Shown one piece after another: positions 1 through 64,000 of a stretch of DNA of 64,000 bases. This DNA is from Emticicia sp. BO119 (GTDB lineage Bacteria > Bacteroidota > Bacteroidia > Cytophagales > Spirosomataceae): the NCBI RefSeq assembly GCF_013912375.1, contig NZ_JACETV010000002.1:186001-250000 (forward strand), read 5' to 3'. The translations under genes and the position numbers were made by a program. The notes under the pieces were generated by a model. The model worked only from the letters and a program-made list of their open reading frames with translations, was not told where the DNA came from and did no database searches. Position 1 is the first letter of the stretch. Every line of letters begins with the position of its first letter.

Positions 1-2
1 CA

Positions 3-575
3 GCGGGAATCCCATCGCAATTACTGAGCAATCGTCCTGATATCCGTCAGGCGGAGCAGGAATTAGAGGCTACAAAACTGGATATTGCCGTAGCAAGAGC
101 CGCTTTTTATCCGAATATTACGCTTCGTGCAGGTATTGGTTTGCAGGCATTTAATCCTATTTATCTGATTAATCCTAAGTCAATCGCCGTTAATGTTCTG
201 GGCGATTTGATTGCTCCTTTAATCAATAAAAATGCGATTAAGGCCAATTATTATAATGCCAACGAAAGGCAGATTCAGGCTGTATATAAATATGAGCAAA
301 CAGTCTTGAATGCGCATTTAGAAGTAATTAATCAATTGGCAGGGAATAAAAACTATTCTGATAGCTATCTAACAAAAGCTAATCAGGTAGATATTCTGAG
401 TAGTTCAATCGAAATCTCTAATAGCCTCTTCAAATCAGCGAGAGCAGATTATACCGAGGTTTTGCTAACGCAGAGAGAAGCACTCGAAGCAAAAATGGAA
501 TTGATGGAGATTAAGAAAAAACAACTGAACGCCGAAGTAAATATTTATAAGGCATTAGGTGGTGGTTGGAAGTAG
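3..575 (+). CDS. Outer membrane efflux protein, NodT/OprM type (3' part)
   Basis: The reading frame is open from the window edge, so the N-terminus is missing. The first visible residues include IPSQLLSNRPDIRQAEQEL, followed by ARAAFYPNITL; both are hallmarks of the TolC/NodT outer membrane factors that form the exit duct of RND or ABC efflux pumps. About 190 residues remain, covering the second half of the periplasmic helical barrel. The tail (KKKQLNAEVNIYKALGGGWK) is a standard ending for the family, so the 3' end is intact. The substrate cannot be judged because the pump genes would lie to the left of the window. A strong bidirectional terminator follows directly. Confidence 0.93.
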   Translation, partial: AGIPSQLLSNRPDIRQAEQELEATKLDIAVARAAFYPNITLRAGIGLQAFNPIYLINPKSIAVNVLGDLIAPLINKNAIKANYYNANERQIQAVYKYEQTVLNAHLEVINQLAGNKNYSDSYLTKANQVDILSSSIEISNSLFKSARADYTEVLLTQREALEAKMELMEIKKKQLNAEVNIYKALGGGWK

Positions 576-601
576 TTGATTGGTAGAACAAAACCACATA
601 A

Positions 602-631
602 AAAATGCCCTCATGTGAATGAGGGCATTTT
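602..631. terminator. Bidirectional intrinsic terminator
   Basis: Perfect 13-bp arms AAAATGCCCTCAT and ATGAGGGCATTTT enclose a 4-base loop, with A/T tracts on both sides. It lies between the converging efflux gene and accC and can serve both. Confidence 0.85.
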
Positions 632-633
632 AT

Positions 634-1977
634 TTATAAATCGCTAAAATCAAAACCTTCTAAGAATTTGGTAGTGAAATGACCAGACTTGAATTGTTCG
701 TCTTCCATAAGTTTAATGTGGAAAGGAATCGTGGTTTTAACCCCTTCAATTACAAACTCCTGTAAGGCGCGTTTCATGCGGGTTATCACTTCTTCTCTTG
801 ATTGGCCTGTTACAATTAACTTTGCAATCATAGAATCGTAGTTTGGCGGAATGGTATAGCCTGCATACACGTGGCTGTCAACTCTCACGCCATGCCCACC
901 TGGTAAATGCAGATTAGTGATTTTACCCGGTGATGGACGGAAATTATTGCCTGGGTCTTCGGCATTGATACGACACTCCATCGCATACAATTTCGGGAAA
1001 TAGTTTTTGCCTGAAATCGGTACGCCTGCCGCAACTTTTATCTGCTCTTTGATTAAGTCAAAATCAGTTACTTCTTCAGTAATCGGGTGCTCAACCTGAA
1101 TACGGGTGTTCATTTCCATGAAATAGAACTCACCGTATTTATCAACCAGAAACTCTATAGTACCTGCACCTTCGTAACCGATGGCTGCGGCACCTTTAAT
1201 GGCTGCTTCACCCATTCTCTCACGCAGTTCCTGCGAAACAATCGGCGAAGGAGTTTCTTCCACTAATTTCTGGTGACGGCGCTGGATAGAACAGTCACGC
1301 TCTGATAAGTGGCATACTTTGCCATATTGGTCACCTACTACCTGAATTTCGATGTGGCGAGGCTCTTCTACGAATTTCTCCAGATATAGGCCATCATTTC
1401 CGAAAGCGGCTCCTGATTCCATTTTGGCATCGTCCCAAGCTTTTTCAAACTCACTTTCTTCTTTGATGATACGCATACCACGTCCACCACCACCGGCAGT
1501 TGCCTTCACGATAACCGGATACCCGATTTCTTTGGCTATTTTCTTGCCTTCTTCAACCGATTCCAATAAGCCTTCCGAACCAGGAATAACAGGTACACCA
1601 GAATCTTTCATGGTTGCTTTTGCTGTGGCTTTATCGCCCATATAGTTGATTTGCTCAGCAGTAGCTCCGATAAATTTGATACCGTATTCGGCACATATTC
1701 TTGAAAACTCGGCGTTTTCTGATAAGAAACCATAACCCGGATGGATAGCATCGGCATTAGTGATTTCGGCAGCAGAAATAATATTCGGGATATTCAGATA
1801 AGATTGTTTGCTGATAGCAGGGCCGATGCAAACGGCTTCATCAGCAAAACGTACATGTAAACTGTCGCGGTCGGCAGTTGAATAAACAGCCACCGTTTTT
1901 ATGCCCATCTCTTTACAGGTTCTGATGATACGCAGGGCAATTTCACCACGGTTGGCTATAAGTATTTTCTTGAACAT
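634..1977 (-). CDS. accC: Acetyl-CoA carboxylase, biotin carboxylase subunit
   Basis: AccC carboxylates the biotin carried by AccB, using ATP and bicarbonate, in the first step of fatty acid synthesis. The 447-residue length is normal. Visible signatures are the N-terminal [15 protein letters not shown], the ATP-grasp glycine loop GGGGRGMR near residue 165, and the active-site stretch [11 protein letters not shown] near residues 287-297. The C-terminal biotin carboxylase domain is complete. It is the last gene of a leftward cluster after accB, separated from it by about 100 bp. Carboxyltransferase genes (accA/accD) are not in this window. Confidence 0.98.
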
Positions 1978-2073
1978 ATCGTTTCAATTAGGAATTGTAA
2001 GCGTTTCGGCTATTGAATCAATTAACAAATTTGATAGAAAAATGTTATGAAACCTATTCTGCAATTAAACCTA

Positions 2074-2559
2074 TCAAGGTTCTACCAGGAATAGTGGTTG
2101 GTCGAACTCAACAGGTGAGGCATTATCAACCAATATTTTCACGATTTTTCCTGATACTTCAGATTCAATTTCGTTGAACAGCTTCATTGCTTCAATGATA
2201 CAAACAACTTTACCCGATGAGATTTCGTCGCCTACTTCTACAAAGAACGGCTTGTCAGGGCCCGCAGAACGATAGAATGTACCAATCATTGGTGATTTGA
2301 TAGTAATCAGTTTGCTTGTGTCTGCAGCAGCAGGTTGAGCAACAGGTGCAGCAGGCTGACTTACAGGAACAACCGCAGCAGGGGTTGGTGCAGAAACAGG
2401 AGCCTGAATAGCAGGAGCAGTTGCTGCCTGAACTGCTACAGGTGCTACATTTGAATAGCGCTTAATAGCCAGTTTTAACTCCGATGTTTCGATATTTACT
2501 TCATCTAATCCTGATTGAGCAATAAAGTCTATCAGTTTCTGAATGTCTTTTGTTTCCAT
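2074..2559 (-). CDS. accB: Biotin carboxyl carrier protein of acetyl-CoA carboxylase
   Basis: The 161-residue protein has the BCCP layout: a short N-terminal domain, a flexible linker rich in Ala, Pro, Val and Gln (about residues 37-80), and a C-terminal biotinyl domain. The biotinylation motif EAMKLFNE is present, with the acceptor lysine at residue 126. It carries carboxybiotin between AccC and the carboxyltransferase. It lies just upstream of accC in the same direction, the usual accBC pairing. Start is an ATG with no competing upstream codon. Confidence 0.97.
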   Translation of the reverse strand: METKDIQKLIDFIAQSGLDEVNIETSELKLAIKRYSNVAPVAVQAATAPAIQAPVSAPTPAAVVPVSQPAAPVAQPAAADTSKLITIKSPMIGTFYRSAGPDKPFFVEVGDEISSGKVVCIIEAMKLFNEIESEVSGKIVKILVDNASPVEFDQPLFLVEP

Positions 2560-2753
2560 GAAGGGTAAAGATTTGTCGTTTGTAATTGAGTTATAGTTTA
2601 TCTGGTTTCAGGAGTATGTTCCTACAAAAGTAAACATAAAGACGACACCCACAAAGAAATCAGGAACGCTCAGGTTTGATTTCAGAATTAAAAAATCCTT
2701 AAAATCAATTTTATTCACTTCCTGTTTCTACACAAATGCGATGTCGTCTTTTA

Positions 2754-3329
2754 TTAATTTTTTGACTCTTTTACTCTCGAATCGTATTCGTAAGAAGTTG
2801 TATTTACACGAATCAACTCATCGTTTTCGATAAAAAGAGGTACTTTAATTGTGGCTCCGGTTTCAACAGTTGCCGGTTTTGATGGGCTGTTGGCAGTATC
2901 ACCTTTCACACCAGGTTCAGTATAAGTTACTCTTAGTTCTACATAAGCAGGTAACTCTACACTCAGAATAGTTTCAGTTTCAGCATGCACTAATATATCT
3001 ACTTGCTGTCCTTCTTTCAACAGGTCAGCCTGCGGAACCAGTTTATCTTCTATATTTACTTGTTCGAATGTTTCGGTTTCCATAAAATTGAAACCTGTTT
3101 CGTCTTTGTATAGAAATTGGTATTGTCTTTTTTCTATACGGGCTGTAGTAACCGTTACACCAGAGTTAAAAGTATTATCAATTACTCTTCCGGTGCGGAG
3201 GTTTCTTAGTTTCGTTCTCACAAAAGCCGGGCCTTTACCAGGTTTTACGTGTTGAAATTCTACAATTGTATAAAGGTCATTGTTCCAATCAAGACAAAGT
3301 CCATTTCTAAAATCTGCTGTTGTTGCCAT
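2754..3329 (-). CDS. efp: Elongation factor P
   Basis: EF-P enters the ribosomal E site and relieves stalling at polyproline stretches. The 191 residues cover all three beta domains, including the C-terminal [17 protein letters not shown] signature. The tip loop reads PGKGPAFVR with a lysine at residue 32, the position that is post-translationally modified in many bacteria. No modification gene (epmA/epmB or earP) is visible here. It lies between an outer membrane protein gene and accB in the leftward cluster; efp next to accBC is a common Bacteroidota arrangement. Confidence 0.97.
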
Positions 3330-3355
3330 TACTGATTAGTATTAACTAAATATAT

Positions 3356-4024
3356 TTATCGTTCAAAATTAAAAACTATACTTACAAAAGGCATTGCCGG
3401 AACATCATATTTAAAACGCCCGAAATCAACATCTTTACCATTTCTGCGATAACGTGCATTATACTGATTGAACAGGAAACTTACTCCTACTTTAATGGTT
3501 AATTCTTCCTGTGGTCTGAAACCAATATATATCTGATTATTGGTTGTCCCTCTACCACCCAATGCTAAATTCAGACCTGGTGGATTGGCACTTAGTGAAT
3601 CTAAACGTTGTGCACTATTATTTTTTACATTAAGCGAATCTCTTGTTTTACCAAAAGCAAATCCGATTAAATCAATATTTGCACCTATTAAGAGTTTTTT
3701 TGCCTGAAACTCCAGAACAAGCGGAACATTAATTGTTGTTACATTCGCTCGTGGATAAGGAACAAAACTTACTTTTTCGTTTTTAGATTCAATACCTGCA
3801 TAGGTTTTCCCTTTAGCAAAAAAAGAGGTTATCCTGAAACCTGTACCAATCGCAAAATTATTGTTTTTACCCATTATTAAGGTCTGGCTATACATAAACG
3901 TCGGAACTGAAGTCTTTTTGTCAAAACCATAGCCTAACGAATAGTGTTCAACCACTCTCATTTGCTGTGCAAACGAAGTATTTAACCCTAAAAGGGTTAG
4001 CATTAATAGCAGTAATTTTTTCAT
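3356..4024 (-). CDS. Outer membrane beta-barrel protein, function unknown
   Basis: A 222-residue protein with a clear signal peptide (KKLLLLMLTLLGLNTSFAQ, cleavage after AQ) and a mature part of alternating short strands (YSLGYGF, FAIGTGFRITSFF, IYIGFRP, IKVGVSFLFNQY) ending in FVSIVFNFER. The terminal aromatic/charged strand fits an 8-10 stranded outer membrane barrel. No catalytic motif is visible. It sits between fabH and efp with only a 26-bp gap to efp, so it is probably co-transcribed with the lipid/translation cluster, where no such gene is expected. The barrel class is fairly secure; the role is unknown. Confidence 0.75.
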   Translation of the reverse strand: MKKLLLLMLTLLGLNTSFAQQMRVVEHYSLGYGFDKKTSVPTFMYSQTLIMGKNNNFAIGTGFRITSFFAKGKTYAGIESKNEKVSFVPYPRANVTTINVPLVLEFQAKKLLIGANIDLIGFAFGKTRDSLNVKNNSAQRLDSLSANPPGLNLALGGRGTTNNQIYIGFRPQEELTIKVGVSFLFNQYNARYRRNGKDVDFGRFKYDVPAMPFVSIVFNFER

Positions 4025-4064
4025 TTTACTGTGTTGTGTTAGATAGTTTTATCTTTTTACTTTT

Positions 4065-5051
4065 TTAGTACGCCCATTTAATATAGGCAGACCCCCACGT
4101 GAAACCGCCCCCGAAAGCTGCCAGAATTAGATTATCACCTTTTTTTAATTGGTTTTCATAATCAAAGAGGCAAAGGGGTATAGTGCCGGCAGTTGTATTT
4201 CCGTATTTCTGGATATTAAGCATTACTTTTTCGTCACCAATTCCCATACGGCGTGCGGTAGCATCAATAATACGCTTATTGGCTTGATGTGGTACCAACC
4301 AGGCAACATCGTCTCCGGTCAGATTGTTGCGTTCCATAATCTCAGCCGAAATATCAGCCATATTTGTAACGGCAAATTTGAATACAGAGGGTCCTTCCTG
4401 ATGAATATAGTGTAAGCGTTGATCAACGGTTTCATGAGAAGCCGGGAAGCGGCTTCCTCCACCTTTCATGATTAGATGATTTTCACCAGACCCGTCAGAG
4501 CGGAGCAGGAAATCCATTAGCCCGTTCTCTTCAGTTGTAGGTTCAAGCATTACAGCACCAGCACCATCACCAAATAAAACACAAGTGGTGCGGTCGGTGT
4601 AGTCAACAATAGCAGACATTTTATCTGCCCCTATTATAATCACTTTTTTATATCGGCCTGATTCAATAAACTGTGAACCAATAGATAAGGCATATAAAAA
4701 GCCTGAACAGGCAGCCAGAACATCGAAACTCCCAATAGTAGGAATACCACATTGTGTGCAAACCAGATTGGCTGTTGACGGAAACATGTAGTCAGGTGTT
4801 ACCGTTGCACAAATCACTAAATCTATTTCTTCGGGTTGAGTGTTTGTTTTTTTGAGGAGGCCTTTTACGGCTTCAGAGGCCATGTGAGAAGTAGCTAAAC
4901 CTTCTCCACGTTGAATATGGCGTTGTTTGATACCTGTTCGGGTGGTTATCCACTCATCACTGGTTTCTACAATCTTAGATAAGTCTTCGTTAGTTAAAAT
5001 ATCTTCTGGCACGTAGCCATGAACACCTGTGATAGCTGCTCTAAGTTTCAT
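4065..5051 (-). CDS. fabH: 3-oxoacyl-ACP synthase III (KAS III)
   Basis: FabH condenses acetyl-CoA with malonyl-ACP to start fatty acid chains. With the start at the ATG at 5051 the protein has 328 residues, the family norm; the frame extends 33 codons further upstream, but that extension is not FabH-like. The Cys-His-Asn triad is complete: C115 in LAACSGF, H255 in VPHQANKR and N285 in KYGNTTAG. The GDGAGAV motif is also present. It follows plsX in the same direction, the classical plsX-fabH pair. Confidence 0.96.
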
Positions 5052-5191
5052 TGTACAATTTTGTCCAACCCCTTGACAGAAGGTGATATTTAGGCCTCTT
5101 TCCGTTACTGGGGTTAGTTTATCAGTAGGAAAAGTATTATTTATTAACAAAAATAAGCCTGTAAAGTTATAAAAGGCTAAACATTACAGGC

Positions 5192-6136
5192 TTATCTATC
5201 TTCGTATGCTTCCACAATTTGCTCGGTTACCTTTGAGTCTACCTGACGCTTGGCCAGCAAAATCATATTCTTGATAGCTTCAGGGCTTGAAATACCGTGC
5301 GCTACAATTACATTACCCTTAATACCGATAATCGGGCTGCCACCGCCAACTTCATAATTCATACGATCAATCAGAGGGTCTTTAATGCCTTGCTCTGCTG
5401 CATAATCGTATAAAGACTCACCCATTTTAAAAATCACATTTCCGGTAAAACCTTCAGTAACAATTACGTCTGCCTTTCCGTCAAATAAATCACGGCCTTC
5501 GACGTTACCAATAAAGTTTATCTTTTTGTTGATTTTTAATAACTGATATGCTGCCTGAACAACGGTTGAGCCTTTTTGCTCTTCTTCGCCGATATTCAGC
5601 AAAGCTACTTTGGGGCGTTCTATTCCAAATGAGAATCGGGCATAGAGTGAACCTAATTCTGCGAACTCAGCTAATACTTCCGGCTTGCAGTCGGCATTAG
5701 CACCTATGTCAAGCATAAGGCTATAGCCACCATTTTTCAGCGGGAAAAAGCCGGCAATAGGAGGGCGTTGGATATTGCCTACTGTTTTTAATGTAAACAG
5801 TGACCCCACCATCATAGCACCTGTATTTCCTGCGCTACAAAAGGCATCCACTTGTTTCTCTTTTAAAAGTTTAAACCCAACTCCAATGCTGGAATTGGGT
5901 TTTTGAGAAAATGCTCTTGTAGGATGCTCACTCATCTCGATAATGTCATCGGCATTAACCATTTCAATAGAGTTAGCAGGATATTTCAAGGTTCTTAAAA
6001 TATCTAACATGACTCCTTGTTTGCCTACCAATACAATTTTTGTACCTTCGGGTAAATGATTCGCAGCTATTACGGCACCTTCGACAATGGCTTTGGGAGC
6101 ATAATCACCTCCCATTGCATCAACGGCAATTTTCAT
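5192..6136 (-). CDS. plsX: Phosphate acyltransferase PlsX
   Basis: PlsX makes acyl-phosphate from acyl-ACP for PlsY in phospholipid synthesis. The 314-residue sequence begins with KIAVDAMGGDYAPKAIVEG, the family signature, and contains SAGNTGAMM, LDIGANADCKP and VTEGFTGNV. It lies between rpmF and fabH on the same strand. The rpmF-plsX-fabH order is shared by most bacteria and links phospholipid synthesis to fatty acid initiation. The ATG start leaves about 100 bp to rpmF. Confidence 0.97.
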   Translation of the reverse strand: MKIAVDAMGGDYAPKAIVEGAVIAANHLPEGTKIVLVGKQGVMLDILRTLKYPANSIEMVNADDIIEMSEHPTRAFSQKPNSSIGVGFKLLKEKQVDAFCSAGNTGAMMVGSLFTLKTVGNIQRPPIAGFFPLKNGGYSLMLDIGANADCKPEVLAEFAELGSLYARFSFGIERPKVALLNIGEEEQKGSTVVQAAYQLLKINKKINFIGNVEGRDLFDGKADVIVTEGFTGNVIFKMGESLYDYAAEQGIKDPLIDRMNYEVGGGSPIIGIKGNVIVAHGISSPEAIKNMILLAKRQVDSKVTEQIVEAYEDR

Positions 6137-6235
6137 AAAGGAATGGCTTTAGTGAATAATGATAAACCTGTTTCTGAAAGTTTTAAAGCTTCAAGATATT
6201 TAAAAAATATCAGAATCAGGCATTTACGAAAAATC

Positions 6236-6427
6236 TTATGCTTTTTCGTAGCTTTCAACCACTAATTTCCCTTTGTAATACAAATTTCCTTCAAATACGT
6301 GTGCACGGTGGCGAAGGTGAATCTCACCTGTAGTTGCATCTACTGCCAATGCTTTTGTTGATAAAGCATCGTGTGTTCTACGTTTATCTCTTCTTGTTGT
6401 CGAATGTCTTCGTTTTGGATGTGCCAT
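6236..6427 (-). CDS. rpmF: 50S ribosomal protein L32
   Basis: The 63-residue protein starts MAHPKRRHSTTRRDKRRTH, the universal L32 N-terminus, so the ATG at 6427 is the start and the 12 codons upstream are not part of the gene. Bacteroidota L32 proteins commonly lack the zinc-binding cysteines, and none are present here. It sits between the DUF177 gene and plsX, the standard neighbourhood of rpmF. Confidence 0.96.
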   Translation of the reverse strand: MAHPKRRHSTTRRDKRRTHDALSTKALAVDATTGEIHLRHRAHVFEGNLYYKGKLVVESYEKA

Positions 6428-6496
6428 TGTTCGATTGAATTTAACTAATACCGTCTTTCCCAAGCCAGCATTAATATTTTTGTACTTATATTTATC

Positions 6497-7045
6497 TTAA
6501 TTTTGTCCGTCTTTCGGGTTCTTCAGTGACAGGAGAGCTGCCCAACGGGGGTCTATAGTCTCTTCTTTTTCTTCTTCCAGGTCTCCTTCTTCTGTCGAAT
6601 ATATAAATTTATCATCTTCATCCTCTTCTTCATTTCTGAATCTGGGGTGTAATTTCTTCATAGGAAGCGAAACCCCGATAAAGTCATAGATGTGTTGAGC
6701 GATATTAATAGTTGCGGTGTTTTGTGGAATCATTTCTATTTCGTCGGTGATCTCTTCGTGTCTATCACCAAACTTATAGATATACTTTTCTTTTAAATGT
6801 ACAGGTTCTTCAAAAGGTTCGAGACATCGGTCGCATGTCATTTCTATTATTCCTTCTATATCAAAAAACAACTGCAATAGTGCCGAGTTCTTGTCAATTA
6901 CTACATTGGCTTTAAAATGGCCGCTTGTAATAATATCCTGCTCAAAAAACTCAAAAAATTCATTGCCTCCTTCAAATTCATAAGTATATCGCTTATTTTC
7001 GAGGCCCTGAATGTGGATGTCATATTTTGATGTTACCTTGCTCAC
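6497..7045 (-). CDS. DUF177 (YceD-type) protein
   Basis: About 182 residues with the family core: IDIEGIIEMTCDRCLEPFEE-like central segment carrying CDRC near the middle, and an acidic C-terminal tail ending in DPRWAALLSLK. In other bacteria this family is linked to 23S rRNA metabolism, and its gene almost always precedes rpmF, as here. The start is uncertain: no ATG precedes the conserved YDIHIQGLENK stretch. I chose the GTG at 7045 (MSKVTSKYDIHI); a TTG at 7066 would add seven residues. It is divergent from the PAP2 gene. Confidence 0.88.
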   Translation of the reverse strand: MSKVTSKYDIHIQGLENKRYTYEFEGGNEFFEFFEQDIITSGHFKANVVIDKNSALLQLFFDIEGIIEMTCDRCLEPFEEPVHLKEKYIYKFGDRHEEITDEIEMIPQNTATINIAQHIYDFIGVSLPMKKLHPRFRNEEEDEDDKFIYSTEEGDLEEEKEETIDPRWAALLSLKNPKDGQN

Positions 7046-7107
7046 TTTTTTACAGAAAGGTTGCAAATTTACTGCTAATTTTGGAATTAAGAAAGTTTTT
7101 AGAGAAA

Positions 7108-7743
7108 ATGCTTAAAATTCTTAGAAATCACCGTTTGTTTTTTATCCTGTTTTTTTTGTGGCTGATTATTCTGGCCTGTTTACTGATAGCTTTTTCACCT
7201 ACTGAAATGATATTTTGGGTAAATCAACACAACAATCCTTTTCTCGATACTTTCTTTCAGTTGATTACACTTTTAGGTGAAGATGGGCTCTGGTTAATAC
7301 CACTGGTAGTGTTTCTGTACCAATATTTCAAAGAAAAAAAAGACATAAAAAACAAAGCAATAATGCTTATAATTATTTGGATTACCAAAGGAATTGTAAG
7401 CATAGGTCTGAAAAATCTTTTCAACCTGCCCAGACCTATGGAGGTATATGGGCATAGTGGACGAGCCATTCATCTCGTTCAAGGTCTGGAAATACATCAT
7501 TGGCAGAGTTTCCCATCAGGGCATACATTCACAGGCTTTGCGTTTGCCTGTTTTTACCTATTAGTAGCCAGAAATAATGCGCTTGGCTTTTTATGGCTGT
7601 TTTTAGGGATGTTGATAGGGTATTCAAGAGTATATTTATTTCAACATTTTCCGAGAGATGTTTTTGCAGGGAGTATTTTGGGCGTGGCTGTGGTGTTGGG
7701 GGTTGTTTTCATGTGGCGCGAACGGGACGTTCACACCACATGA
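7108..7743 (+). CDS. PAP2-family phosphatase, membrane
   Basis: Starting at the ATG at 7108 the protein has 211 residues with about five membrane segments. All three acid-phosphatase motifs are present: KNLFNLPRP (KX6RP), FPSGHTF (PSGH) and SRVYLFQHFPRD (SRX5HX3D). These define integral membrane phosphatases acting on lipid phosphates such as phosphatidic acid or undecaprenyl diphosphate. The open frame continues upstream to 7027, but that part overlaps the 5' end of the DUF177 gene and lacks family features. Which lipid is the substrate cannot be read from sequence. Confidence 0.92.
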   Translation: MLKILRNHRLFFILFFLWLIILACLLIAFSPTEMIFWVNQHNNPFLDTFFQLITLLGEDGLWLIPLVVFLYQYFKEKKDIKNKAIMLIIIWITKGIVSIGLKNLFNLPRPMEVYGHSGRAIHLVQGLEIHHWQSFPSGHTFTGFAFACFYLLVARNNALGFLWLFLGMLIGYSRVYLFQHFPRDVFAGSILGVAVVLGVVFMWRERDVHTT

Positions 7744-7751
7744 AACAATTG

Positions 7752-8684
7752 TTACTTCCTGTTATCTTCTCCTAACATCATGCTCAGATAGCTACTATAT
7801 CGGCTTTCTGCGATAATACCTTCTACAACCCCATCTTTTACGGCGCATTTAGGCTCATCGATGTGCAGGCAATTATGGAAACGGCATTCGCCTAAGAGTT
7901 CTCGCATTTCAGGAAAGTAATGGCTGATTTCTTCTTTTTCCATATCTGCCAGCCCTAATTCTTTAATGCCCGGAGAATCGATGATAAAAGTATCGGAACC
8001 AATTTCAAACATTTCAGCAAAAGTGGTGGTATGTACGCCTTTATTGGCAAAGGTCGAGATTTCAGAAGTACGTAAATCTAAATCAGGCGCAATGGCATTA
8101 ACCAAAGTAGATTTACCGACACCCGAATGACCTGATAATAAGGATACCTTCCCTTTGAGTAATTCATGGAACGCATCAACCCCAATATTATTAACAGCCG
8201 AAGTAAACAAACACTGATAACCCAGACTTTCGTATAGGTCGGCAAGTTCTTCCTGATAAGCTATCATTTCATTGTCTAAAATATCTAATTTATTAAATAC
8301 CAGAACCGTAGGAATGCGGAATGCTTCAGCTGTTACTAAAAAGCGGTCAATAAACCCTAAAGAAGTTCTTGGGAAAGTAAGGGTGGCAATCAATACGGCC
8401 TGGTCGAGATTGGTTGCTAATAAATGTCCATGTGCTGCTTTGTGTACCGATTGGCGAATGATATAGTTTTCTCGTGGGAGAATTTCGTAAATAATGCCTG
8501 TATTTTCGGTTTCATTTTCAATCTCATAGGCTACTTTATCTCCTACCGCAATCGGGTTTGTTACCTTTAAATCTTTGATTTTAAACTTCCCTTTCAGCCG
8601 ACACTGCAAAATATCCCCCTCCTCAGTACGAACTTCATACCAGGAACCTGTAGAACGCATCACTAAACCTATTTTTTGGCTCAA
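7752..8684 (-). CDS. rsgA: Ribosome small-subunit-dependent GTPase A
   Basis: RsgA is a circularly permuted GTPase that checks late 30S subunit maturation. The 310 residues show the OB-fold start STGSWYEV, G4 VFNKLDIL, G1 GHSGVGKST, G3 DSPGIKELG and the C-terminal zinc site built by C-R-F-H-N-C and EPKC. The start is a TTG at 8684; a GTG or the ATG at 8660 is possible, but the family usually carries several residues before STGSWY. It converges with the PAP2 gene across 8 bp. Confidence 0.96.
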   Translation of the reverse strand: MSQKIGLVMRSTGSWYEVRTEEGDILQCRLKGKFKIKDLKVTNPIAVGDKVAYEIENETENTGIIYEILPRENYIIRQSVHKAAHGHLLATNLDQAVLIATLTFPRTSLGFIDRFLVTAEAFRIPTVLVFNKLDILDNEMIAYQEELADLYESLGYQCLFTSAVNNIGVDAFHELLKGKVSLLSGHSGVGKSTLVNAIAPDLDLRTSEISTFANKGVHTTTFAEMFEIGSDTFIIDSPGIKELGLADMEKEEISHYFPEMRELLGECRFHNCLHIDEPKCAVKDGVVEGIIAESRYSSYLSMMLGEDNRK

Positions 8685-9011
8685 AACTTGCTGAATTTTA
8701 ATTATGAAATAATTCGTTAAAGTTAATAGTCAAAACTTAAATTTTTCTTAAAAATCAGATAAAAATTATTTTCTGTTTTGTGGCATTCACAACAACTCAA
8801 AGAATAGAGTAACAGAAGATAAATGATAATTGTTGCTTAGATTTTCGCATTAATTTCACTTTTATCGGCTAAGTATATCAAATAAAAAAAGGAAATTCGC
8901 CGTTAAATAAATTTTTAAGAATTTTTTAAGAGTTTGCCACAACGTTTTAGTCAATTCTTACGTTTATTAGTTATCAGTATCATCTATTATTTAAATAAAT
9001 CTAATACAACC
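8685..9011. other. Intergenic region between divergent rsgA and small ORF
   Basis: 327 bp, very AT-rich. It must hold promoters for both divergent genes, but I see no clear -33/-7 pair and no palindrome or repeat worth calling. Confidence 0.5.
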
Positions 9012-9125
9012 ATGAAAAAGGGAGTTTTATTCGGAATCGCTGCTGTAGCTGTGGGAGTTGTCGTTTTTTCTTTAACCAAGAAAACCAGACCAACATTACC
9101 TTATTACAGACCTTATGTAAGATAA
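9012..9125 (+). CDS. Small single-span membrane protein (37 residues)
   Basis: From the ATG at 9012 the product is 37 residues: MKKGVLFGIAAVAVGVVVF forms one hydrophobic span, followed by a basic, aromatic tail SLTKKTRPTLPYYRPYVR. The frame is open further upstream, but that sequence is not protein-like. A small gap and a hairpin at 9232 follow. No family is recognised. The strong hydrophobic segment with positive charges after it looks like a real small inner membrane protein rather than a chance ORF, but this rests on composition only. Confidence 0.55.
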   Translation: MKKGVLFGIAAVAVGVVVFSLTKKTRPTLPYYRPYVR

Positions 9126-9231
9126 TTTAGCCACATGAATTGTAGCCAAAAGCATTTTACTCAAATATCAGATTCTCTATCTGGCCTGCTTTTGATTAAA
9201 GCAAGTACAGGGAATCTTTTGCCAATATATT

Positions 9232-9253
9232 AAGGGCGTAGGCATACGCCCTT
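9232..9253. terminator. Hairpin terminator after the heptose kinase gene
   Basis: Arms AAGGGCGTA and TACGCCCTT enclose GGCA. It lies 8 bp beyond the stop of the leftward kinase gene and 107 bp after the rightward small ORF, so it could stop both. Confidence 0.75.
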
Positions 9254-9261
9254 GGTTCTTC

Positions 9262-10242
9262 TTATTGATTATTTTTCTGGTATTCTGCCCTTAGTTTTGC
9301 TTTTTCAATTGGTACTACTCCAACAGATTCGCAAACCAGACCCCCACCCAAATTTGATAATTCTGCAATAGTCTTTGGTGATAATTTTAGTCCTAAACAA
9401 ATAGCGGCAATACTTACCACAGTATCTCCAGCCCCTGATACATCAGTAATACTTCTCAGATGTGCCGTGATATGGTGCACCTCGTTCTGAAAATCAATAA
9501 AAACGCCTCTTTCAGATAAAGTCAGGAAAATACCATTTACACCTAATGTTTTTTTTGCTTCTGCTACAATAGTCTTAATTTCGTCTAATTTATCGGCATT
9601 AAAATCTATTTTCAAGCCTTCTTTCAATTCCTTAAGATTTGGCTTAAATAAATCTGTTCCCTGATAATGGGTAAAATTACGCTTTTTAGGGTCAACAATG
9701 GTGGGTATCTTGTGATGTTTGGCAAAAGTTACAATTTCCTGAATACTTTGTTGGTCTAAAACGCCTTTATCATAGTCTTCAAATATCAATACATCACACG
9801 ATGGAATCAGCGATTTAGCTTTTTCTATCAGTTGGCTTCTTTCTTCTGCATTAATAACTGTATCCATTTCCGAATCTATCCTGACCACGTGTTGGGAGCC
9901 TGCCATAATCCGTTGCTTCACGGTCGTTACCCGATTAGGGCTTTGTATTATGCCTTCAACAGGCAAAGAACTACTATTTAATAATTCGATTAAATCTTTT
10001 GCTTCCGGGTCAGCCCCTATTACTGAACATAAGACCGGCGTAGCACCCAGCGATTTTATATTCATGGCTACATTTCCGGCTCCTCCCAGGCGTATCTCTT
10101 TGCGTTTTACATTTACTACCGGAATAGGAGCTTCGGGTGAAATTCTTTCTACTTTTCCGAATATATAAGAGTCTATCATTACATCACCTATAATTAAGAC
10201 TCGCAGATTATCAAAAGAATCAAAAATTTGATTGACTGTCAT
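9262..10242 (-). CDS. rfaE1: D-glycero-beta-D-manno-heptose-7-phosphate kinase (RfaE1 type)
   Basis: A PfkB-family kinase of 326 residues that would phosphorylate heptose 7-phosphate at C1 for ADP-heptose and LPS core synthesis. The N-terminus (VLIIGDVMIDSYIFGKVERISPEAPIPVV) is diagnostic of RfaE domain 1; GGAGNVAMN and the catalytic DVSGAGDTV loop are present. The cytidylyl/adenylyltransferase domain found in fused HldE is absent, so this is the single-domain form. The partner transferase and isomerase genes are not in the window. An alternative is a related sugar kinase, but the N-terminal match makes this unlikely. Confidence 0.9.
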   Translation of the reverse strand: MTVNQIFDSFDNLRVLIIGDVMIDSYIFGKVERISPEAPIPVVNVKRKEIRLGGAGNVAMNIKSLGATPVLCSVIGADPEAKDLIELLNSSSLPVEGIIQSPNRVTTVKQRIMAGSQHVVRIDSEMDTVINAEERSQLIEKAKSLIPSCDVLIFEDYDKGVLDQQSIQEIVTFAKHHKIPTIVDPKKRNFTHYQGTDLFKPNLKELKEGLKIDFNADKLDEIKTIVAEAKKTLGVNGIFLTLSERGVFIDFQNEVHHITAHLRSITDVSGAGDTVVSIAAICLGLKLSPKTIAELSNLGGGLVCESVGVVPIEKAKLRAEYQKNNQ

Positions 10243-10428
10243 TCAAAAATGGATTTCGTATTATCGAATGGTTTACTTATTTTTTGGAGATGCAAAACTA
10301 AGGATTTTAAACGATTTTTTTAAAAAATCATACATTTTGGCAGAGAGATTGCGTTATTTGTAAGCAGTTATTTTTAGTATAAATAGTACAGACCATTGAA
10401 GAAACACGATAGTATGACAGATAAATAG

Positions 10429-10436
10429 TACATTTG
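10429..10436 (+). promoter_or_regulatory. Possible -7 box for the OmpA-family gene
   Basis: TACATTTG matches the Bacteroidota TAnnTTTG consensus 24 bp before the ATG. I see no good -33 TTTG at the expected distance, so support is partial. Confidence 0.35.
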
Positions 10437-10459
10437 CCATACCGACTACCAACAAAACT

Positions 10460-12100
10460 ATGCGTTATAGTATCCTTTTATTAGCTGTAATTACTTCCTT
10501 TTTAGCTAAAGCTCAAAAGCTGGAGCAATTAGGCTCTGCCATTAATACGGAGTACAGTGAACTGAATCCTATTATTTCTCCTGATGATAAAACACTCTAT
10601 TTTGTGCGCGTGAGCCACCCATCTAACAGTTTTGGCACAAAAGGCAGCCCTGATGCGCCCGGTAGTCATGATGTCTGGTATTCGGAAAAACGGGATGATG
10701 GCAACTGGACAATTGCCCGCAGAATGCCTAACACTATTAATAAGGATCAATTCAATGATTTGTTCAGTATTACCCCTGATGGTACTAAAATTCTTATTTC
10801 GGGGGTATATCATAATGGCCGTAGAGATAATACTGTGGGTATCTCAATGTGCAAAAGAACAAAAACCGGTTGGTCGGAACCGGAACAGATAGTGATACCG
10901 AAGTTTGAGGAAATCTGCAAAGGCCAATACCTGACAGCTTGTTTATCGAATGATGGTAAAACTCTGATATTAGCTTTTAGTGAAAAGAAAAACTCAAAAG
11001 AAGATAACCTATTTGTATGCTTTTTGGGAAGAGATGGGAAGTGGTCGAAACCAGAAAGCTTAGGTCCAGATATTAATACCGGAAGTACAGAAACAACACC
11101 CTTTTTAGCTTCTGATAATTATACATTATATTTTGCTTCTGATAGAAAAGATGGGTTGGGTGGAACGGACATATGGGTATCCAAACGTAAGGACAGAAGC
11201 TGGACGAAATGGTCGAAACCAGTAAATATGGGTGATAAGGTAAACACTGATGCCAATGAGTATTCATTTACTGTAGCTGCATCTGGAGAATATGCCTACA
11301 TGAGTACCAAGAAAAACTCAGTAGGGAAAAATGACATTGTTCGCTTTAAATTGCGTGAAGAGAAAAAGGAAGAACCCGTGGTAGCAGGTCTGCAAACTTC
11401 TGAAAAATCAGAAGAACAAAAGAATTTAGACAATGGAGGCACACCCATTGACCCGAATAGTCTGGCGCCAACGCCTGTAGTAATTGTAAGTGGGCGGGTA
11501 ATGGATAGCAAAACAGGAAAACCGGTTCAGGATGCTAAGATTATCTATAGGGTACTTCCTGATGGAGAAGAAGGAGAAGCTTATACTAATCCGGCTACGG
11601 GAATATGGACGATTGTATTGCCTTATGGGGCTAAATATAGTTATAGAGCGGAGGCCAAAGAATTTATTGGTATTGAGAAATTTATAGACCTAACCCAGGT
11701 AAAAGAGCATAAGGAGATAAAAAATGATATGGTAATAGTGGCACCAATAGAGGTGGGAGTAGAGTTGCCATTGAACAATATCTTCTTTGAATATGCAAAA
11801 GCTACTTTGCGCCCTGATTCATATCCTGAATTAGACAGGATTGTAGACACTATGAAAGAAAACCCTAATCTTGTTATAGAGATTCAGGGGCATACCGATA
11901 ATGTAGGGTCTAACGAAAGTAATATGAAATTATCGCAGGATAGAGCAGAGGCAGTACGTAAATATCTGCTTTCCAAAAAAATCCAGGCGGCACGTGTAAC
12001 CAGTGTAGGATATGGAGAAACAAAACCAATTGCTACTAATGATACGGAAGAAGGTAAAGCACAAAACCGCCGTGTGCAGTTGGCGATTGTGAGGAAGTAG
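10460..12100 (+). CDS. OmpA-family envelope protein with WD40-like and CarboxypepD_reg domains
   Basis: A 546-residue secreted protein: signal peptide (to AKA), PD40/WD40-like beta-propeller repeats at about residues 20-300 (LNPIISPDDKTLYF, FSITPDGTKILIS, TPFLASDNYTLYFASDR), a carboxypeptidase regulatory-like domain near 340-430 (VSGRVMDSKTGKPVQDA), and a C-terminal OmpA peptidoglycan-binding domain (NIFFEYAKATL, IEIQGHTDNVGSN, NRRVQLAIV). This order resembles PorE, the type IX secretion component that anchors the machine to peptidoglycan, but the N-terminal TPR part of PorE is missing. It may instead be one of many PorE-like paralogues. Confidence 0.88.
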   Translation: MRYSILLLAVITSFLAKAQKLEQLGSAINTEYSELNPIISPDDKTLYFVRVSHPSNSFGTKGSPDAPGSHDVWYSEKRDDGNWTIARRMPNTINKDQFNDLFSITPDGTKILISGVYHNGRRDNTVGISMCKRTKTGWSEPEQIVIPKFEEICKGQYLTACLSNDGKTLILAFSEKKNSKEDNLFVCFLGRDGKWSKPESLGPDINTGSTETTPFLASDNYTLYFASDRKDGLGGTDIWVSKRKDRSWTKWSKPVNMGDKVNTDANEYSFTVAASGEYAYMSTKKNSVGKNDIVRFKLREEKKEEPVVAGLQTSEKSEEQKNLDNGGTPIDPNSLAPTPVVIVSGRVMDSKTGKPVQDAKIIYRVLPDGEEGEAYTNPATGIWTIVLPYGAKYSYRAEAKEFIGIEKFIDLTQVKEHKEIKNDMVIVAPIEVGVELPLNNIFFEYAKATLRPDSYPELDRIVDTMKENPNLVIEIQGHTDNVGSNESNMKLSQDRAEAVRKYLLSKKIQAARVTSVGYGETKPIATNDTEEGKAQNRRVQLAIVRK

Positions 12101-12112
12101 GATTTTGTAAAG

Positions 12113-12138
12113 AACTGTGATTAAGGTTAATCACAGTT
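12113..12138. terminator. Hairpin between converging OmpA-family gene and purU
   Basis: Arms AACTGTGATTAA and TTAATCACAGTT are perfect. No strong T-run follows, so this is a probable rather than certain terminator. Two more ATCACAGT copies follow at 12153-12168. Confidence 0.55.
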
Positions 12139-12153
12139 TAACACTGGAGCACA

Positions 12154-12993
12154 TCACAGTATCACAGTCCTGTTGCCATAGATAAACACCCTATCATTAA
12201 AAACTAATTTTAAGGCTTGGGTGAGTACCGATTTTTCTACCTCTTTTCCATCACGTGCCATATCAAGGTAAGTGTATTTATGATCAACTTCTTTGATATT
12301 CTGAGCAATGATTGGCCCTTCATCTAAATTATTATTCACAAAGTGAGCAGTTGCCCCTATAATTTTTACCCCTCTTTCGTAGGCTTGCCGATACGGGTTA
12401 GCGCCAATAAAAGCAGGTAAGAAAGAGTGGTGAATATTGACTATTTTATTGGCATAATGCGCCACAAATTCAGGTGATAGGATGCGCATATATTTAGCCA
12501 ATACCACATATTCTGGCTGATAAATCTCTAAGGTACGCAAGATAGCTTCTTCATGTTGCTCACGGGTTTTATGCTCGTGGCTTACATAATGAAAAGGGAT
12601 ACCAAATTTGCTTACCAAAGGTTGCAGAATATTATAATTACTTACGACTGCGAGAATGTTGGCATCTAATTCATCGAAATTGTAACGAATCAACAAATCA
12701 GATAAGCAATGATGTTCTTTGGTGCATAGCACTACAATATCCTTCTTCTTTTTAGGATTTATCCTAAGATTAATAGCAGTAGAAAGAATATTCTCTCTCA
12801 GGTCTTTTAATACTTTCTCAGGGTCTAATTCGGCGGACGCTACAAATTCTGTCCTCATAAAAAACTGCCCGTCAGGGCTCACGTATTCGTCTTGTGAGAG
12901 AATATTGCATTCGTTTTTATACAATACACTTGTTACCAGAAAAATGAGACCCTTGGCATCGGGTCCATCCATTAAAAGAATATGCTTAATCAT
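12154..12993 (-). CDS. purU: Formyltetrahydrofolate deformylase
   Basis: PurU hydrolyses 10-formyl-THF to formate and THF, balancing one-carbon units and supplying formate to purine synthesis. From the ATG at 12993 it has 279 residues: an N-terminal ACT domain (about 1-80) and a formyltransferase-like catalytic domain with VNIHHSFLPAF, ANPYRQAYERGVKIIGATAHF and LDEGPIIAQ. An ATG 24 bp further upstream is less likely, since the family starts near the first beta strand of the ACT domain. It follows ruvX by 32 bp and is probably in an operon mazG-ruvX-purU. Confidence 0.96.
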   Translation of the reverse strand: MIKHILLMDGPDAKGLIFLVTSVLYKNECNILSQDEYVSPDGQFFMRTEFVASAELDPEKVLKDLRENILSTAINLRINPKKKKDIVVLCTKEHHCLSDLLIRYNFDELDANILAVVSNYNILQPLVSKFGIPFHYVSHEHKTREQHEEAILRTLEIYQPEYVVLAKYMRILSPEFVAHYANKIVNIHHSFLPAFIGANPYRQAYERGVKIIGATAHFVNNNLDEGPIIAQNIKEVDHKYTYLDMARDGKEVEKSVLTQALKLVFNDRVFIYGNRTVIL

Positions 12994-13025
12994 ATTTATA
13001 TCTTCTGAAATCTTCAAACTAAAGG

Positions 13026-13433
13026 TTATACACCCATAAAACTCTGCAATATAATCACGGCACTTATTTTATCAATATTGCCTTTTACCTGTCTGTCTTT
13101 TTTCTTCATTCCTCCGGTAATCATGGTTTGAACAGCCATTTTTGAAGTAAATCGTTCATCAACCAAATGAACAGGGGTAGCAGGGAAATTTATTTTTAAT
13201 TCTTCAATCAATTGGTTCACATAGCTTGTGCCATGTGTATCGGAGCCATCAAGATTTTTGGGCATACCTACTACAAATGCCTCAACTTCTTCTGATTGGA
13301 TATATTTTTTCAGGTAGGCAATCAGGGTTTCGCTGGGTACTGTCTCTAAGGCCGAGGCAATGATTTTGAGCGGGTCGCTTACTGCCAGACCTGTACGTTT
13401 GGCTCCGTAATCGATGGCAAGTATTCTGGGCAA
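13026..13433 (-). CDS. ruvX: Putative pre-16S rRNA nuclease / Holliday junction resolvase (YqgF)
   Basis: 135 residues of the RNase H-like YqgF fold: RILAIDYGAKRTGLA at the start (catalytic Asp in AIDYG), VVGMPKNLDGS in the middle and DERFTSKMA near residue 97. In E. coli it processes the 5' end of 16S rRNA. The start is TTG at 13433: there is no ATG, and the family begins two or three residues before RILAIDYG. It is 23 bp downstream of mazG, same strand. Confidence 0.95.
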   Translation of the reverse strand: MPRILAIDYGAKRTGLAVSDPLKIIASALETVPSETLIAYLKKYIQSEEVEAFVVGMPKNLDGSDTHGTSYVNQLIEELKINFPATPVHLVDERFTSKMAVQTMITGGMKKKDRQVKGNIDKISAVIILQSFMGV

Positions 13434-13456
13434 TTGATTATGCAGTTTAAGATGAA

Positions 13457-14272
13457 CTAAATACGTTTGGCTTCTTCCCAGAATATGTCCATTTCGGCCA
13501 ATGTCATATCTTTCAGATTTTTATTAGCTTCTCTGGCTTTTTGTTCAAGGTACTGAAAACGCTTGATAAACTTTTTATTGGTACGCTCTAATGCTGTTTC
13601 AGGATTCAGGTTAATGAATCGGGCATAATTCACAAGAGAGAAAAGCAAATCACCAAATTCAGCTTCGGCTTTCTCGGCATCTATCACCTCTTCTTTTTCA
13701 GCATTAAACAATTCTTTAAACTCCTTCATTTCTTCTTCTACCTTGCCCCATACCTGACTTTTTTCTTCCCAATCAAAACCTACTCCCCGGGCTTTCTCCT
13801 GTATCCTCATCGCTTTTACCAAAGCCGGTAACGATTGTGGCACACCACCCAATACCGATTTATTTCCCTCTTTTAGCTTTAGTTGTTCCCAGTTTTGTTT
13901 TACCTGTTCTTCGTTTTCTACTTTTACATCACCATATATATGAGGGTGGCGGGCTATGAGTTTATCGCAGATACTATTTAATACATCGGCTACATCAAAA
14001 TCTCCGGTTTCAGAGGCAATTCTTGAATAAAAAACCAGATGAAGCATCATATCTCCTAATTCTTTTTTTATTTCAGGCAGGTCTTTCTCTAAAATTGCAT
14101 CCGATAATTCGTATGTTTCTTCAATAGTCAGATGACGCAACGTATCCATCGTTTGTTTTTTATCCCACGGGCATTGCTCTCTTAACTCATCCATAATGGT
14201 AAGCAATCGGTCGAAAGCCATGAGTTTCTCCATGCGTTCAGGAGGAAATACTAAAGGGAGTTTGTTGCTCAT
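13457..14272 (-). CDS. mazG: Nucleoside triphosphate pyrophosphohydrolase MazG
   Basis: A 271-residue two-domain MazG. The first domain has CPWDKKQTMDTLRHLTIEET and the metal-binding EExxE/ExxD pattern (IEETYEL, KKELGDMML); the second repeats it (KAEAEFGDLLFSLVNYARF). MazG hydrolyses all canonical NTPs and dampens the stringent response. It is the first gene of the likely mazG-ruvX-purU operon. Start ATG at 14272. Confidence 0.96.
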   Translation of the reverse strand: MSNKLPLVFPPERMEKLMAFDRLLTIMDELREQCPWDKKQTMDTLRHLTIEETYELSDAILEKDLPEIKKELGDMMLHLVFYSRIASETGDFDVADVLNSICDKLIARHPHIYGDVKVENEEQVKQNWEQLKLKEGNKSVLGGVPQSLPALVKAMRIQEKARGVGFDWEEKSQVWGKVEEEMKEFKELFNAEKEEVIDAEKAEAEFGDLLFSLVNYARFINLNPETALERTNKKFIKRFQYLEQKAREANKNLKDMTLAEMDIFWEEAKRI

Positions 14273-14327
14273 AAAACTGTTTCTCTATCTGATAGTTTTC
14301 GTAAAGTTCGGAATAAAAAATAAAAAA

Positions 14328-14350
14328 GCCATCTGAAAAGAGCAGATGGC
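14328..14350 (-). terminator. Intrinsic terminator of the redoxin gene
   Basis: Stem GCCATCTG/CAGATGGC with a 7-base loop, followed on the minus strand by a run of six T then more T-rich sequence. It lies 27 bp past the redoxin stop. Confidence 0.85.
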
Positions 14351-14376
14351 AAAATATTAATTATCAAAAATGAATA

Positions 14377-15030
14377 TTATGTTTTCCATTTAATGGCACA
14401 ACCAATGGCTTTGGTAATAGTAGTTACTACAGGTTTGCCTAACAGCAAACTGTTTATTGCATCGGTTACATAGTGCTTGGTTACGTTGGCGGGGTCTTGT
14501 GGATTATCGTCAATAGCTCCAATATAATGCACAATTATTTTTCCGTTTTCTTTATTTAATACAAAGGCATGCGGGGTACGCATTGCCCCAAATGCCTTTG
14601 TAACGGCCTGTGTATTATCTGTCAGGTAAGGATAAGTATAGCCTTTCTCTTTAGCTCTTGCCTGCATATTTACAAAAGAATCTTCTTCATAGGCTTCGGG
14701 GTCATTCGGATTAATAGCTATAACCGGATAGCCCTGTGACGCATATTTTTTATCAATATCAATCACGCGGTCTTCATAGGATTTTGAAAACGGACAATGA
14801 TTAGAAATAAAAACTACAATAAAACCTTTGGCGGAGGCGAAGTCATTTAAAGAGACCGTTTTTCCATCTACATTCTTCAATTTGAAATCAGTCACGGCAT
14901 CACCAATACCATAGCCTGCTAATCTTTTCAGAGATGATTCGGGTTGCTCATTAATCATAGCAAACGATAGGAGAGAGGAGAAACTCAATCCTACCAACAA
15001 ACTCAGAACAAACCTCATTTTCTTTTTCAT
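14377..15030 (-). CDS. Exported thioredoxin-fold (redoxin/AhpC-like) protein
   Basis: 217 residues with a signal peptide (KKKMRFVLSLLVGLSFSSLLSFA) and a thioredoxin fold. The active-site region reads FISNHCPFSKSYE, a single cysteine followed by Pro-Phe-Ser, which is typical of peroxiredoxin-like 'thioredoxin family' proteins of Bacteroidota and not of CxxC disulfide reductases. The cis-Pro region is MRTPHAFVLN. A C-terminal AIGCAIKW adds one more cysteine. Likely a periplasmic redox enzyme or resolvase of oxidised thiols; the partner is unknown. Single-gene unit with its own terminator. Confidence 0.85.
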   Translation of the reverse strand: MKKKMRFVLSLLVGLSFSSLLSFAMINEQPESSLKRLAGYGIGDAVTDFKLKNVDGKTVSLNDFASAKGFIVVFISNHCPFSKSYEDRVIDIDKKYASQGYPVIAINPNDPEAYEEDSFVNMQARAKEKGYTYPYLTDNTQAVTKAFGAMRTPHAFVLNKENGKIIVHYIGAIDDNPQDPANVTKHYVTDAINSLLLGKPVVTTITKAIGCAIKWKT

Positions 15031-15206
15031 GTTATGTGATTTTTATCAAAAAATCTGCTTAAACAAACGCACGTATATTAGATTTATTTTATCACCGATA
15101 GTTTAAATTTAATCAGCAGACAAATATAAATATCTTTTGGGAGATAAGTACTGAATTTGTTGGATAGTGTTTGAGAGGTAGTGTTTTGAGCTTAGCTAAT
15201 GTTTAA

Positions 15207-15725
15207 TTATATCCCTTTCTGAATAGCTTTCTGATGATGTCCGATATGATAATGCATAAAATAATATATTTCTCTGATGGTCATGAGTTTTAAGACAGGA
15301 TGTTTAATAGCAATTTCATCTAATTCTGCTTCTGACCATTCGTCTAAATAGTTAGTTAACGTTTCATGGTGTTTAATAAAACTGCTAACCAGAATAGCCT
15401 TTGATGGGTTTTCAGGCAAAGTAGGTACAAACGCCCCACTTGCTTTAATGCCTGAACCTAAAATAGTCAGGTATGCGTTTACTACTCCTTCATAATCATA
15501 AACAGGGCGGTCAATCTTACCAAATTGGCGAACCAGTACTTCTTTTGGAATAGATAACCCTTGATTGAGACCTTTGGCAGATTGCGTGAGATGAAGAATA
15601 TTTTCGGCAATTGACCATTTCTCACCAATGGGAGCGAAGAATTGTGCTTCTTCTACGTTTTCAGTTACTTTAGCAAGACTGTTGAAACACTCTTTTAATG
15701 CTTCTTTTAGTTCTGGTTTTGTCAT
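15207..15725 (-). CDS. DinB/YfiT-family protein
   Basis: 172 residues from the ATG at 15725. It shows the four-helix metal-dependent DinB superfamily pattern: KWSIAENILHLTQS (first His), KHHETLTNYLDEW, and YYFMHYHIGHHQKAIQKG near the end, giving the usual His triad. Members include thiol-dependent transferases (bacillithiol, mycothiol) and damage-inducible proteins; the substrate here is unknown. A palindrome matching that upstream of the neighbouring TetR gene lies about 100 bp upstream, so the two genes may be co-regulated. Confidence 0.87.
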   Translation of the reverse strand: MTKPELKEALKECFNSLAKVTENVEEAQFFAPIGEKWSIAENILHLTQSAKGLNQGLSIPKEVLVRQFGKIDRPVYDYEGVVNAYLTILGSGIKASGAFVPTLPENPSKAILVSSFIKHHETLTNYLDEWSEAELDEIAIKHPVLKLMTIREIYYFMHYHIGHHQKAIQKGI

Positions 15726-15825
15726 GATTTTGAGATTTAATGATGAATTGAAAATCATGGGAACGTACAGGGTACGTTCCCTGACCTATTACCTGTTAAC
15801 GCACTATTAAAATTTCTATATTTTA

Positions 15826-15841
15826 TACCAAACGTTCGTTT
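15826..15841. promoter_or_regulatory. Putative TetR operator upstream of dinB-like gene
   Basis: TACCAAACGTTCGTTT contains the perfect palindrome AAACG-TT-CGTTT and shares the 9-base left half TACCAAACG with the palindrome upstream of the adjacent TetR gene (16502-16517). It lies between the TetR stop and the DinB start. Confidence 0.55.
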
Positions 15842-15880
15842 CTGACTTAAAAATAGATAACCAATATTCCTCCTTTCTCC

Positions 15881-16438
15881 CTATTGCAATTTTAGCGTGG
15901 CACGATTAAAAGCATCATAAAGATACTGTCGATCACCATAGAGTTTTGAAAACATGACAGCTCCCTCGAACTCCATAATGGTTAACTGTGCTAATTTGAA
16001 TGCATTCGCCTCGTCTTTTTGGCTCATAAAAATTTCTTTGAGGGCCATTGTCCAATCATTCATGATGTTTTTTAATACCTCATGGAATTCAGGTATAACG
16101 CCTACGGTTTCGAGGGTTGTATTTCCTACCAGACAACCACCTTCTTTTTCTAAAAGTAACCTACCCATTTTTTTCAGGAGTTTGCCCATTCGCTCTTCCG
16201 GGGTAAGGGTTGTGTCTTGAGCAATCGGGAAAACTCTTTCTTTCAGATAGTTGTGAATCCAGAACAAAAGGTCTTTCATCAACATTTCTTTACTCGGAAA
16301 ATAATGGTAAAGACTTCCTTTTAATAATCCACAGTTCTGGGCGAGGTCTTGCATAGAGGTATTATGATATCCCTTGGTTCGGAAAATATCCGATGATTTT
16401 AACAAGATTTCCTCTTTTGTGACTTTCTGAATCGGCAT
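15881..16438 (-). CDS. TetR/AcrR-family transcriptional regulator
   Basis: 185 residues. The N-terminal HTH is textbook: ILLKSSDIFRTKGYHNTSMQDLAQNCGLLKGSLYHYFPSK-type pattern, residues 10-50, ending GSLYHYFPSKEML. The C-terminal ligand-binding half includes GCLVGNTTLETVG, characteristic of the LmrA/YxaF/TetR_C_11 group, which often senses small hydrophobic or electrophilic compounds. Palindromes at 15826 and 16502 share half-sites, suggesting it represses itself and the DinB-like gene. The ligand is unknown. Confidence 0.92.
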   Translation of the reverse strand: MPIQKVTKEEILLKSSDIFRTKGYHNTSMQDLAQNCGLLKGSLYHYFPSKEMLMKDLLFWIHNYLKERVFPIAQDTTLTPEERMGKLLKKMGRLLLEKEGGCLVGNTTLETVGVIPEFHEVLKNIMNDWTMALKEIFMSQKDEANAFKLAQLTIMEFEGAVMFSKLYGDRQYLYDAFNRATLKLQ

Positions 16439-16501
16439 TTATATCAAGTAAATAAAACAATTGACGAAGTAGCCTGACAAATGTACAAAGAGTTTTTGTT
16501 T

Positions 16502-16517
16502 TACCAAACGGTTGGTA
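16502..16517. promoter_or_regulatory. Putative TetR operator upstream of its own gene
   Basis: TACCAA-ACGG-TTGGTA, a perfect 6-bp-arm palindrome, 64 bp upstream of the TetR start. It shares TACCAAACG with the site at 15826. Confidence 0.6.
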
Positions 16518-16704
16518 GGGAAATTTACGAACCTGTCTGGAATAGAATTATTATAAGATTCCCTTTTATGGGTAATTCAAGCCAATTTTACCTGAAAATG
16601 CGCCTTTCATCATATATGAGGATTAAAAATTTGACTGATGAAACCATCCCTTTAGGAAAACCGTTTTGTTTTCATTGGTTTTTTACAAACACTATCATAC
16701 CGAT

Positions 16705-17985
16705 ATGAATAGAATTTTTGGACTCGCCATAGCGGCAGTCGTATTTTTTCTGATAGACTTGTACGTCTGGCAGGCAGTTAAATTGCTGATACGTTCCTCA
16801 AGTGTGCTTACACAACGGGTAGTTGGATATGGATACTGGGGTTTAACTATTGTTTCAATCATAGCATTTTTAGGGGTCTTTACCTATATGCCTGCTGCGC
16901 CTCCTGTTAAGGCAAGTTTTCGGACTTTTTTAATGGCCGGTGTTTTGATTATCTATATATCAAAAATATTCTCGGTGTTGATATTATTTATTGATGATAT
17001 TATACGATTTTTTAGATGGATTGCTTCGTTTTTCCAAAGTACTCCTGCACCAACTCAAACTCCTGTTACTGATAATCTCCAACCTGTCTCCACGGGCATT
17101 AGCCGTTCAGAATTTCTGGCTAAAACAGCCTTAGGTTTAGGTGGTTTGCATGTGGGTGCTATGGCTTATGGTATATTATCAGGTGCGCATGATTACCACC
17201 TGAGAAGAGTAACGCTTAATCTGAAGAATTTACCGAAGCAATTTGATGGAATGACCATTGCTCAGCTATCAGATATTCACTCAGGAAGTTTTTTCAATAA
17301 AACAGCTGTAAAAGGTGGGATAGAGATGTTGATGAAAGAGAAACCGGATGTATTTTTCTTTACAGGCGACTTAGTGAATAATATCGCTCCTGAAGTAAAA
17401 GACTATATAGAGATTTTCTCGAAGATTAAAGCACCCCTGGGTACATTCTCAACTTTGGGTAATCATGATTACGGTGATTATACAGAATGGGCGTCGGCAG
17501 AGAAAAAACGTCAGAATTTAGCAGACTTGATGGGTGCACATAAAACCATGGGTTGGGATTTGCTAATGGACGAACACCGGGAATTGAAAGTAGATGGAGA
17601 AAAAATAGGAATTCTGGGTATTCAGAACTGGGGAGCCGGCGGTTTCTCGAAGCATGGAGATATGGAGAAGGCAGTAGCTAATACTCAAGAATATCCGGTT
17701 AAACTTTTGCTTTCGCATGATCCAAGTCATTGGAGAGCCCAGGTATTGCCTAAATACAAAGATATTGATGTAGCCTTTGCGGGCCATACACATGGTATGC
17801 AATATGGGGTTGAACTGGGTAATTTTAAATGGTCGCCGGTGCAGTTGCGCTATAAAGAGTGGGCAGGTTTATATGAAGAAGGAGATCAGAAACTCTATGT
17901 GAACCGCGGATTTGGTTACATCGGTTACCCGGGGCGTTTAGGTATTTATCCTGAGATTACAATTTTCATGTTGAAAGCGGTATGA
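16705..17985 (+). CDS. Membrane-anchored metallophosphoesterase (YkuE type)
   Basis: 426 residues from the ATG at 16705. The N-terminal 120 residues carry three membrane segments; a fourth hydrophobic stretch (KTALGLGGLHVGAMAYG) precedes the catalytic domain at about 160-420. Calcineurin-like metal ligands are all present: LSDIHSG, TGDLVN, GNHDYGD, LSHDPSHW and AGHTHG. YkuE-type enzymes act on phospholipid or UDP-sugar-lipid substrates at the membrane; the substrate here is not known. It is divergent from the TetR gene. Its stop codon is the first part of a long terminator stem. Confidence 0.93.
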   Translation: MNRIFGLAIAAVVFFLIDLYVWQAVKLLIRSSSVLTQRVVGYGYWGLTIVSIIAFLGVFTYMPAAPPVKASFRTFLMAGVLIIYISKIFSVLILFIDDIIRFFRWIASFFQSTPAPTQTPVTDNLQPVSTGISRSEFLAKTALGLGGLHVGAMAYGILSGAHDYHLRRVTLNLKNLPKQFDGMTIAQLSDIHSGSFFNKTAVKGGIEMLMKEKPDVFFFTGDLVNNIAPEVKDYIEIFSKIKAPLGTFSTLGNHDYGDYTEWASAEKKRQNLADLMGAHKTMGWDLLMDEHRELKVDGEKIGILGIQNWGAGGFSKHGDMEKAVANTQEYPVKLLLSHDPSHWRAQVLPKYKDIDVAFAGHTHGMQYGVELGNFKWSPVQLRYKEWAGLYEEGDQKLYVNRGFGYIGYPGRLGIYPEITIFMLKAV

Positions 17986-18030
17986 AAATCACAGGGTGAA
18001 TATGTAACAAGATATTCACCCTGTGATTTT
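17985..18030. terminator. Long bidirectional terminator
   Basis: 19-bp perfect arms (AAAATCACAGGGTGAATAT and its complement) around an 8-base loop. The first A of the stem is the last base of the upstream TGA stop. It separates the converging phosphoesterase and glycosyltransferase genes. Confidence 0.88.
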
Positions 18031-18051
18031 AGTATTTTATACAAATAGAAT

Positions 18052-18792
18052 TTATTTAAGCAAATCCCATTTAAATACGCCCGTTTTAGTGAGTAAATAC
18101 AAAACAGACACCCTTAATACGCCAAGTCCATATTTAGAGCTTCTGACAAAGTTTATAGATGAGGCTTCTTCAAAATATTTAGTCGGGCAGGTAACTTCTG
18201 CTATTTCGTAGCCTTTGTAGAATATCTGTGCAATCATTTCATTGTCGAAAATAAAATCATCATCACATTTCTTAAAGGGAACTGTTTCCAGAACCTGTCT
18301 TGAAAATGCCCGGTAGCCTGTATGATACTCTGATAGTTTCTGACCCATCAGTAAGTTCTGAGTGAAAGTCAGGAAGCGGTTGGCAATATATTTATACATG
18401 GGCATACCTCCTTTAAGTGCTCCTTTGCCGAGGATTCTCGAGCCAAAAACAACAGGATAAAGGTTTTCGCCAATAATACTTACCATAGCTCTTATTAATT
18501 TGGGAGTATATTGGTAATCAGGGTGAACCATTACTACGATGTCGGCGCCTATTTCAAGGGCTTTGGTGTAGCAGGTTTTCTGGTTTCCTCCATAGCCTTT
18601 ATTTACATCGTGTCGGATGACATAATGGATGTTTAATCGTTTGGCTACTTCAGCAGTATCGTCCGGGCTGTAGTCGTCTACTAAAATTACTTCATCAACA
18701 ATATCAAAGGGAATTTCTCTATAAGTTCGTTCAAGTGTTTGAGAAGCCCGATAAGCGGGCATCACAATTACTACTTTTTTATTATTATACAT
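18052..18792 (-). CDS. Family 2 glycosyltransferase (dolichyl-phosphate-mannose-synthase-like)
   Basis: 246 residues of GT-A fold: VVIVMPAYRASQTLERT at the nucleotide end, VDDYSPDDT, then HPDYQYTPKL as the DxD-like region (HPD) and FGSRILGKGALKGGMP, YHTGYRAF toward the acceptor site. These match the DPM1/DPG-synthase branch that transfers a sugar to polyprenyl phosphate. There are no C-terminal transmembrane helices, so it is the soluble, peripheral type. The donor sugar cannot be told. Single gene with a terminator downstream. Confidence 0.9.
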   Translation of the reverse strand: MYNNKKVVIVMPAYRASQTLERTYREIPFDIVDEVILVDDYSPDDTAEVAKRLNIHYVIRHDVNKGYGGNQKTCYTKALEIGADIVVMVHPDYQYTPKLIRAMVSIIGENLYPVVFGSRILGKGALKGGMPMYKYIANRFLTFTQNLLMGQKLSEYHTGYRAFSRQVLETVPFKKCDDDFIFDNEMIAQIFYKGYEIAEVTCPTKYFEEASSINFVRSSKYGLGVLRVSVLYLLTKTGVFKWDLLK

Positions 18793-18993
18793 AAATTATT
18801 GAGTTTTCGGTGCTAATTTGCGGCCGATTTGTGGTGAAATATCACCCTTTTAGAATTGGGTTGCAAAATAGGTTATGTTTCTTTTTATTTCCAAGAATAA
18901 ATTATTTTGCAGTTCACTATGAACAGGCAAACAAAATGCCAAATACTAACAATTAACACACGGATTCAAATTTCGTAACAGCAATTTTTTACT

Positions 18994-20055
18994 ATGACAT
19001 TATCAAGTGAGACTATATTTTTTATAGGATTTTCGATTTTTGTAGCGTTTGTGATGGCTCTTGACTTAGGTGCATTCAGTAAGTCCAAAAGCCATGTGGT
19101 GAGTTTTAAAGAAGCAGGTATCTGGAGTGCTGTCTGGGTAACTTTAGCCGTTGCTTTTTTCTTTTTTCTCCGCCAGTATGGTTATCTGATTCATGATATT
19201 AGTGACGTGTCTCATTTGCATGATATAAAAGAAAAATATTATGAGACATTAAAACTCCCACCTAATTTTGATGCGGCACTACGGGCTTTTCAGAATAGTA
19301 TGGCGATTGACTATCTGACTGGTTATCTGACAGAATACTCATTATCTGTGGATAATATTTTTGTATTTATTCTGATCTTCAATTCTTTTGGCGTTCATAA
19401 GAGATTTTATAAAAAAGTATTGGTATGGGGTATTTTAGGCTCTATTATCTTACGCTTTATTTTTATTTTTGTTGGAGCGGCTCTGATTCAGGAGTTTGAA
19501 TGGATTTTGTATCTCTTTGGTGCTTTTCTGATTTATACCGGGGTTAACATCTTGCGGAATAACGAGGAAGAGGAGGTTATGGATCCGGCACACCACCCGA
19601 TTGTAAAGTTTGCTTCCAAGTACTTAAATGTTTATAAACGCAATGTTATTGACCATTTTCTGGTCTATAACAAGCGTTATAAAAAATGGTATATAACCCC
19701 ATTATTTTTGGTAATGTTAGTGATTGCCGGTACTGATGTTGTTTTTGCAGTTGACTCCATTCCGGCTATCTTCTCTATAACCAAAGACCCTTACATTGTT
19801 TTCTTTTCGAATGTCTTTGCTATTATGGGGCTTCGCTCTATGTTTTTCTTTTTAGCAAGTATTATGGGTCTGTTCCGATTCCTGAAATATGGTTTAGGCG
19901 TCTTATTGAGCTTTATCGGTGTCAAAATGCTTTTACATCACCAACTGACAGCAGTAGGATTTACGAATGTTCATTCGTTATTGGTTATTATAGGGATTCT
20001 TGTGATAAGTATTGGGGCAAGTGTGGTATTTCCTGAGAAAAAACAAACCGAATAA
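18994..20055 (+). CDS. TerC/Alx-family membrane protein
   Basis: 353 residues with about nine membrane segments. Family hallmarks: LTEYSLSVDNIFVFILIF and later VIAGTDVVFAVDSIPAIF, which place paired acidic residues in the membrane, followed by FAIMGLRSMFF. TerC/Alx proteins export Mn2+ or help metal loading of secreted enzymes, and were first seen in tellurite resistance; no ter operon is present here. I looked for a yybP-ykoY-like manganese riboswitch in the 200-bp leader and saw no convincing one. A terminator follows at once. Confidence 0.93.
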   Translation: MTLSSETIFFIGFSIFVAFVMALDLGAFSKSKSHVVSFKEAGIWSAVWVTLAVAFFFFLRQYGYLIHDISDVSHLHDIKEKYYETLKLPPNFDAALRAFQNSMAIDYLTGYLTEYSLSVDNIFVFILIFNSFGVHKRFYKKVLVWGILGSIILRFIFIFVGAALIQEFEWILYLFGAFLIYTGVNILRNNEEEEVMDPAHHPIVKFASKYLNVYKRNVIDHFLVYNKRYKKWYITPLFLVMLVIAGTDVVFAVDSIPAIFSITKDPYIVFFSNVFAIMGLRSMFFFLASIMGLFRFLKYGLGVLLSFIGVKMLLHHQLTAVGFTNVHSLLVIIGILVISIGASVVFPEKKQTE

Positions 20056-20061
20056 TAGTTG

Positions 20062-20095
20062 AGTAACACGGAATGATAGTGTCATTCCGTGTTAC
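20062..20095. terminator. Terminator overlapping the 3' end of the helicase gene
   Basis: Arms GTAACACGGAATGA and TCATTCCGTGTTAC are perfect. The right arm contains the stop codon and last codons of the leftward helicase gene, so one DNA segment encodes R-N-T-E-stop and terminates the rightward terC transcript. Confidence 0.75.
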
Positions 20096-23000
20096 GGCTC
20101 CAAAGCCTTTCAAATTTCCAACCCTTTGCCCGCAGACTTATCGGCAGATAAGCATGCGCATCTTTAGGTGTAATGCTCTCATAATATAAATCATCATCTG
20201 TCAAAATCAGTGATTCGTAGGTGTCGGCTTCTTTTACTGTAATATCTGCAAAAGGTAGCTCCAGATAAAAACCCTGGTTTTGCTGGACTAACTGATTTTT
20301 CAGAAGCCATCGTGTATTGAATTTTTCGGTTGTATAGGGTTCAGGCCTGTAATCGCCTTGTGATACTTCGAGTGCATATTCCAGATATTTTTTCAATAAT
20401 TTCGGCCCTAAGTTCTGAGACTGGTCGACCTGTAACTGATGAGGGAGAATACTACTCACAATATAAATGAATTCTCTTGCACGGGTAATTGCCACATTCA
20501 ATCGGTTTTCACCTCCCTGCTGATTCAGGCTACCAAAATTCATTAGCAATTTACCTTTCAGGTTAGGTGCATAGCCTACTGAGAAAATCACAATGTCGTA
20601 TTCATCTCCCTGGATATTTTCTATATTCTTAATAATACCCCAACCTTCGCCCAAAACGGGCGAAATGGTCTGATAAATCAGATCAGCCTGTTTGAAATTG
20701 AATGTAACTACCCCGATTGTTTTTGATGGAGCTCTGCGTTTCAAATCTTCTACAATTTCTAATACCTTTTGTGCCTCAGTCGGATTCGTATTGTTTTCCC
20801 AGAAACCATCCAGTTTAATATAACTGATTGCAGGTTTATTCTTGCTGATTTCTGTAAAATGGGGGAGCAACTGTAAAGAGTTTTTATAAAAATGTTGATT
20901 AGAAAAATCAATAAGGTCTAACGAATGGCTACGGTAATGACCTCTTAACCATGCTTGTGGCAGGTATTGCGCGGCTAAGTCGAGCAGAGAGTCTATTTCC
21001 AGGAGATGTTCATCTTCTGCCTCTTCATCGTACCGAATCTGGTACAGATCTGTTGGTTGTAGCTGTTTAGAATCTCCGGCAATCACTACCTGTTTACCCC
21101 GATAAATAGCCGGAATGCCATTTTCGGCAAAACATTGAGAGGCTTCATCAAAAATTACTAAATCGAAAAGTGAATCAGTCGGATTCTGACTTGAGAGAGG
21201 AAAAATAGCAGAAACAGATTCAGGAGAAGCCATCCAGCATGGAATCAGTTTAAAGATTTCCTCCGAATGATTTTCCAGCAATTTCCGAACCGACCAGAGT
21301 TTACGTTTTTTGGTGGTCTGATGCTGTAATTCCCGATAAGTAACTACATTTTGCAGGCGATTAATCACCAAATCCTGATAGGTTTGTTCACGCAATTTCA
21401 GCAACAATATTTCCTGACTTAATTCCTGTTTTTTAAGTACACACTCCTGCAATTCGGTTTCTAACTGATCTACTTTTAAAGAACTGACCCCTCGTAAAAT
21501 AGGGTGTAGGGTTTCAATATGCTGAGTCCAGGCGATGCGAAGAGAGTTCAGAAAAACCCCGGTTAAATCAGAAATACTTACTTCAGAATTTTTATAGTTC
21601 AACAAGCGTTGTATCACTTCTACTTCATTCCGGTTAAAAGATTCTTTCAGTTCATCAGCCTCTACCAATAAATCAAAATTCTGTTTTAGATAAACAATGA
21701 ACTCTTGTTTATCTTCTGGTTTATTAATCAGTTTTTCAATTTGTGGGTATGACAGATAGAGTTGCCATTGCACAAATTCAAGCTTGGTATCAACTATCAG
21801 TTGGGCTAAAATCGTAAATGAATTGATAGAGAATATATTTGAACGAGTGAATGTATCAGCAGTCTGGCGGCGAATAAATTCCTCCTGCTGATAAATTCCG
21901 TAGGCTTTGTTAGCCAGCATATAATTTTGCAACTGGGTTTTAATCGTCTCCCAATTTTCCTGTTCATCAATTACAATCTCTTTTCTGGCTAATTTTTCCT
22001 TAAGGTCTTCAAAGACAATTCGCTGCTGGATTCTCTTATTTAATATATATAATCCCGACTCACTTAGCGGAAGCCTGTTCTGGGCTAACAAGATTTCAAT
22101 CTCTCTTTTGTCTTTTGAAAAGAATTTCCAGACAAGCGAGTTAAGACCGGATTGACTGGCTGAATGTGCTTTCTCAACCTTTGCTTTTCTGAATAGTAAG
22201 TCTCTTGCTGCAATGCTTTGTTCAATACCGTCTTGCGTAAACAGTTGTTCTAATTCAGCATAAATTTTTTCTAAATCTAACTGACGGTTGCTGATGAATT
22301 TCTTTTCCTGAACAATTGCCGTAAAAATCTCAACAACCTGCGCATTTTCAAAATATTTAATGAAATCCTGAACCGTATTTTCATCAAACTGATTCAGCTC
22401 GATAATAGAAAATAACTGACCATTCTTTTGCTGGAATGCGATGACGGCCTCAATCGTGTCTATGATTTTTACGAGGTCTGTAAATGTCTTTTGGCTGAAT
22501 GAGTTGCGTAATTGCCAGAAGTCATAACCGGCTTTGCTTCGCAATTTATTTTCATATTGCAGGTATCGGCTCAGCTTTCCTTCAAAATCGGCTAATTCAT
22601 GAAAAGGGAAAGCGCGATATAGGTCTTGTAATTCGATTTGTGGTTTATTCAGACTACTGCTCAGATATAGCTCCTTTACAGAAGTGCCGCAAATGGATTC
22701 GTTAAAAAGGGCATCTTTCAGGCTTTGCAATTCTTCGGAAATCTTATCAATTCTACGACTGATTTGTGTGAAATTCCGCTCCAGAAAAATGGCATCAAGC
22801 CCTTTGTTTTTCTTCTGGAAATCTTCAATTCGTTCGATCTGTCCGGCAATTTTTTCGAAAAGTGCTTTTCTGTCATTCTTGAAATCATGAATCAAGGCCA
22901 CAAAATCGGTCATAGCTACTTTTTGCAGGCGTTGATAAACTGTATCTAAGGCTACCCGCTTCTGACAAACCACTAATACTCTTTTCCCGCGTGCCGTGAA

Positions 23001-23987
23001 ATCGGCAATCAGATTGGCAATCATTTGTGATTTACCTGTGCCAGGAGGCCCCTGTACTACAATTGAATAGCCTTCTTTTACCTGTTTGATAGCATCTTCC
23101 TGAGAGGCGTCAATGGCAAAAGGTAAAAAAGCTGTTTCTTCTTTAAAAACTGGTCGGGGATTGGGTGGAGAGGAGTGCTGAAAAAGTTCTTCAAAGGTAT
23201 CTAATTCAAAATGTCCCTCTTCGGCATTTTTGATGAGTTCTTCATAATCAGGTACAAGATAGGAGCCCGCCTGCGGGAAAATACCCAATACCGCCTGAGG
23301 ATACAATTTTAACTCTCCATTGCGCTCACTGCTATCAAGTTCGGCCTTTGATAATTTTTCAAAATCAATCAGTTGGTTCTGGAAAAGGTCCTGATTAAAG
23401 TTAATCTCAACTGGACTATCCTTCAGTAATTCATATAATTGCGTACGGAAAGCCAGGCTATCTTTGTCAAAATCCTCGAACGATTTCTCCAACCATTCGT
23501 CAGGTAGTTTTATCTGGTTGAAATAGGAATACGCTAATAAAAAGCTTCTGTTCAAGCTCTCCGGCTCGTCCCGTTGCTCTAAAATCCATTTTTTACCATT
23601 GGTTTTTAGTGTAACCGGAAAAAATAGTAGCGGACAGCGCACGGTAGTACCATCAGATAATTTACCTTTTACAAACGGATAAGCCACATATAAATCTTTC
23701 GCTCCACGTTCTTCTTCAATAAAACTCTCAGTTCTTGCCAGTTTACGTAGGCGTTGGCTTACTTCGTTTACTTTATCGTAGCGGCTATCCTGTACATCGC
23801 ACAGCAGAATCTGGTTTTTCTGACTGATTAACTGATGGATATAGTCAAATGAAGGTTTATTGTCTAAAAAATTCAGACCATGTAAATCAAGAAATTGTTC
23901 CTGAGGTAAATTTAATAGCAAAAGCGACCTGTTACGTGAAGTAAGGTTAGTCAGCCGACGAAGGTATGTTTTTAGTAGTTTTTGCAA
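20082..23987 (-). CDS. DUF4011-type superfamily 1 helicase with degenerate nuclease-like C-terminus
   Basis: A 1301-residue protein. The N-terminus (YLRRLTNLTSRNRSLLL) resembles the start of DUF4011. Walker A is QGPPGTGKSQM near residue 312, Walker B DEASQCF near 946, then GDSKQLQPTD and the arginine-finger motif LNVAITRARE near 1166, so this is a UPF1/Dna2-like SF1 ATPase with a ~600-residue, partly coiled insert between motifs. The last ~70 residues end AKGWKFERLWSRN, like the tail of Vsr/MTES_1575-type endonucleases fused to DUF4011 helicases, but the catalytic residues look altered (ILTDDDLYYES). The start is TTG, 1 bp past the upstream stop; no ATG exists before the conserved region. Relatives occur in phage-defence loci, so a defence role is possible, not shown. 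Confidence 0.85.
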   Translation of the reverse strand: MQKLLKTYLRRLTNLTSRNRSLLLLNLPQEQFLDLHGLNFLDNKPSFDYIHQLISQKNQILLCDVQDSRYDKVNEVSQRLRKLARTESFIEEERGAKDLYVAYPFVKGKLSDGTTVRCPLLFFPVTLKTNGKKWILEQRDEPESLNRSFLLAYSYFNQIKLPDEWLEKSFEDFDKDSLAFRTQLYELLKDSPVEINFNQDLFQNQLIDFEKLSKAELDSSERNGELKLYPQAVLGIFPQAGSYLVPDYEELIKNAEEGHFELDTFEELFQHSSPPNPRPVFKEETAFLPFAIDASQEDAIKQVKEGYSIVVQGPPGTGKSQMIANLIADFTARGKRVLVVCQKRVALDTVYQRLQKVAMTDFVALIHDFKNDRKALFEKIAGQIERIEDFQKKNKGLDAIFLERNFTQISRRIDKISEELQSLKDALFNESICGTSVKELYLSSSLNKPQIELQDLYRAFPFHELADFEGKLSRYLQYENKLRSKAGYDFWQLRNSFSQKTFTDLVKIIDTIEAVIAFQQKNGQLFSIIELNQFDENTVQDFIKYFENAQVVEIFTAIVQEKKFISNRQLDLEKIYAELEQLFTQDGIEQSIAARDLLFRKAKVEKAHSASQSGLNSLVWKFFSKDKREIEILLAQNRLPLSESGLYILNKRIQQRIVFEDLKEKLARKEIVIDEQENWETIKTQLQNYMLANKAYGIYQQEEFIRRQTADTFTRSNIFSINSFTILAQLIVDTKLEFVQWQLYLSYPQIEKLINKPEDKQEFIVYLKQNFDLLVEADELKESFNRNEVEVIQRLLNYKNSEVSISDLTGVFLNSLRIAWTQHIETLHPILRGVSSLKVDQLETELQECVLKKQELSQEILLLKLREQTYQDLVINRLQNVVTYRELQHQTTKKRKLWSVRKLLENHSEEIFKLIPCWMASPESVSAIFPLSSQNPTDSLFDLVIFDEASQCFAENGIPAIYRGKQVVIAGDSKQLQPTDLYQIRYDEEAEDEHLLEIDSLLDLAAQYLPQAWLRGHYRSHSLDLIDFSNQHFYKNSLQLLPHFTEISKNKPAISYIKLDGFWENNTNPTEAQKVLEIVEDLKRRAPSKTIGVVTFNFKQADLIYQTISPVLGEGWGIIKNIENIQGDEYDIVIFSVGYAPNLKGKLLMNFGSLNQQGGENRLNVAITRAREFIYIVSSILPHQLQVDQSQNLGPKLLKKYLEYALEVSQGDYRPEPYTTEKFNTRWLLKNQLVQQNQGFYLELPFADITVKEADTYESLILTDDDLYYESITPKDAHAYLPISLRAKGWKFERLWSRNTE

Positions 23988-23988
23988 T

Positions 23989-24246
23989 TTATTTATTAAT
24001 ACCGGGTATTTCTTCTATAATTTTTTTTGTCTTTTCTGAAACGAGTTTTATGGCGTTTATAGTATCCTTGTTCAAAAAGGTTCCCACCGTATTGGTAACC
24101 TTTTCAGGTTTCAATTGAATTGTTAATGCGCTGATTTTCAGCAATTTATCTCCATTCTCATTCAAAAAGGTTCCCACCATATAGGTAACGTTTTTTGGTT
24201 CCGTTTTAACGGCTGATAATTTGACACAAGCTGAAATTACCTGCAT
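23989..24246 (-). CDS. Small repeat ORF upstream of the helicase (85 residues)
   Basis: The ORF starts at an ATG preceded by AAAGGAAGC, a fair ribosome binding site, and stops 1 bp before the helicase TTG, so translation could be coupled. Its product is built of two 30-residue repeats: NVTYMVGTFLNENGDKLLKI and KVTNTVGTFLNKDTINAIKL, with VGTFLN at residues 24-29 and 54-59. I recognise no family. The repeat is also visible in DNA, where each copy is itself a dyad, so the ORF might be incidental to palindromic repeat elements. Coding status is about even odds. Confidence 0.5.
   Translation of the reverse strand: MQVISACVKLSAVKTEPKNVTYMVGTFLNENGDKLLKISALTIQLKPEKVTNTVGTFLNKDTINAIKLVSEKTKKIIEEIPGINK
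24071..24195. repeat. Two imperfect 90-bp-spaced dyad repeats
   Basis: Copies begin at 24071 and 24161, both TTCAAAAAGGTTCCCACC, then TAT, GGTAAC and a T-run. Within each copy AAAAGGTT pairs with AACCTTTT (24075-24104) or AACGTTTT (24165-24194). Spacing is exactly 30 codons of the overlapping small ORF. Confidence 0.7.
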
Positions 24247-24792
24247 TGCTTCCTTTGGCTGGGGGCTCTTTTTCTTCTTCCACGCTTATGTGTTGTTATG
24301 TGGACATTTATTTGTGAATTGTTACCCAAGACCGGGCGCCTTTAAATTTCCGGTTTAAGATTCTGTTTTCAAAGTGTTTGTGGAGTTTTTTGTTGAAATT
24401 GAACTCTTGGTGGAATACTGTGTATTTTGTTGTCTTATAATGATATAATATTTGTTCTGAGTGAGCTAAATCAACACATTTTTGAAGAAAAGAAATAAAG
24501 CTGAATACTGTCATTTCGTAAAGGGTAAGAGTTTACAAGAATCTATATTTCATGAGTCTCTTTTAAGTTTCTTTGAATAAGGTCAATACAAAATTCATTC
24601 TAAACCTAACAGATATAAAACCATTTATCAATGTTTAACACACCTTAACATTTTCTGTTTGGATTAAATTATTTATTTCGGTTAATTCGTTATAAGAAAA
24701 TTAAAAACGACAGAGTAGGTATAGGCTACAAAACTTATGCTTATTTTGGCGTTTCTTTGTATGTATATTATTCCTTATTACACCTCAAAATT
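24247..24792. other. AT-rich intergenic region upstream of the M16 protease gene
   Basis: 545 bp. A 68-codon minus-strand frame (24308-24514) is open but has no recognisable features and I do not call it. No clear promoter pair, tRNA or palindrome was found; the last 150 bp are T-rich and probably contain the protease promoter. Confidence 0.45.
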
Positions 24793-27654
24793 ATGTTAAA
24801 AACCTACCGACAATTTCCAATCAGGCAGATTGCTATTACTTTGCTTGTAGGACTTTTCTTGTTTGGCGGCGATGCTTTTGCCCAGAAAAAAAACAAGAAA
24901 AAAAGAAAGAAAAAAGGCGACGTTACGGCTATGGCTGAAAAACCGGTGATTCCGGATCCGGTAAAAGTTACTTCGGTTGAAGGAATTACAGAGTATGTAT
25001 TAGGCAATGGACTGAGAGTATTGATGTTCCCGGACCCATCTAAACAAACTGTTACTGTAAACATTACCTATCTGGTAGGGTCCCGCCACGAAGGTTATGG
25101 CGAAACGGGGATGGCTCACTTATTGGAGCATATGGTATTTAAAGGGTCGACCAAACACACCAATATTCCGCAGGAACTGACCGATCATGGTGCCCGCCCG
25201 AATGGTACAACCTGGCTTGACCGTACGAATTATTTCGAGACTTTCTCGGCTACTGAAGAAAACCTGAAATGGGCATTAGATCTCGAATCAGACCGTATGG
25301 TAAATTCATTTATTAAGAAAGAAGATCTGGAAAAAGAGTTTTCGGTAGTAAGAAATGAATTTGAAATGGGTGAAAATGACCCGGAAAGTGTATTGAGCGA
25401 GAGAGTGATTGCAACCGCTTATTTATGGCACAACTATGGTAACTCAACCATCGGGTCACGCGAAGATATTGAGCGCGTGCCTATTGATAATCTACAAGCA
25501 TTTTACAAAAAATATTATCAACCAGATAACGCTGTATTGTTGGTAGCCGGAAAAATTGATGAAGCCAAAACCATTAAAATGGTGAACGAATACTTTGGCT
25601 ATATCCCACGCCCGACACGCGTTTTACAACCTACTTATACTGTTGAACCTGTGCAGGATGGCGAACGTTCGGTAACCTTGCGCCGTGTGGGTGATGTACA
25701 AGCGATAGGAGTGGCGTATCATATCTGTGGTAATTCTCACCCTGATTATCCGGCTTTAGATATTTTACAAGGTATCCTGACCAGCGAACCAGCAGGTAAA
25801 ATTTACAAGGCATTGGTTGAAACTAAAAAAGCATCAAACCAATATGCTTACTCATTTACGAATAAAGACCCGACATTTTTATACTTCGGTGCGGCCGTAT
25901 TGAAAGATAAAGATATGGAGGATGCCAAAAAGACGATGCTGGCTACTTTAGATGCGGTGCCCACAATGGAAATTACCAAAGAAGATGTTGACCGTGCCAA
26001 GAATGAAATTCTGAAAACCCTTGAACTGACTTTACGTAATACGGAAAGAACGGGTCTGCAATTGAGTGAATACATTGGTGCGGGCGACTGGCGTCTGGTA
26101 TATATCTACCGGGACGCTATTGAAAAAATAACTCCTGCCGATGTAGCACGTGTAGCGAAATTCTACTTCAAACCATCGAACCGTACTATTGGTTTGTTTG
26201 TACCTGAAGAAACCCCTGACCGGGTTAAAGTACCTGAAGCACCGAATGTTGATGATTTAGTAAAAAACTACAAAGGCCGTGCTGTAGTAGCGCAGGGAGA
26301 GGCATTTGACCCATCTCCGGCTAATATTGAGAGCCGCACCAAGCGTGGACAAGAGCCTAATGGTCTGGAATATGCTTTGTTACAAAAATCAACACGTGGG
26401 AATACAGTAAGAGCCAATATCACTTTAAGAATCGGTGATGAGCAAAGTTTACAAAATAAACAAACCATTGCGTCGTTTACCGCTTCTATGTTGAATAAAG
26501 GTACTAAAAGCCTGAATCGCCAGCAAATCAAGGATAGTCTGGATAAAATCAAATCGCAGGTATTTGTAGGTGGCGGGGGTAATAATATTGTTGTCAATAT
26601 CGAATCGAGTAAAGATAACTTACCCAAAGCTTTAGCGATTGTTACTGACATTCTGAAAAATCCGGAATTTGATGCCAACGAGTTTGAGAAACTCAGACAA
26701 GAAAACATTGCCCAGATAGAAGCGCAAAAAAGTGACCCGCAAGGGCTGGCTCTTACAGCATTCCAACGTACAATGAACCCCTATCCAAAGAGCGATGTGC
26801 GTTATGTGGGGACCTTAGACGAACAATTGGAAAACGTGAAAAATGTGAAACTGGAAGATGTAAAAAAATTCTATGCTGATTTCTATGGTGCTTCGGCAGC
26901 TACGGTTTCAGTAGTAGGTGATTTTGATGAACCAACCGTTAAAAATATTATCAGTTCTGATTTAGGCAACTGGAAAAACCCGATTCCGTTCAAACGTATT
27001 CAGGCGGTTTATCAGAATATTGCGCCAACGGCCAATGCTATTAAAACACCTGACAAAGCCAATGCGTTGTTTCTGGCAGGCTTAAACTTGCCTTTGCAGG
27101 ATACAGACGTTGATTACCCCGCACTTATCTTAGGAAACTATATGTTAGGCGGGGGCTTCTTAAGCTCTCGTCTGGCAGTCAGAATCCGTCAGAAAGAGGG
27201 AATCAGCTATGGAGTAGGTTCCCAATTATCAGGTGCACCATTCGATAAATCAGGTAGTTTTATGACTTACGCAATTTATGCCCCTGAAAACGCTGAGAAA
27301 CTGGAAAAAGCCTTTTATGAAGAAATGAACAAGGTAGTAACAGAGGGTTTTACAGAAGACGAACTGAAAGCAGCTAAATCAGGCTGGTTACAGAGCCGTA
27401 GTGTATCCCGCTCGCAAGACAATGAGTTGTCAAGTCGTTTAAATAGCTACCTATATTATGATAGAACCTTAGCATTTGATGCTGACTTTGAGAAAAAAGT
27501 AGAAGCTTTGACAGCAGAACAGGTAAATGCTGCGATGAAAAAACACGTTGACCCTAAGAAAATTTCTATCGTAAAAGCGGGAGATTTCGATAAAAAACCG
27601 GCAACGGGTACAACAGGTACAACATCTGGCGTGCAGGGAAGTAGCAAGAACTAA
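24793..27654 (+). CDS. M16-family zinc metallopeptidase, two-domain, exported
   Basis: 953 residues from the ATG at 24793; the 12 upstream codons in frame do not look like part of a signal peptide. A signal peptide (to DAFAQ) is followed by a very basic stretch (KKNKKKRKKKGD). The first M16 domain has the inverted zinc motif HLLEH (H109, E112, H113) and the distal glutamates in FSVVRNEFEMGE. The second half contains an inactive M16 domain starting near residue 520 and ending with GGGFLSSRLAVRIRQKEGISYGV. This is the pitrilysin-like fused form, probably periplasmic, degrading peptides. Confidence 0.95.
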   Translation: MLKTYRQFPIRQIAITLLVGLFLFGGDAFAQKKNKKKRKKKGDVTAMAEKPVIPDPVKVTSVEGITEYVLGNGLRVLMFPDPSKQTVTVNITYLVGSRHEGYGETGMAHLLEHMVFKGSTKHTNIPQELTDHGARPNGTTWLDRTNYFETFSATEENLKWALDLESDRMVNSFIKKEDLEKEFSVVRNEFEMGENDPESVLSERVIATAYLWHNYGNSTIGSREDIERVPIDNLQAFYKKYYQPDNAVLLVAGKIDEAKTIKMVNEYFGYIPRPTRVLQPTYTVEPVQDGERSVTLRRVGDVQAIGVAYHICGNSHPDYPALDILQGILTSEPAGKIYKALVETKKASNQYAYSFTNKDPTFLYFGAAVLKDKDMEDAKKTMLATLDAVPTMEITKEDVDRAKNEILKTLELTLRNTERTGLQLSEYIGAGDWRLVYIYRDAIEKITPADVARVAKFYFKPSNRTIGLFVPEETPDRVKVPEAPNVDDLVKNYKGRAVVAQGEAFDPSPANIESRTKRGQEPNGLEYALLQKSTRGNTVRANITLRIGDEQSLQNKQTIASFTASMLNKGTKSLNRQQIKDSLDKIKSQVFVGGGGNNIVVNIESSKDNLPKALAIVTDILKNPEFDANEFEKLRQENIAQIEAQKSDPQGLALTAFQRTMNPYPKSDVRYVGTLDEQLENVKNVKLEDVKKFYADFYGASAATVSVVGDFDEPTVKNIISSDLGNWKNPIPFKRIQAVYQNIAPTANAIKTPDKANALFLAGLNLPLQDTDVDYPALILGNYMLGGGFLSSRLAVRIRQKEGISYGVGSQLSGAPFDKSGSFMTYAIYAPENAEKLEKAFYEEMNKVVTEGFTEDELKAAKSGWLQSRSVSRSQDNELSSRLNSYLYYDRTLAFDADFEKKVEALTAEQVNAAMKKHVDPKKISIVKAGDFDKKPATGTTGTTSGVQGSSKN

Positions 27655-27671
27655 TAGGAATTTATTCTTAT

Positions 27672-28325
27672 TCATATGGACAGAGCCGGCTGATCAGCCG
27701 ACTCTGTTTGTTTTAATAGGGTTTTGTACTCACTCAAACCCTTTTCTGTCAGATAAGGAACTATGAGCGTGAAAGCAATATTCAGGTAAGTGGGTAATTT
27801 ATCTTCTTCTTTTCCCTCAAACAAAATCTCGGCACTGGCTAACCAGAAATCGCCGATGATGAAGAGCTGATTGAAAAAGTTTTCATATTGTCCCTTAATA
27901 ATATCAGGTTTCATCAATCCGGCTTGGATTCCGGCCTCTATACTCATCCGGAAAAATATTCTCCGGCTATTTACCAAATCACGATGTTTCTGTTTAAGAC
28001 CCGGATTCCTTCGGGTAAGGCTGATAAAATCCTGTATCAGAAACTTATACTTATAGAGTTTCTCAAAGACAAAGGCACATAGATTATAAAATGCCTGCAA
28101 ATTAATGCTACTAAATATAGCAGGCTCATGAAGCACACTATTCAACTCTTCTATCAATTGCTCATAAAGTGTTTCGGCAATGGCGTCGGTATTTGGGAAA
28201 TGATAGCACAAATTACCATGACTTATAGCTAACTCTTTGGCAATATGCCTGACGGTAATACTATCAAGGCCATATTGATTAAATAATTGTAGTGATGTCT
28301 GGAGAATCCTTTGTTTGGTAGTCAT
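27672..28325 (-). CDS. TetR/AcrR-family transcriptional regulator
   Basis: 217 residues from the ATG at 28325 (the frame extends upstream, but that part would run across the operator). The HTH reads GLDSITVRHIAKELAISHGNLCYHFPNTDAI. The C-terminal part is a generic all-helical ligand domain. The palindrome TTAGAAC-GTTT-GTTCTAA lies 44 bp upstream of its start, and two copies of the same motif precede the gene at 30004, so it probably represses itself and that gene. The ligand is unknown. It converges with the M16 protease gene, whose terminator lies inside its last codons. Confidence 0.93.
   Translation of the reverse strand: MTTKQRILQTSLQLFNQYGLDSITVRHIAKELAISHGNLCYHFPNTDAIAETLYEQLIEELNSVLHEPAIFSSINLQAFYNLCAFVFEKLYKYKFLIQDFISLTRRNPGLKQKHRDLVNSRRIFFRMSIEAGIQAGLMKPDIIKGQYENFFNQLFIIGDFWLASAEILFEGKEEDKLPTYLNIAFTLIVPYLTEKGLSEYKTLLKQTESADQPALSI
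27681..27706 (+). terminator. Palindromic terminator within the 3' end of the TetR gene
   Basis: CAGAGcCGGCTGATCAGCCGaCTCTG is a 26-bp palindrome with one mismatched pair, followed by TTTGTTTT. It is coding for the last residues of the leftward TetR protein and lies 27 bp past the M16 stop. Confidence 0.65.
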
Positions 28326-28359
28326 GTAAGCGTCCGGGAATTTTCTGCCAAGATACGAA

Positions 28360-28397
28360 AAAACCTGCATTAGAACGTTTGTTCTAATGCAGGTTTT
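28360..28397. terminator. Dual element: terminator of the sugar dehydrogenase gene and TetR operator
   Basis: 17-bp perfect arms around GTTT. Reading leftward, the stem is followed by six T, a textbook intrinsic terminator 23 bp past the dehydrogenase stop. The stem's tip holds TTAGAAC-GTTT-GTTCTAA, matching the operators at 29936-29987, and it sits just upstream of the TetR start. Confidence 0.8.
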
Positions 28398-28419
28398 CAT
28401 GGATGGGTTTTATCAAAAT

Positions 28420-29661
28420 TTATTTTTTAAATATTCTATACAACCGACCTTCATCAGTTATGGCATATAGTGCTCCGTCTTTGCCTTGAGTAATATCACG
28501 GAATCGTTGGTTTTCTGAGGCTAATAGTCTTTCTTCGCCTACCACTTTATTATTTTCGATTACTAACCGATCAATATGCTTGGCACTTAAACAAGCCAGA
28601 AAGAGGTTGTTTTCCCACTCAGGTATGGTACCATTGCTGTAGAAAGTCATACCACTGGCAGATACTACGGGGTCCCAATAATAAACAGGCTGCTCTAATC
28701 CTTGCTGTTGTTGAATACCGGCGCCAACTTTTGGCCCCTTATATTCAATACCATAGGTAATGATTGGCCAGCCATAGTTTTTTCCGGCTTGTATGATATT
28801 TACCTCATCCCCGCCTCTTGGCCCGAATTCATTTTCCCATAAATCGCCTGTAACCGGGTGAAAGGCCAGCCCTTGCACATTCCGATGACCATACGAGTAT
28901 ATTTCAGGTCTGTTATCAGATTTCCCTGCAAACGGGTTACCATCGGCAGGTTTACCATCTTTGGTTATTCTTAATACTTTACCTAATGCCGAATTCAACT
29001 GCTGTGCCTGAGGTCTTGTTTCTAAATCGGACCTTTCTCCGGTACTAACAAACAAATTCCCACTTTTATCAACTAAAATTCTTCCGCCATAATGTTTATC
29101 ACCATCATAGGCAGGGGTAGCCCGATAGATAACCGTAGTTCCTTCAATTTTCTTTTCATCAGCTGATAATTTTCCTTTGGCTACAGCAGTTAGATTTCCA
29201 TCAGGCCTTTTATCAGAGAAAACCCAGTAAATCATGCGATTTGTGGCAAAATCAGGGTCTATAGTTAGCCCTAACAGCCCTCCCTGCCCATCAGGATTTA
29301 CCTTTGGAATACCTGTGATAGGCTCACTTAATGTTCCGGTTGTTGCGGCAATTCTCATTGTTCCTTCTTTTTCTGTAATCAGCAATCTCCCATCAGGCAG
29401 GCTTGCAATGCCCCAGGGCTTTTTCAGGTCATTTGTTACTATTGTGCCCTCAAATGCTGTTTGTGTTTTTACAGCTGCTATACGTGTTTGTCCGTCAAAA
29501 GCTGGCTTATAATCGGTATTAGGTTTTTCAGTTTCTACCGAAGCTGCTGTTGAGATACTATCCCCGTCAGCAGTAGTTTCAGGAGCTTTGTTGCTGTTGT
29601 TTTTGCAAGAGGAGAGGCCAAGCAGTATAGCCGCAAGGATTGTCAGCGTTTCTTTTTTCAT
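28420..29661 (-). CDS. PQQ-dependent sugar dehydrogenase-like lipoprotein (GSDH family)
   Basis: 413 residues with a lipobox (LLGLSSC), so it is a lipoprotein exposed to the periplasm or surface. The rest is a soluble glucose/sorbosone dehydrogenase beta-propeller: LKKPWGIASLPDGRLLITEKEG, GQGGLLGLTIDPDF, GHRNVQGLAFHP and GGDEVNIIQAGKNYGWP, the last two lining the cofactor site. The family oxidises aldoses or inositols using PQQ, though many Bacteroidota members may use no PQQ. It precedes the TetR gene and is divergent from the small membrane protein at 30004. No PQQ synthesis genes are in view. Confidence 0.92.
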   Translation of the reverse strand: MKKETLTILAAILLGLSSCKNNSNKAPETTADGDSISTAASVETEKPNTDYKPAFDGQTRIAAVKTQTAFEGTIVTNDLKKPWGIASLPDGRLLITEKEGTMRIAATTGTLSEPITGIPKVNPDGQGGLLGLTIDPDFATNRMIYWVFSDKRPDGNLTAVAKGKLSADEKKIEGTTVIYRATPAYDGDKHYGGRILVDKSGNLFVSTGERSDLETRPQAQQLNSALGKVLRITKDGKPADGNPFAGKSDNRPEIYSYGHRNVQGLAFHPVTGDLWENEFGPRGGDEVNIIQAGKNYGWPIITYGIEYKGPKVGAGIQQQQGLEQPVYYWDPVVSASGMTFYSNGTIPEWENNLFLACLSAKHIDRLVIENNKVVGEERLLASENQRFRDITQGKDGALYAITDEGRLYRIFKK

Positions 29662-29935
29662 TGTTGTGCTTTGTTTGTGTAATAATAATAACCCTAAAAT
29701 TTAATGCCAGTAAAGAATAATTGTATTTGAAGACTCAGTACTTATAACTAAATTGAAAGAGGAATAGCTGAAATGGAAAAGAATTTTTTTTTAAAACTCC
29801 TTATACCGGATAATATATTTAGGATTGTGTGTACATACTTTTGCAGAGGATTTGTAAATACAGGAACACCAAAATATTATTTTGTAGTATCAAAAGACTA
29901 TTTCGAAATGCTTTTTTGTAGCTTTATATAAATTA

Positions 29936-29987
29936 TTATTAGAACATTTGTTCTAATAAATGATATTTTTAGTACATTTGTTCTAAA
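29936..29987. promoter_or_regulatory. Tandem TetR operators upstream of the small membrane protein gene
   Basis: Site 1 (29936-29959): perfect 10-bp arms TTATTAGAAC / GTTCTAATAA around ATTT. Site 2 (29968-29987): TTTAGTAC-ATTT-GTTCTAAA, one mismatch. Centres are 30 bp apart, about three helical turns, and site 2 ends 17 bp before the ATG at 30004. Both match the palindrome upstream of the TetR gene. Confidence 0.75.
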
Positions 29988-30003
29988 TTTTAATTTTAAT
30001 CCA

Positions 30004-30348
30004 ATGACAGCCAAAATCAACAATTCATATTTGCTTCTGGTAAGAAATATCCTGATTTCGATAGGCACCGGTTCTTTGATTGCCTATACAAATTTTCATG
30101 TAAAAAATGGGTACCTTGCCATGACTATAATCGCACTTTCAAGTTTTCTGATAGGGTTTTTAGAGCCCCGGAGGGGGTGGATTCTTGCGCTGACGCAGGC
30201 AGCTATTGCCATAAGTTTTTATTATATTAAGCCTATAAAGCCTGTCGACGAAGACCTTGCTATGTTTACTTCGCATGTAGCGGTGGGTCAGTCTCTGGTT
30301 TTTAGTTTTGTAGCAGGGGCATTAAGAAGGTTATACCAGAAGAAGTAA
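30004..30348 (+). CDS. Small multi-span membrane protein, function unknown
   Basis: 114 residues with three to four hydrophobic segments: LLVRNILISIGTGSLIAYTN, YLAMTIIALSSFLIGFLEP, WILALTQAAIAISFYYI and VGQSLVFSFVAGALRRL. The pattern (EPRRGW after the second span) resembles uncharacterised inner membrane proteins. It is directly downstream of two TetR-type operators and has its own terminator, so it is the most likely repressed target of the regulator at 27672. A role in export or tolerance of the ligand is a guess. Confidence 0.82.
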   Translation: MTAKINNSYLLLVRNILISIGTGSLIAYTNFHVKNGYLAMTIIALSSFLIGFLEPRRGWILALTQAAIAISFYYIKPIKPVDEDLAMFTSHVAVGQSLVFSFVAGALRRLYQKK

Positions 30349-30381
30349 GAACAACTTTCTTATTAAATTTAGAAAGGTTAT

Positions 30382-30405
30382 AGGGCTGTGAATAGCCCTT
30401 TTTTT
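30382..30405 (+). terminator. Intrinsic terminator
   Basis: Stem AGGGCT/AGCCCT with a 6-base loop followed by seven T, 33 bp after the membrane protein stop. Confidence 0.85.
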
Positions 30406-30592
30406 GTGTCTGATAGTATATAAAAAAATAATGTGGGAGTAAAAGTAGTAATACGACAGCATTCGCAGACTTTTAAAAGTTTAATAGGCCAGAAATTATC
30501 GTAACCCAGAATTTTAATTCCTTATTGACAAGCATAAACGCTTATTTTTTATTAATTTACCAACAGACTCTAACACTCTGAATATTCCTTCT

Positions 30593-33500
30593 ATGCGTTA
30601 CTTTTTCCTGATTTCACTATCTCTGCTTTTTTCTTGTCAACAAAAAACGCAACAACCCCCACTTTCAGCGGAACACCAGAAGGCTTTGGCATCATTGACT
30701 GTTATGGATGGGTTTAAGGTAGAAATGATAGCCTCAGAACCATTGATAGCAGACCCAGTAGCAATGGAGGTTGACGAGGACGGTAATATGTATGTAGTAG
30801 AAATGCACGGATATCCTTTGGATTTGACCAGAACCGGAAAAGTAAAGCTATTAAAAGATACCAATAATGATGGATATCCTGACACAAGCACAGTATTTGC
30901 CGATAGCCTGAGGTTACCTACAGGTATCATGCGTTGGAAAAACGGTATTCTCATTACCGATACGCCTGATGTTATTTATTTAGAAGATACCGATAATGAT
31001 GGTAAGGCTGATATAAGAAAAGTGATGCTGACTGGTTTTGCTCTTTCGAACCCTCAACATAACCTTAATACCCCTCGTTTTGAATTAGATAACTGGATTT
31101 ATTTAGGACACGAAGCCGTTGTTACGCCTTTTGTGTATAAAAAAGAGTTTGGCGATGAAGGACAGAATATCTACTTCCCGGATAAACCTGACAGGCAGAC
31201 CTTAGGTAAGAATGCCAATGGTCGTGCTGTAAGATTCAAGCCTGATACATACGAGGTAGAAGAAGTGTCAGGAGAAACACAGTTTGGACATACGATGGAT
31301 GCCTGGGGGCACCATCTTTATACAAGTAATGCTGATCACCTGTTTCATGAGGTATTAGCCAGTCAGTATCTGAAGAATAACCCTGATTTACTGGTTTCAA
31401 ATGCCAGTCAGGATATTTCAGACCACGGCAATGCAGCCGAGATTTATCCGATTACCGAAAATCCTAATCACCAGTTATTGACGGATGTTGGTGTGATTAC
31501 CTCTTCTTGTGGGGTAACCTGGTATTCAGGTGGAGCATTCGGAGATAAATTCAGAGAGGTAACATTTGTAGGTGAACCTGTGCATAACCTTGTTCATGCG
31601 GATGTAATAAAGCATACAGGAGCCAGTTTTACAGCCAGTCGCCTGAATGAGAAATCTGAGTTTTTAGCTTCAAAAGATGATTGGTTCCGACCTGTGAATT
31701 TCTATATCGGGCCTGATGGTGCATTATATGTTATTGACTATTACCGCCAGATTATTGAACATCCTGAGTGGATGTCTGATGAAATAAATAAATCAGGAGC
31801 TCTGTATAATGGTACAGATAAAGGCCGGATTTACAGGATTGTTCCTGAAAAGGGCTTGCCAATGGACTGGCTTGGCAAATTGAATCTATCGAAACAACCG
31901 GATGCTGAATTGGTAAAACTTCTGGAAAACGACAATATCTGGTATCGCCGTACTGCTCAAAGATTATTACTTCAAAGGCAAGCCAAAGGCATAAGTAATA
32001 CTTTGAGAGAGATTATAAGCAAAAGCACATTGCCTGAAGCAAAAGTCCATGCTTTGTGGTTATTAGAAGGGCTGAAAAGTATCGAAAGTCAGGATATTAT
32101 TCAGGCTTTTGGAGATAATGAAGCAGGTGTAAGAGAAAATGGTATCAGAGTAGCTGAAAATTATATTAATCAGTATCCTACTAAACCTGATGTAGAAAAG
32201 CTGAAAAAAGAATTGATAAGCCTGCATCATGATGGTAATGGAAAGGTAAGATTTCAATTATTAAATACTTTAGGATTTATCAAAACCCCGGAATCGGAGC
32301 AAGCTCGTTTGGAAGTATTGCAAAGAGATTTTCATGATAAATGGATAGGATTGGCATGCATTGCCTCATTTGCAGGGAAAGAAAATCAGGTATTTAATTT
32401 TGCTGTAAAAGAGCTGGCAAAAGAAAAATCAGATGAAACCGCAGAATTTTTCTCAAATATAGGAGCTACTATTGCCAATAGTGGTAATAAAGAAGTATTT
32501 GCGGCTATTTTTTCTTATATAAGTAATACAGGAGAGAATGCCAACGATGATTGGTGGAAGGCCGCCACTTTAAGTGGAATTTCTAAGCTCTGGCATTATA
32601 AAGGAATTACTGTTCCGTTAACTAATACTGATAAAGACCGTTTGCTATTGGCTTTTTCAGCTAATAGCTCACCTGAATTCAGAAAAGCCTGCCTGGATTT
32701 ATTGGAAGTAACTGGCTTACCAAAAGGGGGTAGTGAAATAGTAAAAATTAAAGAAGCGAAAGATATATTAGCTGATAGAGGTGAGGACGAAAAACTACGT
32801 GCTGATGCCGTAAAGCTGCTTTCCATCGCTAATGCTAATGCGTATAAGAAAGACTTTTTGCAGGTACTGACGGCAAAAGAACCAGAGATAGTTCAGGCAA
32901 GTGTTCTGAAAACACTGAGCAAAATCGGTGATAAATCGACTTTTGCTTTTTTGTTAAAAGAATTTAAGGGATTCTCTGCGCCGATTCAGCAGAGAGTAGT
33001 AGAGTTATTAATGGCAAAACCTGAACGGATTCCGTTATTATTGACTGCTCTGGAAGAAAAGAGAATTGATAAGTCGGCGATAGGCTGGCGACAGATGGTT
33101 GATCTGATGAATTATGAAGAGACTAATATCAGAGCTTTTGCCCGCAAGGTTTTGGCTGTGAACGAAGACCGCAAAGCCGTTTTGCAGAATTATTTGAAGG
33201 CTCTGGATATGAAAGGCGAACAAGTAAACGGCAAACAGGTATTTGAGCAAAACTGTGCGACTTGCCACCAGATTGATGGAGTGAATGGCGTAAACTTTGG
33301 CCCAAACCTGTCAACACTTAGAAGCAGGAATGCCAATTCAATTCTGACTGAGATTATTAATCCGAATAATTCGATTGCTGATAAATATGATTTCTGGACT
33401 TTGACTTTTAAAAACGGAACGGCCATGGGAGGATTGATATTGCAGGAAAACGCCAATGTGCTTACGCTTAGAGAAGTAGGGGGTAAAGAGAGTGTAATTC

Positions 33501-33619
33501 AGAAAAAGGATATTGCCAAACTGGTAAAATCTGAAACATCTATTATGCCAAATGGCCTGGAAAATGCTATTAGCGTAAAAGAGATGGCCGATTTGATAGC
33601 TTTTATTCAAAAAAAATAA
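30593..33619 (+). CDS. PVC-type heme-binding dehydrogenase lipoprotein with C-terminal cytochrome c
   Basis: 1008 residues. Lipobox LLFSC at residues 11-15 suggests a lipoprotein. Then a beta-propeller dehydrogenase domain (about 30-420; DEDGNMYVVEMHGYP, DTNNDGYPD, DTDNDGKAD, GPDGALYVIDYYR), a HEAT-repeat helical middle (about 430-860), and a C-terminal class I cytochrome c with CATCH at 888-892. It matches the large membrane-bound dehydrogenase/'PVC-type heme-binding CxxCH protein' family thought to oxidise sugars or alcohols. The acidic Dx[DN]xDG loops probably bind calcium. The next gene follows after 7 bp, so the two are likely co-transcribed. Confidence 0.9.
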   Translation: MRYFFLISLSLLFSCQQKTQQPPLSAEHQKALASLTVMDGFKVEMIASEPLIADPVAMEVDEDGNMYVVEMHGYPLDLTRTGKVKLLKDTNNDGYPDTSTVFADSLRLPTGIMRWKNGILITDTPDVIYLEDTDNDGKADIRKVMLTGFALSNPQHNLNTPRFELDNWIYLGHEAVVTPFVYKKEFGDEGQNIYFPDKPDRQTLGKNANGRAVRFKPDTYEVEEVSGETQFGHTMDAWGHHLYTSNADHLFHEVLASQYLKNNPDLLVSNASQDISDHGNAAEIYPITENPNHQLLTDVGVITSSCGVTWYSGGAFGDKFREVTFVGEPVHNLVHADVIKHTGASFTASRLNEKSEFLASKDDWFRPVNFYIGPDGALYVIDYYRQIIEHPEWMSDEINKSGALYNGTDKGRIYRIVPEKGLPMDWLGKLNLSKQPDAELVKLLENDNIWYRRTAQRLLLQRQAKGISNTLREIISKSTLPEAKVHALWLLEGLKSIESQDIIQAFGDNEAGVRENGIRVAENYINQYPTKPDVEKLKKELISLHHDGNGKVRFQLLNTLGFIKTPESEQARLEVLQRDFHDKWIGLACIASFAGKENQVFNFAVKELAKEKSDETAEFFSNIGATIANSGNKEVFAAIFSYISNTGENANDDWWKAATLSGISKLWHYKGITVPLTNTDKDRLLLAFSANSSPEFRKACLDLLEVTGLPKGGSEIVKIKEAKDILADRGEDEKLRADAVKLLSIANANAYKKDFLQVLTAKEPEIVQASVLKTLSKIGDKSTFAFLLKEFKGFSAPIQQRVVELLMAKPERIPLLLTALEEKRIDKSAIGWRQMVDLMNYEETNIRAFARKVLAVNEDRKAVLQNYLKALDMKGEQVNGKQVFEQNCATCHQIDGVNGVNFGPNLSTLRSRNANSILTEIINPNNSIADKYDFWTLTFKNGTAMGGLILQENANVLTLREVGGKESVIQKKDIAKLVKSETSIMPNGLENAISVKEMADLIAFIQKK

Positions 33620-33626
33620 ATGTGAT

Positions 33627-35975
33627 ATGAGAAAAATCGCCTTATTGGTTTGTCTTGCTTTAGTCAGTTTGAACTTGTTGGCGCAAGACACTTTAAGACT
33701 CAAAGGGCTTAAAAAGCCTGTCGAAATAATTAAAGACCAATGGGGTATTGCACATATTTATGCCCAGAACGAAGAAGACCTGTTTTTTGCACAAGGGTAT
33801 TCTGCTGCCTCTGACAGACTTTTTCAGTTTGAAATGTGGCGAAGACAAGCGACCGGAACCGTAGCGGAGGTATTAGGAGCAAAAGATATAAAGCGCGATA
33901 TTGGCACGAGGCTTTTCAAATTCAGAGGCGATATTGAGCAGGAACTGAATCACTACCACCCACGTGGGGCTATCATTGTAAAATCATTTGTCAGGGGTAT
34001 TAATGCCTATATTGACGAAATACTGAAAACCCCTGAAAAACTCCCTTTTGAATTTAGTGTATTGGATATTAAACCCAAGCCCTGGACCCCCGATGTGGTA
34101 ATCAGTCGTCATCAAGGGTTGTTAAGCAATGTTCAGTCAGAGCTCAATTATGGCAGATTAGTACATCTATTAGGTGCCGAAAAGGTAAAAGATATACTGA
34201 ATTTTCATCCGGGCGATCCTAATATTAGCTTAGATAAAAATATTAACGGAGAGCTGTTATTTCAGAATATTCTCGAATTATACGATGCTTTTCGTAAGCC
34301 ATTAAACTTTACCAAAGAAGAGGTAAAAACCAGTTTTCTTGAAAATACCATAGACGATTCAAGATTTACGGGCTCAAATAACTGGGTGATTGGTGGCAAA
34401 ATCTCACAAAGTGGCTTCCCGATGTTGGCAAATGACCCACACAGAGCACAAAATACACCTGCGTTGCGTTATTGGTGCCATCTGAATGCACCGGGCTGGA
34501 ATGTTGTAGGGGGTGGAGAACCGACTATACCGGGTATTTCAATAGGCCATAATGATTATGGAGCCTGGGGATTAACTATTTTTCAGACCGATAATGAGGA
34601 TTTATATATTTATGATGCAAACCCAAAGAACCCGAATCAATACCGCTACAAAGGTATTTGGGAAAATTTAAAAATTATTACTGATACCATTAAAGTACTT
34701 AATGCTGAACCGGTTGTTGTGCAGCTAAAATATACGAGACATGGACCAGTAGTGTTTGAAGATGATAAAAACCATAAGTTATTTGGTGTAAGAGCCGGGT
34801 GGTTAGAAGCAGGGTGCTCACCTTATCTGGCGAGTTTACGTATGAATCAGGCAAAATCCTGGGAAGAGTTCAGAGAGGCATGTAGCTTTAGCCGTATTCC
34901 CGGTGAAAACATGATTTGGGCTGACAGAAAAGGTACTATTGGCTGGCAAGCTGTGGGTATATCGCCTGTCAGACCTAACTGGACTGGCTTAGTACCAGTG
35001 ACAGGAGACGGGCGTTATGAATGGGCTGGTTATCTCAATATCAAGCAGCTACCTAACCAATCAAATCCTGCTGGTAATTATATTATTACGGCAAACAATA
35101 ACCTCACACCAGAAAATTTCCCATACCGCAATGCCATAGGGTGGGAGTGGGCAAGCCCCTATCGGGCACATAGGATTGAGGAAGTTTTAGGTAGTGGTAA
35201 AAGACAAACCATGACTGATTTCATGCAATTGCAGAATGATTATATGTCTTTGGCCGCCAGAAACTTTGTGCCGCTTCTGATAGGTATTACATCAAAAGAC
35301 AAGGATACAGAAAAGGCCAGAAAGTTATTGTTAGACTGGGACTTTAACATGAAACCTGAATCTATTCCGGCAACTATTTATCTGGAATGGAGTGAACTGA
35401 TGGAACAGGGACTGATAAAATTAATAGTGCCTGAAAACGCACGCACTTATATTAAATACTTATCTACTACTAAGATGGTAGACTGGTTGATTTCGGGTAG
35501 AAAAGAGTTTGGGAAGAATCCTGTTGTGGGGCGTGATGAGTTTATGATTAATTGTCTGGACAAAGCGGTAGAGAACATTAAGAAAAGGCTTGGAAACGAT
35601 ATAAACGACTGGCAATACGGGCAATTAAAGAACAAGCATATTTCTATTACTCATCCGATGAGCACATTGGTTAACGCTGATATGAAAGACAAAATCAATG
35701 TAGGACCGTTTATCAGAGGAGGGAATGGGGAGACTGTCAATAGTACAGGCGATAATCTGAATCAATCGCATGGTGCTTCTTTCAGAATTATTGTAGATAC
35801 CAAAGACTGGGATAATACGCTTGGCAATAACTCGCCAGGACAATCAGGTAACCCTGATAGCCCACATTATAAAGATTTAATTGATTTGTGGGCCAAAGGG
35901 CAATATTTTCCTGTTTATTTTTCTAAAAAGAAAATCAAAGATGTAGCAGAGCAAACGTTGATTCTTAAACCTTAA
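33627..35975 (+). CDS. Penicillin acylase-family (Ntn) amidohydrolase
   Basis: 782 residues with a signal peptide (RKIALLVCLALVSLNLLAQ). The N-terminal alpha part (IIKDQWGIAHIYAQNEEDLFFAQGY, QLEMWRRQ-like FQFEMWRRQATG) is followed by the autoprocessing site GSNNWVIGG, where the serine becomes the N-terminal nucleophile of the beta chain; the oxyanion region and NNNLTPENFPY follow. Such enzymes hydrolyse amides including beta-lactam side chains and acyl-homoserine lactones; the natural substrate is unknown. It lies 7 bp after the cytochrome-linked dehydrogenase and its stop overlaps the stop of the converging aldolase gene. Confidence 0.94.
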   Translation: MRKIALLVCLALVSLNLLAQDTLRLKGLKKPVEIIKDQWGIAHIYAQNEEDLFFAQGYSAASDRLFQFEMWRRQATGTVAEVLGAKDIKRDIGTRLFKFRGDIEQELNHYHPRGAIIVKSFVRGINAYIDEILKTPEKLPFEFSVLDIKPKPWTPDVVISRHQGLLSNVQSELNYGRLVHLLGAEKVKDILNFHPGDPNISLDKNINGELLFQNILELYDAFRKPLNFTKEEVKTSFLENTIDDSRFTGSNNWVIGGKISQSGFPMLANDPHRAQNTPALRYWCHLNAPGWNVVGGGEPTIPGISIGHNDYGAWGLTIFQTDNEDLYIYDANPKNPNQYRYKGIWENLKIITDTIKVLNAEPVVVQLKYTRHGPVVFEDDKNHKLFGVRAGWLEAGCSPYLASLRMNQAKSWEEFREACSFSRIPGENMIWADRKGTIGWQAVGISPVRPNWTGLVPVTGDGRYEWAGYLNIKQLPNQSNPAGNYIITANNNLTPENFPYRNAIGWEWASPYRAHRIEEVLGSGKRQTMTDFMQLQNDYMSLAARNFVPLLIGITSKDKDTEKARKLLLDWDFNMKPESIPATIYLEWSELMEQGLIKLIVPENARTYIKYLSTTKMVDWLISGRKEFGKNPVVGRDEFMINCLDKAVENIKKRLGNDINDWQYGQLKNKHISITHPMSTLVNADMKDKINVGPFIRGGNGETVNSTGDNLNQSHGASFRIIVDTKDWDNTLGNNSPGQSGNPDSPHYKDLIDLWAKGQYFPVYFSKKKIKDVAEQTLILKP

Positions 35976-36775
35976 GCATAAGGATTGCTTACATTTCTGG
36001 TTTCACCGGTTGATTTATGGTAAAATCTCTTAATTGTATCAACTGCCCCCTGTTTAAGAAGTGTTGTGTCATTAGCCGCCGTTACAAATCTGAAACCCAT
36101 TTCTGACATTCTGATAGCAATTTCAGGAGATGGGCATTGGATTCCGGCAATCAGGTTATTTCTGGCACAGGCATTCAGAACTTTATCAAAAGCTTTTAGC
36201 AATTCAGTATCATCAAAATCGCCTTGTCGTGGGCGTCGCATAGAGATGCTTAAATCCCAGGGTCCTACATATAAGCCCGTCATAGTAGACGTTTTAGCAA
36301 TGTCTTCTACGTTTTTTAAGCCTTCTGCGGTTTCAATCATCGACATCGTTACAATCTCTTCTGTCGATTTCTCAAAGTAGCCATCACCCCCATATACACT
36401 TGCCCGTACAGGCCCAAAACTTCTGTATCCATCGGGTATATAGCGACAAGCTCCTACAAAACTTTCTGATTCTTCGCGGGTATTTATCATCGGGCAGATA
36501 ATACCATATGCACCCATATCCAGCATCTTCATGTGTGTAGCCGGTTCATTCCATTGAACCCTTACTAACGGAACAGTATCGGTAGTAGATATTGCCTGTA
36601 ACATGGTCAGAATCGTCATGTGGTCGCTTGCCAGGCCGTGCTGGGCGTCAATCGTCATAGCGTCAAAGCCCGAATGAGCTACTACTTCGGCTGTCCATGA
36701 AGATGGAATTGTCACCCAGGCATTTACTACTGTTTTATCTTCTTTCCAGAGTTGTTTTAATCGGTTAGGGCGCAT
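35972..36775 (-). CDS. HpcH/HpaI-family aldolase
   Basis: 267 residues of the class II pyruvate aldolase family: LKQLWKEDKTVVNAWVTIPS start, GFDAMTIDAQHGLAS with the metal-linked Asp/His, VRVQWNEP, ICPMINTREESE, and YVGPWDLSISM. Relatives are 4-hydroxy-2-oxoheptanedioate aldolase (HpaI), 2-keto-3-deoxy-L-rhamnonate aldolase (RhmA) and macrophomate synthase. The first signature often reads DxEHG, here DAQHG, as in RhmA-like enzymes. No aromatic-degradation or rhamnose genes are nearby, so the substrate is open. It converges on the penicillin acylase gene with overlapping stop codons. Confidence 0.92.
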   Translation of the reverse strand: MRPNRLKQLWKEDKTVVNAWVTIPSSWTAEVVAHSGFDAMTIDAQHGLASDHMTILTMLQAISTTDTVPLVRVQWNEPATHMKMLDMGAYGIICPMINTREESESFVGACRYIPDGYRSFGPVRASVYGGDGYFEKSTEEIVTMSMIETAEGLKNVEDIAKTSTMTGLYVGPWDLSISMRRPRQGDFDDTELLKAFDKVLNACARNNLIAGIQCPSPEIAIRMSEMGFRFVTAANDTTLLKQGAVDTIKRFYHKSTGETRNVSNPYA

Positions 36776-36820
36776 ATGTTTAAAAAGTTTTGCGGTTAAT
36801 AATAGTGTTTGATTAGCCTA

Positions 36821-37276
36821 TTATTCGTCTCTCATACGTTCGCGGGATACATCTCTTTCTTTTATGGTCTCACGCTTATCATAGAGTTTTTTACCTTTGG
36901 CTAATGCTATTTCTAATTTAGCCAAGCCACCATCATTGATAAACAACCGTGTTGGTATAATTGTCAGGCCTTTGTCGGTTAATTTATTGTCAAGGCGTTT
37001 TAATTCTTTTCTTTTCAATAAAAGTTTTCTATCCCGCAGAGGCTCATGGTTATAATGTGTACCCTGGTCATACTTTGATATATTCAGGTTTTTAACAAAA
37101 AGCTCGCCCTCAACAAAGAAACAATAGGCATCTGTCATATTGAATTTATTCATTCGTATCGACTTAATCTCTGTACCGGTCAGTACCATTCCTGCATCGT
37201 ATTTCTCTAAAAAGAAATACTCAAACCCTGCCTTTTTATTAAAAACATCAATCTTTTTTGCAATTTTCTCTTTCAT
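36821..37276 (-). CDS. smpB: SsrA-binding protein
   Basis: 151 residues; SmpB delivers tmRNA to stalled ribosomes. Visible core: NKKAGFEYFFLEKYDAGMVLTGTEIKSIR-type beta-barrel start, YCFFVEGELFVKNLNISKY, the HEPLRDRKLLLKRKEL loop, and the positively charged C-terminal tail KGKKLYDKRETIKERD that folds in the mRNA channel. In many bacteria ssrA lies nearby; I searched the 860 bp upstream and did not find a tmRNA tag or acceptor end. The ATG at 37276 is unambiguous. Confidence 0.97.
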   Translation of the reverse strand: MKEKIAKKIDVFNKKAGFEYFFLEKYDAGMVLTGTEIKSIRMNKFNMTDAYCFFVEGELFVKNLNISKYDQGTHYNHEPLRDRKLLLKRKELKRLDNKLTDKGLTIIPTRLFINDGGLAKLEIALAKGKKLYDKRETIKERDVSRERMRDE

Positions 37277-37393
37277 AGTTATATACTCTTGTATAGTTTA
37301 TAAAGGCTATACTTTTATGGATAAACTTTGTGATAACAAACACGCTAAAGCTGATCGGTTTGTTAGTTAAAGTTTTTAAAGCTACTCTTTATA

Positions 37394-37401
37394 CAAATGT
37401 A
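37394..37401 (-). promoter_or_regulatory. Possible smpB promoter (-7 box)
   Basis: On the minus strand TACATTTG matches TAnnTTTG, with TTTTTG about 22 bp upstream as a possible -33. It lies about 110 bp before the smpB ATG and just beyond the hairpin terminator at 37413. Confidence 0.35.
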
Positions 37402-37412
37402 TAAATAAAAAA

Positions 37413-37625
37413 AATCCCTGCCTCAAAAATAGTGACAGGGATTCCGACTTACGTGCTTTCCTAATAATCCATGTATAAGCTCTATCTGGATTCGATTCCA
37501 AGTGAGACGTTTCATACCTGATGAAGCATCCCGGAGCAAATTTAAATAATTTTGAGATACATAAAACTAACCCTCATTTTCCGTACTTAGCTCCTCAATA
37601 TATGTATCTATATTTAAACTTTGCG
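37413..37625 (-). ncRNA. Candidate structured RNA upstream of smpB, ending in a terminator
   Basis: The minus strand ends in an intrinsic terminator: stem AATCCCTG/CAGGGATT (37413-37443) followed by at least eight T. No gene upstream on that strand explains it, so a separate transcript, or an smpB leader, ends there. Upstream are 9-bp arms AGATACATA/TATGTATCT (37601-37609 with 37555-37563) interleaved with GGAGC/GCTCC (37590-37594 with 37533-37537), which is pseudoknot order, and a short hairpin TTCAT-CAGGT-ATGAA. Several short frames are open across it, but none has a good start. It is not tmRNA, SRP RNA or RNase P RNA by their conserved motifs. Transcript ends are guesses. Confidence 0.4.
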
Positions 37626-38142
37626 AGTGTTACTGTTAAGTAGCGCAATTTATAGTATAAAACATGAAAACGCAATTAAAATGAGATTTTTCTTACAAGA
37701 ACAAGTGATTTTACCTGTTTTTTCATGTTTTAATATTGCTGAAATTAACAATCTAAAACTGTGCCAAGTTCCCGGATTAATTTATTAAAAGGGTACGTAT
37801 TTTTATAATGTGCTGATAATGAAGTAATTAAATATTGTACCCCTTTTTAACTGGCATTTTTTAACCGGCCGTAAATTTATTCAAAAAAAAGTGTAATTTT
37901 TTTATTTTTTTTTGTTATATTTATATGCTTACCAACGAAAGCCCGAAGCTTTTCATGTAGTGATACAAAGTATATAGAAAAAGAAACCGCTTTTTCTCTT
38001 CTCCGTACTTCGCATTTCTAAACTACTTATTGGTAGTATATGCAGTATATTATGAATATAATCTGTTCAGAACGTGTAATTGAGTTCAGAAACTTTTCAT
38101 ATATTTTAGTAGTTATTTTATTTGGAACAAAAATTTTAAAAA
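37626..38142. other. Long AT-rich region upstream of hflX with inverted repeats
   Basis: Contains a 13-bp perfect inverted repeat TAAAACATGAAAA (37658-37670) / TTTTCATGTTTTA (37720-37732), and a looser pair AAAAGGGTAC (37787-37796) / GTACCCCTTTT (37837-37847) followed by a T-run. Homopolymer A/T tracts fill 37880-37920. No ORF is supported. Confidence 0.5.
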
Positions 38143-39378
38143 TTGCTTAATTCACCCATTTTTTCTACTGCGAAGCATCAGGAAACGGCTGTACTGGTTG
38201 GTCTGATTACGCAGAAACAAAACGCTGAGCGTACCTATGATTACCTCAACGAATTAGATTTTCTGGCTACTACAGCCGGAGTTATTACAAAAAAGACATT
38301 TGTACAGAGATTGGATAGAGCCGACCAGAAAACGTTTGTCGGCAAAGGTAAATTAGAAGAAATAGAAACATGGATTATTGATAATCCGGTTGATACTATT
38401 ATTTTCGATGATGACCTGACGCCTGCTCAGGTACGTAACCTCGAAGCTGCATTTAAGGATATAAAGATTTTGGATAGAAGTCTGTTGATTTTAAATATTT
38501 TCTCGCAACGTGCCAGAACCGACCAGGCCAAGCGGCAAGTAGAGTTAGCACAATACCAGTATTTATTACCCCGACTAACCCGTATGTGGACTCACCTGAG
38601 CCGCCAGAAGGGGGGTATTGGTATGCGTGGCCCTGGGGAAAAAGAGTTGGAAACCGACAAACGGATTGTGCAGGACAGAATCGCTTTTTTGAAAGACAAA
38701 TTAGACAAGATAGATAAACAGAGTGTTACCCGCCGAAAAGAGCGAAGCCGGTTGGTGCGTGTGGCCCTGGTAGGATATACAAACGTAGGAAAATCTACTT
38801 TGATGCGTCGCCTGGCAAAAGCTGAAGTATTTGCTGAAAACAAGCTGTTTGCCACTATTGATTCAACGGTAAGAAAAGTAGTATTAGGAAATATTCCCTT
38901 CTTATTAACTGATACTGTTGGGTTTATCAGAAAATTGCCTACTACCTTGATTGAATCTTTTAAATCGACCTTAGATGAGATTCGTGAGGCAGATGTATTG
39001 ATTCATGTAGTTGATATTTCTCACCCGGCTTTTGAAGAGCAGATTGAGGTAGTCAACTCTACCCTGGCTGAAATCGGTGCTGCCGAAAAACCTACTGTTT
39101 TGGTGTTTAACAAATTAGACCTCTTTAAACCAGAAACAGAAGAGAATCTTGATGAACATCTGGAAACGGTAACTGAGGAAGATTTGAAACGTAATCTGGA
39201 AAAACTAAAAAGGAGCTACCTTACCAAAAACACAGAAAATGTAGTTTTTATTTCTGCCGAACACAAAGAAAATATTGCAGAGCTACGGGATATATTATTG
39301 GATAAAGTTCAGGATAAGCATTTCAAGATTTATCCGAATTGGGACCCAACCCTGAATCCTTTGTATGAGTGGCAGTAA
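38143..39378 (+). CDS. hflX: GTPase HflX
   Basis: HflX splits stalled ribosomes. The 411 residues have the N-terminal HflX domain (ETAVLVGLIT, FVGKGKLEEIE, IFDDDLTPAQVRNLE), the glycine-rich linker GGIGMRGPGEKELETDKR, and a G domain with VGYTNVGKSTLM (G1), DTVGFIRKLP (G3) and VFNKLDLF (G4). The start is TTG: no ATG or GTG precedes TAVLVGL in frame. RNase R follows in the same direction after 89 bp; both act on ribosome or RNA quality control, as does smpB on the other side. Confidence 0.96.
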   Translation: MLNSPIFSTAKHQETAVLVGLITQKQNAERTYDYLNELDFLATTAGVITKKTFVQRLDRADQKTFVGKGKLEEIETWIIDNPVDTIIFDDDLTPAQVRNLEAAFKDIKILDRSLLILNIFSQRARTDQAKRQVELAQYQYLLPRLTRMWTHLSRQKGGIGMRGPGEKELETDKRIVQDRIAFLKDKLDKIDKQSVTRRKERSRLVRVALVGYTNVGKSTLMRRLAKAEVFAENKLFATIDSTVRKVVLGNIPFLLTDTVGFIRKLPTTLIESFKSTLDEIREADVLIHVVDISHPAFEEQIEVVNSTLAEIGAAEKPTVLVFNKLDLFKPETEENLDEHLETVTEEDLKRNLEKLKRSYLTKNTENVVFISAEHKENIAELRDILLDKVQDKHFKIYPNWDPTLNPLYEWQ

Positions 39379-39467
39379 TTTAAAAATCAATACAAGTTAG
39401 TAACACTATTCAACCAAACTAAATAATAAATATAATTAGGCGAGCCACTGGTTCGCCAAACAGTAAA

Positions 39468-41840
39468 ATGGCAAAAAATAAACATCAATCATATTATGAC
39501 CAGCAAAAAGCCGAGATTTTAGCTTTTTTGTCGGTCAATACCACACAACCCTATACGCTGCAAGACCTTTATCAACATTATGATGTACATAACAAGCAGG
39601 AAAAAATGCTTTTTGGTATGGTGATAGAAGACCTGTTGCAGGAAGGGAAGATATATCAGGTAGAGAAAGGTAAATATACAGTCGATGCCGAAGCCAATGC
39701 AGTGATTGGCCGTCTCGACCATGTGAATCCGCGTTTTGGATTTATCAGACACGACGAAAACAAGCCGGACATCTGGGTAAGCGCAGATGATCTGAACGGA
39801 GCAATTGACGGCGACCTGGTAAAAGTGGCGACATTCGGAGAGTTCTACCGAAAGGGCGATAATCCTGAAGGAAGAGTGATAGAAATTTTGGAAAGGGGTA
39901 GAAGTGAAGTAGTAGGGAAAATACAGACTTTTGGCAATTATGCTTTGGTGAAACCCGACCACAAAAGCCTCCATGAAGATATTTTTATTCCTAAAGATAA
40001 AATCAATGGAGCGACTAAAAATGACCTTGTTATCGTAAAAATCCATACGTATCCTACTGGCACTCAACAAGCTGTTGGTGAGGTAATCGAGATTTTAGGA
40101 AAAGCAGGTGAGAATAACGCTGAAATGCATGCCATTTTAGCAGAGTTTGGTTTGCCTATCAGATTCCCGAAAGAAATTGAAGAAGAAGCAGAGGCAATTT
40201 CTGAAAAGATTGAAGAGAATGAGATTAAGAAAAGAAGAGATTTCAGACATATTCAAACCTTCACGATTGACCCGCATGATGCCAAAGACTTTGACGATGC
40301 CCTGAGTTTCCGCGAGTTAGATAATGGCAATTATGAAATAGGGGTGCATATTGCAGATGTAACGCATTATGTAAAACCGGGTACAAGGTTAGAGGAAGAG
40401 GCATTAAGCCGGGCCACATCAGTATATCTTGTAGACAGAACTATCCCGATGTTACCGGAGAAGCTATCAAATAATTTATGTTCTCTTCGCCCGAATGAAG
40501 ATAAACTGACTTTCTCTGCTGTTTTTGAAATGAGTCATGATGGTCGGGTAGTAGGCGAATGGTTTGGTCGGACGGTTATTCATTCAGATAAAAGATTTAC
40601 CTACGAAGAAGCCCAGGAGATTTTAGAAATAGAAGAAGGGCAGATAGTGGTAGATGAGGTAGCACTCAAATATATGAAACCGCTACATATCCTCAACCAC
40701 CTGGCAAAAATTCTGAAAAAGGAACGATTCCAGAAAGGAGCTATCAATTTTGAAACCAATGAAGTAAAATTCAGACTTGATGCTCAGGGGAAACCATTGG
40801 GAGTTGTACTGAAGATAAGAAAAGACTCGCATAAATTAATAGAGGAGTTTATGCTACTGGCTAATAAAAAAGTGGCTGAATTTGTCTTTAATCTGGGCAG
40901 GAAAAAGAAAAGTAAAGATGGAGAAGAACCAGAAAGCGGTAATACAATGGTGTATCGCACCCATGAACCACCGAATCCTGAGAAACTACTGAACTTTGCC
41001 AATTTTGCAGGTCGCTTGGGCTTTACAATCAGAACGGACTCAGAGAAGGGGTTATCGAATACCATGAATAAAATGATGGAGGAGGTAGAAGGCACACCCG
41101 TGCAGAATGTATTAGAGCAACTGGCAGTAAGAACTATGTCTAAGGCTCGCTATACTACTGAGCCTTTAGGACATTTTGGTCTGGCATTTGAGCATTACAG
41201 CCATTTTACTTCACCCATCCGTCGTTATCCTGATATGATGGCGCATCGCTTGCTACAGAATTATCTGGATAAGAAAAAAGCGCCAAGTCTGGAAGAGTAC
41301 GAGAAAAAATCGAAGCATTCCTCAGATCGTGAGAAGTTAGCTGCCGAAGCCGAACGTGCTTCTATCAAATATAAGCAGGTCGAGTTTATGAGTATGCAAG
41401 ACCATAATTCAATTTTTGATGGAGTAGTAACGGGTGTAACAGACTTTGGGATTTTTGTGGAGATAACTTCCACTAATTGCGAAGGTATGGTGCGGCTTGC
41501 TGATTTAAATGATGATTTCTACGAATTGGATAAAGAGAATTTCCGTATAGTAGGTAAACGTACCGGACGAATCATTACCTTTGGAGAGGCTGTAAAAGTA
41601 CGTGTAAAAGCTACAGACCTGGAGCGTAGAAGCATGGATCTGGAATTGGTAAGTGTTGGCGGAAAAGCCTATAAATCATCTTCAGGAATGTCTAATAAGA
41701 GCAGAGGACGTGATGGTAGAGGTGGTTCATCAAGAGGTGGTTCCAGAAAAGGCGATTCGGGTAGAGGTGGTTCAAAAAGAAGCTCCAGTTCAGATAGAAA
41801 CAGTTCTAATAAAGATAAAGGCAAACGTAGAAGAAGGTAG
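39468..41840 (+). CDS. rnr: Ribonuclease R
   Basis: A 790-residue 3'-5' exoribonuclease: N-terminal winged helix, cold-shock domains, RNB catalytic domain with FTIDPHDAKDFDDALSF (metal-binding aspartates) and YTSPIRRYPD-like HFTSPIRRYPDMMAH, then an S1 domain (GVVTGVTDFGIFVEI). The last ~50 residues form a low-complexity tail rich in Gly, Arg and Ser with RGGS repeats and a final KGKRRRR. The basic tail is usual in RNase R, but the RGG composition is notable. RNase R degrades structured RNA and, with tmRNA-SmpB, non-stop mRNAs. Confidence 0.97.
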   Translation: MAKNKHQSYYDQQKAEILAFLSVNTTQPYTLQDLYQHYDVHNKQEKMLFGMVIEDLLQEGKIYQVEKGKYTVDAEANAVIGRLDHVNPRFGFIRHDENKPDIWVSADDLNGAIDGDLVKVATFGEFYRKGDNPEGRVIEILERGRSEVVGKIQTFGNYALVKPDHKSLHEDIFIPKDKINGATKNDLVIVKIHTYPTGTQQAVGEVIEILGKAGENNAEMHAILAEFGLPIRFPKEIEEEAEAISEKIEENEIKKRRDFRHIQTFTIDPHDAKDFDDALSFRELDNGNYEIGVHIADVTHYVKPGTRLEEEALSRATSVYLVDRTIPMLPEKLSNNLCSLRPNEDKLTFSAVFEMSHDGRVVGEWFGRTVIHSDKRFTYEEAQEILEIEEGQIVVDEVALKYMKPLHILNHLAKILKKERFQKGAINFETNEVKFRLDAQGKPLGVVLKIRKDSHKLIEEFMLLANKKVAEFVFNLGRKKKSKDGEEPESGNTMVYRTHEPPNPEKLLNFANFAGRLGFTIRTDSEKGLSNTMNKMMEEVEGTPVQNVLEQLAVRTMSKARYTTEPLGHFGLAFEHYSHFTSPIRRYPDMMAHRLLQNYLDKKKAPSLEEYEKKSKHSSDREKLAAEAERASIKYKQVEFMSMQDHNSIFDGVVTGVTDFGIFVEITSTNCEGMVRLADLNDDFYELDKENFRIVGKRTGRIITFGEAVKVRVKATDLERRSMDLELVSVGGKAYKSSSGMSNKSRGRDGRGGSSRGGSRKGDSGRGGSKRSSSSDRNSSNKDKGKRRRR

Positions 41841-41861
41841 GAGAGCATGTTTAAATATTAT

Positions 41862-41990
41862 AGTTCGACCTGCAAGGCTATCTTTTTGCGCCATACTGCG
41901 TTGTGTTTTTTCGACGTAGCTACAGGCTATGTCTGCAAAATACGCCCGCAGCGGCGGACCGCTTGTCTGACCCAAAAATCTTTGCTTTTC
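41862..41990. repeat. Possible intergenic repeat element
   Basis: The spacer between rnr and the acyl-CoA dehydrogenase is more GC-rich than other spacers and contains a degenerate direct repeat: TTCGACCTGCAAGGCTATCT (from 41864) and TTCGACGTAGCTACAGGCTA (from 41910), each followed by a CGCC. It does not look like coding or a terminator. Its repeat nature elsewhere in the genome is unknown. Confidence 0.4.
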
Positions 41991-42020
41991 GGTCAGAAAA
42001 ATAATAATTAAACCTGCTCT

Positions 42021-43811
42021 ATGTTTTTTTCAAAACGGGATATTCAGTTTAACCTATATGAAGTACTTGATAGTGAAGCACTTAGTAACTATCCTTATTT
42101 TCAGGATCATACTCGTGAATCATTCGATATGGTTCTTGATGCTGCCCAGCAGATAGCAGAAAAAATGCTATATCCCTTACTAACTGAAATGGATAGAAAA
42201 GAGCCGCAGTTGGTAGAAGGTAAGATAAGGGTACACGCTGGAATGAAGCCGATTGTGAAGCAATTCGGGCAGGATGGCTGGATAAACGCTGGTTTTTCTT
42301 ATGATGAAGGAGGGCAACAACTGCCTGCTACTATCTTGAATGCCGCAGGCTTTATCTTTCAAACTGCCAACTATTCGGCAAGTGTTTTTCCTTTTCTGAC
42401 TACCGGAGCGGCTAACCTGATTCGTAGCTTTGGCTCAAAGGCTTTGATAGATACTTTCACACCCAAAATGTATTCTGGCGAGTGGCAAGGTACTATGGCA
42501 TTGACCGAACCCAATGCCGGAAGCTCATTATCTGATATTACGACTTCGGGAGAGCCTACAGACCAAGAAGGTGTTTATAAAATCAAAGGACAAAAAATAT
42601 TCATTTCCTGCGGCGACCATGATGCCTGCGATAATGTAGTGCATCTGATGCTGGCCAAAATTAAAGGCGGGCCATTGGGAGCAAAGGGTATTTCTTTGTT
42701 TGTAGTACCTCAGCAAAGACCTGATAGCAATGATAAACTCACTCCTAATGATGTGATTACTGCCGGGGTGTATCATAAAATGGGCTACAAAGGAGCACCT
42801 ATTGCGCATCTGATGATGGGCTCAAACGATGATTGTGAAGGCTATCTGGTAGGTGACCCGCATAAAGGCTTGAACTATATGTTTCAGATGATGAATGAGG
42901 CACGTATAGGTGTTGGCTTGAATGCAGTTTCTATCGGTATAGCTGCTTATCATACTTCTTTAACTTATGCAAAAGAACGCCCACAAGGCAGAAGGATTTC
43001 AGAAAAAGACCTTTCAAAGCCACAAACGCCTATCATTAATCATGCAGATGTGAAGCGCATGTTGTTGTTTCAGAAAGCAGTTACGGAAGGGGCATTTGCA
43101 CTATTAATGTATTGCAGCCAATTAGCTGATATTGCTCATGTATCAGAAGGTGAAACTAAAGAGAAAGCACAGCTATTATTAGATTTACTGACCCCAATTG
43201 CCAAATCTTACCCATCTGAAATGTGTTGTCTTTCTACGAGTGCTGCCGTTCAGATTTTAGGTGGAGCAGGTTATACTACTGATTTCCCGGTAGAGCAATA
43301 CTATCGTGAAGCACGCATTCACCCGATACATGAGGGTACAACGGGCATTCATGGGCTTGACCTTCTGGGCAGGAAAATTACGATGCAACAAGGCAAAGCC
43401 TCACAGATTTTCTTTGAAGAAGTTTCTAAAACATTGGGTGAGGCTAACATTGTTAATGAACTAAAACCTTTAGCTGAGCAATTACAAAAGACGTTAGGTA
43501 AAGCGCAACAGGTTACAGGGCATTTATTGGGCTTAGCTCAAAAAGGTGAAGTAGAAAAATACCTATCTGATGCTACTTTATATTTAGAACTATTCGGCCT
43601 TATTACGATTGCCTGGCAATGGCTAAAACAAGGCATTATTGCGCAGAAAAATCTACCAAAAGCACACGATTCAGACCGGGATTTTTATCAGGGGAAACTC
43701 ATGACTGCCCGTTATTTTTATGAATATGAACTGGTAAAAGCAGACCCACTTATTAAGCGTTTATTAAGCGCCGACCAGGTTACTATTGATATGCAAAGCG
43801 AATGGTTTTGA
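42021..43811 (+). CDS. Acyl-CoA dehydrogenase
   Basis: 596 residues, the long form with an extra C-terminal domain. Signatures: MALTEPNAGSSLSDI (FAD/substrate), the middle beta domain YKIKGQKIFISCGDHD, and IHPIHEGTTGIHGLDLLGRK, which holds the catalytic glutamate (HEGTTG). This long clade in Bacteroidota performs the first beta-oxidation step on medium or long chains. It begins FSKRDIQFNLYEVLD, typical for the clade. No electron-transfer flavoprotein or other fad genes are next to it. Confidence 0.95.
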   Translation: MFFSKRDIQFNLYEVLDSEALSNYPYFQDHTRESFDMVLDAAQQIAEKMLYPLLTEMDRKEPQLVEGKIRVHAGMKPIVKQFGQDGWINAGFSYDEGGQQLPATILNAAGFIFQTANYSASVFPFLTTGAANLIRSFGSKALIDTFTPKMYSGEWQGTMALTEPNAGSSLSDITTSGEPTDQEGVYKIKGQKIFISCGDHDACDNVVHLMLAKIKGGPLGAKGISLFVVPQQRPDSNDKLTPNDVITAGVYHKMGYKGAPIAHLMMGSNDDCEGYLVGDPHKGLNYMFQMMNEARIGVGLNAVSIGIAAYHTSLTYAKERPQGRRISEKDLSKPQTPIINHADVKRMLLFQKAVTEGAFALLMYCSQLADIAHVSEGETKEKAQLLLDLLTPIAKSYPSEMCCLSTSAAVQILGGAGYTTDFPVEQYYREARIHPIHEGTTGIHGLDLLGRKITMQQGKASQIFFEEVSKTLGEANIVNELKPLAEQLQKTLGKAQQVTGHLLGLAQKGEVEKYLSDATLYLELFGLITIAWQWLKQGIIAQKNLPKAHDSDRDFYQGKLMTARYFYEYELVKADPLIKRLLSADQVTIDMQSEWF

Positions 43812-43845
43812 TACCTGAATGCCTTTCAAAGTGTTCAGATGGTTT

Positions 43846-44262
43846 TTAGCCCTGCAAAGAGTACAAATAAAGTCCAAAAATCATTAATAAGAAATAGCCT
43901 ACTAAAGAAGCGGCTCCTGCATAGTCCTTTGCAATCCGTTGACCTGTAAAAAGGCTCAGAATGGCTAATGCGGCTAATTCTAAACCTAAAATGGCAAAAT
44001 CTGCTTGTCCTTCTACGAAATAGTAAATTCCGCCTAAGAAACTTGTAATGCCTGCCGATACTTCTAAAATAGTAATGACAATAAATAGAACCGTAGAGAC
44101 ACTGCTCAGAAAAGTTTTGGCAAATACACTTTGTATATAAGATTTATTGCCGCTGAAATCAATCACTTTATCAAAACCGGATTGAAGAAAAAGGACACCT
44201 GCAAAAAGTGAAGTGGCTACTTGTATCAATTTAAGCAGGGTATGGTCGAAAATCGGGCTCAT
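43846..44262 (-). CDS. DoxX-like membrane protein
   Basis: 138 residues with four membrane segments. The first carries FLQSGFDKVIDF, the typical DoxX/SURF4-like signature (hydrophobic span ending in a G-x-x-K-x-x-DF motif). The later spans are LFIVITILEVSAG, LELAALAILSL and LVGYFLLMIFGLYLY. DoxX-type proteins are linked to quinone or thiosulfate metabolism or act as small integral membrane partners of redox enzymes, but most have no known function. It converges with the acyl-CoA dehydrogenase gene across 34 bp. Confidence 0.78.
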   Translation of the reverse strand: MSPIFDHTLLKLIQVATSLFAGVLFLQSGFDKVIDFSGNKSYIQSVFAKTFLSSVSTVLFIVITILEVSAGITSFLGGIYYFVEGQADFAILGLELAALAILSLFTGQRIAKDYAGAASLVGYFLLMIFGLYLYSLQG

Positions 44263-44386
44263 AGTATCAGTAGTTTTTTGACAAATATAGAAAAAATATA
44301 AAATTGAAAAATATTGCAGAATAATATTTTGAAATAGGTATTATTAAGCAGATTTTTGCGAAAATATCAAAATAAAATTTGCTAAA

Positions 44387-44839
44387 ATGGATTATCATAT
44401 CCCATCTACCCGAAAAGAGTTTGAGCATATTGTCAATGGCTTTCGTACGAAGGCTCTTCCTTCTAAGGAATGGACACACGAAGCACATCTGATAACAGGC
44501 CTATGGCATGTAGCAGAATTAGGGTATGAAAATGCATTAGCCGAAATGCGACTGAATATCCCTGTGTATAATGAATCAGTAGGAGGGATGAACACTGATT
44601 CGAGTGGCTACCATGATACTATTACGTTTTTCTGGATATGGCTACTGAATGAGTTCTGGAATAGAAATGAAGTTAAGGGACAATCATTTGAGCGCGTATG
44701 TAATAAGTTTCTGCAAAGTAAGTATGCTGATAGAGGCAATGCTTTTATTTTCTATACAAAAGACCTTCTCTTTACAAAAGAAGCCCGGTTGGGTGTTGTA
44801 GAGCCTGATATTCAGCCTTTAGATTTTGAGATGATATAA
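44387..44839 (+). CDS. Conserved hypothetical protein (WTHEAHL family)
   Basis: 150 residues, soluble, no signal peptide. It contains WTHEAHLITGLWH near residue 30 and a central NTDSSGYHDTITFFW block. These histidine-rich motifs recur in a widely distributed family of unknown function. A metal site formed by His in THEAH and YHDT is plausible but untested. Single gene, divergent from the DoxX-like gene, with a strong terminator downstream. Confidence 0.78.
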   Translation: MDYHIPSTRKEFEHIVNGFRTKALPSKEWTHEAHLITGLWHVAELGYENALAEMRLNIPVYNESVGGMNTDSSGYHDTITFFWIWLLNEFWNRNEVKGQSFERVCNKFLQSKYADRGNAFIFYTKDLLFTKEARLGVVEPDIQPLDFEMI

Positions 44840-44950
44840 ACCGTGGCACGGATCTACCAGTCCGAATATGACTGTATCACAGTTAGGCTCAATGACAAAC
44901 CTGATTATAGGATTTTGAAAAAATTTAATAATAGTTGAAGGTGTAGAAGT

Positions 44951-44996
44951 AAGCGTGCCACCCCCAAACTCAGACGATTATAGGGGTGGCACGCTT
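44951..44996. terminator. Bidirectional terminator
   Basis: 14-bp perfect arms AAGCGTGCCACCCC / GGGGTGGCACGCTT with an 18-base loop, between the converging WTHEAHL gene and the beta-barrel gene. Confidence 0.8.
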
Positions 44997-45009
44997 TGGT
45001 AGTAATAGC

Positions 45010-45750
45010 TTACAAGCGAATCCCAAACATAATACTATTACCATTCACAGGATTATTATCTTTAAACATAGGAGTCATTTGATAACGGGCAAATATAGTG
45101 AAGCTTTTGTGCCCGAGTTCTGCAGCTAAACCGTAGTGAAACTTGTTCATATTATAAGCACCGTGGTCACGTTTTGTGCCATTTTCGCCCTTAGTTTTGG
45201 TATAGCTGTCAATTCTTGCACCACCATAGGCTCCCAAGCCTAATATCCATTTACTTTGTTTAAAACCAAATTGTAGCATTACCGGAATATTGAAATTGGT
45301 AACTACCAACTTAGACTTCTCTAAATCGTCTTTTACTTCTATAAAATCAGCACCAACTGCCTGGTTAGCTAAAGTGATGTTGTTTTTCAGCATATAGTTG
45401 TTCCAGGCAAATTCAAAGCCTGTTCCTAAAGCTACATCTACTTGTTTGCCTGTAATCAAACGATGGTTTTTCTTCCAGCTTAATCCTATATAACGAGAGT
45501 TCCAGTTATCTAATTCCGGCATATCCTTGGTTTCATAAGTATTCAATCCGAGGTATAATCCGAAGTCTCTGCGAGAAAACATATTGTAAGATCTTCTTTC
45601 TTTTTTCTCGTAGTGGTGCTGGTCATAATCGTGACTGTAGTCTTTATTTTTTGAAGTTCCGAAGTGGTCTTCTTCATCTTGTGCTGATGCTCCGAAATTT
45701 ATGGTCATAGCAACAGCTAATGCGGCGAGTGTTTTTACAAGCGTTTTCAT
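45010..45750 (-). CDS. Outer membrane beta-barrel protein (PorT-like fold)
   Basis: 246 residues with a signal peptide (TLAALAVAMTINFGASAQ) and an acidic, His-rich segment after it (DEEDHFGTSKNKDYSHDY). The mature part shows barrel strands FGLYLGLNTYE, GTGFEFAWNNYML, IPVMLQFGFK, ILGLGAYGGARI and a terminal strand SIMFGIRL. It fits the outer membrane beta-barrel (PF13568-like) class common in Bacteroidota. No specific function can be inferred. Confidence 0.82.
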   Translation of the reverse strand: MKTLVKTLAALAVAMTINFGASAQDEEDHFGTSKNKDYSHDYDQHHYEKKERRSYNMFSRRDFGLYLGLNTYETKDMPELDNWNSRYIGLSWKKNHRLITGKQVDVALGTGFEFAWNNYMLKNNITLANQAVGADFIEVKDDLEKSKLVVTNFNIPVMLQFGFKQSKWILGLGAYGGARIDSYTKTKGENGTKRDHGAYNMNKFHYGLAAELGHKSFTIFARYQMTPMFKDNNPVNGNSIMFGIRL

Positions 45751-45962
45751 AATTGTAATCGTTAAAATGTTCTATTCTGGATATATTTAGAAAAACTGCC
45801 GCGGAGTTTTTAAAAAGATTTTTTTTGCTTTTCGTAAACAAGATGCAGAAAATGATAAAGAGGGTTGCGTAGAAATAAAAAAAAATCTGTGGGAATGACG
45901 AATGGCTAAAATCAACAGATTAGCGGCCTTGAAAACAGGTAGCAGAATGTATAAGATAGCGT

Positions 45963-46979
45963 TTAAACGAAGTTCACTTCAGCATGTAGTTGAATACCGA
46001 ATTTTTCTCTGATAGAATCCTGAATTTTCTGGGAGAGTTCTTTTATCTCATTACCCTTACCACCCCCGAAATTAACTAATACAAGGGCCTGTTTGGCATG
46101 CACACCAATATTGCCAAAGCGTTGACCTTTCCAGCCTGCTTGTTCAATTAACCAGCCAGCAGGTACTTTTACCGTTTGCTCATTGACAGGGTAGGAGGGG
46201 ATAGCAGGAAATTGTTCTTTTAATAAATCAAATTGTGCTTTGGGTATCTCAGGGTTTTTGAAGAAACTACCTGCGTTACCGATTTCAGCAGGATTAGGCA
46301 GTTTACTCTGGCGGATACTGATAACCGCATCGCTAATGGCTTTGATACTTAATTGATCTATGCCCTTTTCAGCCAGGGTATCTTTAATAGCCCCATATTC
46401 TACATGATAAACAGGTGTTTTGCCTAATTTGAAATTGACGTTTACAATTATATATTCGCCTTTTACTGTATGCTTGAAAATACTTTCACGGTAGCCGAAC
46501 TGACATTCATCTTTCGTAAAGATTCTGCTTTTCCCGGTCTTTATTTCAATGGCTTCAAGGCTTTCAAATACTTCTTTAATTTCTACCCCATAGGCACCGA
46601 TATTCTGCATGGGAGCAGCGCCTACTGTGCCTGGTATCAATGATAAGTTTTCAACCCCTGCATAATTATGATTGACACAATACATTACCAAATCATGCCA
46701 TACTTCACCTGCACCTACTTTCAGCCATATATTCTGCTCATCTTCTTCAAATTTCTCTATGCCTTTAATGGCAATTTTTATCACAATGCCGTCAAAGTCT
46801 TTGGTCAATAACAAGTTACTTCCACCTCCTAAAATCAAACGCTCGATACCCTGATATTCCGGATTTTGCAGAATTTCTTGCAATTGCTCAATGCTTGACG
46901 CCTCTACAAAATATTTAGCAATGGCATCTATTCCGAAAGTATTATAAGGCTTAAGCGATACGTTGGTCTGAATGGTCAT
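45963..46979 (-). CDS. murB: UDP-N-acetylenolpyruvoylglucosamine reductase
   Basis: 338 residues; MurB makes UDP-MurNAc for peptidoglycan. The FAD-binding NTFGIDAIAKYFVE, LGGGSNLLLT, the active-site GIPGTVGAAPMQNIGAYG (here LIPGTVGAAPMQNIGAYG) and GSFFKNP (catalytic Ser) identify the type I enzyme (E. coli type, with the extra loop). The ATG at 46979 is preferred over a TTG three codons upstream. Single gene, leftward. Confidence 0.97.
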   Translation of the reverse strand: MTIQTNVSLKPYNTFGIDAIAKYFVEASSIEQLQEILQNPEYQGIERLILGGGSNLLLTKDFDGIVIKIAIKGIEKFEEDEQNIWLKVGAGEVWHDLVMYCVNHNYAGVENLSLIPGTVGAAPMQNIGAYGVEIKEVFESLEAIEIKTGKSRIFTKDECQFGYRESIFKHTVKGEYIIVNVNFKLGKTPVYHVEYGAIKDTLAEKGIDQLSIKAISDAVISIRQSKLPNPAEIGNAGSFFKNPEIPKAQFDLLKEQFPAIPSYPVNEQTVKVPAGWLIEQAGWKGQRFGNIGVHAKQALVLVNFGGGKGNEIKELSQKIQDSIREKFGIQLHAEVNFV

Positions 46980-47214
46980 TGAAGACAAAGGAAAGATTTT
47001 TAATTAAGATGGTACAAATTTAGTGTTTTTTGAATCAAGTAAGACTATCGTTAAATCAAAATAATCTTTTAATATGATTGCCCAAGCAGAATTTATTAGT
47101 TCAAAAGTATATTTCTAAAGATTGTAAAAGATTGATGGTTAGAAAGTTAATGACATATATAGAATAATTTTGCAAAATACCTTTCATAGTTTATATTTTT
47201 TATGAGAAATATGC

Positions 47215-47222
47215 TATATTTG
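47215..47222 (+). promoter_or_regulatory. Probable sucD -7 box
   Basis: TATATTTG fits TAnnTTTG; the upstream TTTATA region is only a poor -33 match. Confidence 0.4.
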
Positions 47223-47446
47223 CAACATCTATTCAAGCTTACTCTCATGTGTTTGTTTTTACAAACCATCATTTGACCCTATCTATAAACTTTTGTCTTT
47301 CTTCTGCCACCTATTATATCTGATTGTAAAGAATCAAAGGTTATTTGAATTTTAATAGATTATTTTTATTGTGCAATTAATTGATTATAAGACACTTATG
47401 TTTTATGGTTAATGTATAAGAGTTTTTGCTCTAAAAAAACTTTTGC

Positions 47447-47490
47447 ACTTTTCTCATTTCAAGCTACTTTTACGTAAAAATGAGAAAAGT
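47447..47490 (+). promoter_or_regulatory. Hairpin in the sucD leader
   Basis: 13-bp perfect arms ACTTTTCTCATTT and AAATGAGAAAAGT around an 18-base loop, 72 bp before the sucD ATG. It is not followed by a T-run, so it is not a typical terminator. Confidence 0.5.
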
Positions 47491-47562
47491 ACAAGTTTGT
47501 ACCATGCCCAACTCTCATTTTAAGTATATAAAAATTCTACTAATCATCTAATCAATGATATA

Positions 47563-48438
47563 ATGAGCGTTTTAGTCAATAAAAATTCAAAAATAATTGT
47601 ACAAGGTTTCACAGGCTCTGAAGGAACTTTCCATGCCGGACAAATGATTGAATATGGTTCTAATGTGGTAGGTGGTGTTACTCCCGGAAAAGGCGGTCAA
47701 CAACATTTAGACAGACCCGTATTCAACACCGTTGAGCAGGCCGTATTAGCAACAGGAGCAGATGTTTCGATTATTTTTGTACCACCTGCCTTTGCAGCAG
47801 ATGCTATTATGGAAGCGGCTGATGGCGGTATCAAAGTAATTGTTTGTATTACTGAAGGTATCCCAACAAAAGATATGGTTGTGGCAAAGTCTTATATTCA
47901 AGGCAAGAACGTTCGTTTGATTGGTCCGAACTGTCCGGGTATTATTACTGCCGAAGAATGTAAAGTAGGTATCATGCCTGGCTTTATCTTCAAAAAAGGA
48001 ACTATAGGGGTGGTATCAAAATCTGGTACTCTTACTTATGAAGCCGTTGACCAGTTGACTAAAGCAGGTTTAGGACAAACAACAGCTATTGGTATTGGTG
48101 GTGACCCAATTATTGGTACAACTACTAAAGAAGCCGTAGAATTATTGATGAATGACCCTGAAACTGAAGGTATCGTGATGATTGGTGAAATTGGTGGAGG
48201 TATGGAGGCAGAAGCCGCGCATTGGATTAAAGAACATGGTACTAAACCGGTTGTAGGTTTCATTGCAGGCCAGACAGCCCCTAAAGGTCGTCGTATGGGT
48301 CATGCAGGAGCCATTATCGGTGGTGCTGATGATACGGCTGCGGCAAAAATGAAAATCATGGCTGAGTGTGGTATCCATGTAGTAGCTTCTCCGGCTGATA
48401 TTGGTGCTACCATGCTAAAAGCCCTTGGTAGAGCATAA
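47563..48438 (+). CDS. sucD: Succinyl-CoA synthetase, ADP-forming, alpha subunit
   Basis: 291 residues; the alpha subunit carries the phosphohistidine in the reversible succinyl-CoA to succinate step of the TCA cycle. CoA-binding [16 protein letters not shown] near the N-terminus, [21 protein letters not shown] in the middle, and [10 protein letters not shown] with the phosphorylated H247 are all present. The beta subunit gene sucC is not adjacent, a frequent Bacteroidota arrangement. Confidence 0.97.
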
Positions 48439-48461
48439 TTTAAAAATTTTGTATAGATGAT

Positions 48462-48493
48462 AAAGGTCAGGTGTAAAAATCTGACCTTTTTTT
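48462..48493 (+). terminator. Intrinsic terminator of sucD
   Basis: Stem AAAGGTCAG/CTGACCTTT, 10-base loop, seven T in the tail. Confidence 0.88.
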
Positions 48494-48495
48494 GT

Positions 48496-48503
48496 TAATT
48501 TTG
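48496..48503 (+). promoter_or_regulatory. Possible promoter of the DUF4271 gene
   Basis: TAATTTTG matches TAnnTTTG 23 bp before the TTG start and immediately after the sucD terminator; no good -33 was found. Confidence 0.35.
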
Positions 48504-48525
48504 CGCAAAAATTCTGCTTAATAGA

Positions 48526-49680
48526 TTGAAAAAGGGCCTTTATATACTTTTCCTGTTGATTTCCTTTCATTCGTTTGCTGGAACTGTTGGGCCAAACGGA
48601 GGGTACTACCTCGTACATGATTATCATGACGACTGGCAGGTGTATAATGACCGCATGAAAGCTTATGTACCATATATTGCCGAACAGCACGTCAACTACC
48701 CTTCTCATACTGTTTTCTGTGATGTTGAAAGTAACCGGGGTTATAATTTACTGGTTCATGCGCAAAAAGAAGATAATTTTTTATTTATCAATGGGTCTTT
48801 GCGTCAGAAAATTCCTGCTAATCAGTGGATTATCCTGAATGTCGATAGCCTCTATAAGGTGTACGAGCAACCACAGATATATATCACCTTGTATGGCTCA
48901 CCTAATATTGAAGATAAGAAATTGTATTTAGGGTATAAACGCCAATTAAACCAAAAGCCGATTGTTTTAGCTGAGTCAACCATTAAGGCTCAGCCACGTA
49001 CTCCAACCCCATATAAAAACTACTTTGTATTGGGGTCTGTTTTTATCCTTATCATATTTACTTATTTATCAAACTCTTATGTAAGGGCTTTTGAACGATA
49101 CTATAACCTCCGGGATTTGTTCAATACGCTGGTGCGGGATCAATCTTTCTTAATCAATAAGCCATTAAGCCGGATGAACATCACGTTTATAGTGATGCTG
49201 GCTATGATTATCAGCTTTTTCTGTATGTTATTGCAAAGCAAAGGTATTTATGTGTTTGGTGCAAGAACCTTTTTACAGGAAGGCGAAACCCTTGGTGTAT
49301 TGGCGTCAAACTACTTCCGGATATGCCTGGCAGTATTTATAGCACTTATTTTCAAATACTTTTTTATCAGTCTTATCGGGCAGCTATTCAACCTCGAAAA
49401 GGTAGTCGATTTGCATTATTTCAAAATTATTCAGTCGTCTATTATTTTTTATACTTTTCTGGTTATGATATTATTAGTTCTCTTTTTGGAGTACTTTCCG
49501 ATAGACTTTAACTGGACAGCTTATCTTTACACACCTATCATTTTATTCTATATTATCAGGTTTCTTATCCTGTATTTTACGATAAATAGAAGCGTACCTA
49601 TACAAAGTCTCTATTTAATTTCGTACCTTTGCATTGTAGAACTGTTGCCCATTATACTTGGAATCAGGTTCGCAATTTAA
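48526..49680 (+). CDS. DUF4271 membrane protein
   Basis: 384 residues with an N-terminal signal peptide (GLYILFLLISFHSFAG), a soluble periplasmic part of about 150 residues, and about six or seven C-terminal membrane spans. The C-terminal half, with SYLCIVELLPIILG near its end, is the DUF4271 pattern, a Bacteroidota-restricted family. The gene starts at TTG; no ATG is available. It is immediately followed by hemD, and DUF4271-hemD is a recurrent pairing. The function is unknown; proximity to type IX secretion genes is suggestive only. Confidence 0.85.
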   Translation: MKKGLYILFLLISFHSFAGTVGPNGGYYLVHDYHDDWQVYNDRMKAYVPYIAEQHVNYPSHTVFCDVESNRGYNLLVHAQKEDNFLFINGSLRQKIPANQWIILNVDSLYKVYEQPQIYITLYGSPNIEDKKLYLGYKRQLNQKPIVLAESTIKAQPRTPTPYKNYFVLGSVFILIIFTYLSNSYVRAFERYYNLRDLFNTLVRDQSFLINKPLSRMNITFIVMLAMIISFFCMLLQSKGIYVFGARTFLQEGETLGVLASNYFRICLAVFIALIFKYFFISLIGQLFNLEKVVDLHYFKIIQSSIIFYTFLVMILLVLFLEYFPIDFNWTAYLYTPIILFYIIRFLILYFTINRSVPIQSLYLISYLCIVELLPIILGIRFAI

Positions 49681-49770
49681 TTGTCAGGAACGAAATGGCT
49701 ATTAAAGCTGACTTTATTGTTGAAAATTAATATCAGAAATAAACTCTGTACTTGAAACCCCGCAATTTGG

Positions 49771-50559
49771 ATGAGTGAAATGACAGATAACCTTCTTCAA
49801 GAACGCCTCCGTAAAGTTGAGAGCATTTTAGTAACCCAGGCAAGACCGACTGACGAAAAGTCTCCCTACTTTGAATTAGCAAAAAAATACGATCTCAAAG
49901 TAGATTTTCGCCCGTTTATTGAAGTCAAAGGCCTGGACCACCGTGATTTCCGTCGTCAGAAAGTGGATATTTTAGCCCATACGGCTATCATTCTGACGAG
50001 TAGAAATGCAGTGGATAATTTTTTCAGAATAGCCAAAGAACTACGTATCGAAATACCTATTGATATGAAGTATTTCTGTATTTCGGAACAAACGGCTAAT
50101 TATTTACAGAAATATATAGTTATCAGAAAACGTAAAATTTTTGTAGGTCAAAAAACAGCGGCTGACCTGGAATCGCTGATTCTGAAACATAAAACCGAGA
50201 AATTCCTGTTTCCCTGTTCAAACATCAGAAGTAACGAGATTCCTAACCTGATGAATCGCAATGACCTTCACCTGACAGAAGCCATTATGTATGAAACTGT
50301 ACCTGCCGATTTATCTGATTTGACAGAAGTTTTCTACGATATTATTTGTTTCTATAGCCCTTCAGGAATTACCTCGTTAGATTCCAATTTTCCGAACTGG
50401 CAACAGAACAATACCCGGCTGGCAGCTTTTGGCCCAACAACTGCCAAAGCCATCAGGGACGCAGGCTATATCCTTGATATAGAAGCCCCACTTCCGAATG
50501 CTCCGTCCATGACAGGAGCTCTGGAACTTTACATCAAAAAAGCAAATCATCTTTCATAG
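49771..50559 (+). CDS. hemD: Uroporphyrinogen-III synthase
   Basis: 262 residues; HemD closes hydroxymethylbilane to uroporphyrinogen III in heme synthesis. The two-domain fold is indicated by ESILVTQARPTDEKSPYFELA, AIILTSRNAVDNFFRIA, and CFYSPSGITSLDSNFPNW with GPTTAKAIRDAGY near the end. The family is poorly conserved, but this pattern (TSRNAV, FYSPSG, FGPTTA) is reliable. It follows the DUF4271 gene and ends with a good terminator, so it is probably transcribed with DUF4271 and separately from the secretion genes. Confidence 0.92.
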   Translation: MSEMTDNLLQERLRKVESILVTQARPTDEKSPYFELAKKYDLKVDFRPFIEVKGLDHRDFRRQKVDILAHTAIILTSRNAVDNFFRIAKELRIEIPIDMKYFCISEQTANYLQKYIVIRKRKIFVGQKTAADLESLILKHKTEKFLFPCSNIRSNEIPNLMNRNDLHLTEAIMYETVPADLSDLTEVFYDIICFYSPSGITSLDSNFPNWQQNNTRLAAFGPTTAKAIRDAGYILDIEAPLPNAPSMTGALELYIKKANHLS

Positions 50560-50564
50560 AATTT

Positions 50565-50598
50565 ATTAGGCTAAACCACAAGTTTAGCCTAATTTTTT
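50565..50598 (+). terminator. Intrinsic terminator of hemD
   Basis: 12-bp perfect stem ATTAGGCTAAAC/GTTTAGCCTAAT, 5-base loop, then six T. Confidence 0.9.
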
Positions 50599-50668
50599 AC
50601 GTTATAATATTACAAATAGTATTTTTGCTTATATTGCTCAAGGAAAAAACAGAAGACCCTGGCCTACT

Positions 50669-51619
50669 ATGAAAAAAATTTACATTGTAATATTGTCTCT
50701 GACACTTTTTACAGCTACTGCTCAACAAGATACGCAATTCAGTCATTATTACTTCAATCAACTATTTATTAATCCCGCGACTGCGGGCTCAGAGAATGTT
50801 ACGCGTTTTCAGGCTATCTACCGAACTCAATATGCAGGGTATCAAAGTACATTCGACGATGGTGGAGCTCCGGTATCACAGATAATATCTGCCAATATGC
50901 CACTGAAAATGATAAGAAGTGGGGTTGGTTTAACCTTTGTGAATGACAAAATAGGCGCGAGTATCCAGAGAGATTTAAAATTGTCCTATGCTTATCAGAT
51001 TCCGGTAGGTGGTAGTCAGTTAGCTTTGGGTGTAAATGGCGGGCTTTTTACCAGGGGGATAGATTATGGACGCTTACGCCCAAGAGATGATAATGACCCG
51101 CTGTTAGGGACGGGGGTAGTATCGCAGTCGTCGCTTGATTTAGGGGCTGGGGCCTATTTTTTTAATCCTACTTACTCAATTGGTCTTTCGGTCAATCACC
51201 TCAATGAACCTAAATTCGGACTTTCTTCCAATGGTGCTACCAATGTTTTGCAACGCAGTGCCTATCTGTCGGGCAGTATGTTGTTCGGTGTATCTTATAT
51301 GATTGATGTAAGCCCGATGTTTTTATTGAATGCGAACCTGAGTAATATGAGTATCTCTACCTTTTCGGCAGGAGCTATTGCTACTTATGATAATACTTAT
51401 TATTTAGGAGCGAGCTATCGTGTGGGCGATGCAGTGACTGCTCTTTTAGGAGCTAATATTCTCAATGGTAACTTAAGAATAGGTTATGCTATAGATGTGA
51501 TAGTGGGAGGAGTGCAGGCAAAAAGTGCTACTACGCACGAAGTAATGCTTAGTTATGCGTTGTCGCCTCCACGTGCCGGTAAAAAATCAATTATCCGTAC
51601 GCCAAGATACAGATACTGA
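50669..51619 (+). CDS. PorP/SprF-family type IX secretion outer membrane protein
   Basis: 316 residues, signal peptide to TATAQ, then a barrel with the family-specific start FSHYYFNQLFINPATAGSE and YRTQYAGYQSTF, followed by repeated glycine-rich strands and a TTHEVMLSYALSPP-like ending. PorP/SprF proteins bind type B cargo domains or help deliver adhesins through the type IX system. It is directly upstream of gldK, as in many gliding Bacteroidota, but separated from it by 540 bp with its own promoter-like box, so it may be expressed separately. Confidence 0.94.
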   Translation: MKKIYIVILSLTLFTATAQQDTQFSHYYFNQLFINPATAGSENVTRFQAIYRTQYAGYQSTFDDGGAPVSQIISANMPLKMIRSGVGLTFVNDKIGASIQRDLKLSYAYQIPVGGSQLALGVNGGLFTRGIDYGRLRPRDDNDPLLGTGVVSQSSLDLGAGAYFFNPTYSIGLSVNHLNEPKFGLSSNGATNVLQRSAYLSGSMLFGVSYMIDVSPMFLLNANLSNMSISTFSAGAIATYDNTYYLGASYRVGDAVTALLGANILNGNLRIGYAIDVIVGGVQAKSATTHEVMLSYALSPPRAGKKSIIRTPRYRY

Positions 51620-52157
51620 TAGAGGGTACTGATACCTATGTTACTGACGCAGTAAGCAACATTGAGTTTCCTGGACACAAAAGATTTTTATTAATTTTTA
51701 ATGATAATTTTTAAAGGTTTTTCGGGTAAATAATTGTAACTTAGGTGCATAATTAAGAAAAACAGTCAAAATTTCTGGCAGGAAAAATTTTAGAGTTTAA
51801 TCAGGAAAAAAACGCTATTGATGAATAAGAGTTGCTTTATCTTCTTATTCTAACACTTTCAGATTGTTATTTTGGCACAATTTATGCCGTTTAATAATAA
51901 AATGAGACTTACCTCTTCTTTTCTTGAATGATTAATAAAATTTCAATACAGGTGCATAAAATTATCTGAACCGGTTCAATATTACATTGATTTGGTGTTT
52001 TTTGGCTTAATAATTGCTATACAAGTGGAGTGTTACCGGAAAAATCCAGTTTTTTTTATAACTTTGTATGTTAATACAATAATGTTTTCATAAGCCTCGT
52101 TTTTACAACAAATAGAGTAAGTACCCCAAAATATAGATTATTAACTTGTTTTACGCT
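51620..52157. other. porP/sprF-gldK spacer
   Basis: 538 bp, AT-rich. It holds a perfect 12-bp palindrome TGAACCGGTTCA at 51967-51978, a direct repeat AGGTGCATAA at 51743 and 51950, and a -7 box TAACTTTG at 52059-52066. No ORF is supported. Confidence 0.5.
52059..52066 (+). promoter_or_regulatory. Probable gldK promoter (-7 box)
   Basis: TAACTTTG, a full match to TAnnTTTG, about 90 bp before the gldK ATG. The -33 region (around TTACCGG) is weak. Confidence 0.45.
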
Positions 52158-53252
52158 ATGAACAAGCAAATGCTTAAGACCTTATTTAAAAGTCTGTTAA
52201 TCGTTGCCCCAATTATTATAATGCAAGGTTGTGGATCTGGAAAGAACCCGATCAGTGGCTTATTTGGTGGAAAGAAAGGAAAAGATGGTAGTAGTAAAGA
52301 AGCTGGAATGGACGGTATCCGTAATGGGCAAATCAATGCTTTTGCTCGTAAAGGTTATAAACAGGTCTCTCCGGATGGCATGGTTTTGATTCCCTCGGGG
52401 TCTTTGATGATGGGACAAGCAGATGAAGATGTAATGTCGGCGCGTGTTTCGATGAACAAAAGAGTAACGATTGTGCCTTTCTACATGGACGACACAGAGA
52501 TTACTAACCATGAGTATCGTCAGTTTATGAATCGTATGGTTGAAGATTCGGTTTCAGTACTTGGCGAAGAATTTATTATGTCTCAGTTATATCCTGACAC
52601 ATCGGTCTGGACAAAAGATTTTACTTATCATAACGGCGATCAGATGACAGAGTACTATTACTCGTCTCCTGCTTTCGATATGTACCCTGTAGTAGGAGTA
52701 AGCTGGGATGCCGCCAAATATTTTTGTAAATGGCGTTCACAATTATATAATACTTACTTAACAGAACACAAGTCTTTCCGCTCTCCACGCTTCCGTTTGC
52801 CTTCAGAAGCTGAATGGGAATGGGCTGCCCGTGGTGGAAAAGAAGGTGCTAAATACCCTTGGGGTAACCCGTACGTAGCGAATGGTAAAGGTTGTTTCCT
52901 TGCCAACTTCAAACCTTATCGTGGAAATTACCGTGCTGATGGGTATCCTTATACGGCTCCTTCAAATGCGTTTAATCCGAATGATTACGGTTTATACAAC
53001 ATGGCAGGAAATGTGGCAGAATGGTGTGAAGATGCTTATGCAGAATCTTATATGCCTGTAACGTGGGACTTAAACCCTGTATATAATGATGAAAACGAAC
53101 CAAGAAAAGTAATCAAAGGTGGTTCGTGGAAGGACGTGGCTTATTTCCTGGAAACAGGTACTAATACTTATGAATATCGTACTGAACGTCGTTCTTATAT
53201 CGGTTTCCGTTGTGTAATGGACCGTTTGGGAAGTGTTCCTGGAAGAGAATAA
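52158..53252 (+). CDS. gldK: Gliding motility lipoprotein GldK
   Basis: 364 residues from the ATG at 52158. A lipobox IIMQGC near residue 25 marks an outer-membrane-attached lipoprotein. The rest is a formylglycine-generating-enzyme (SUMF1) fold: GMVLIPSGSLMMGQ, PFYMDDTEITNHEYRQF, PVVGVSWDAAKYFCKW, RLPSEAEWEWAARGGKE, NVAEWCEDAY and IKGGSWKD, ending YIGFRCVM. GldK forms rings with GldN in the periplasm around the type IX translocon. It begins the gldKLMN run. A hairpin follows it. Confidence 0.97.
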   Translation: MNKQMLKTLFKSLLIVAPIIIMQGCGSGKNPISGLFGGKKGKDGSSKEAGMDGIRNGQINAFARKGYKQVSPDGMVLIPSGSLMMGQADEDVMSARVSMNKRVTIVPFYMDDTEITNHEYRQFMNRMVEDSVSVLGEEFIMSQLYPDTSVWTKDFTYHNGDQMTEYYYSSPAFDMYPVVGVSWDAAKYFCKWRSQLYNTYLTEHKSFRSPRFRLPSEAEWEWAARGGKEGAKYPWGNPYVANGKGCFLANFKPYRGNYRADGYPYTAPSNAFNPNDYGLYNMAGNVAEWCEDAYAESYMPVTWDLNPVYNDENEPRKVIKGGSWKDVAYFLETGTNTYEYRTERRSYIGFRCVMDRLGSVPGRE

Positions 53253-53265
53253 TATGAATTTATGC

Positions 53266-53323
53266 ATTGCGAAGTATGGAGAATAAGTGTTCGTAAGAGA
53301 ATACTATCTTCGTATTTCGCAAT
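53266..53323 (+). promoter_or_regulatory. Long hairpin between gldK and gldL
   Basis: ATTGCGAAGTATGGAGA (53266-53282) and TCTTCGTATTTCGCAAT (53307-53323) pair over all 17 positions if three G-U wobbles are allowed, with a 24-base loop, and are followed by TCTTTTAAAAAAG. It starts 13 bp after the gldK stop and could be an attenuator or processing site. Confidence 0.6.
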
Positions 53324-53554
53324 TCTTTTAAAAAAGAACCTGTTGATTGATTTTTTACCAAGCAGAAAGACTCACTCCGAGGTCAGAATCATTTAAATTT
53401 ATTGGCGAATAAAATTTCTGACGGCTTCCACCGTTATAATCCATAAAATAAATTTGTTGCTTTAATTTTTATTAGGACAACAAATTATTTATTTCGTGTC
53501 CTGATAACCTTTTTTACTTGATATTATAATAAAACTCTTAATTTATTTAAACAA

Positions 53555-54364
53555 ATGGCAGCAAAGAAAAGTACAAACTTCTTTTGGGATAGATTTATAC
53601 CTACAATTTACGCATTAGGTGCAGCGGTTGTAATCTTGGGGGCAATGGGTAAAATCATGCACTATGAGGCTCTTGCCTTTATGCTTCCCATTGGATTAGC
53701 AACTGAAGCAGTAATTTTTATTCTATATGCAATCCAATCATTCCTTTTCCCGCCGGTAGATTATCAATGGGAAAGAGCTTACCCTGAATTAGCTGATGAT
53801 TATGCAGGTGAGCCTGTAAAAAGAGCTACTCCTACACAAGGAGCTGGTTTAACAGCCAAAATGGATGATATGCTGGCCAATGCAAGAATTACTCCTGATA
53901 TTTTCGATAATCTTAAATCAGGTATTCAGGGTTTAACTGGCCAGGTAGCTAAAATGACAGATTTAAGCGATGCTACTGTTGCTACCAGCGAATATGCTAA
54001 AAATGTAAAGACTGCATCAAACCAGGTAACTGCTATGAATAGTGCTTATGGCACAGCCGTAACAGCGATGAACAGCATGGCAGACGCTACTAAAGATGCG
54101 CAGGAATACAGAGCCCAGTTTGGTAAAATAACGCAAAACATGGGTGCTCTTAACGCCGTATATGAGTTAGAATTGCAAGATACTAACAAGCATCTGAAAG
54201 CAATGAATGCTTTTTATAGCAATCTGACTACTGCTATGCAGGATATGGCTGAAGCTTCTAAGGAAACACAACAATTTAAGTCAGAGATGTCTAAATTGAC
54301 TAATAACCTTAGCTCGTTGAATAACGTTTACGGCAGTATGTTATCAGCTATGAAAGGTAACTAA
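53555..54364 (+). CDS. gldL: Gliding motility / type IX motor protein GldL
   Basis: 269 residues. Two transmembrane helices at the N-terminus (about 15-34 and 40-62) carry K33, H36 and E51, the type of charged membrane residues implicated in the proton-driven GldLM motor. The remainder is cytoplasmic and helical, with repeated blocks such as AMNSAYGTAVTAMNSMADA and AMNAFYSNLTTAMQDMAEA. GldL forms the inner membrane ring around GldM dimers and powers secretion and gliding. The 302-bp gap from gldK holds the hairpin. Confidence 0.97.
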   Translation: MAAKKSTNFFWDRFIPTIYALGAAVVILGAMGKIMHYEALAFMLPIGLATEAVIFILYAIQSFLFPPVDYQWERAYPELADDYAGEPVKRATPTQGAGLTAKMDDMLANARITPDIFDNLKSGIQGLTGQVAKMTDLSDATVATSEYAKNVKTASNQVTAMNSAYGTAVTAMNSMADATKDAQEYRAQFGKITQNMGALNAVYELELQDTNKHLKAMNAFYSNLTTAMQDMAEASKETQQFKSEMSKLTNNLSSLNNVYGSMLSAMKGN

Positions 54365-54465
54365 TTAGTTATCCGTTTTATCCTCATGAAGTTTTGGAAC
54401 TATTATTGAGAGATATAAAACAACCTAAATTAAATTTTTACTAACCGTATAATACTACTATATAT

Positions 54466-56064
54466 ATGGCAGGCGGAAAAGAGTCACCACGTCAGAAGAT
54501 GATCAACATGATGTATCTGGTTCTGACGGCAATGTTGGCACTCCAGATAAGTAATGCTATTTTACAGAAATTTCAGCTATTAAATAATAGCATAGAAAGA
54601 TCAAACTCGGCAGCAAACGAAACAAACAGTAAAGCAGTACAGGCAATTAAAGATAAAATTGAGAAGGACGCTACTGCTGCAAAATATGCTGATGTATTGC
54701 GTCAGGCAAATGATGTAAGAAAGATGACTGCTGAAATGGACAGTTATATTGCTGGTTTAAAACAAGAAGTAACGAATGCAGGGGGCGGCATTGATCCGGT
54801 AACCGGAGGTGTAAAAAACCCTTCAGAAGAAGAGAAGGTAGCTATCCTGATGGTTGGTGCTAATAAAAATGGAAAAGGATATGAATTGAAGAAAAGATTA
54901 AATGATTTTAGTGTAGCTCTTCAGAAATTCGCTGCTCCTAATACTCAATTCCATGAATTAGCAATTGATGCTTCTCAAGACCCGGCTTTAGCAAAAACGG
55001 ATGCTTTGACAAGAAATAAAGATTTCTCTGAATTATATTTTGCACAAACGCCTGTTCCGGCAGCATTGGCTGTACTGAGTCAGAAACAATCAGAAGTTCG
55101 TCGTCTGGAAAGTCAGGTATTAGATTATCTGGCGAGTCAGGTAGGTATTAAAGAAATTAAGTTTGACGAAATCTTTGCAGTGGTTATTCCAGATGCACGT
55201 GCGGTAGTGGCAGGGCAGAAATACCATGCGGAGGTGGCTATCGGAGCGTATTCAAAATCTATTACTCCACGCATTAGTATTAATGGTACTTCTTTACCTG
55301 TTAAAGATGGTAAAGGTGTGTATGAGATTACTGCACAGGGCGGAGAATTTGACAGAAACGGACAATTGAAACGTTCATATAATGCAACGGTGTCATATCC
55401 TGCACCCGATGGAAGTATGAAAACTGTTAACAAGGAAGAAACTTATACCGTATTGCAACCATCAGTGCAGTTAGAGTCTGCTTCTCTGCCGCCACTATAT
55501 TTTAAATGCGCTAACGAACTACAAACTTCGTCTCCGGGTTTAGGTGCTTTGTATTCTCCTACTTTCGGAGGGTCAGGTGCTGAATTTATTCCGGGCGGTG
55601 GCGGAAAAGTAACCGTTGTGCCTAACTCGGCGCAGGTAACGTTAAGTGTGACTAATAATGGCTTTAAACTGAAAGATTTCCCTTTCAAAGTTCGTCGTGT
55701 GCCTAAACCAACCGTGTATTTCACAACGCAGGGTGGTAAAAGACTGGATGAGAAAAGAGGTGAGTCTGCTGCGGGTTTACGTGGTATAGTTGCTGTTGCA
55801 GCTGCTGATGATAACTTCAAAACGACTAATCCTAAGGATGCAAATTATCGTGTAGCAGAGTTTGAGGTAAATCTTGCCCGTGGTAGCAAAAAAGTAAATG
55901 GTGTATCAGGTACTGGTGCCGCAAATATTTCTACACTTGCACAACAAGCCCAGGCTGGAGACCGTTATGTAATCGAAGTAAAAAGAGTGGAACGCAGAAA
56001 CTTCAAAGGTGAGATTGAATCAGTTGACGTAGGAAGTGTCATTGTTACAGTACCCTTGAATTAA
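54466..56064 (+). CDS. gldM: Gliding motility / type IX motor protein GldM
   Basis: 532 residues: one N-terminal membrane helix (MMYLVLTAMLALQISNAIL, residues about 14-32) and a long periplasmic part of four domains, D1 helical (DFSVALQKFAAPNT) and D2-D4 beta-sandwich-like, ending in VIVTVPLN. GldM spans the periplasm and transmits force from GldL to the GldKN rings. It starts about 100 bp after gldL, same strand, and gldN follows after 23 bp. Confidence 0.97.
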   Translation: MAGGKESPRQKMINMMYLVLTAMLALQISNAILQKFQLLNNSIERSNSAANETNSKAVQAIKDKIEKDATAAKYADVLRQANDVRKMTAEMDSYIAGLKQEVTNAGGGIDPVTGGVKNPSEEEKVAILMVGANKNGKGYELKKRLNDFSVALQKFAAPNTQFHELAIDASQDPALAKTDALTRNKDFSELYFAQTPVPAALAVLSQKQSEVRRLESQVLDYLASQVGIKEIKFDEIFAVVIPDARAVVAGQKYHAEVAIGAYSKSITPRISINGTSLPVKDGKGVYEITAQGGEFDRNGQLKRSYNATVSYPAPDGSMKTVNKEETYTVLQPSVQLESASLPPLYFKCANELQTSSPGLGALYSPTFGGSGAEFIPGGGGKVTVVPNSAQVTLSVTNNGFKLKDFPFKVRRVPKPTVYFTTQGGKRLDEKRGESAAGLRGIVAVAAADDNFKTTNPKDANYRVAEFEVNLARGSKKVNGVSGTGAANISTLAQQAQAGDRYVIEVKRVERRNFKGEIESVDVGSVIVTVPLN

Positions 56065-56087
56065 AAATAATTTATAAATTTCAGCTA

Positions 56088-56987
56088 ATGAGAAAATTAC
56101 AAGGCATGGCTTTGGGTGTTGCACTAATAACCAGCCAGTTAGCAGTAGCTCAGGAAAAAACAAATAACCATTTGAATCCGCTTTCGGTGCGTCCGATTAA
56201 TGATTCAAATGTGATGTACAAAACAACGCTTTGGAGAAAAATTGATTTGAGAGAAAAACAGAATCAACCACTTTTTGCCAAAGGTAGCGAGATTACCAAG
56301 CATTTGATGGATGCTGTAAAAGCAGGTTTGCTTGATGCTTTCACCAATGATTCTTTGACAACTAAATTGACTTTAGAGCAATTCAGTGAGCGTTTACAAA
56401 TCAAAGAAGAAGGCGGTGGGTTATCACAGGAAGAAAAAGATGCAGGTTTTGCTGATACCCCTGCAACCGGCGGTGGTGACGACGGCTGGGGTGGCGGCGG
56501 TGGTACTACTAATGCTGCTACTGATACTACGGGTGCAAGCTTTTCTACACCAACTGCTATTGCCAGCAGTGCAACAGAGTATTTCCCAAGCCAGTTAACT
56601 ACTCTTGAGCTGAAAGAGGATTGGGTTTTTGATAAACAACGTTCTCGTCAGTACTTCGATATTCAATCAATTGGAATCGTGATTCCGGCGGCACAAACTA
56701 CTTTAGGTTTCGACCGGCCGGTAGCGTATTTTAAATATAAGGATTTAGAGCGTTATTTCCGCTCAAACCCGAAATGTATCTGGTATAATGCTGCTAATAT
56801 AGCTCAGCACAAAAATTTAGCTGATGCCTTTGAATTACGGTTGTTTCATGGCAGAATTACTAAAGTATCAAATGCTGCCGATAGAGATCTGGACGATATC
56901 TACAAATCAGCACGTGAAGGTATGCTCCAGTCAGAGCAACTGGAGAACAAGCTGATGGAGTTTGAACATAATTTATGGGAGTATTAA
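56088..56987 (+). CDS. gldN: Gliding motility / type IX protein GldN
   Basis: 299 residues; signal peptide (GMALGVALITSQLAVAQ) then the GldN domain with VMYKTTLWRKIDLREKQNQP at the start and IQSIGIVIPA, FKYKDLERYF, LADAFELRLFHG further on. GldN is periplasmic and assembles with GldK. An insertion of low-complexity Gly/Asp/Trp/Thr sequence (GGGDDGWGGGGGTTN, about residues 127-141) separates the N-terminal part from the core and is not part of the usual fold. The operon ends here with a terminator. Confidence 0.96.
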   Translation: MRKLQGMALGVALITSQLAVAQEKTNNHLNPLSVRPINDSNVMYKTTLWRKIDLREKQNQPLFAKGSEITKHLMDAVKAGLLDAFTNDSLTTKLTLEQFSERLQIKEEGGGLSQEEKDAGFADTPATGGGDDGWGGGGGTTNAATDTTGASFSTPTAIASSATEYFPSQLTTLELKEDWVFDKQRSRQYFDIQSIGIVIPAAQTTLGFDRPVAYFKYKDLERYFRSNPKCIWYNAANIAQHKNLADAFELRLFHGRITKVSNAADRDLDDIYKSAREGMLQSEQLENKLMEFEHNLWEY

Positions 56988-57006
56988 GATAATTTTAATC
57001 AGCCAG

Positions 57007-57041
57007 AAGGGGAGGAGCTTAGATGCTTCTCCCCTTTTTTA
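57007..57041 (+). terminator. Terminator of the gldKLMN run
   Basis: Stem AAGGGGAGGAGC/GCTTCTCCCCTT (one G-U wobble), 6-base loop, then T-rich tail, 20 bp after the gldN stop. Confidence 0.88.
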
Positions 57042-57267
57042 TTGCCCGAAAACAGTTCACACCAAAAAAACGGCATTTCACGGTTGTTTTAACACTCTTT
57101 AACGTTTTTTAGCCTAAAATATATTTTTTAAGGTGCAACTTTGCATAAGGGTTTTGCATCTAATAAGCATAAATACAAAAACGGCTGATACATAGTTAAT
57201 GAAAATAGCCGTTTATCCTAAAATATGACCATTCATCCAAAACGAAGAAAAATAATAGTACTATGTA

Positions 57268-57299
57268 TTGCATAATACCAAACAAAACATATATCTTTG
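57268..57299 (+). promoter_or_regulatory. Bacteroidota-type promoter of the secreted orphan gene
   Basis: TTG at 57268-57270, 21-base spacer, TATCTTTG at 57292-57299: a close match to TTTG-N19-21-TAnnTTTG, 46 bp before the ATG. A hairpin AAAACGGCT/AGCCGTTT (57178-57214) lies upstream. The rest of 56988-57345 is featureless. Confidence 0.55.
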
Positions 57300-57345
57300 T
57301 ATTGTCAATTAAGAAAGATGAATGCTCTCCAAAAAGAATAAAATT

Positions 57346-57699
57346 ATGAAAAAGCTATTATTACTATTTGCTACAATATTAATCAGTCTCAATTCGATGG
57401 CTTTGAGTTTTCCTCAAAATAGTTATGGACAGAAGCGTGTATTGAGTCAGACTTCTAATAAATCGTTAGCCGCAGCAGAGGCAAAAGCATTAAAAGTATC
57501 ATTTAGAGAAACATCTGAAACAATGTGTGAGGAGAGTACTAATGAGCAATCGTTTGTAGAAATGTTTGCTAACTACATTATCAGTTTGTTTACTGAGAAA
57601 TTGTTTCAGAATAAAAGTATTGCATTTGAGAGATTTGAAAAAGGGAAGTTTGAATACTTTGCCATTAAACAAGATTTTGATTGCCAGGTAATTGGCTAA
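57346..57699 (+). CDS. Secreted protein, function unknown
   Basis: 117 residues from the ATG at 57346; signal peptide KKLLLLFATILISLNSMA. The mature part is short and helical (NKSLAAAEAKALKVSFRE, QSFVEMFANYIISLFTEKLF) with two cysteines, in ETMCEES and near the C-terminus (FDCQVIG). I recognise no family. A well-formed promoter precedes it, and it lies alone between gldN and glyA with terminators on both sides, so it is likely a genuine gene rather than a chance ORF. Confidence 0.7.
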   Translation: MKKLLLLFATILISLNSMALSFPQNSYGQKRVLSQTSNKSLAAAEAKALKVSFRETSETMCEESTNEQSFVEMFANYIISLFTEKLFQNKSIAFERFEKGKFEYFAIKQDFDCQVIG

Positions 57700-57744
57700 T
57701 AATAAAGATTCTTATTTTCATACGGTTTAGTTAAGGTTTAGACA

Positions 57745-57773
57745 AAAAGCGCGGTTCTTTGAACCACGCTTTT
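57745..57773. terminator. Bidirectional terminator between the orphan gene and glyA
   Basis: AAAAGCG-C-GGTTC pairs with GAACC-A-CGCTTTT, one mismatch, T/A tracts on both sides. Confidence 0.8.
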
Positions 57774-57801
57774 CTTATTTTATTCGTATGAGAATCTACT
57801 C

Positions 57802-59094
57802 TTAAAACTGAAATAAGGCATAATCCTGCATCCAGTTATTGATTTCTTGTTTAACGGCTGCAATAGTTGCCGCTTTGTCATGGTTCATCAACACCTCATC
57901 AATCAAATTTACTATTTTTACCATGTCTTTTTCAACCAATCCACGAGTAGTCATGGCAGCCGTTCCGACACGCATTCCAGAGGTAGTCATGGCAGTTTTA
58001 TCATCAAATGGTACCATGTTCTTGTTCACAGTTATATCTGCCTGAATTAAAGCGTTTTCAGCGATTTTACCTGTTAAGCCTTTTGGACGTAAGTCAATCA
58101 GCATCAAATGATTATCCGTGCCATCTGAAATAACTTTATAACCACGATTTACAAACTCTGCTGCCATTACTCTTGCATTTTTCTGAACCTGTACAGCATA
58201 ATTATAGAAATTTTCTGTTAAAGCCTCACCAAAGGCGATAGCTTTAGCTGCAATGATGTGCTCTAACGGTCCGCCTTGAGTACCGGGGAATACGCCTGAA
58301 TCTAATAAAGAAGACATCATTCTTACTTCACCTTTCGGCGTTGTGATACCAAATGGATTCGGGAAGTCATGACGCATCATAATTACACCGCCACGTGTAC
58401 CACGGAGCGTTTTGTGCGTAGTGGTAGTAACAATATGACAATGATCGAACGGATCATTTAACAGGCCTTTGGCGATTAATCCGGCAGGGTGAGAAATATC
58501 GGCTAAGAGAATAGCACCGATGGAGTCGGCGATCTGGCGAAGGCGAACGTAATCCCAGTCACGAGAGTAAGCCGAAGCACCACAGATGATTAGTTTTGGT
58601 TTTTCTCTGTGGGCTGTTTCTTCTACTTTGTTCCAGTCAATCAATCCTGTTTCCTGCTCAACACCATAAAAAAATGGTTGAAAGTATTTACCTGAAATAT
58701 TTACAGGCGAGCCATGCGAAAGGTGGCCACCATGCGAAAGATTAAATCCTAAAATTTTATCGCCCGGTTGTAAACACGCCAAAAAAACTGCCATATTTGC
58801 CTGTGCTCCTGAATGTGGCTGTACGTTGGCCCATGTAAGGTTAAATAAAGCCTTCAGGCGGTTGATAGCAATTTGTTCTACCTGGTCAACTACCTCACAG
58901 CCACCGTAATAACGCTTGCCCGGAAGCCCCTCGGCATATTTATTGGTAAGTACACTACCGGCAGCTTCCATTACTTGTGATGAAACGAAGTTTTCGGACG
59001 CGATCAGTTCAATACCATGTAACTGGCGATTGTTTTCTTTCGTGATTAAGTCGAAGATTTCGGTATCACGATAGAGCGATGTTTGGACAGACAT
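57802..59094 (-). CDS. glyA: Serine hydroxymethyltransferase
   Basis: 430 residues; interconverts serine and glycine and supplies methylene-THF. [33 protein letters not shown], and the PLP lysine in [15 protein letters not shown] are all visible, as is [13 protein letters not shown]. Start ATG at 59094. A -7-like CAAATTTA (minus-strand TAAATTTG) lies at 59145-59152. Together with purU and purS in this window it touches one-carbon and purine metabolism, but the genes are not linked in an operon. Confidence 0.98.
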
Positions 59095-59253
59095 ATTGAT
59101 TATTTGATGTACGATTTAAGAAGTACAAATGATAAGAATAAGTACAAATTTAATGGAATGTTGGAAGAACAGGAATTTTGAACCAAATAATCTTTTGACA
59201 AAATTCTAATAAACGGATATTTTCTTGAAAAAATGCTATTTTGTTTAATACCT

Positions 59254-60483
59254 TTATTTTACTACTACCGTTCCTTTAATCATTTTATCGATCAATTCGC
59301 AGTTGGGTATATACGCTAACTCTGCCTGAAAGCTGCCTCCGTAAATAAGGAATGGGGTCGGACGAGATTTAAAAAAGGCTTTTCGATAAGCATCTTCGAG
59401 CTTTTCTAAGCCTAAATTTTGTCTCCGTTCATTTATTTCTATTTCACTCAAGGTGGTTGATCTTTCTTTTTTCCAATAGTGCTTTTCTTTCTTTGAGCCC
59501 CAATCATTATTAGGGCAGTTCACGTTGTCTTCCAGGCGGAACTGTATAACCAATACACGCCCCATTGTGCAAGGTTCGTCAGTAGAATACTTTGCTAATG
59601 ATCTGATAATGGCCGGATGGGCTTTCCCATCTCTGATGGCTTGTTTAATTAGAGGCGAAGTATCAGTTTTTTCTATCTGCTGCTGAAAAGAACTGAACAT
59701 GAGTATATCACCGACTAATGTATTTTCATAGAGGTAAGAGGAACCATAATTATTACGGAAGGGCGGGCTTTGAGAACTGGCCGGAAAAAACTGGTTAAGG
59801 CCTATTAGGTTCTCATCAGGAAATCCATGTATTTCTACTATCTTCAGTACGGTTAAAAACTTATCCCGGATAACATCAGCCCCTTTCATGGCGTTAAGAT
59901 TCTGAAGGCTATCAATTTGGTGTCTTAGATGATCGGGTATTTTTTTTCGAAAAGTAAAGGGTATGCTAAGACTGTCGTTAGAGGTGAATTTTTCGTCTTT
60001 GGTATTTTCTTTAATGTAGTTTCGGAGCGCAGCAGTAAGAGGTGTACGCTGAGGGGTTGTCATTAACCGATACAGCTTCTGTAATGAATCTCGCAATTCG
60101 GTATTTATCTGTGGCTTTATAAGTCTGGCCTGTTTCTCAAAGTTTGTCCATTGCTTGCAGGTATCGGCTACATTTTTAAAGAAGAAGTCTTTTCTGAAAT
60201 TTTCTACCTGATAACCTTTAGCCACTATTTTCTCTAAGAGATCAAACATCACAGGTATTTTGCCTGCCAGTATGGCACAGATAGCGGCATTGTAATAATC
60301 CTTGGCGAAGGGTTTTTCTACATTGGTGAAGGCTTCGTTGTAGAAAGATAGAGCTTCATGATAATTAGTGTCTACAATAGCCAATTCGGCCTCATTGATG
60401 ATGGGGTGGTAGATTCGGGTAAAATCTGTTTGTGCATAGCTAATAGAGGTTTTAAAAAAAAGTAGCAATATTAGTTTTTTCAT
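59254..60483 (-). CDS. Exported protein of unknown function, possibly DUF6624-like
   Basis: 409 residues from the ATG at 60483; signal peptide KKLILLLFFKTSISYAQ. The N-terminal half looks TPR-like (helices around EAFTNVEKPFAKDYYNAA). The second half has LRHQIDSLQNLNAMKGADVI and VLKIVEIHGFPDENLIG, then a region KHPAIIRSLAKYSTDEPCTMG-type (AHPAIIRSLA), resembling DUF6624 proteins with their conserved N-H-G-x-P pattern. The assignment is tentative. No neighbours give a clue; the upstream gene is separated by a terminator. Confidence 0.7.
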   Translation of the reverse strand: MKKLILLLFFKTSISYAQTDFTRIYHPIINEAELAIVDTNYHEALSFYNEAFTNVEKPFAKDYYNAAICAILAGKIPVMFDLLEKIVAKGYQVENFRKDFFFKNVADTCKQWTNFEKQARLIKPQINTELRDSLQKLYRLMTTPQRTPLTAALRNYIKENTKDEKFTSNDSLSIPFTFRKKIPDHLRHQIDSLQNLNAMKGADVIRDKFLTVLKIVEIHGFPDENLIGLNQFFPASSQSPPFRNNYGSSYLYENTLVGDILMFSSFQQQIEKTDTSPLIKQAIRDGKAHPAIIRSLAKYSTDEPCTMGRVLVIQFRLEDNVNCPNNDWGSKKEKHYWKKERSTTLSEIEINERRQNLGLEKLEDAYRKAFFKSRPTPFLIYGGSFQAELAYIPNCELIDKMIKGTVVVK

Positions 60484-60528
60484 AGGAAGGTTGCCGGGCA
60501 AAAATGGCTAATTGCTTATAAAATTAAA

Positions 60529-60554
60529 AAACCAACTCAAATTCGAGTTGGTTT
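60529..60554 (-). terminator. Terminator of the 166-residue membrane protein gene
   Basis: AAACCAACTC/GAGTTGGTTT with a 6-base loop; on the minus strand followed by TTTTTAATTTTAT. Confidence 0.85.
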
Positions 60555-60581
60555 CAGAAAGCATTAACAAATGCTTAACAT

Positions 60582-61082
60582 TTAAGAAAAATATTTTAAA
60601 TGCAGTGCATATAAGCCAGTAAAGAGTGCTGCATTAATGAATGATGCTATACCTATCGACCAGCCGATCATGCCTCCCATGATAAAAACAGGTGCTAAAA
60701 TCCCAAGAGCGTTGCCGGCAATATACACATAAAATCCTTTTTTGCGCAAACCCCACATCCAGATACCGCCTAAAATCAGCAGAACACTCGAAATAATGCT
60801 GATGATTCCGGTAGTTACCAGATTCTTTTCAGTAAAAAGCTTATTGGTTTCCTCCTGACTTTTTTCTACTTCTTCAAGGTCTTTATCTGATAAATACTTC
60901 GACATCATATCCATCATCATTTCATTGGCCTGTTCTTTACTTGCGGCTACTTTCTCGGGTGTAAACACACTCGGGATAGCTCCATAAAACTTATAGGCAT
61001 TCCATAAAAAAGTAAGTACGCAAAGGATAGTCAGGAATGTGGGCCGTACTGGCCCGATATTTTCTTCAAATGGATTCTGCAT
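60582..61082 (-). CDS. Four-span membrane protein, function unknown
   Basis: 166 residues with four hydrophobic spans (FLTILCVLTFLWNAYKFYG, LVTTGIISIISSVLLILGG, VYIAGNALGILAPVFIMGG, IGIASFINAALFTGLYAL) and a charged loop with KSQEETNKLF after the first span. This layout is common in small uncharacterised Bacteroidota membrane proteins. It follows purS by 25 bp and may be co-transcribed with pssA-purS. Confidence 0.75.
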   Translation of the reverse strand: MQNPFEENIGPVRPTFLTILCVLTFLWNAYKFYGAIPSVFTPEKVAASKEQANEMMMDMMSKYLSDKDLEEVEKSQEETNKLFTEKNLVTTGIISIISSVLLILGGIWMWGLRKKGFYVYIAGNALGILAPVFIMGGMIGWSIGIASFINAALFTGLYALHLKYFS

Positions 61083-61107
61083 AGATGGGTTATTGATAAT
61101 AGTTTGA

Positions 61108-61359
61108 TTAAATAGCTGTCAGCTCAAAACTATATTCTTCCATAATCAGGTTGGCCAATAGCTTTTTGCAGGCATCTTCTACAATAGCTTCTGCAGTAGC
61201 TTTATCGGCAGCCTCAATTTCCATATTTATATGTTTGCCGATACGGCAATCGCTGAAACCTTGAATATCAAGGTTTTTTAACCCTAATAATACGGCTTTT
61301 CCCTGAGGGTCAAGGATTTCCTTGATAGGCATTACGTCAATCGAAGCGAGGAATTTCAT
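61108..61359 (-). CDS. purS: FGAM synthase subunit PurS
   Basis: 83 residues from the ATG at 61359. PEILDPQGKAV-like (KEILDPQGKAVLLGL), FSDCRIGKHINMEIE and CKKLLANLIMEEY match PurS, the small bridging subunit of the PurS-PurQ-PurL complex. An ATG at 61404 directly abuts the pssA stop (TAAATG) and would add 15 unmatched residues including a hairpin-forming stretch; I judge the shorter start correct. PurQ and PurL are not in the window, so purS is detached here and linked to pssA instead. Confidence 0.9.
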   Translation of the reverse strand: MKFLASIDVMPIKEILDPQGKAVLLGLKNLDIQGFSDCRIGKHINMEIEAADKATAEAIVEDACKKLLANLIMEEYSFELTAI

Positions 61360-61404
61360 AAGTATCAACCCCCATTCCCGATACGGGGGATTTTGTTTAA
61401 GCAT

Positions 61405-62157
61405 TTACTCCCCTTTGGGAACAGGGGCAGATTTATTAATAAGAGATAAGGCTATATATAAAAATATAACCAGTGGAATGGCCAGGAATTGCAAAACCAC
61501 CAGCAAAATTACAGAAAGAATTAGAAATATATACTTGATTTTGTTATCAACCCACGAAAAATTTTTAAACTTCAGGGCAAACAGCGGGATTTCGGATACC
61601 AAAAGGTAGCTCATTACTAAAGTATAACCTATCAGAAAGATATTATTGTGAATGATAAACTCATAATCAGAATTAAATTCCAATATCAAAGGAAAAGAGG
61701 CTATTACAAAGGCATTAGCAGGGGTTGGTACTCCGATAAACGAATCTGACTGGCGGGTATCGACATTAAACTTGGCTAAACGCAAAGCCGAGAAAAGCGC
61801 CAGAACGAAAGCTATGTAGGATAGCGAGTGAAACGAAATCTGAGAGACAATAGATGAGGACACTAATTCTGAAAGAATAGAGTCTTTGTGCATAGTATCG
61901 CTGATGAGCCGGGCAACAATAAAGGCAGGCAGTGCGCCAAAAGTAACCATATCGGCCAATGAATCCAGCTCTTTACCAATAGCAGAATGTTGTTTGAGCA
62001 GGCGGGCCACAAAACCATCCAGAAAATCAAGGATACCAGCAATGAAAATGAGATAGGCGGCATAGGTAAGCTCGCCCTGAAAAACAAAGACAATTCCGAA
62101 ACATCCGCACAACAGATTGCCGAGGGTCATGAGGTTAGGAACAGTAAACAATTTCAT
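61405..62157 (-). CDS. pssA: CDP-diacylglycerol-serine O-phosphatidyltransferase
   Basis: 250 residues with about seven membrane spans. It makes phosphatidylserine, the precursor of phosphatidylethanolamine. The CDP-alcohol phosphotransferase motif is complete: FLDGFVARLLKQHSAIGKEL followed by DSLADMVTFG (DGx2ARx8Gx3Dx3D). LMTLGNLLCGCFGIVF precedes it. The short PurS gene follows in the same direction. The psd partner is not in the window. Confidence 0.96.
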   Translation of the reverse strand: MKLFTVPNLMTLGNLLCGCFGIVFVFQGELTYAAYLIFIAGILDFLDGFVARLLKQHSAIGKELDSLADMVTFGALPAFIVARLISDTMHKDSILSELVSSSIVSQISFHSLSYIAFVLALFSALRLAKFNVDTRQSDSFIGVPTPANAFVIASFPLILEFNSDYEFIIHNNIFLIGYTLVMSYLLVSEIPLFALKFKNFSWVDNKIKYIFLILSVILLVVLQFLAIPLVIFLYIALSLINKSAPVPKGE

Positions 62158-62270
62158 ATGTTGGTGTTTGGGTAGTTAAGATTAAAGCGCTGAAAATTAC
62201 GATATTCGCTTCTTTATTCCTTATATTTTGTAATTAATCTGAAAGAGTAGCACAAACTATGGTAACAAAA

Positions 62271-62294
62271 AACCTCGTTCATACAAAACGAGGC
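62271..62294 (-). terminator. Terminator of the GNAT gene
   Basis: CCTCGTT/AACGAGG stem, 7-base loop; minus-strand tail TTTTTTG. It lies 32 bp past the GNAT stop. Confidence 0.85.
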
Positions 62295-62326
62295 TCCGGT
62301 TTATTCAATAATACCATTAATCGTAT

Positions 62327-63055
62327 CTATAATTCCACTAATTCCTTTGTGGCTGCCTGTTTTTTTTTTCTACGTTCTTCACGTCGTAACAGGATTCTTT
62401 GTTTAAATCTCATCCAACGTTCATAGAGAGGTACTTCTTTCAGAAAATCCCAGTTATCATCTTCCTTGCCAGCTTCCTCTTTCTTCTTTGCTTCTACCGG
62501 ATCAAAAAGCATACCTGTACACAAGCAATGCTTGCGGTTAGTACGGGTCAGGATATCGTAGTTTACACAACTCGAACAGCCTTTCCAGAATGAATCATCG
62601 GCAGGTAACTCACTAAAAGTAGTTGGTTCATAACCTAAATCAGAGTTGATTTTCATAACTGCCAGACTTGTGGTCAAACCAATGATTTTGGCATCGGGAT
62701 ATTTTTTACGCGAAAGCTCAAAGGCTTTTTGCTTGATACGGGTGGCAATCCCGCTTTTACGGAAGTCTGGACTTACAATCAGACCTGAGTTTGCTACAAA
62801 TTTACCATGTTCCCAGGTTTCAATATAGCAAAATCCAACCCACTTCCCTGTTTTTGTCAGGGCAATGATAGCCTTACCTTCACGCATCTTCTCACGTAGA
62901 TAATCAGGAGAACGTTTGGCAATCCCTGTACCACGGGCTTTAGCACTCTCGGCCATTTCATCACAAATCGTTTCGGCTAAGGCAAAGTGCTTTTCGTTAG
63001 CTATTTCTACAATATATTGGTCGTCGGAAATTATTTCTGTGTTATTCATCGTCAT
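62327..63055 (-). CDS. GNAT acetyltransferase with C-terminal cysteine cluster
   Basis: 242 residues. The GNAT core has VGFCYIETWEHGKF, SGLIVSPDFRKSGIATRIKQ (acetyl-CoA loop, R-K-S-G-I-A) and the last strand. After it come Cys-rich segments WKGCSSCVNYD and KHCLCTGMLFDP and a long basic tail. In Bacteroidota this architecture is often found next to argG and argC and has been proposed to supply the N-acyl glutamate step of arginine synthesis; no arg genes are here. The cysteine cluster suggests a metal or redox site. Function inferred, not shown. Confidence 0.85.
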   Translation of the reverse strand: MTMNNTEIISDDQYIVEIANEKHFALAETICDEMAESAKARGTGIAKRSPDYLREKMREGKAIIALTKTGKWVGFCYIETWEHGKFVANSGLIVSPDFRKSGIATRIKQKAFELSRKKYPDAKIIGLTTSLAVMKINSDLGYEPTTFSELPADDSFWKGCSSCVNYDILTRTNRKHCLCTGMLFDPVEAKKKEEAGKEDDNWDFLKEVPLYERWMRFKQRILLRREERRKKKQAATKELVEL

Positions 63056-63376
63056 TTATTGGGCTTTCCACAAACGGAGACGCTGTATCCTAAAATTGTT
63101 AAAAAATGAAATAAAGAGAAAATTGAATGAGAGGGTGTTTTACCACGCAGGCAAAACGGTTACAGTCGAGTCCTTTCGGACCTGACATATCGAACGGGCG
63201 TTATGGGAAGACGAATATTCATGTGTTCTTAGACAACTGCAAAGATGTTAGGTTTAAAATTTATATCCAAGATATAAGCCTAATATTTTTACTTGCCAAT
63301 CAATAACGATACACTTCAGGTTTTAGTTCGTGCATTGAAAAAAATCTGATAACTTTGAAAAAAAAATGAATAAGCT
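63056..63376. other. Divergent region before the PAP2-like gene
   Basis: 321 bp. It contains TAACTTTG at 63350-63357, a -7 box with TTCG 19 bp upstream, giving a leader of only about 13 nt. The short imperfect GAGTCC/GGACCT pair near 63159-63173 is not part of a tRNA. No gene seen. Confidence 0.5.
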
Positions 63377-64000
63377 TTGAATACGCGATTAGCCACCTTT
63401 TTGTCGGGTACATTACACCCACTATTAATGCCAACCCTTTTGTTTCTGATTCTGTTTTTCCTGGCTCCGGTTTCTTTAGGAGTTGAGGGGCTGGATATGA
63501 CTTTCAAATGGATAGTAATAGGATTTGTATTTATCTATACTTTTGCCATACCTGCTTATCTGGTATATCTGCTCAAACGCTGGGGTGTTATCAGCAGCCT
63601 TAAAATGGAGAGCTTACAAGAGCGTAGGATTCCTTACCTGATGACTGCTGTCATTTATGGTATTTTAGGGTATTTTTTATATACCAAAAACTCGAGCCTT
63701 TTTGCTTGCGCTTATATACTCTGGAGTATCACGCTTGTTATTCTTTGCGTAGCTATTATTAGTTTCTGGTGGCAGATTAGTGCCCACGCCGCGGGTATCG
63801 GGGGGGTAGTAGGGGCCTTGGCTGGTATTTTGGTGAAGTTTGGTGAAGGAAGCCTTTTTATACCGCTTTTATGTTCTATGATTATAGCCGGATACTTAAT
63901 CGGGGCTCGTTTACAACTCAATGCTCATACACCCCGGCAGGTTTGGGCGGGTCTTTCTTTAGGTATTATTTTAAGTTTGATGTCGGTCTCTTATTTTTTT
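63377..64000 (+). CDS. PAP2-superfamily-like membrane protein (5' part)
   Basis: 208 codons run in frame to the window edge. Seven or so membrane spans; FLSGTLHPLLMPTLLFL at the start and FWWQISAHAAGIGG in the middle resemble the PAP2-like hypothetical membrane proteins of Bacteroidota. The classical PSGH motif reads ISAHAAG here. The start is TTG at 63377: a TAA lies two codons upstream and the first ATG is 17 codons later, inside the conserved HPLLMP stretch. The C-terminus is missing. Confidence 0.8.
   Translation, partial: MNTRLATFLSGTLHPLLMPTLLFLILFFLAPVSLGVEGLDMTFKWIVIGFVFIYTFAIPAYLVYLLKRWGVISSLKMESLQERRIPYLMTAVIYGILGYFLYTKNSSLFACAYILWSITLVILCVAIISFWWQISAHAAGIGGVVGALAGILVKFGEGSLFIPLLCSMIIAGYLIGARLQLNAHTPRQVWAGLSLGIILSLMSVSYFF

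Follow-up and report, generated by a model that had tools for sequence, protein, structure and literature searches.

We identified the large SF1 helicase gene in the window, the whole 64,000-nt stretch of Emticicia sp. BO119 analyzed here (contig NZ_JACETV010000002.1, positions 186,001 to 250,000), as a long-kept core gene of its family under strong selection, and the 85-aa ORF directly before it as part of a dispersed, lineage-specific element that is present here in a decayed copy. The best explanation of the locus, which we consider probable, is a selected core helicase with an altered Vsr-like tail next to an unrelated, decayed copy of this element, their pairing being accidental. The repeat, rather than the helicase, is the surprising part of the locus: the element consists of a leader, remains of a phage terminase small-subunit gene (terS), and 30-nt palindromes, and its copies precede dozens of genes in 2 related species. 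Both ORFs lie exactly where the initial annotation had placed them, and the features of the locus are as follows.

20082..23987, minus strand: core family gene encoding an SF1 (UPF1/IGHMBP2-like) helicase of 1301 aa, with a TTG start
20094..20258, minus strand: tail resembling a diverged Vsr/MTES_1575-like domain, residues 1244-1298; Thr at the Glu position
20454..20963, minus strand: AAA_12 (Pfam), second RecA-like domain, residues 1009-1178, with motifs V and VI
22734..23114, minus strand: AAA_11 (Pfam), first RecA-like domain, residues 292-418; the Walker A sequence QGPPGTGKS (residues 312-320) lies within it
23541..23771, minus strand: partial DUF4011 match, residues 73-149 (Pfam PF13195, 1.4e-9, profile positions 74-154 of 158)
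23988..24618, minus strand: 631-nt stretch from the helicase start codon to the conserved upstream region, with a whole element copy inside
23989..24246, minus strand: 85-aa ORF, a decayed terS-derived repeat and no partner of the helicase
24075..24104, minus strand: 30-nt imperfect palindrome, copy 1, 0 mismatches to the searched pattern
24165..24194, minus strand: 30-nt imperfect palindrome, copy 2, 1 mismatch
24319..24411, minus strand: conserved noncoding leader of the dispersed element (leader profile)

Most of the palindromes lie within copies of a phage terS gene (PHROG 309, 7.6e-45). A search of this genome with the terS protein returned 36 matches at E <= 1, with 1 sole intact copy carrying a palindrome (L052, 191 aa), 2 full copies without a palindrome (L053 and L054), and the remaining matches mostly short or broken, some of them co-located and the weakest possibly due to chance. 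A 308-aa terS-like copy with several in-frame repeats of the protein motif was found in Emticicia sp. C21 (G027). The conserved leader, described by a profile of 67 positions built partly from copies that it then finds (the window's copy included), was identified in 29 of the 34 palindrome loci collected in this genome, and the same profile found 32 copies in C21 that had not been used in building it. The leader was rejected as a coding stretch, its second codon position being the most variable and stops occurring in many copies. A sequence-only leader model, built from the 2 genomes that it finds, matched none of the 198 remaining genomes of the 200 in the family sample when 20 candidates per genome were scored under stricter filters.

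Leader and terS are followed by TerL, and then by an ORF in the same direction, at 2 places, 1 per genome, and no portal gene was recognized in the stretches read around them; the stand-alone TerL matched PHROG 979 at 6.3e-83. A third TerL belongs to a prophage that also has a portal gene; its terS is without the leader. The neighbors of the element were judged by eye, with only terS and TerL scanned. The other 9 genomes of the genus contain nothing that matches this terS or TerL at E 1e-5. Neither leader nor palindrome was found at 34 viral loci with a related TerL, only 5 of which had a terS detectable by tblastn, and a palindrome search in viral contigs returned 0 matches. In 5 element loci searched against Rfam, only a tRNA exceeded its gathering score, and no paper on terS-derived dispersed repeats was among the matches listed in literature searches.

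The palindrome, AAAAGGTTACCAATATGGTGGGAACCTTTT, is imperfect and occurs twice in the 85-aa ORF. With up to 3 mismatches allowed, it has 49 matches in this genome (0 for the backward-read control) and 143 copies in C21, with none in the other 9 genus genomes. Among the 50 copies in this genome that have up to 6 mismatches, identity is 97% in the 30-mer, compared with 53% in the 30-nt flank before it and 52% in the one after it. Mismatch counts fall off sharply, with 28 copies having 0 mismatches, 12 having 1, 5 having 2, and 16 spread over 3 to 10, so the contrast between 30-mer and flanks is no artifact of the cut-off. The 129 copies compared in C21 are less uniform (30-mer 94% identical, flanks 61% and 53%). 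The outer 8 arm pairs are paired in 88-100% of copies in both genomes, with a few two-sided changes. Because the helicase genes of the window and C21 differ by about 1 synonymous change per site (dS about 1.1), the constancy of the 30-mer requires either that it be under selection or that the copies have recently been copied from one another.

The copies are also oriented. With ORFs of at least 90 aa taken as genes, the first ORF downstream has the same direction as the element at 30 of 31 loci in this genome and at 39 of 41 in C21 (22 of 23, plus 17 of 18 new), and the ORFs upstream have mixed directions in both genomes. The 31 loci are the 34 collected minus L088 and L089, for which the stretch contains no downstream ORF, and the unscored L090; the C21 count derives from 45 distinct arrays of the 143 palindromes (26 plus 20, L229 being the same as L115), 4 of them without a downstream ORF. 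Between 2 genes of the same direction, judged by eye, 16 copies are forward and 0 reverse in this genome, with 18 and 1 in C21. For 30 of 31, a rough null drawn from intergenic spaces in the window and in the C21 loci, some of them occupied by the element, gave P = 2.5e-5 by length and 5.9e-8 by count. When the 34 sites were compared by eye with C21, 11 matched on both flanks, 4 in the element and 1 side, and 5 on 1 side; since sites are common to both genomes, the 2 orientation counts are not independent, and the 11 sites common on both flanks, with 9 common in part, indicate that many insertions predate the split.

These observations could be explained if the palindromes were selfish palindromic coding elements, similar to those of Rickettsia (RPE) or to PARCELs, that invaded the terS family and whose similarity is maintained by gene conversion or copying rather than by function; we take this as a serious alternative, with a probability somewhat under even. 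There are precedents of such elements, as described in PMC2996958, and the palindromes do occur as tandem copies at 75, 81, or 90 nt, some in open frames, with the protein motif repeated in the 308-aa C21 ORF. Tandem dyad repeats at 25 codons, a PARCEL trait, were found as 75-nt arrays in L037 and L050, and other arrays are spaced 79-90 and 132-135 nt. Palindromes lie in open terS-like frames. Within or next to other genes, there are few examples, all weak (L088, L089, and L090); two of them, L089 and L090, have 3 mismatches, occur inside or adjacent to ordinary genes, and could be chance matches. Many copies, however, sit in broken frames, and yet the 30-mer keeps its identity while the flanks do not; selfish spread alone also leaves the orientation toward gene starts unexplained. 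The identification of the palindrome as a PARCEL was rejected, since the DUF285/TIGR02167 models that mark PARCELs matched none of the 308-aa C21 ORF, the 191-aa ORF, and the 85-aa ORF at E 10, in a search where HMMER filters drop many weak matches.

A bolder reading, which we offer tentatively and rate as doubtful, is that an element of leader and terS (leader, terS, and TerL at 2 places) moved by itself, in one Emticicia lineage, into the 5' regions of roughly 50 genes or more, with the palindromes as selected regulatory sites. The palindromes would then be operator-like or RNA-hairpin sites, nearly always pointing at a gene start, and the element a new kind of mobile unit derived from terminase genes and wiring a regulon, with the helicase as 1 target. 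If such a function holds, the repeat matters more than the helicase: in this genome, remains of a phage packaging gene carry a near-constant palindrome amid decay, nearly every copy faces the start of a gene, and the set is a testable case of mobile phage DNA building bacterial regulatory sites.

The helicase itself has the Walker A and B motifs, motifs III, V, and VI, and both Pfam domains of an SF1 UPF1/IGHMBP2-like helicase, with AAA_11 (75.3 bits) and AAA_12 (65.9 bits) above the cut-off of 27. At the residues that we take to be these motifs, most positions are identical in 27-30 of 30 aligned orthologs. Its sequence relatives in the PDB are SMUBP-2 (5.2e-14), SEN1, and UPF1, and, together with the partial DUF4011 match, these results agree with the initial description of a DUF4011-like helicase of UPF1 type. 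The protein would act as an ATP-driven SF1 nucleic-acid translocase for genome maintenance. No paper on this helicase was among the matches listed in literature searches.

The gene was present in 155 of 200 sampled family genomes (E <= 1e-30) and absent in 45, with matches mostly spanning the full length; it was found in 142 of 167 good assemblies, in 31 of 36 genera, and in 11 of 11 genus genomes. In the phylum sample, 10 of 296 genomes had it at E <= 1e-60, all from 2 families of the same order. Among the 30 best-scoring helicase loci, read with short flanks, terC lies at most 1.5 kb away in 17 (9 of 10 in the genus and 8 of 20 outside it). On the side opposite terC, an M16 peptidase gene gave a clear match in 8 of 10 genus loci and a weak match in another. 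The dN/dS of the helicase was 0.037-0.047 in the 4 computable pairs, alike with the insertion present or absent. Ten neighboring genes were searched against PADLOC, and the only matches were through a ZorB-like OmpA domain and a HEAT repeat. Given this core distribution, the terC neighbor, the low dN/dS, and the defense-poor neighbors, the locus does not look like a variable island, and the claim that the helicase is the only clearly accessory gene of its neighborhood does not hold.

The C-terminal tail includes ILTDDDLYYES at residues 1261-1271. In the alignment of 30 orthologs, L-P-F-x-D-x-T and L-T-D-D, followed by K, W, R, and S-R, are invariant, so that the first Asp, the Thr, and the next 2 Asp are the same in 30 of 30. 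MTES_1575 (PF18741) domains have the catalytic residues D .. E-x-D; in the tail, both D are kept and E is replaced by T in 30 of 30 orthologs, in line with the earlier remark that an obvious nuclease signature is lacking. The MTES_1575 profile matched the orthologous tail in 7 of 41 family genomes, all below the cut-off (G020, 3.0e-6; G006, 7.7e-6; G031, 2.8e-5; G018, 8.6e-5; G004, 3.0e-4; G039, 3.5e-4; G005, 5.3e-4), these matches being assigned to the tail by comparing their places with the helicase positions; the best reached 29.8 bits against a gathering cut-off of 38.2. The window's own tail had no match to the profile, either in the Pfam search or in the genome search at E 0.001. The MTES_1575/Vsr-like end proposed from the sequence was thus recovered in orthologous tails at subthreshold scores and not in the window's own. 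An hhalign comparison of the tail with MTES_1575-like sequences was weak (probability 6.4%, P 0.006), with IDLAV..LGIECDG opposite FADIT..LILTDDD, and a structure prediction for the tail from 2 sequences had a mean pLDDT of 38.1 and was unusable.

These orthologous matches support the tail as a putative diverged Vsr/MTES_1575-type domain. Since T-D-D is invariant across orthologs, the site is under strong constraint and altered, rather than decayed at random. With 2 Asp and no usual Glu, the tail would be a DNA-binding or regulatory module and not a standard nuclease. A relative, G032, encodes a ProA-like protein (L136) with an intact IECD motif alongside the core helicase, and the 515-aa part of it that was tested scores 649 bits.

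The same invariance of the acidic triplet, rather than its decay, would also suit a chromosomally fixed anti-phage protein of the ProA, Hhe, or PDC-S37 type, in which the helicase would sense or unwind phage DNA and the tail would be an active nuclease with an unusual D..TDD metal site. These are indeed the nearest curated families, as the suggested kinship to anti-phage helicases implied, with 485.4 bits for ProA (NCBIfam NF058533), 470 bits over residues 292-1298 for PADLOC PDC-S37 (for which the library gives no cut-off), and 300 bits for Hhe (NF042953). A core gene may, moreover, still serve defense, and in Pseudomonas aeruginosa a core large DUF4011 gene flanks a defense hotspot, according to PMC10250203. 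However, the scores fall far short of the curated cut-offs of 1500 for ProA and 2000 for Hhe, and residues 280-1297 of the helicase align to positions 638-1685 of the 1903 in the ProA profile, leaving the first 637 and about 218 C-terminal positions uncovered. The broad core distribution, the terC neighbor, and the lack of any further defense system among the 10 neighbors also speak against this explanation, which we regard as unlikely, and we favor the core helicase with an altered tail.

In the 85-aa ORF, we recovered the repeat reported in the initial annotation as two 56-nt copies, 79% identical and 90 nt apart. Taken by itself, the ORF does not match terS significantly (E 0.025 and 0.31), and it is identified instead by the leader, the palindromes, and the C21 copy: leader and palindromes at the helicase site match other element copies, and C21 has a related copy at the same site. 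The element lies between the helicase upstream region and start codon in this genome and in C21, and at no other examined helicase locus; in the sister genome G094, 73 nt replace the window's 631 nt directly before the helicase start codon. When 31 loci (30 helicase loci among them) were searched by tblastn with the 85-aa product, the ORF was recovered only at the window's own locus and, as frame-broken pieces, at the helicase locus of C21; 4 extra matches had E 3.4 or worse. Of the 9 other helicase loci in the genus, 8 were negative in this search, and in 7 of these (L004-L010) nothing like the ORF was seen by eye before the helicase. Within this sample of 30 helicase loci, the helicase thus occurs without the small ORF and in a conserved place, which goes part of the way to the refutation that the initial annotation had set out for all relatives.

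One RNA fold of the ORF region gave a z of -1.1, with 31 of 200 shuffles equally good. Rfam returned 0 matches on the window, and a scan for sigma-70 promoters and terminators found 3 terminator-like sites, the 30-nt palindromes not among them. An antitoxin or a leader peptide of the helicase was rejected for the ORF, which is not conserved. That the ORF is a translated regulator or partner of the helicase in a two-gene unit is very improbable: a single base separates its stop from the helicase TTG and its frame is open through 85 codons, but it is missing from most other same-genus helicase loci, its frame is broken in C21, and its repeat belongs to a genome-wide element that precedes many other genes. 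With the helicase a core gene and the ORF not traveling with it, neither the translational coupling nor the two-gene defense or DNA-repair unit proposed in the initial annotation is supported. On our preferred explanation, the terS-derived element would have spread in a burst before this lineage and C21 split, and this old burst would have landed a copy between the helicase upstream region and start, as before many genes; the helicase keeps working behind the element, so the pairing would be accidental.

In comparison with known systems, the helicase represents a variation on an established type, and its mode of action may possibly resemble that of helicase-nuclease systems. It shares with ProA and PDC-S37 the SF1 helicase core and the Vsr-like region, and differs from ProA in being a core gene with an altered nuclease motif. 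With Hhe, a DUF4011 anti-phage protein, it shares DUF4011 and the helicase, a likeness by sequence alone, with the Hhe profile having 1797 positions compared with 1301 residues here. The likeness to IGHMBP2/SMUBP-2, UPF1, and SEN1 is confined to the helicase core. The tail resembles the MTES_1575 Vsr-like restriction-endonuclease domain (PF18741) in its position and in the order D..xxD..GW..R.WS (the domain is described in PMC3710099), but the Glu of IExD is Thr in the helicase and no helicase tail scored above the cut-off. The helicase-plus-Vsr architecture of anti-phage systems thus occurs in a widely retained chromosomal gene as well, and an invariant altered site in a core helicase warns against labeling every such gene as defense. 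The element, in turn, shares terS and TerL sequence with phage terminase subunits (PHROG 309 and 979), but its copies stand alone among other ORFs, with no portal or capsid gene recognized in the stretches read. Like the Rickettsia palindromic elements and PARCELs (PMC2996958), the palindrome is dispersed, tandem, and in some copies in open frames. It differs from these in riding a terS-derived unit with its own leader, in lacking a DUF285 match, and in being placed before genes and pointing at them.

The copy of the terS-derived element that precedes the helicase gene is one of a dispersed set in the Emticicia sp. BO119 genome, with palindromes at the following positions.

Window 23988-24618: terS-derived element copy
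Same genome, within collected loci L032-L090: 33 further palindrome loci

The element, which carries a 30-nt palindrome, almost always faces a gene start, and its conserved leader was identified in 29 of the 34 palindrome loci. Identity among the palindromes reached 97%, compared with 52-53% for their flanks. With 3-4 mismatches allowed, a left-hand module resembling CTGTCAAAATCTGATAAA was present in 9 of 62 element copies and a right-hand module resembling AAATTAAACAAGTTC in 16 of 62 (approximately 4 expected from the window background for the latter), and these modules may mark its actual termini.

L053, L043, L044, L106 and L131: left-hand module, upstream of the leader
L032, L134, L111 and L128: right-hand module, downstream of the leader

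Genes for terS or a terS-like protein were also identified in other settings in this genome and in its genus mate, Emticicia sp. C21.

L092:4593-6842 (own genome, contig C22): stand-alone leader-terS-terL module
L167/L095 (C21): stand-alone leader-terS-terL module
L091 (own genome, contig C24, 49000-60000): terS, terL and portal genes within a prophage region
L096:1504-2430 (C21): terS-like protein of 308 aa, with in-frame expansion of a repeat motif

The stand-alone modules (L092; L167/L095) were surrounded by other ORFs, no portal gene was recognised beside them within the stretch read, and they possibly represent an autonomous form of the element. Both leader and palindrome were absent from the terS of the L091 prophage.

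The helicase (window 20082-23987) and terC (window 18994-20055) are an old gene pair, lying at most 1.5 kb apart in 17 of 30 family loci. Elsewhere in the window, the OmpA/PD40 protein (10460-12100) matches ZorB models via the OmpA domain only, and on its own it does not constitute a Zorya system. A relative (G032) encodes both the core helicase and, on contig C7 (L136), a helicase resembling the anti-phage ProA family, with its IECD nuclease motif intact.
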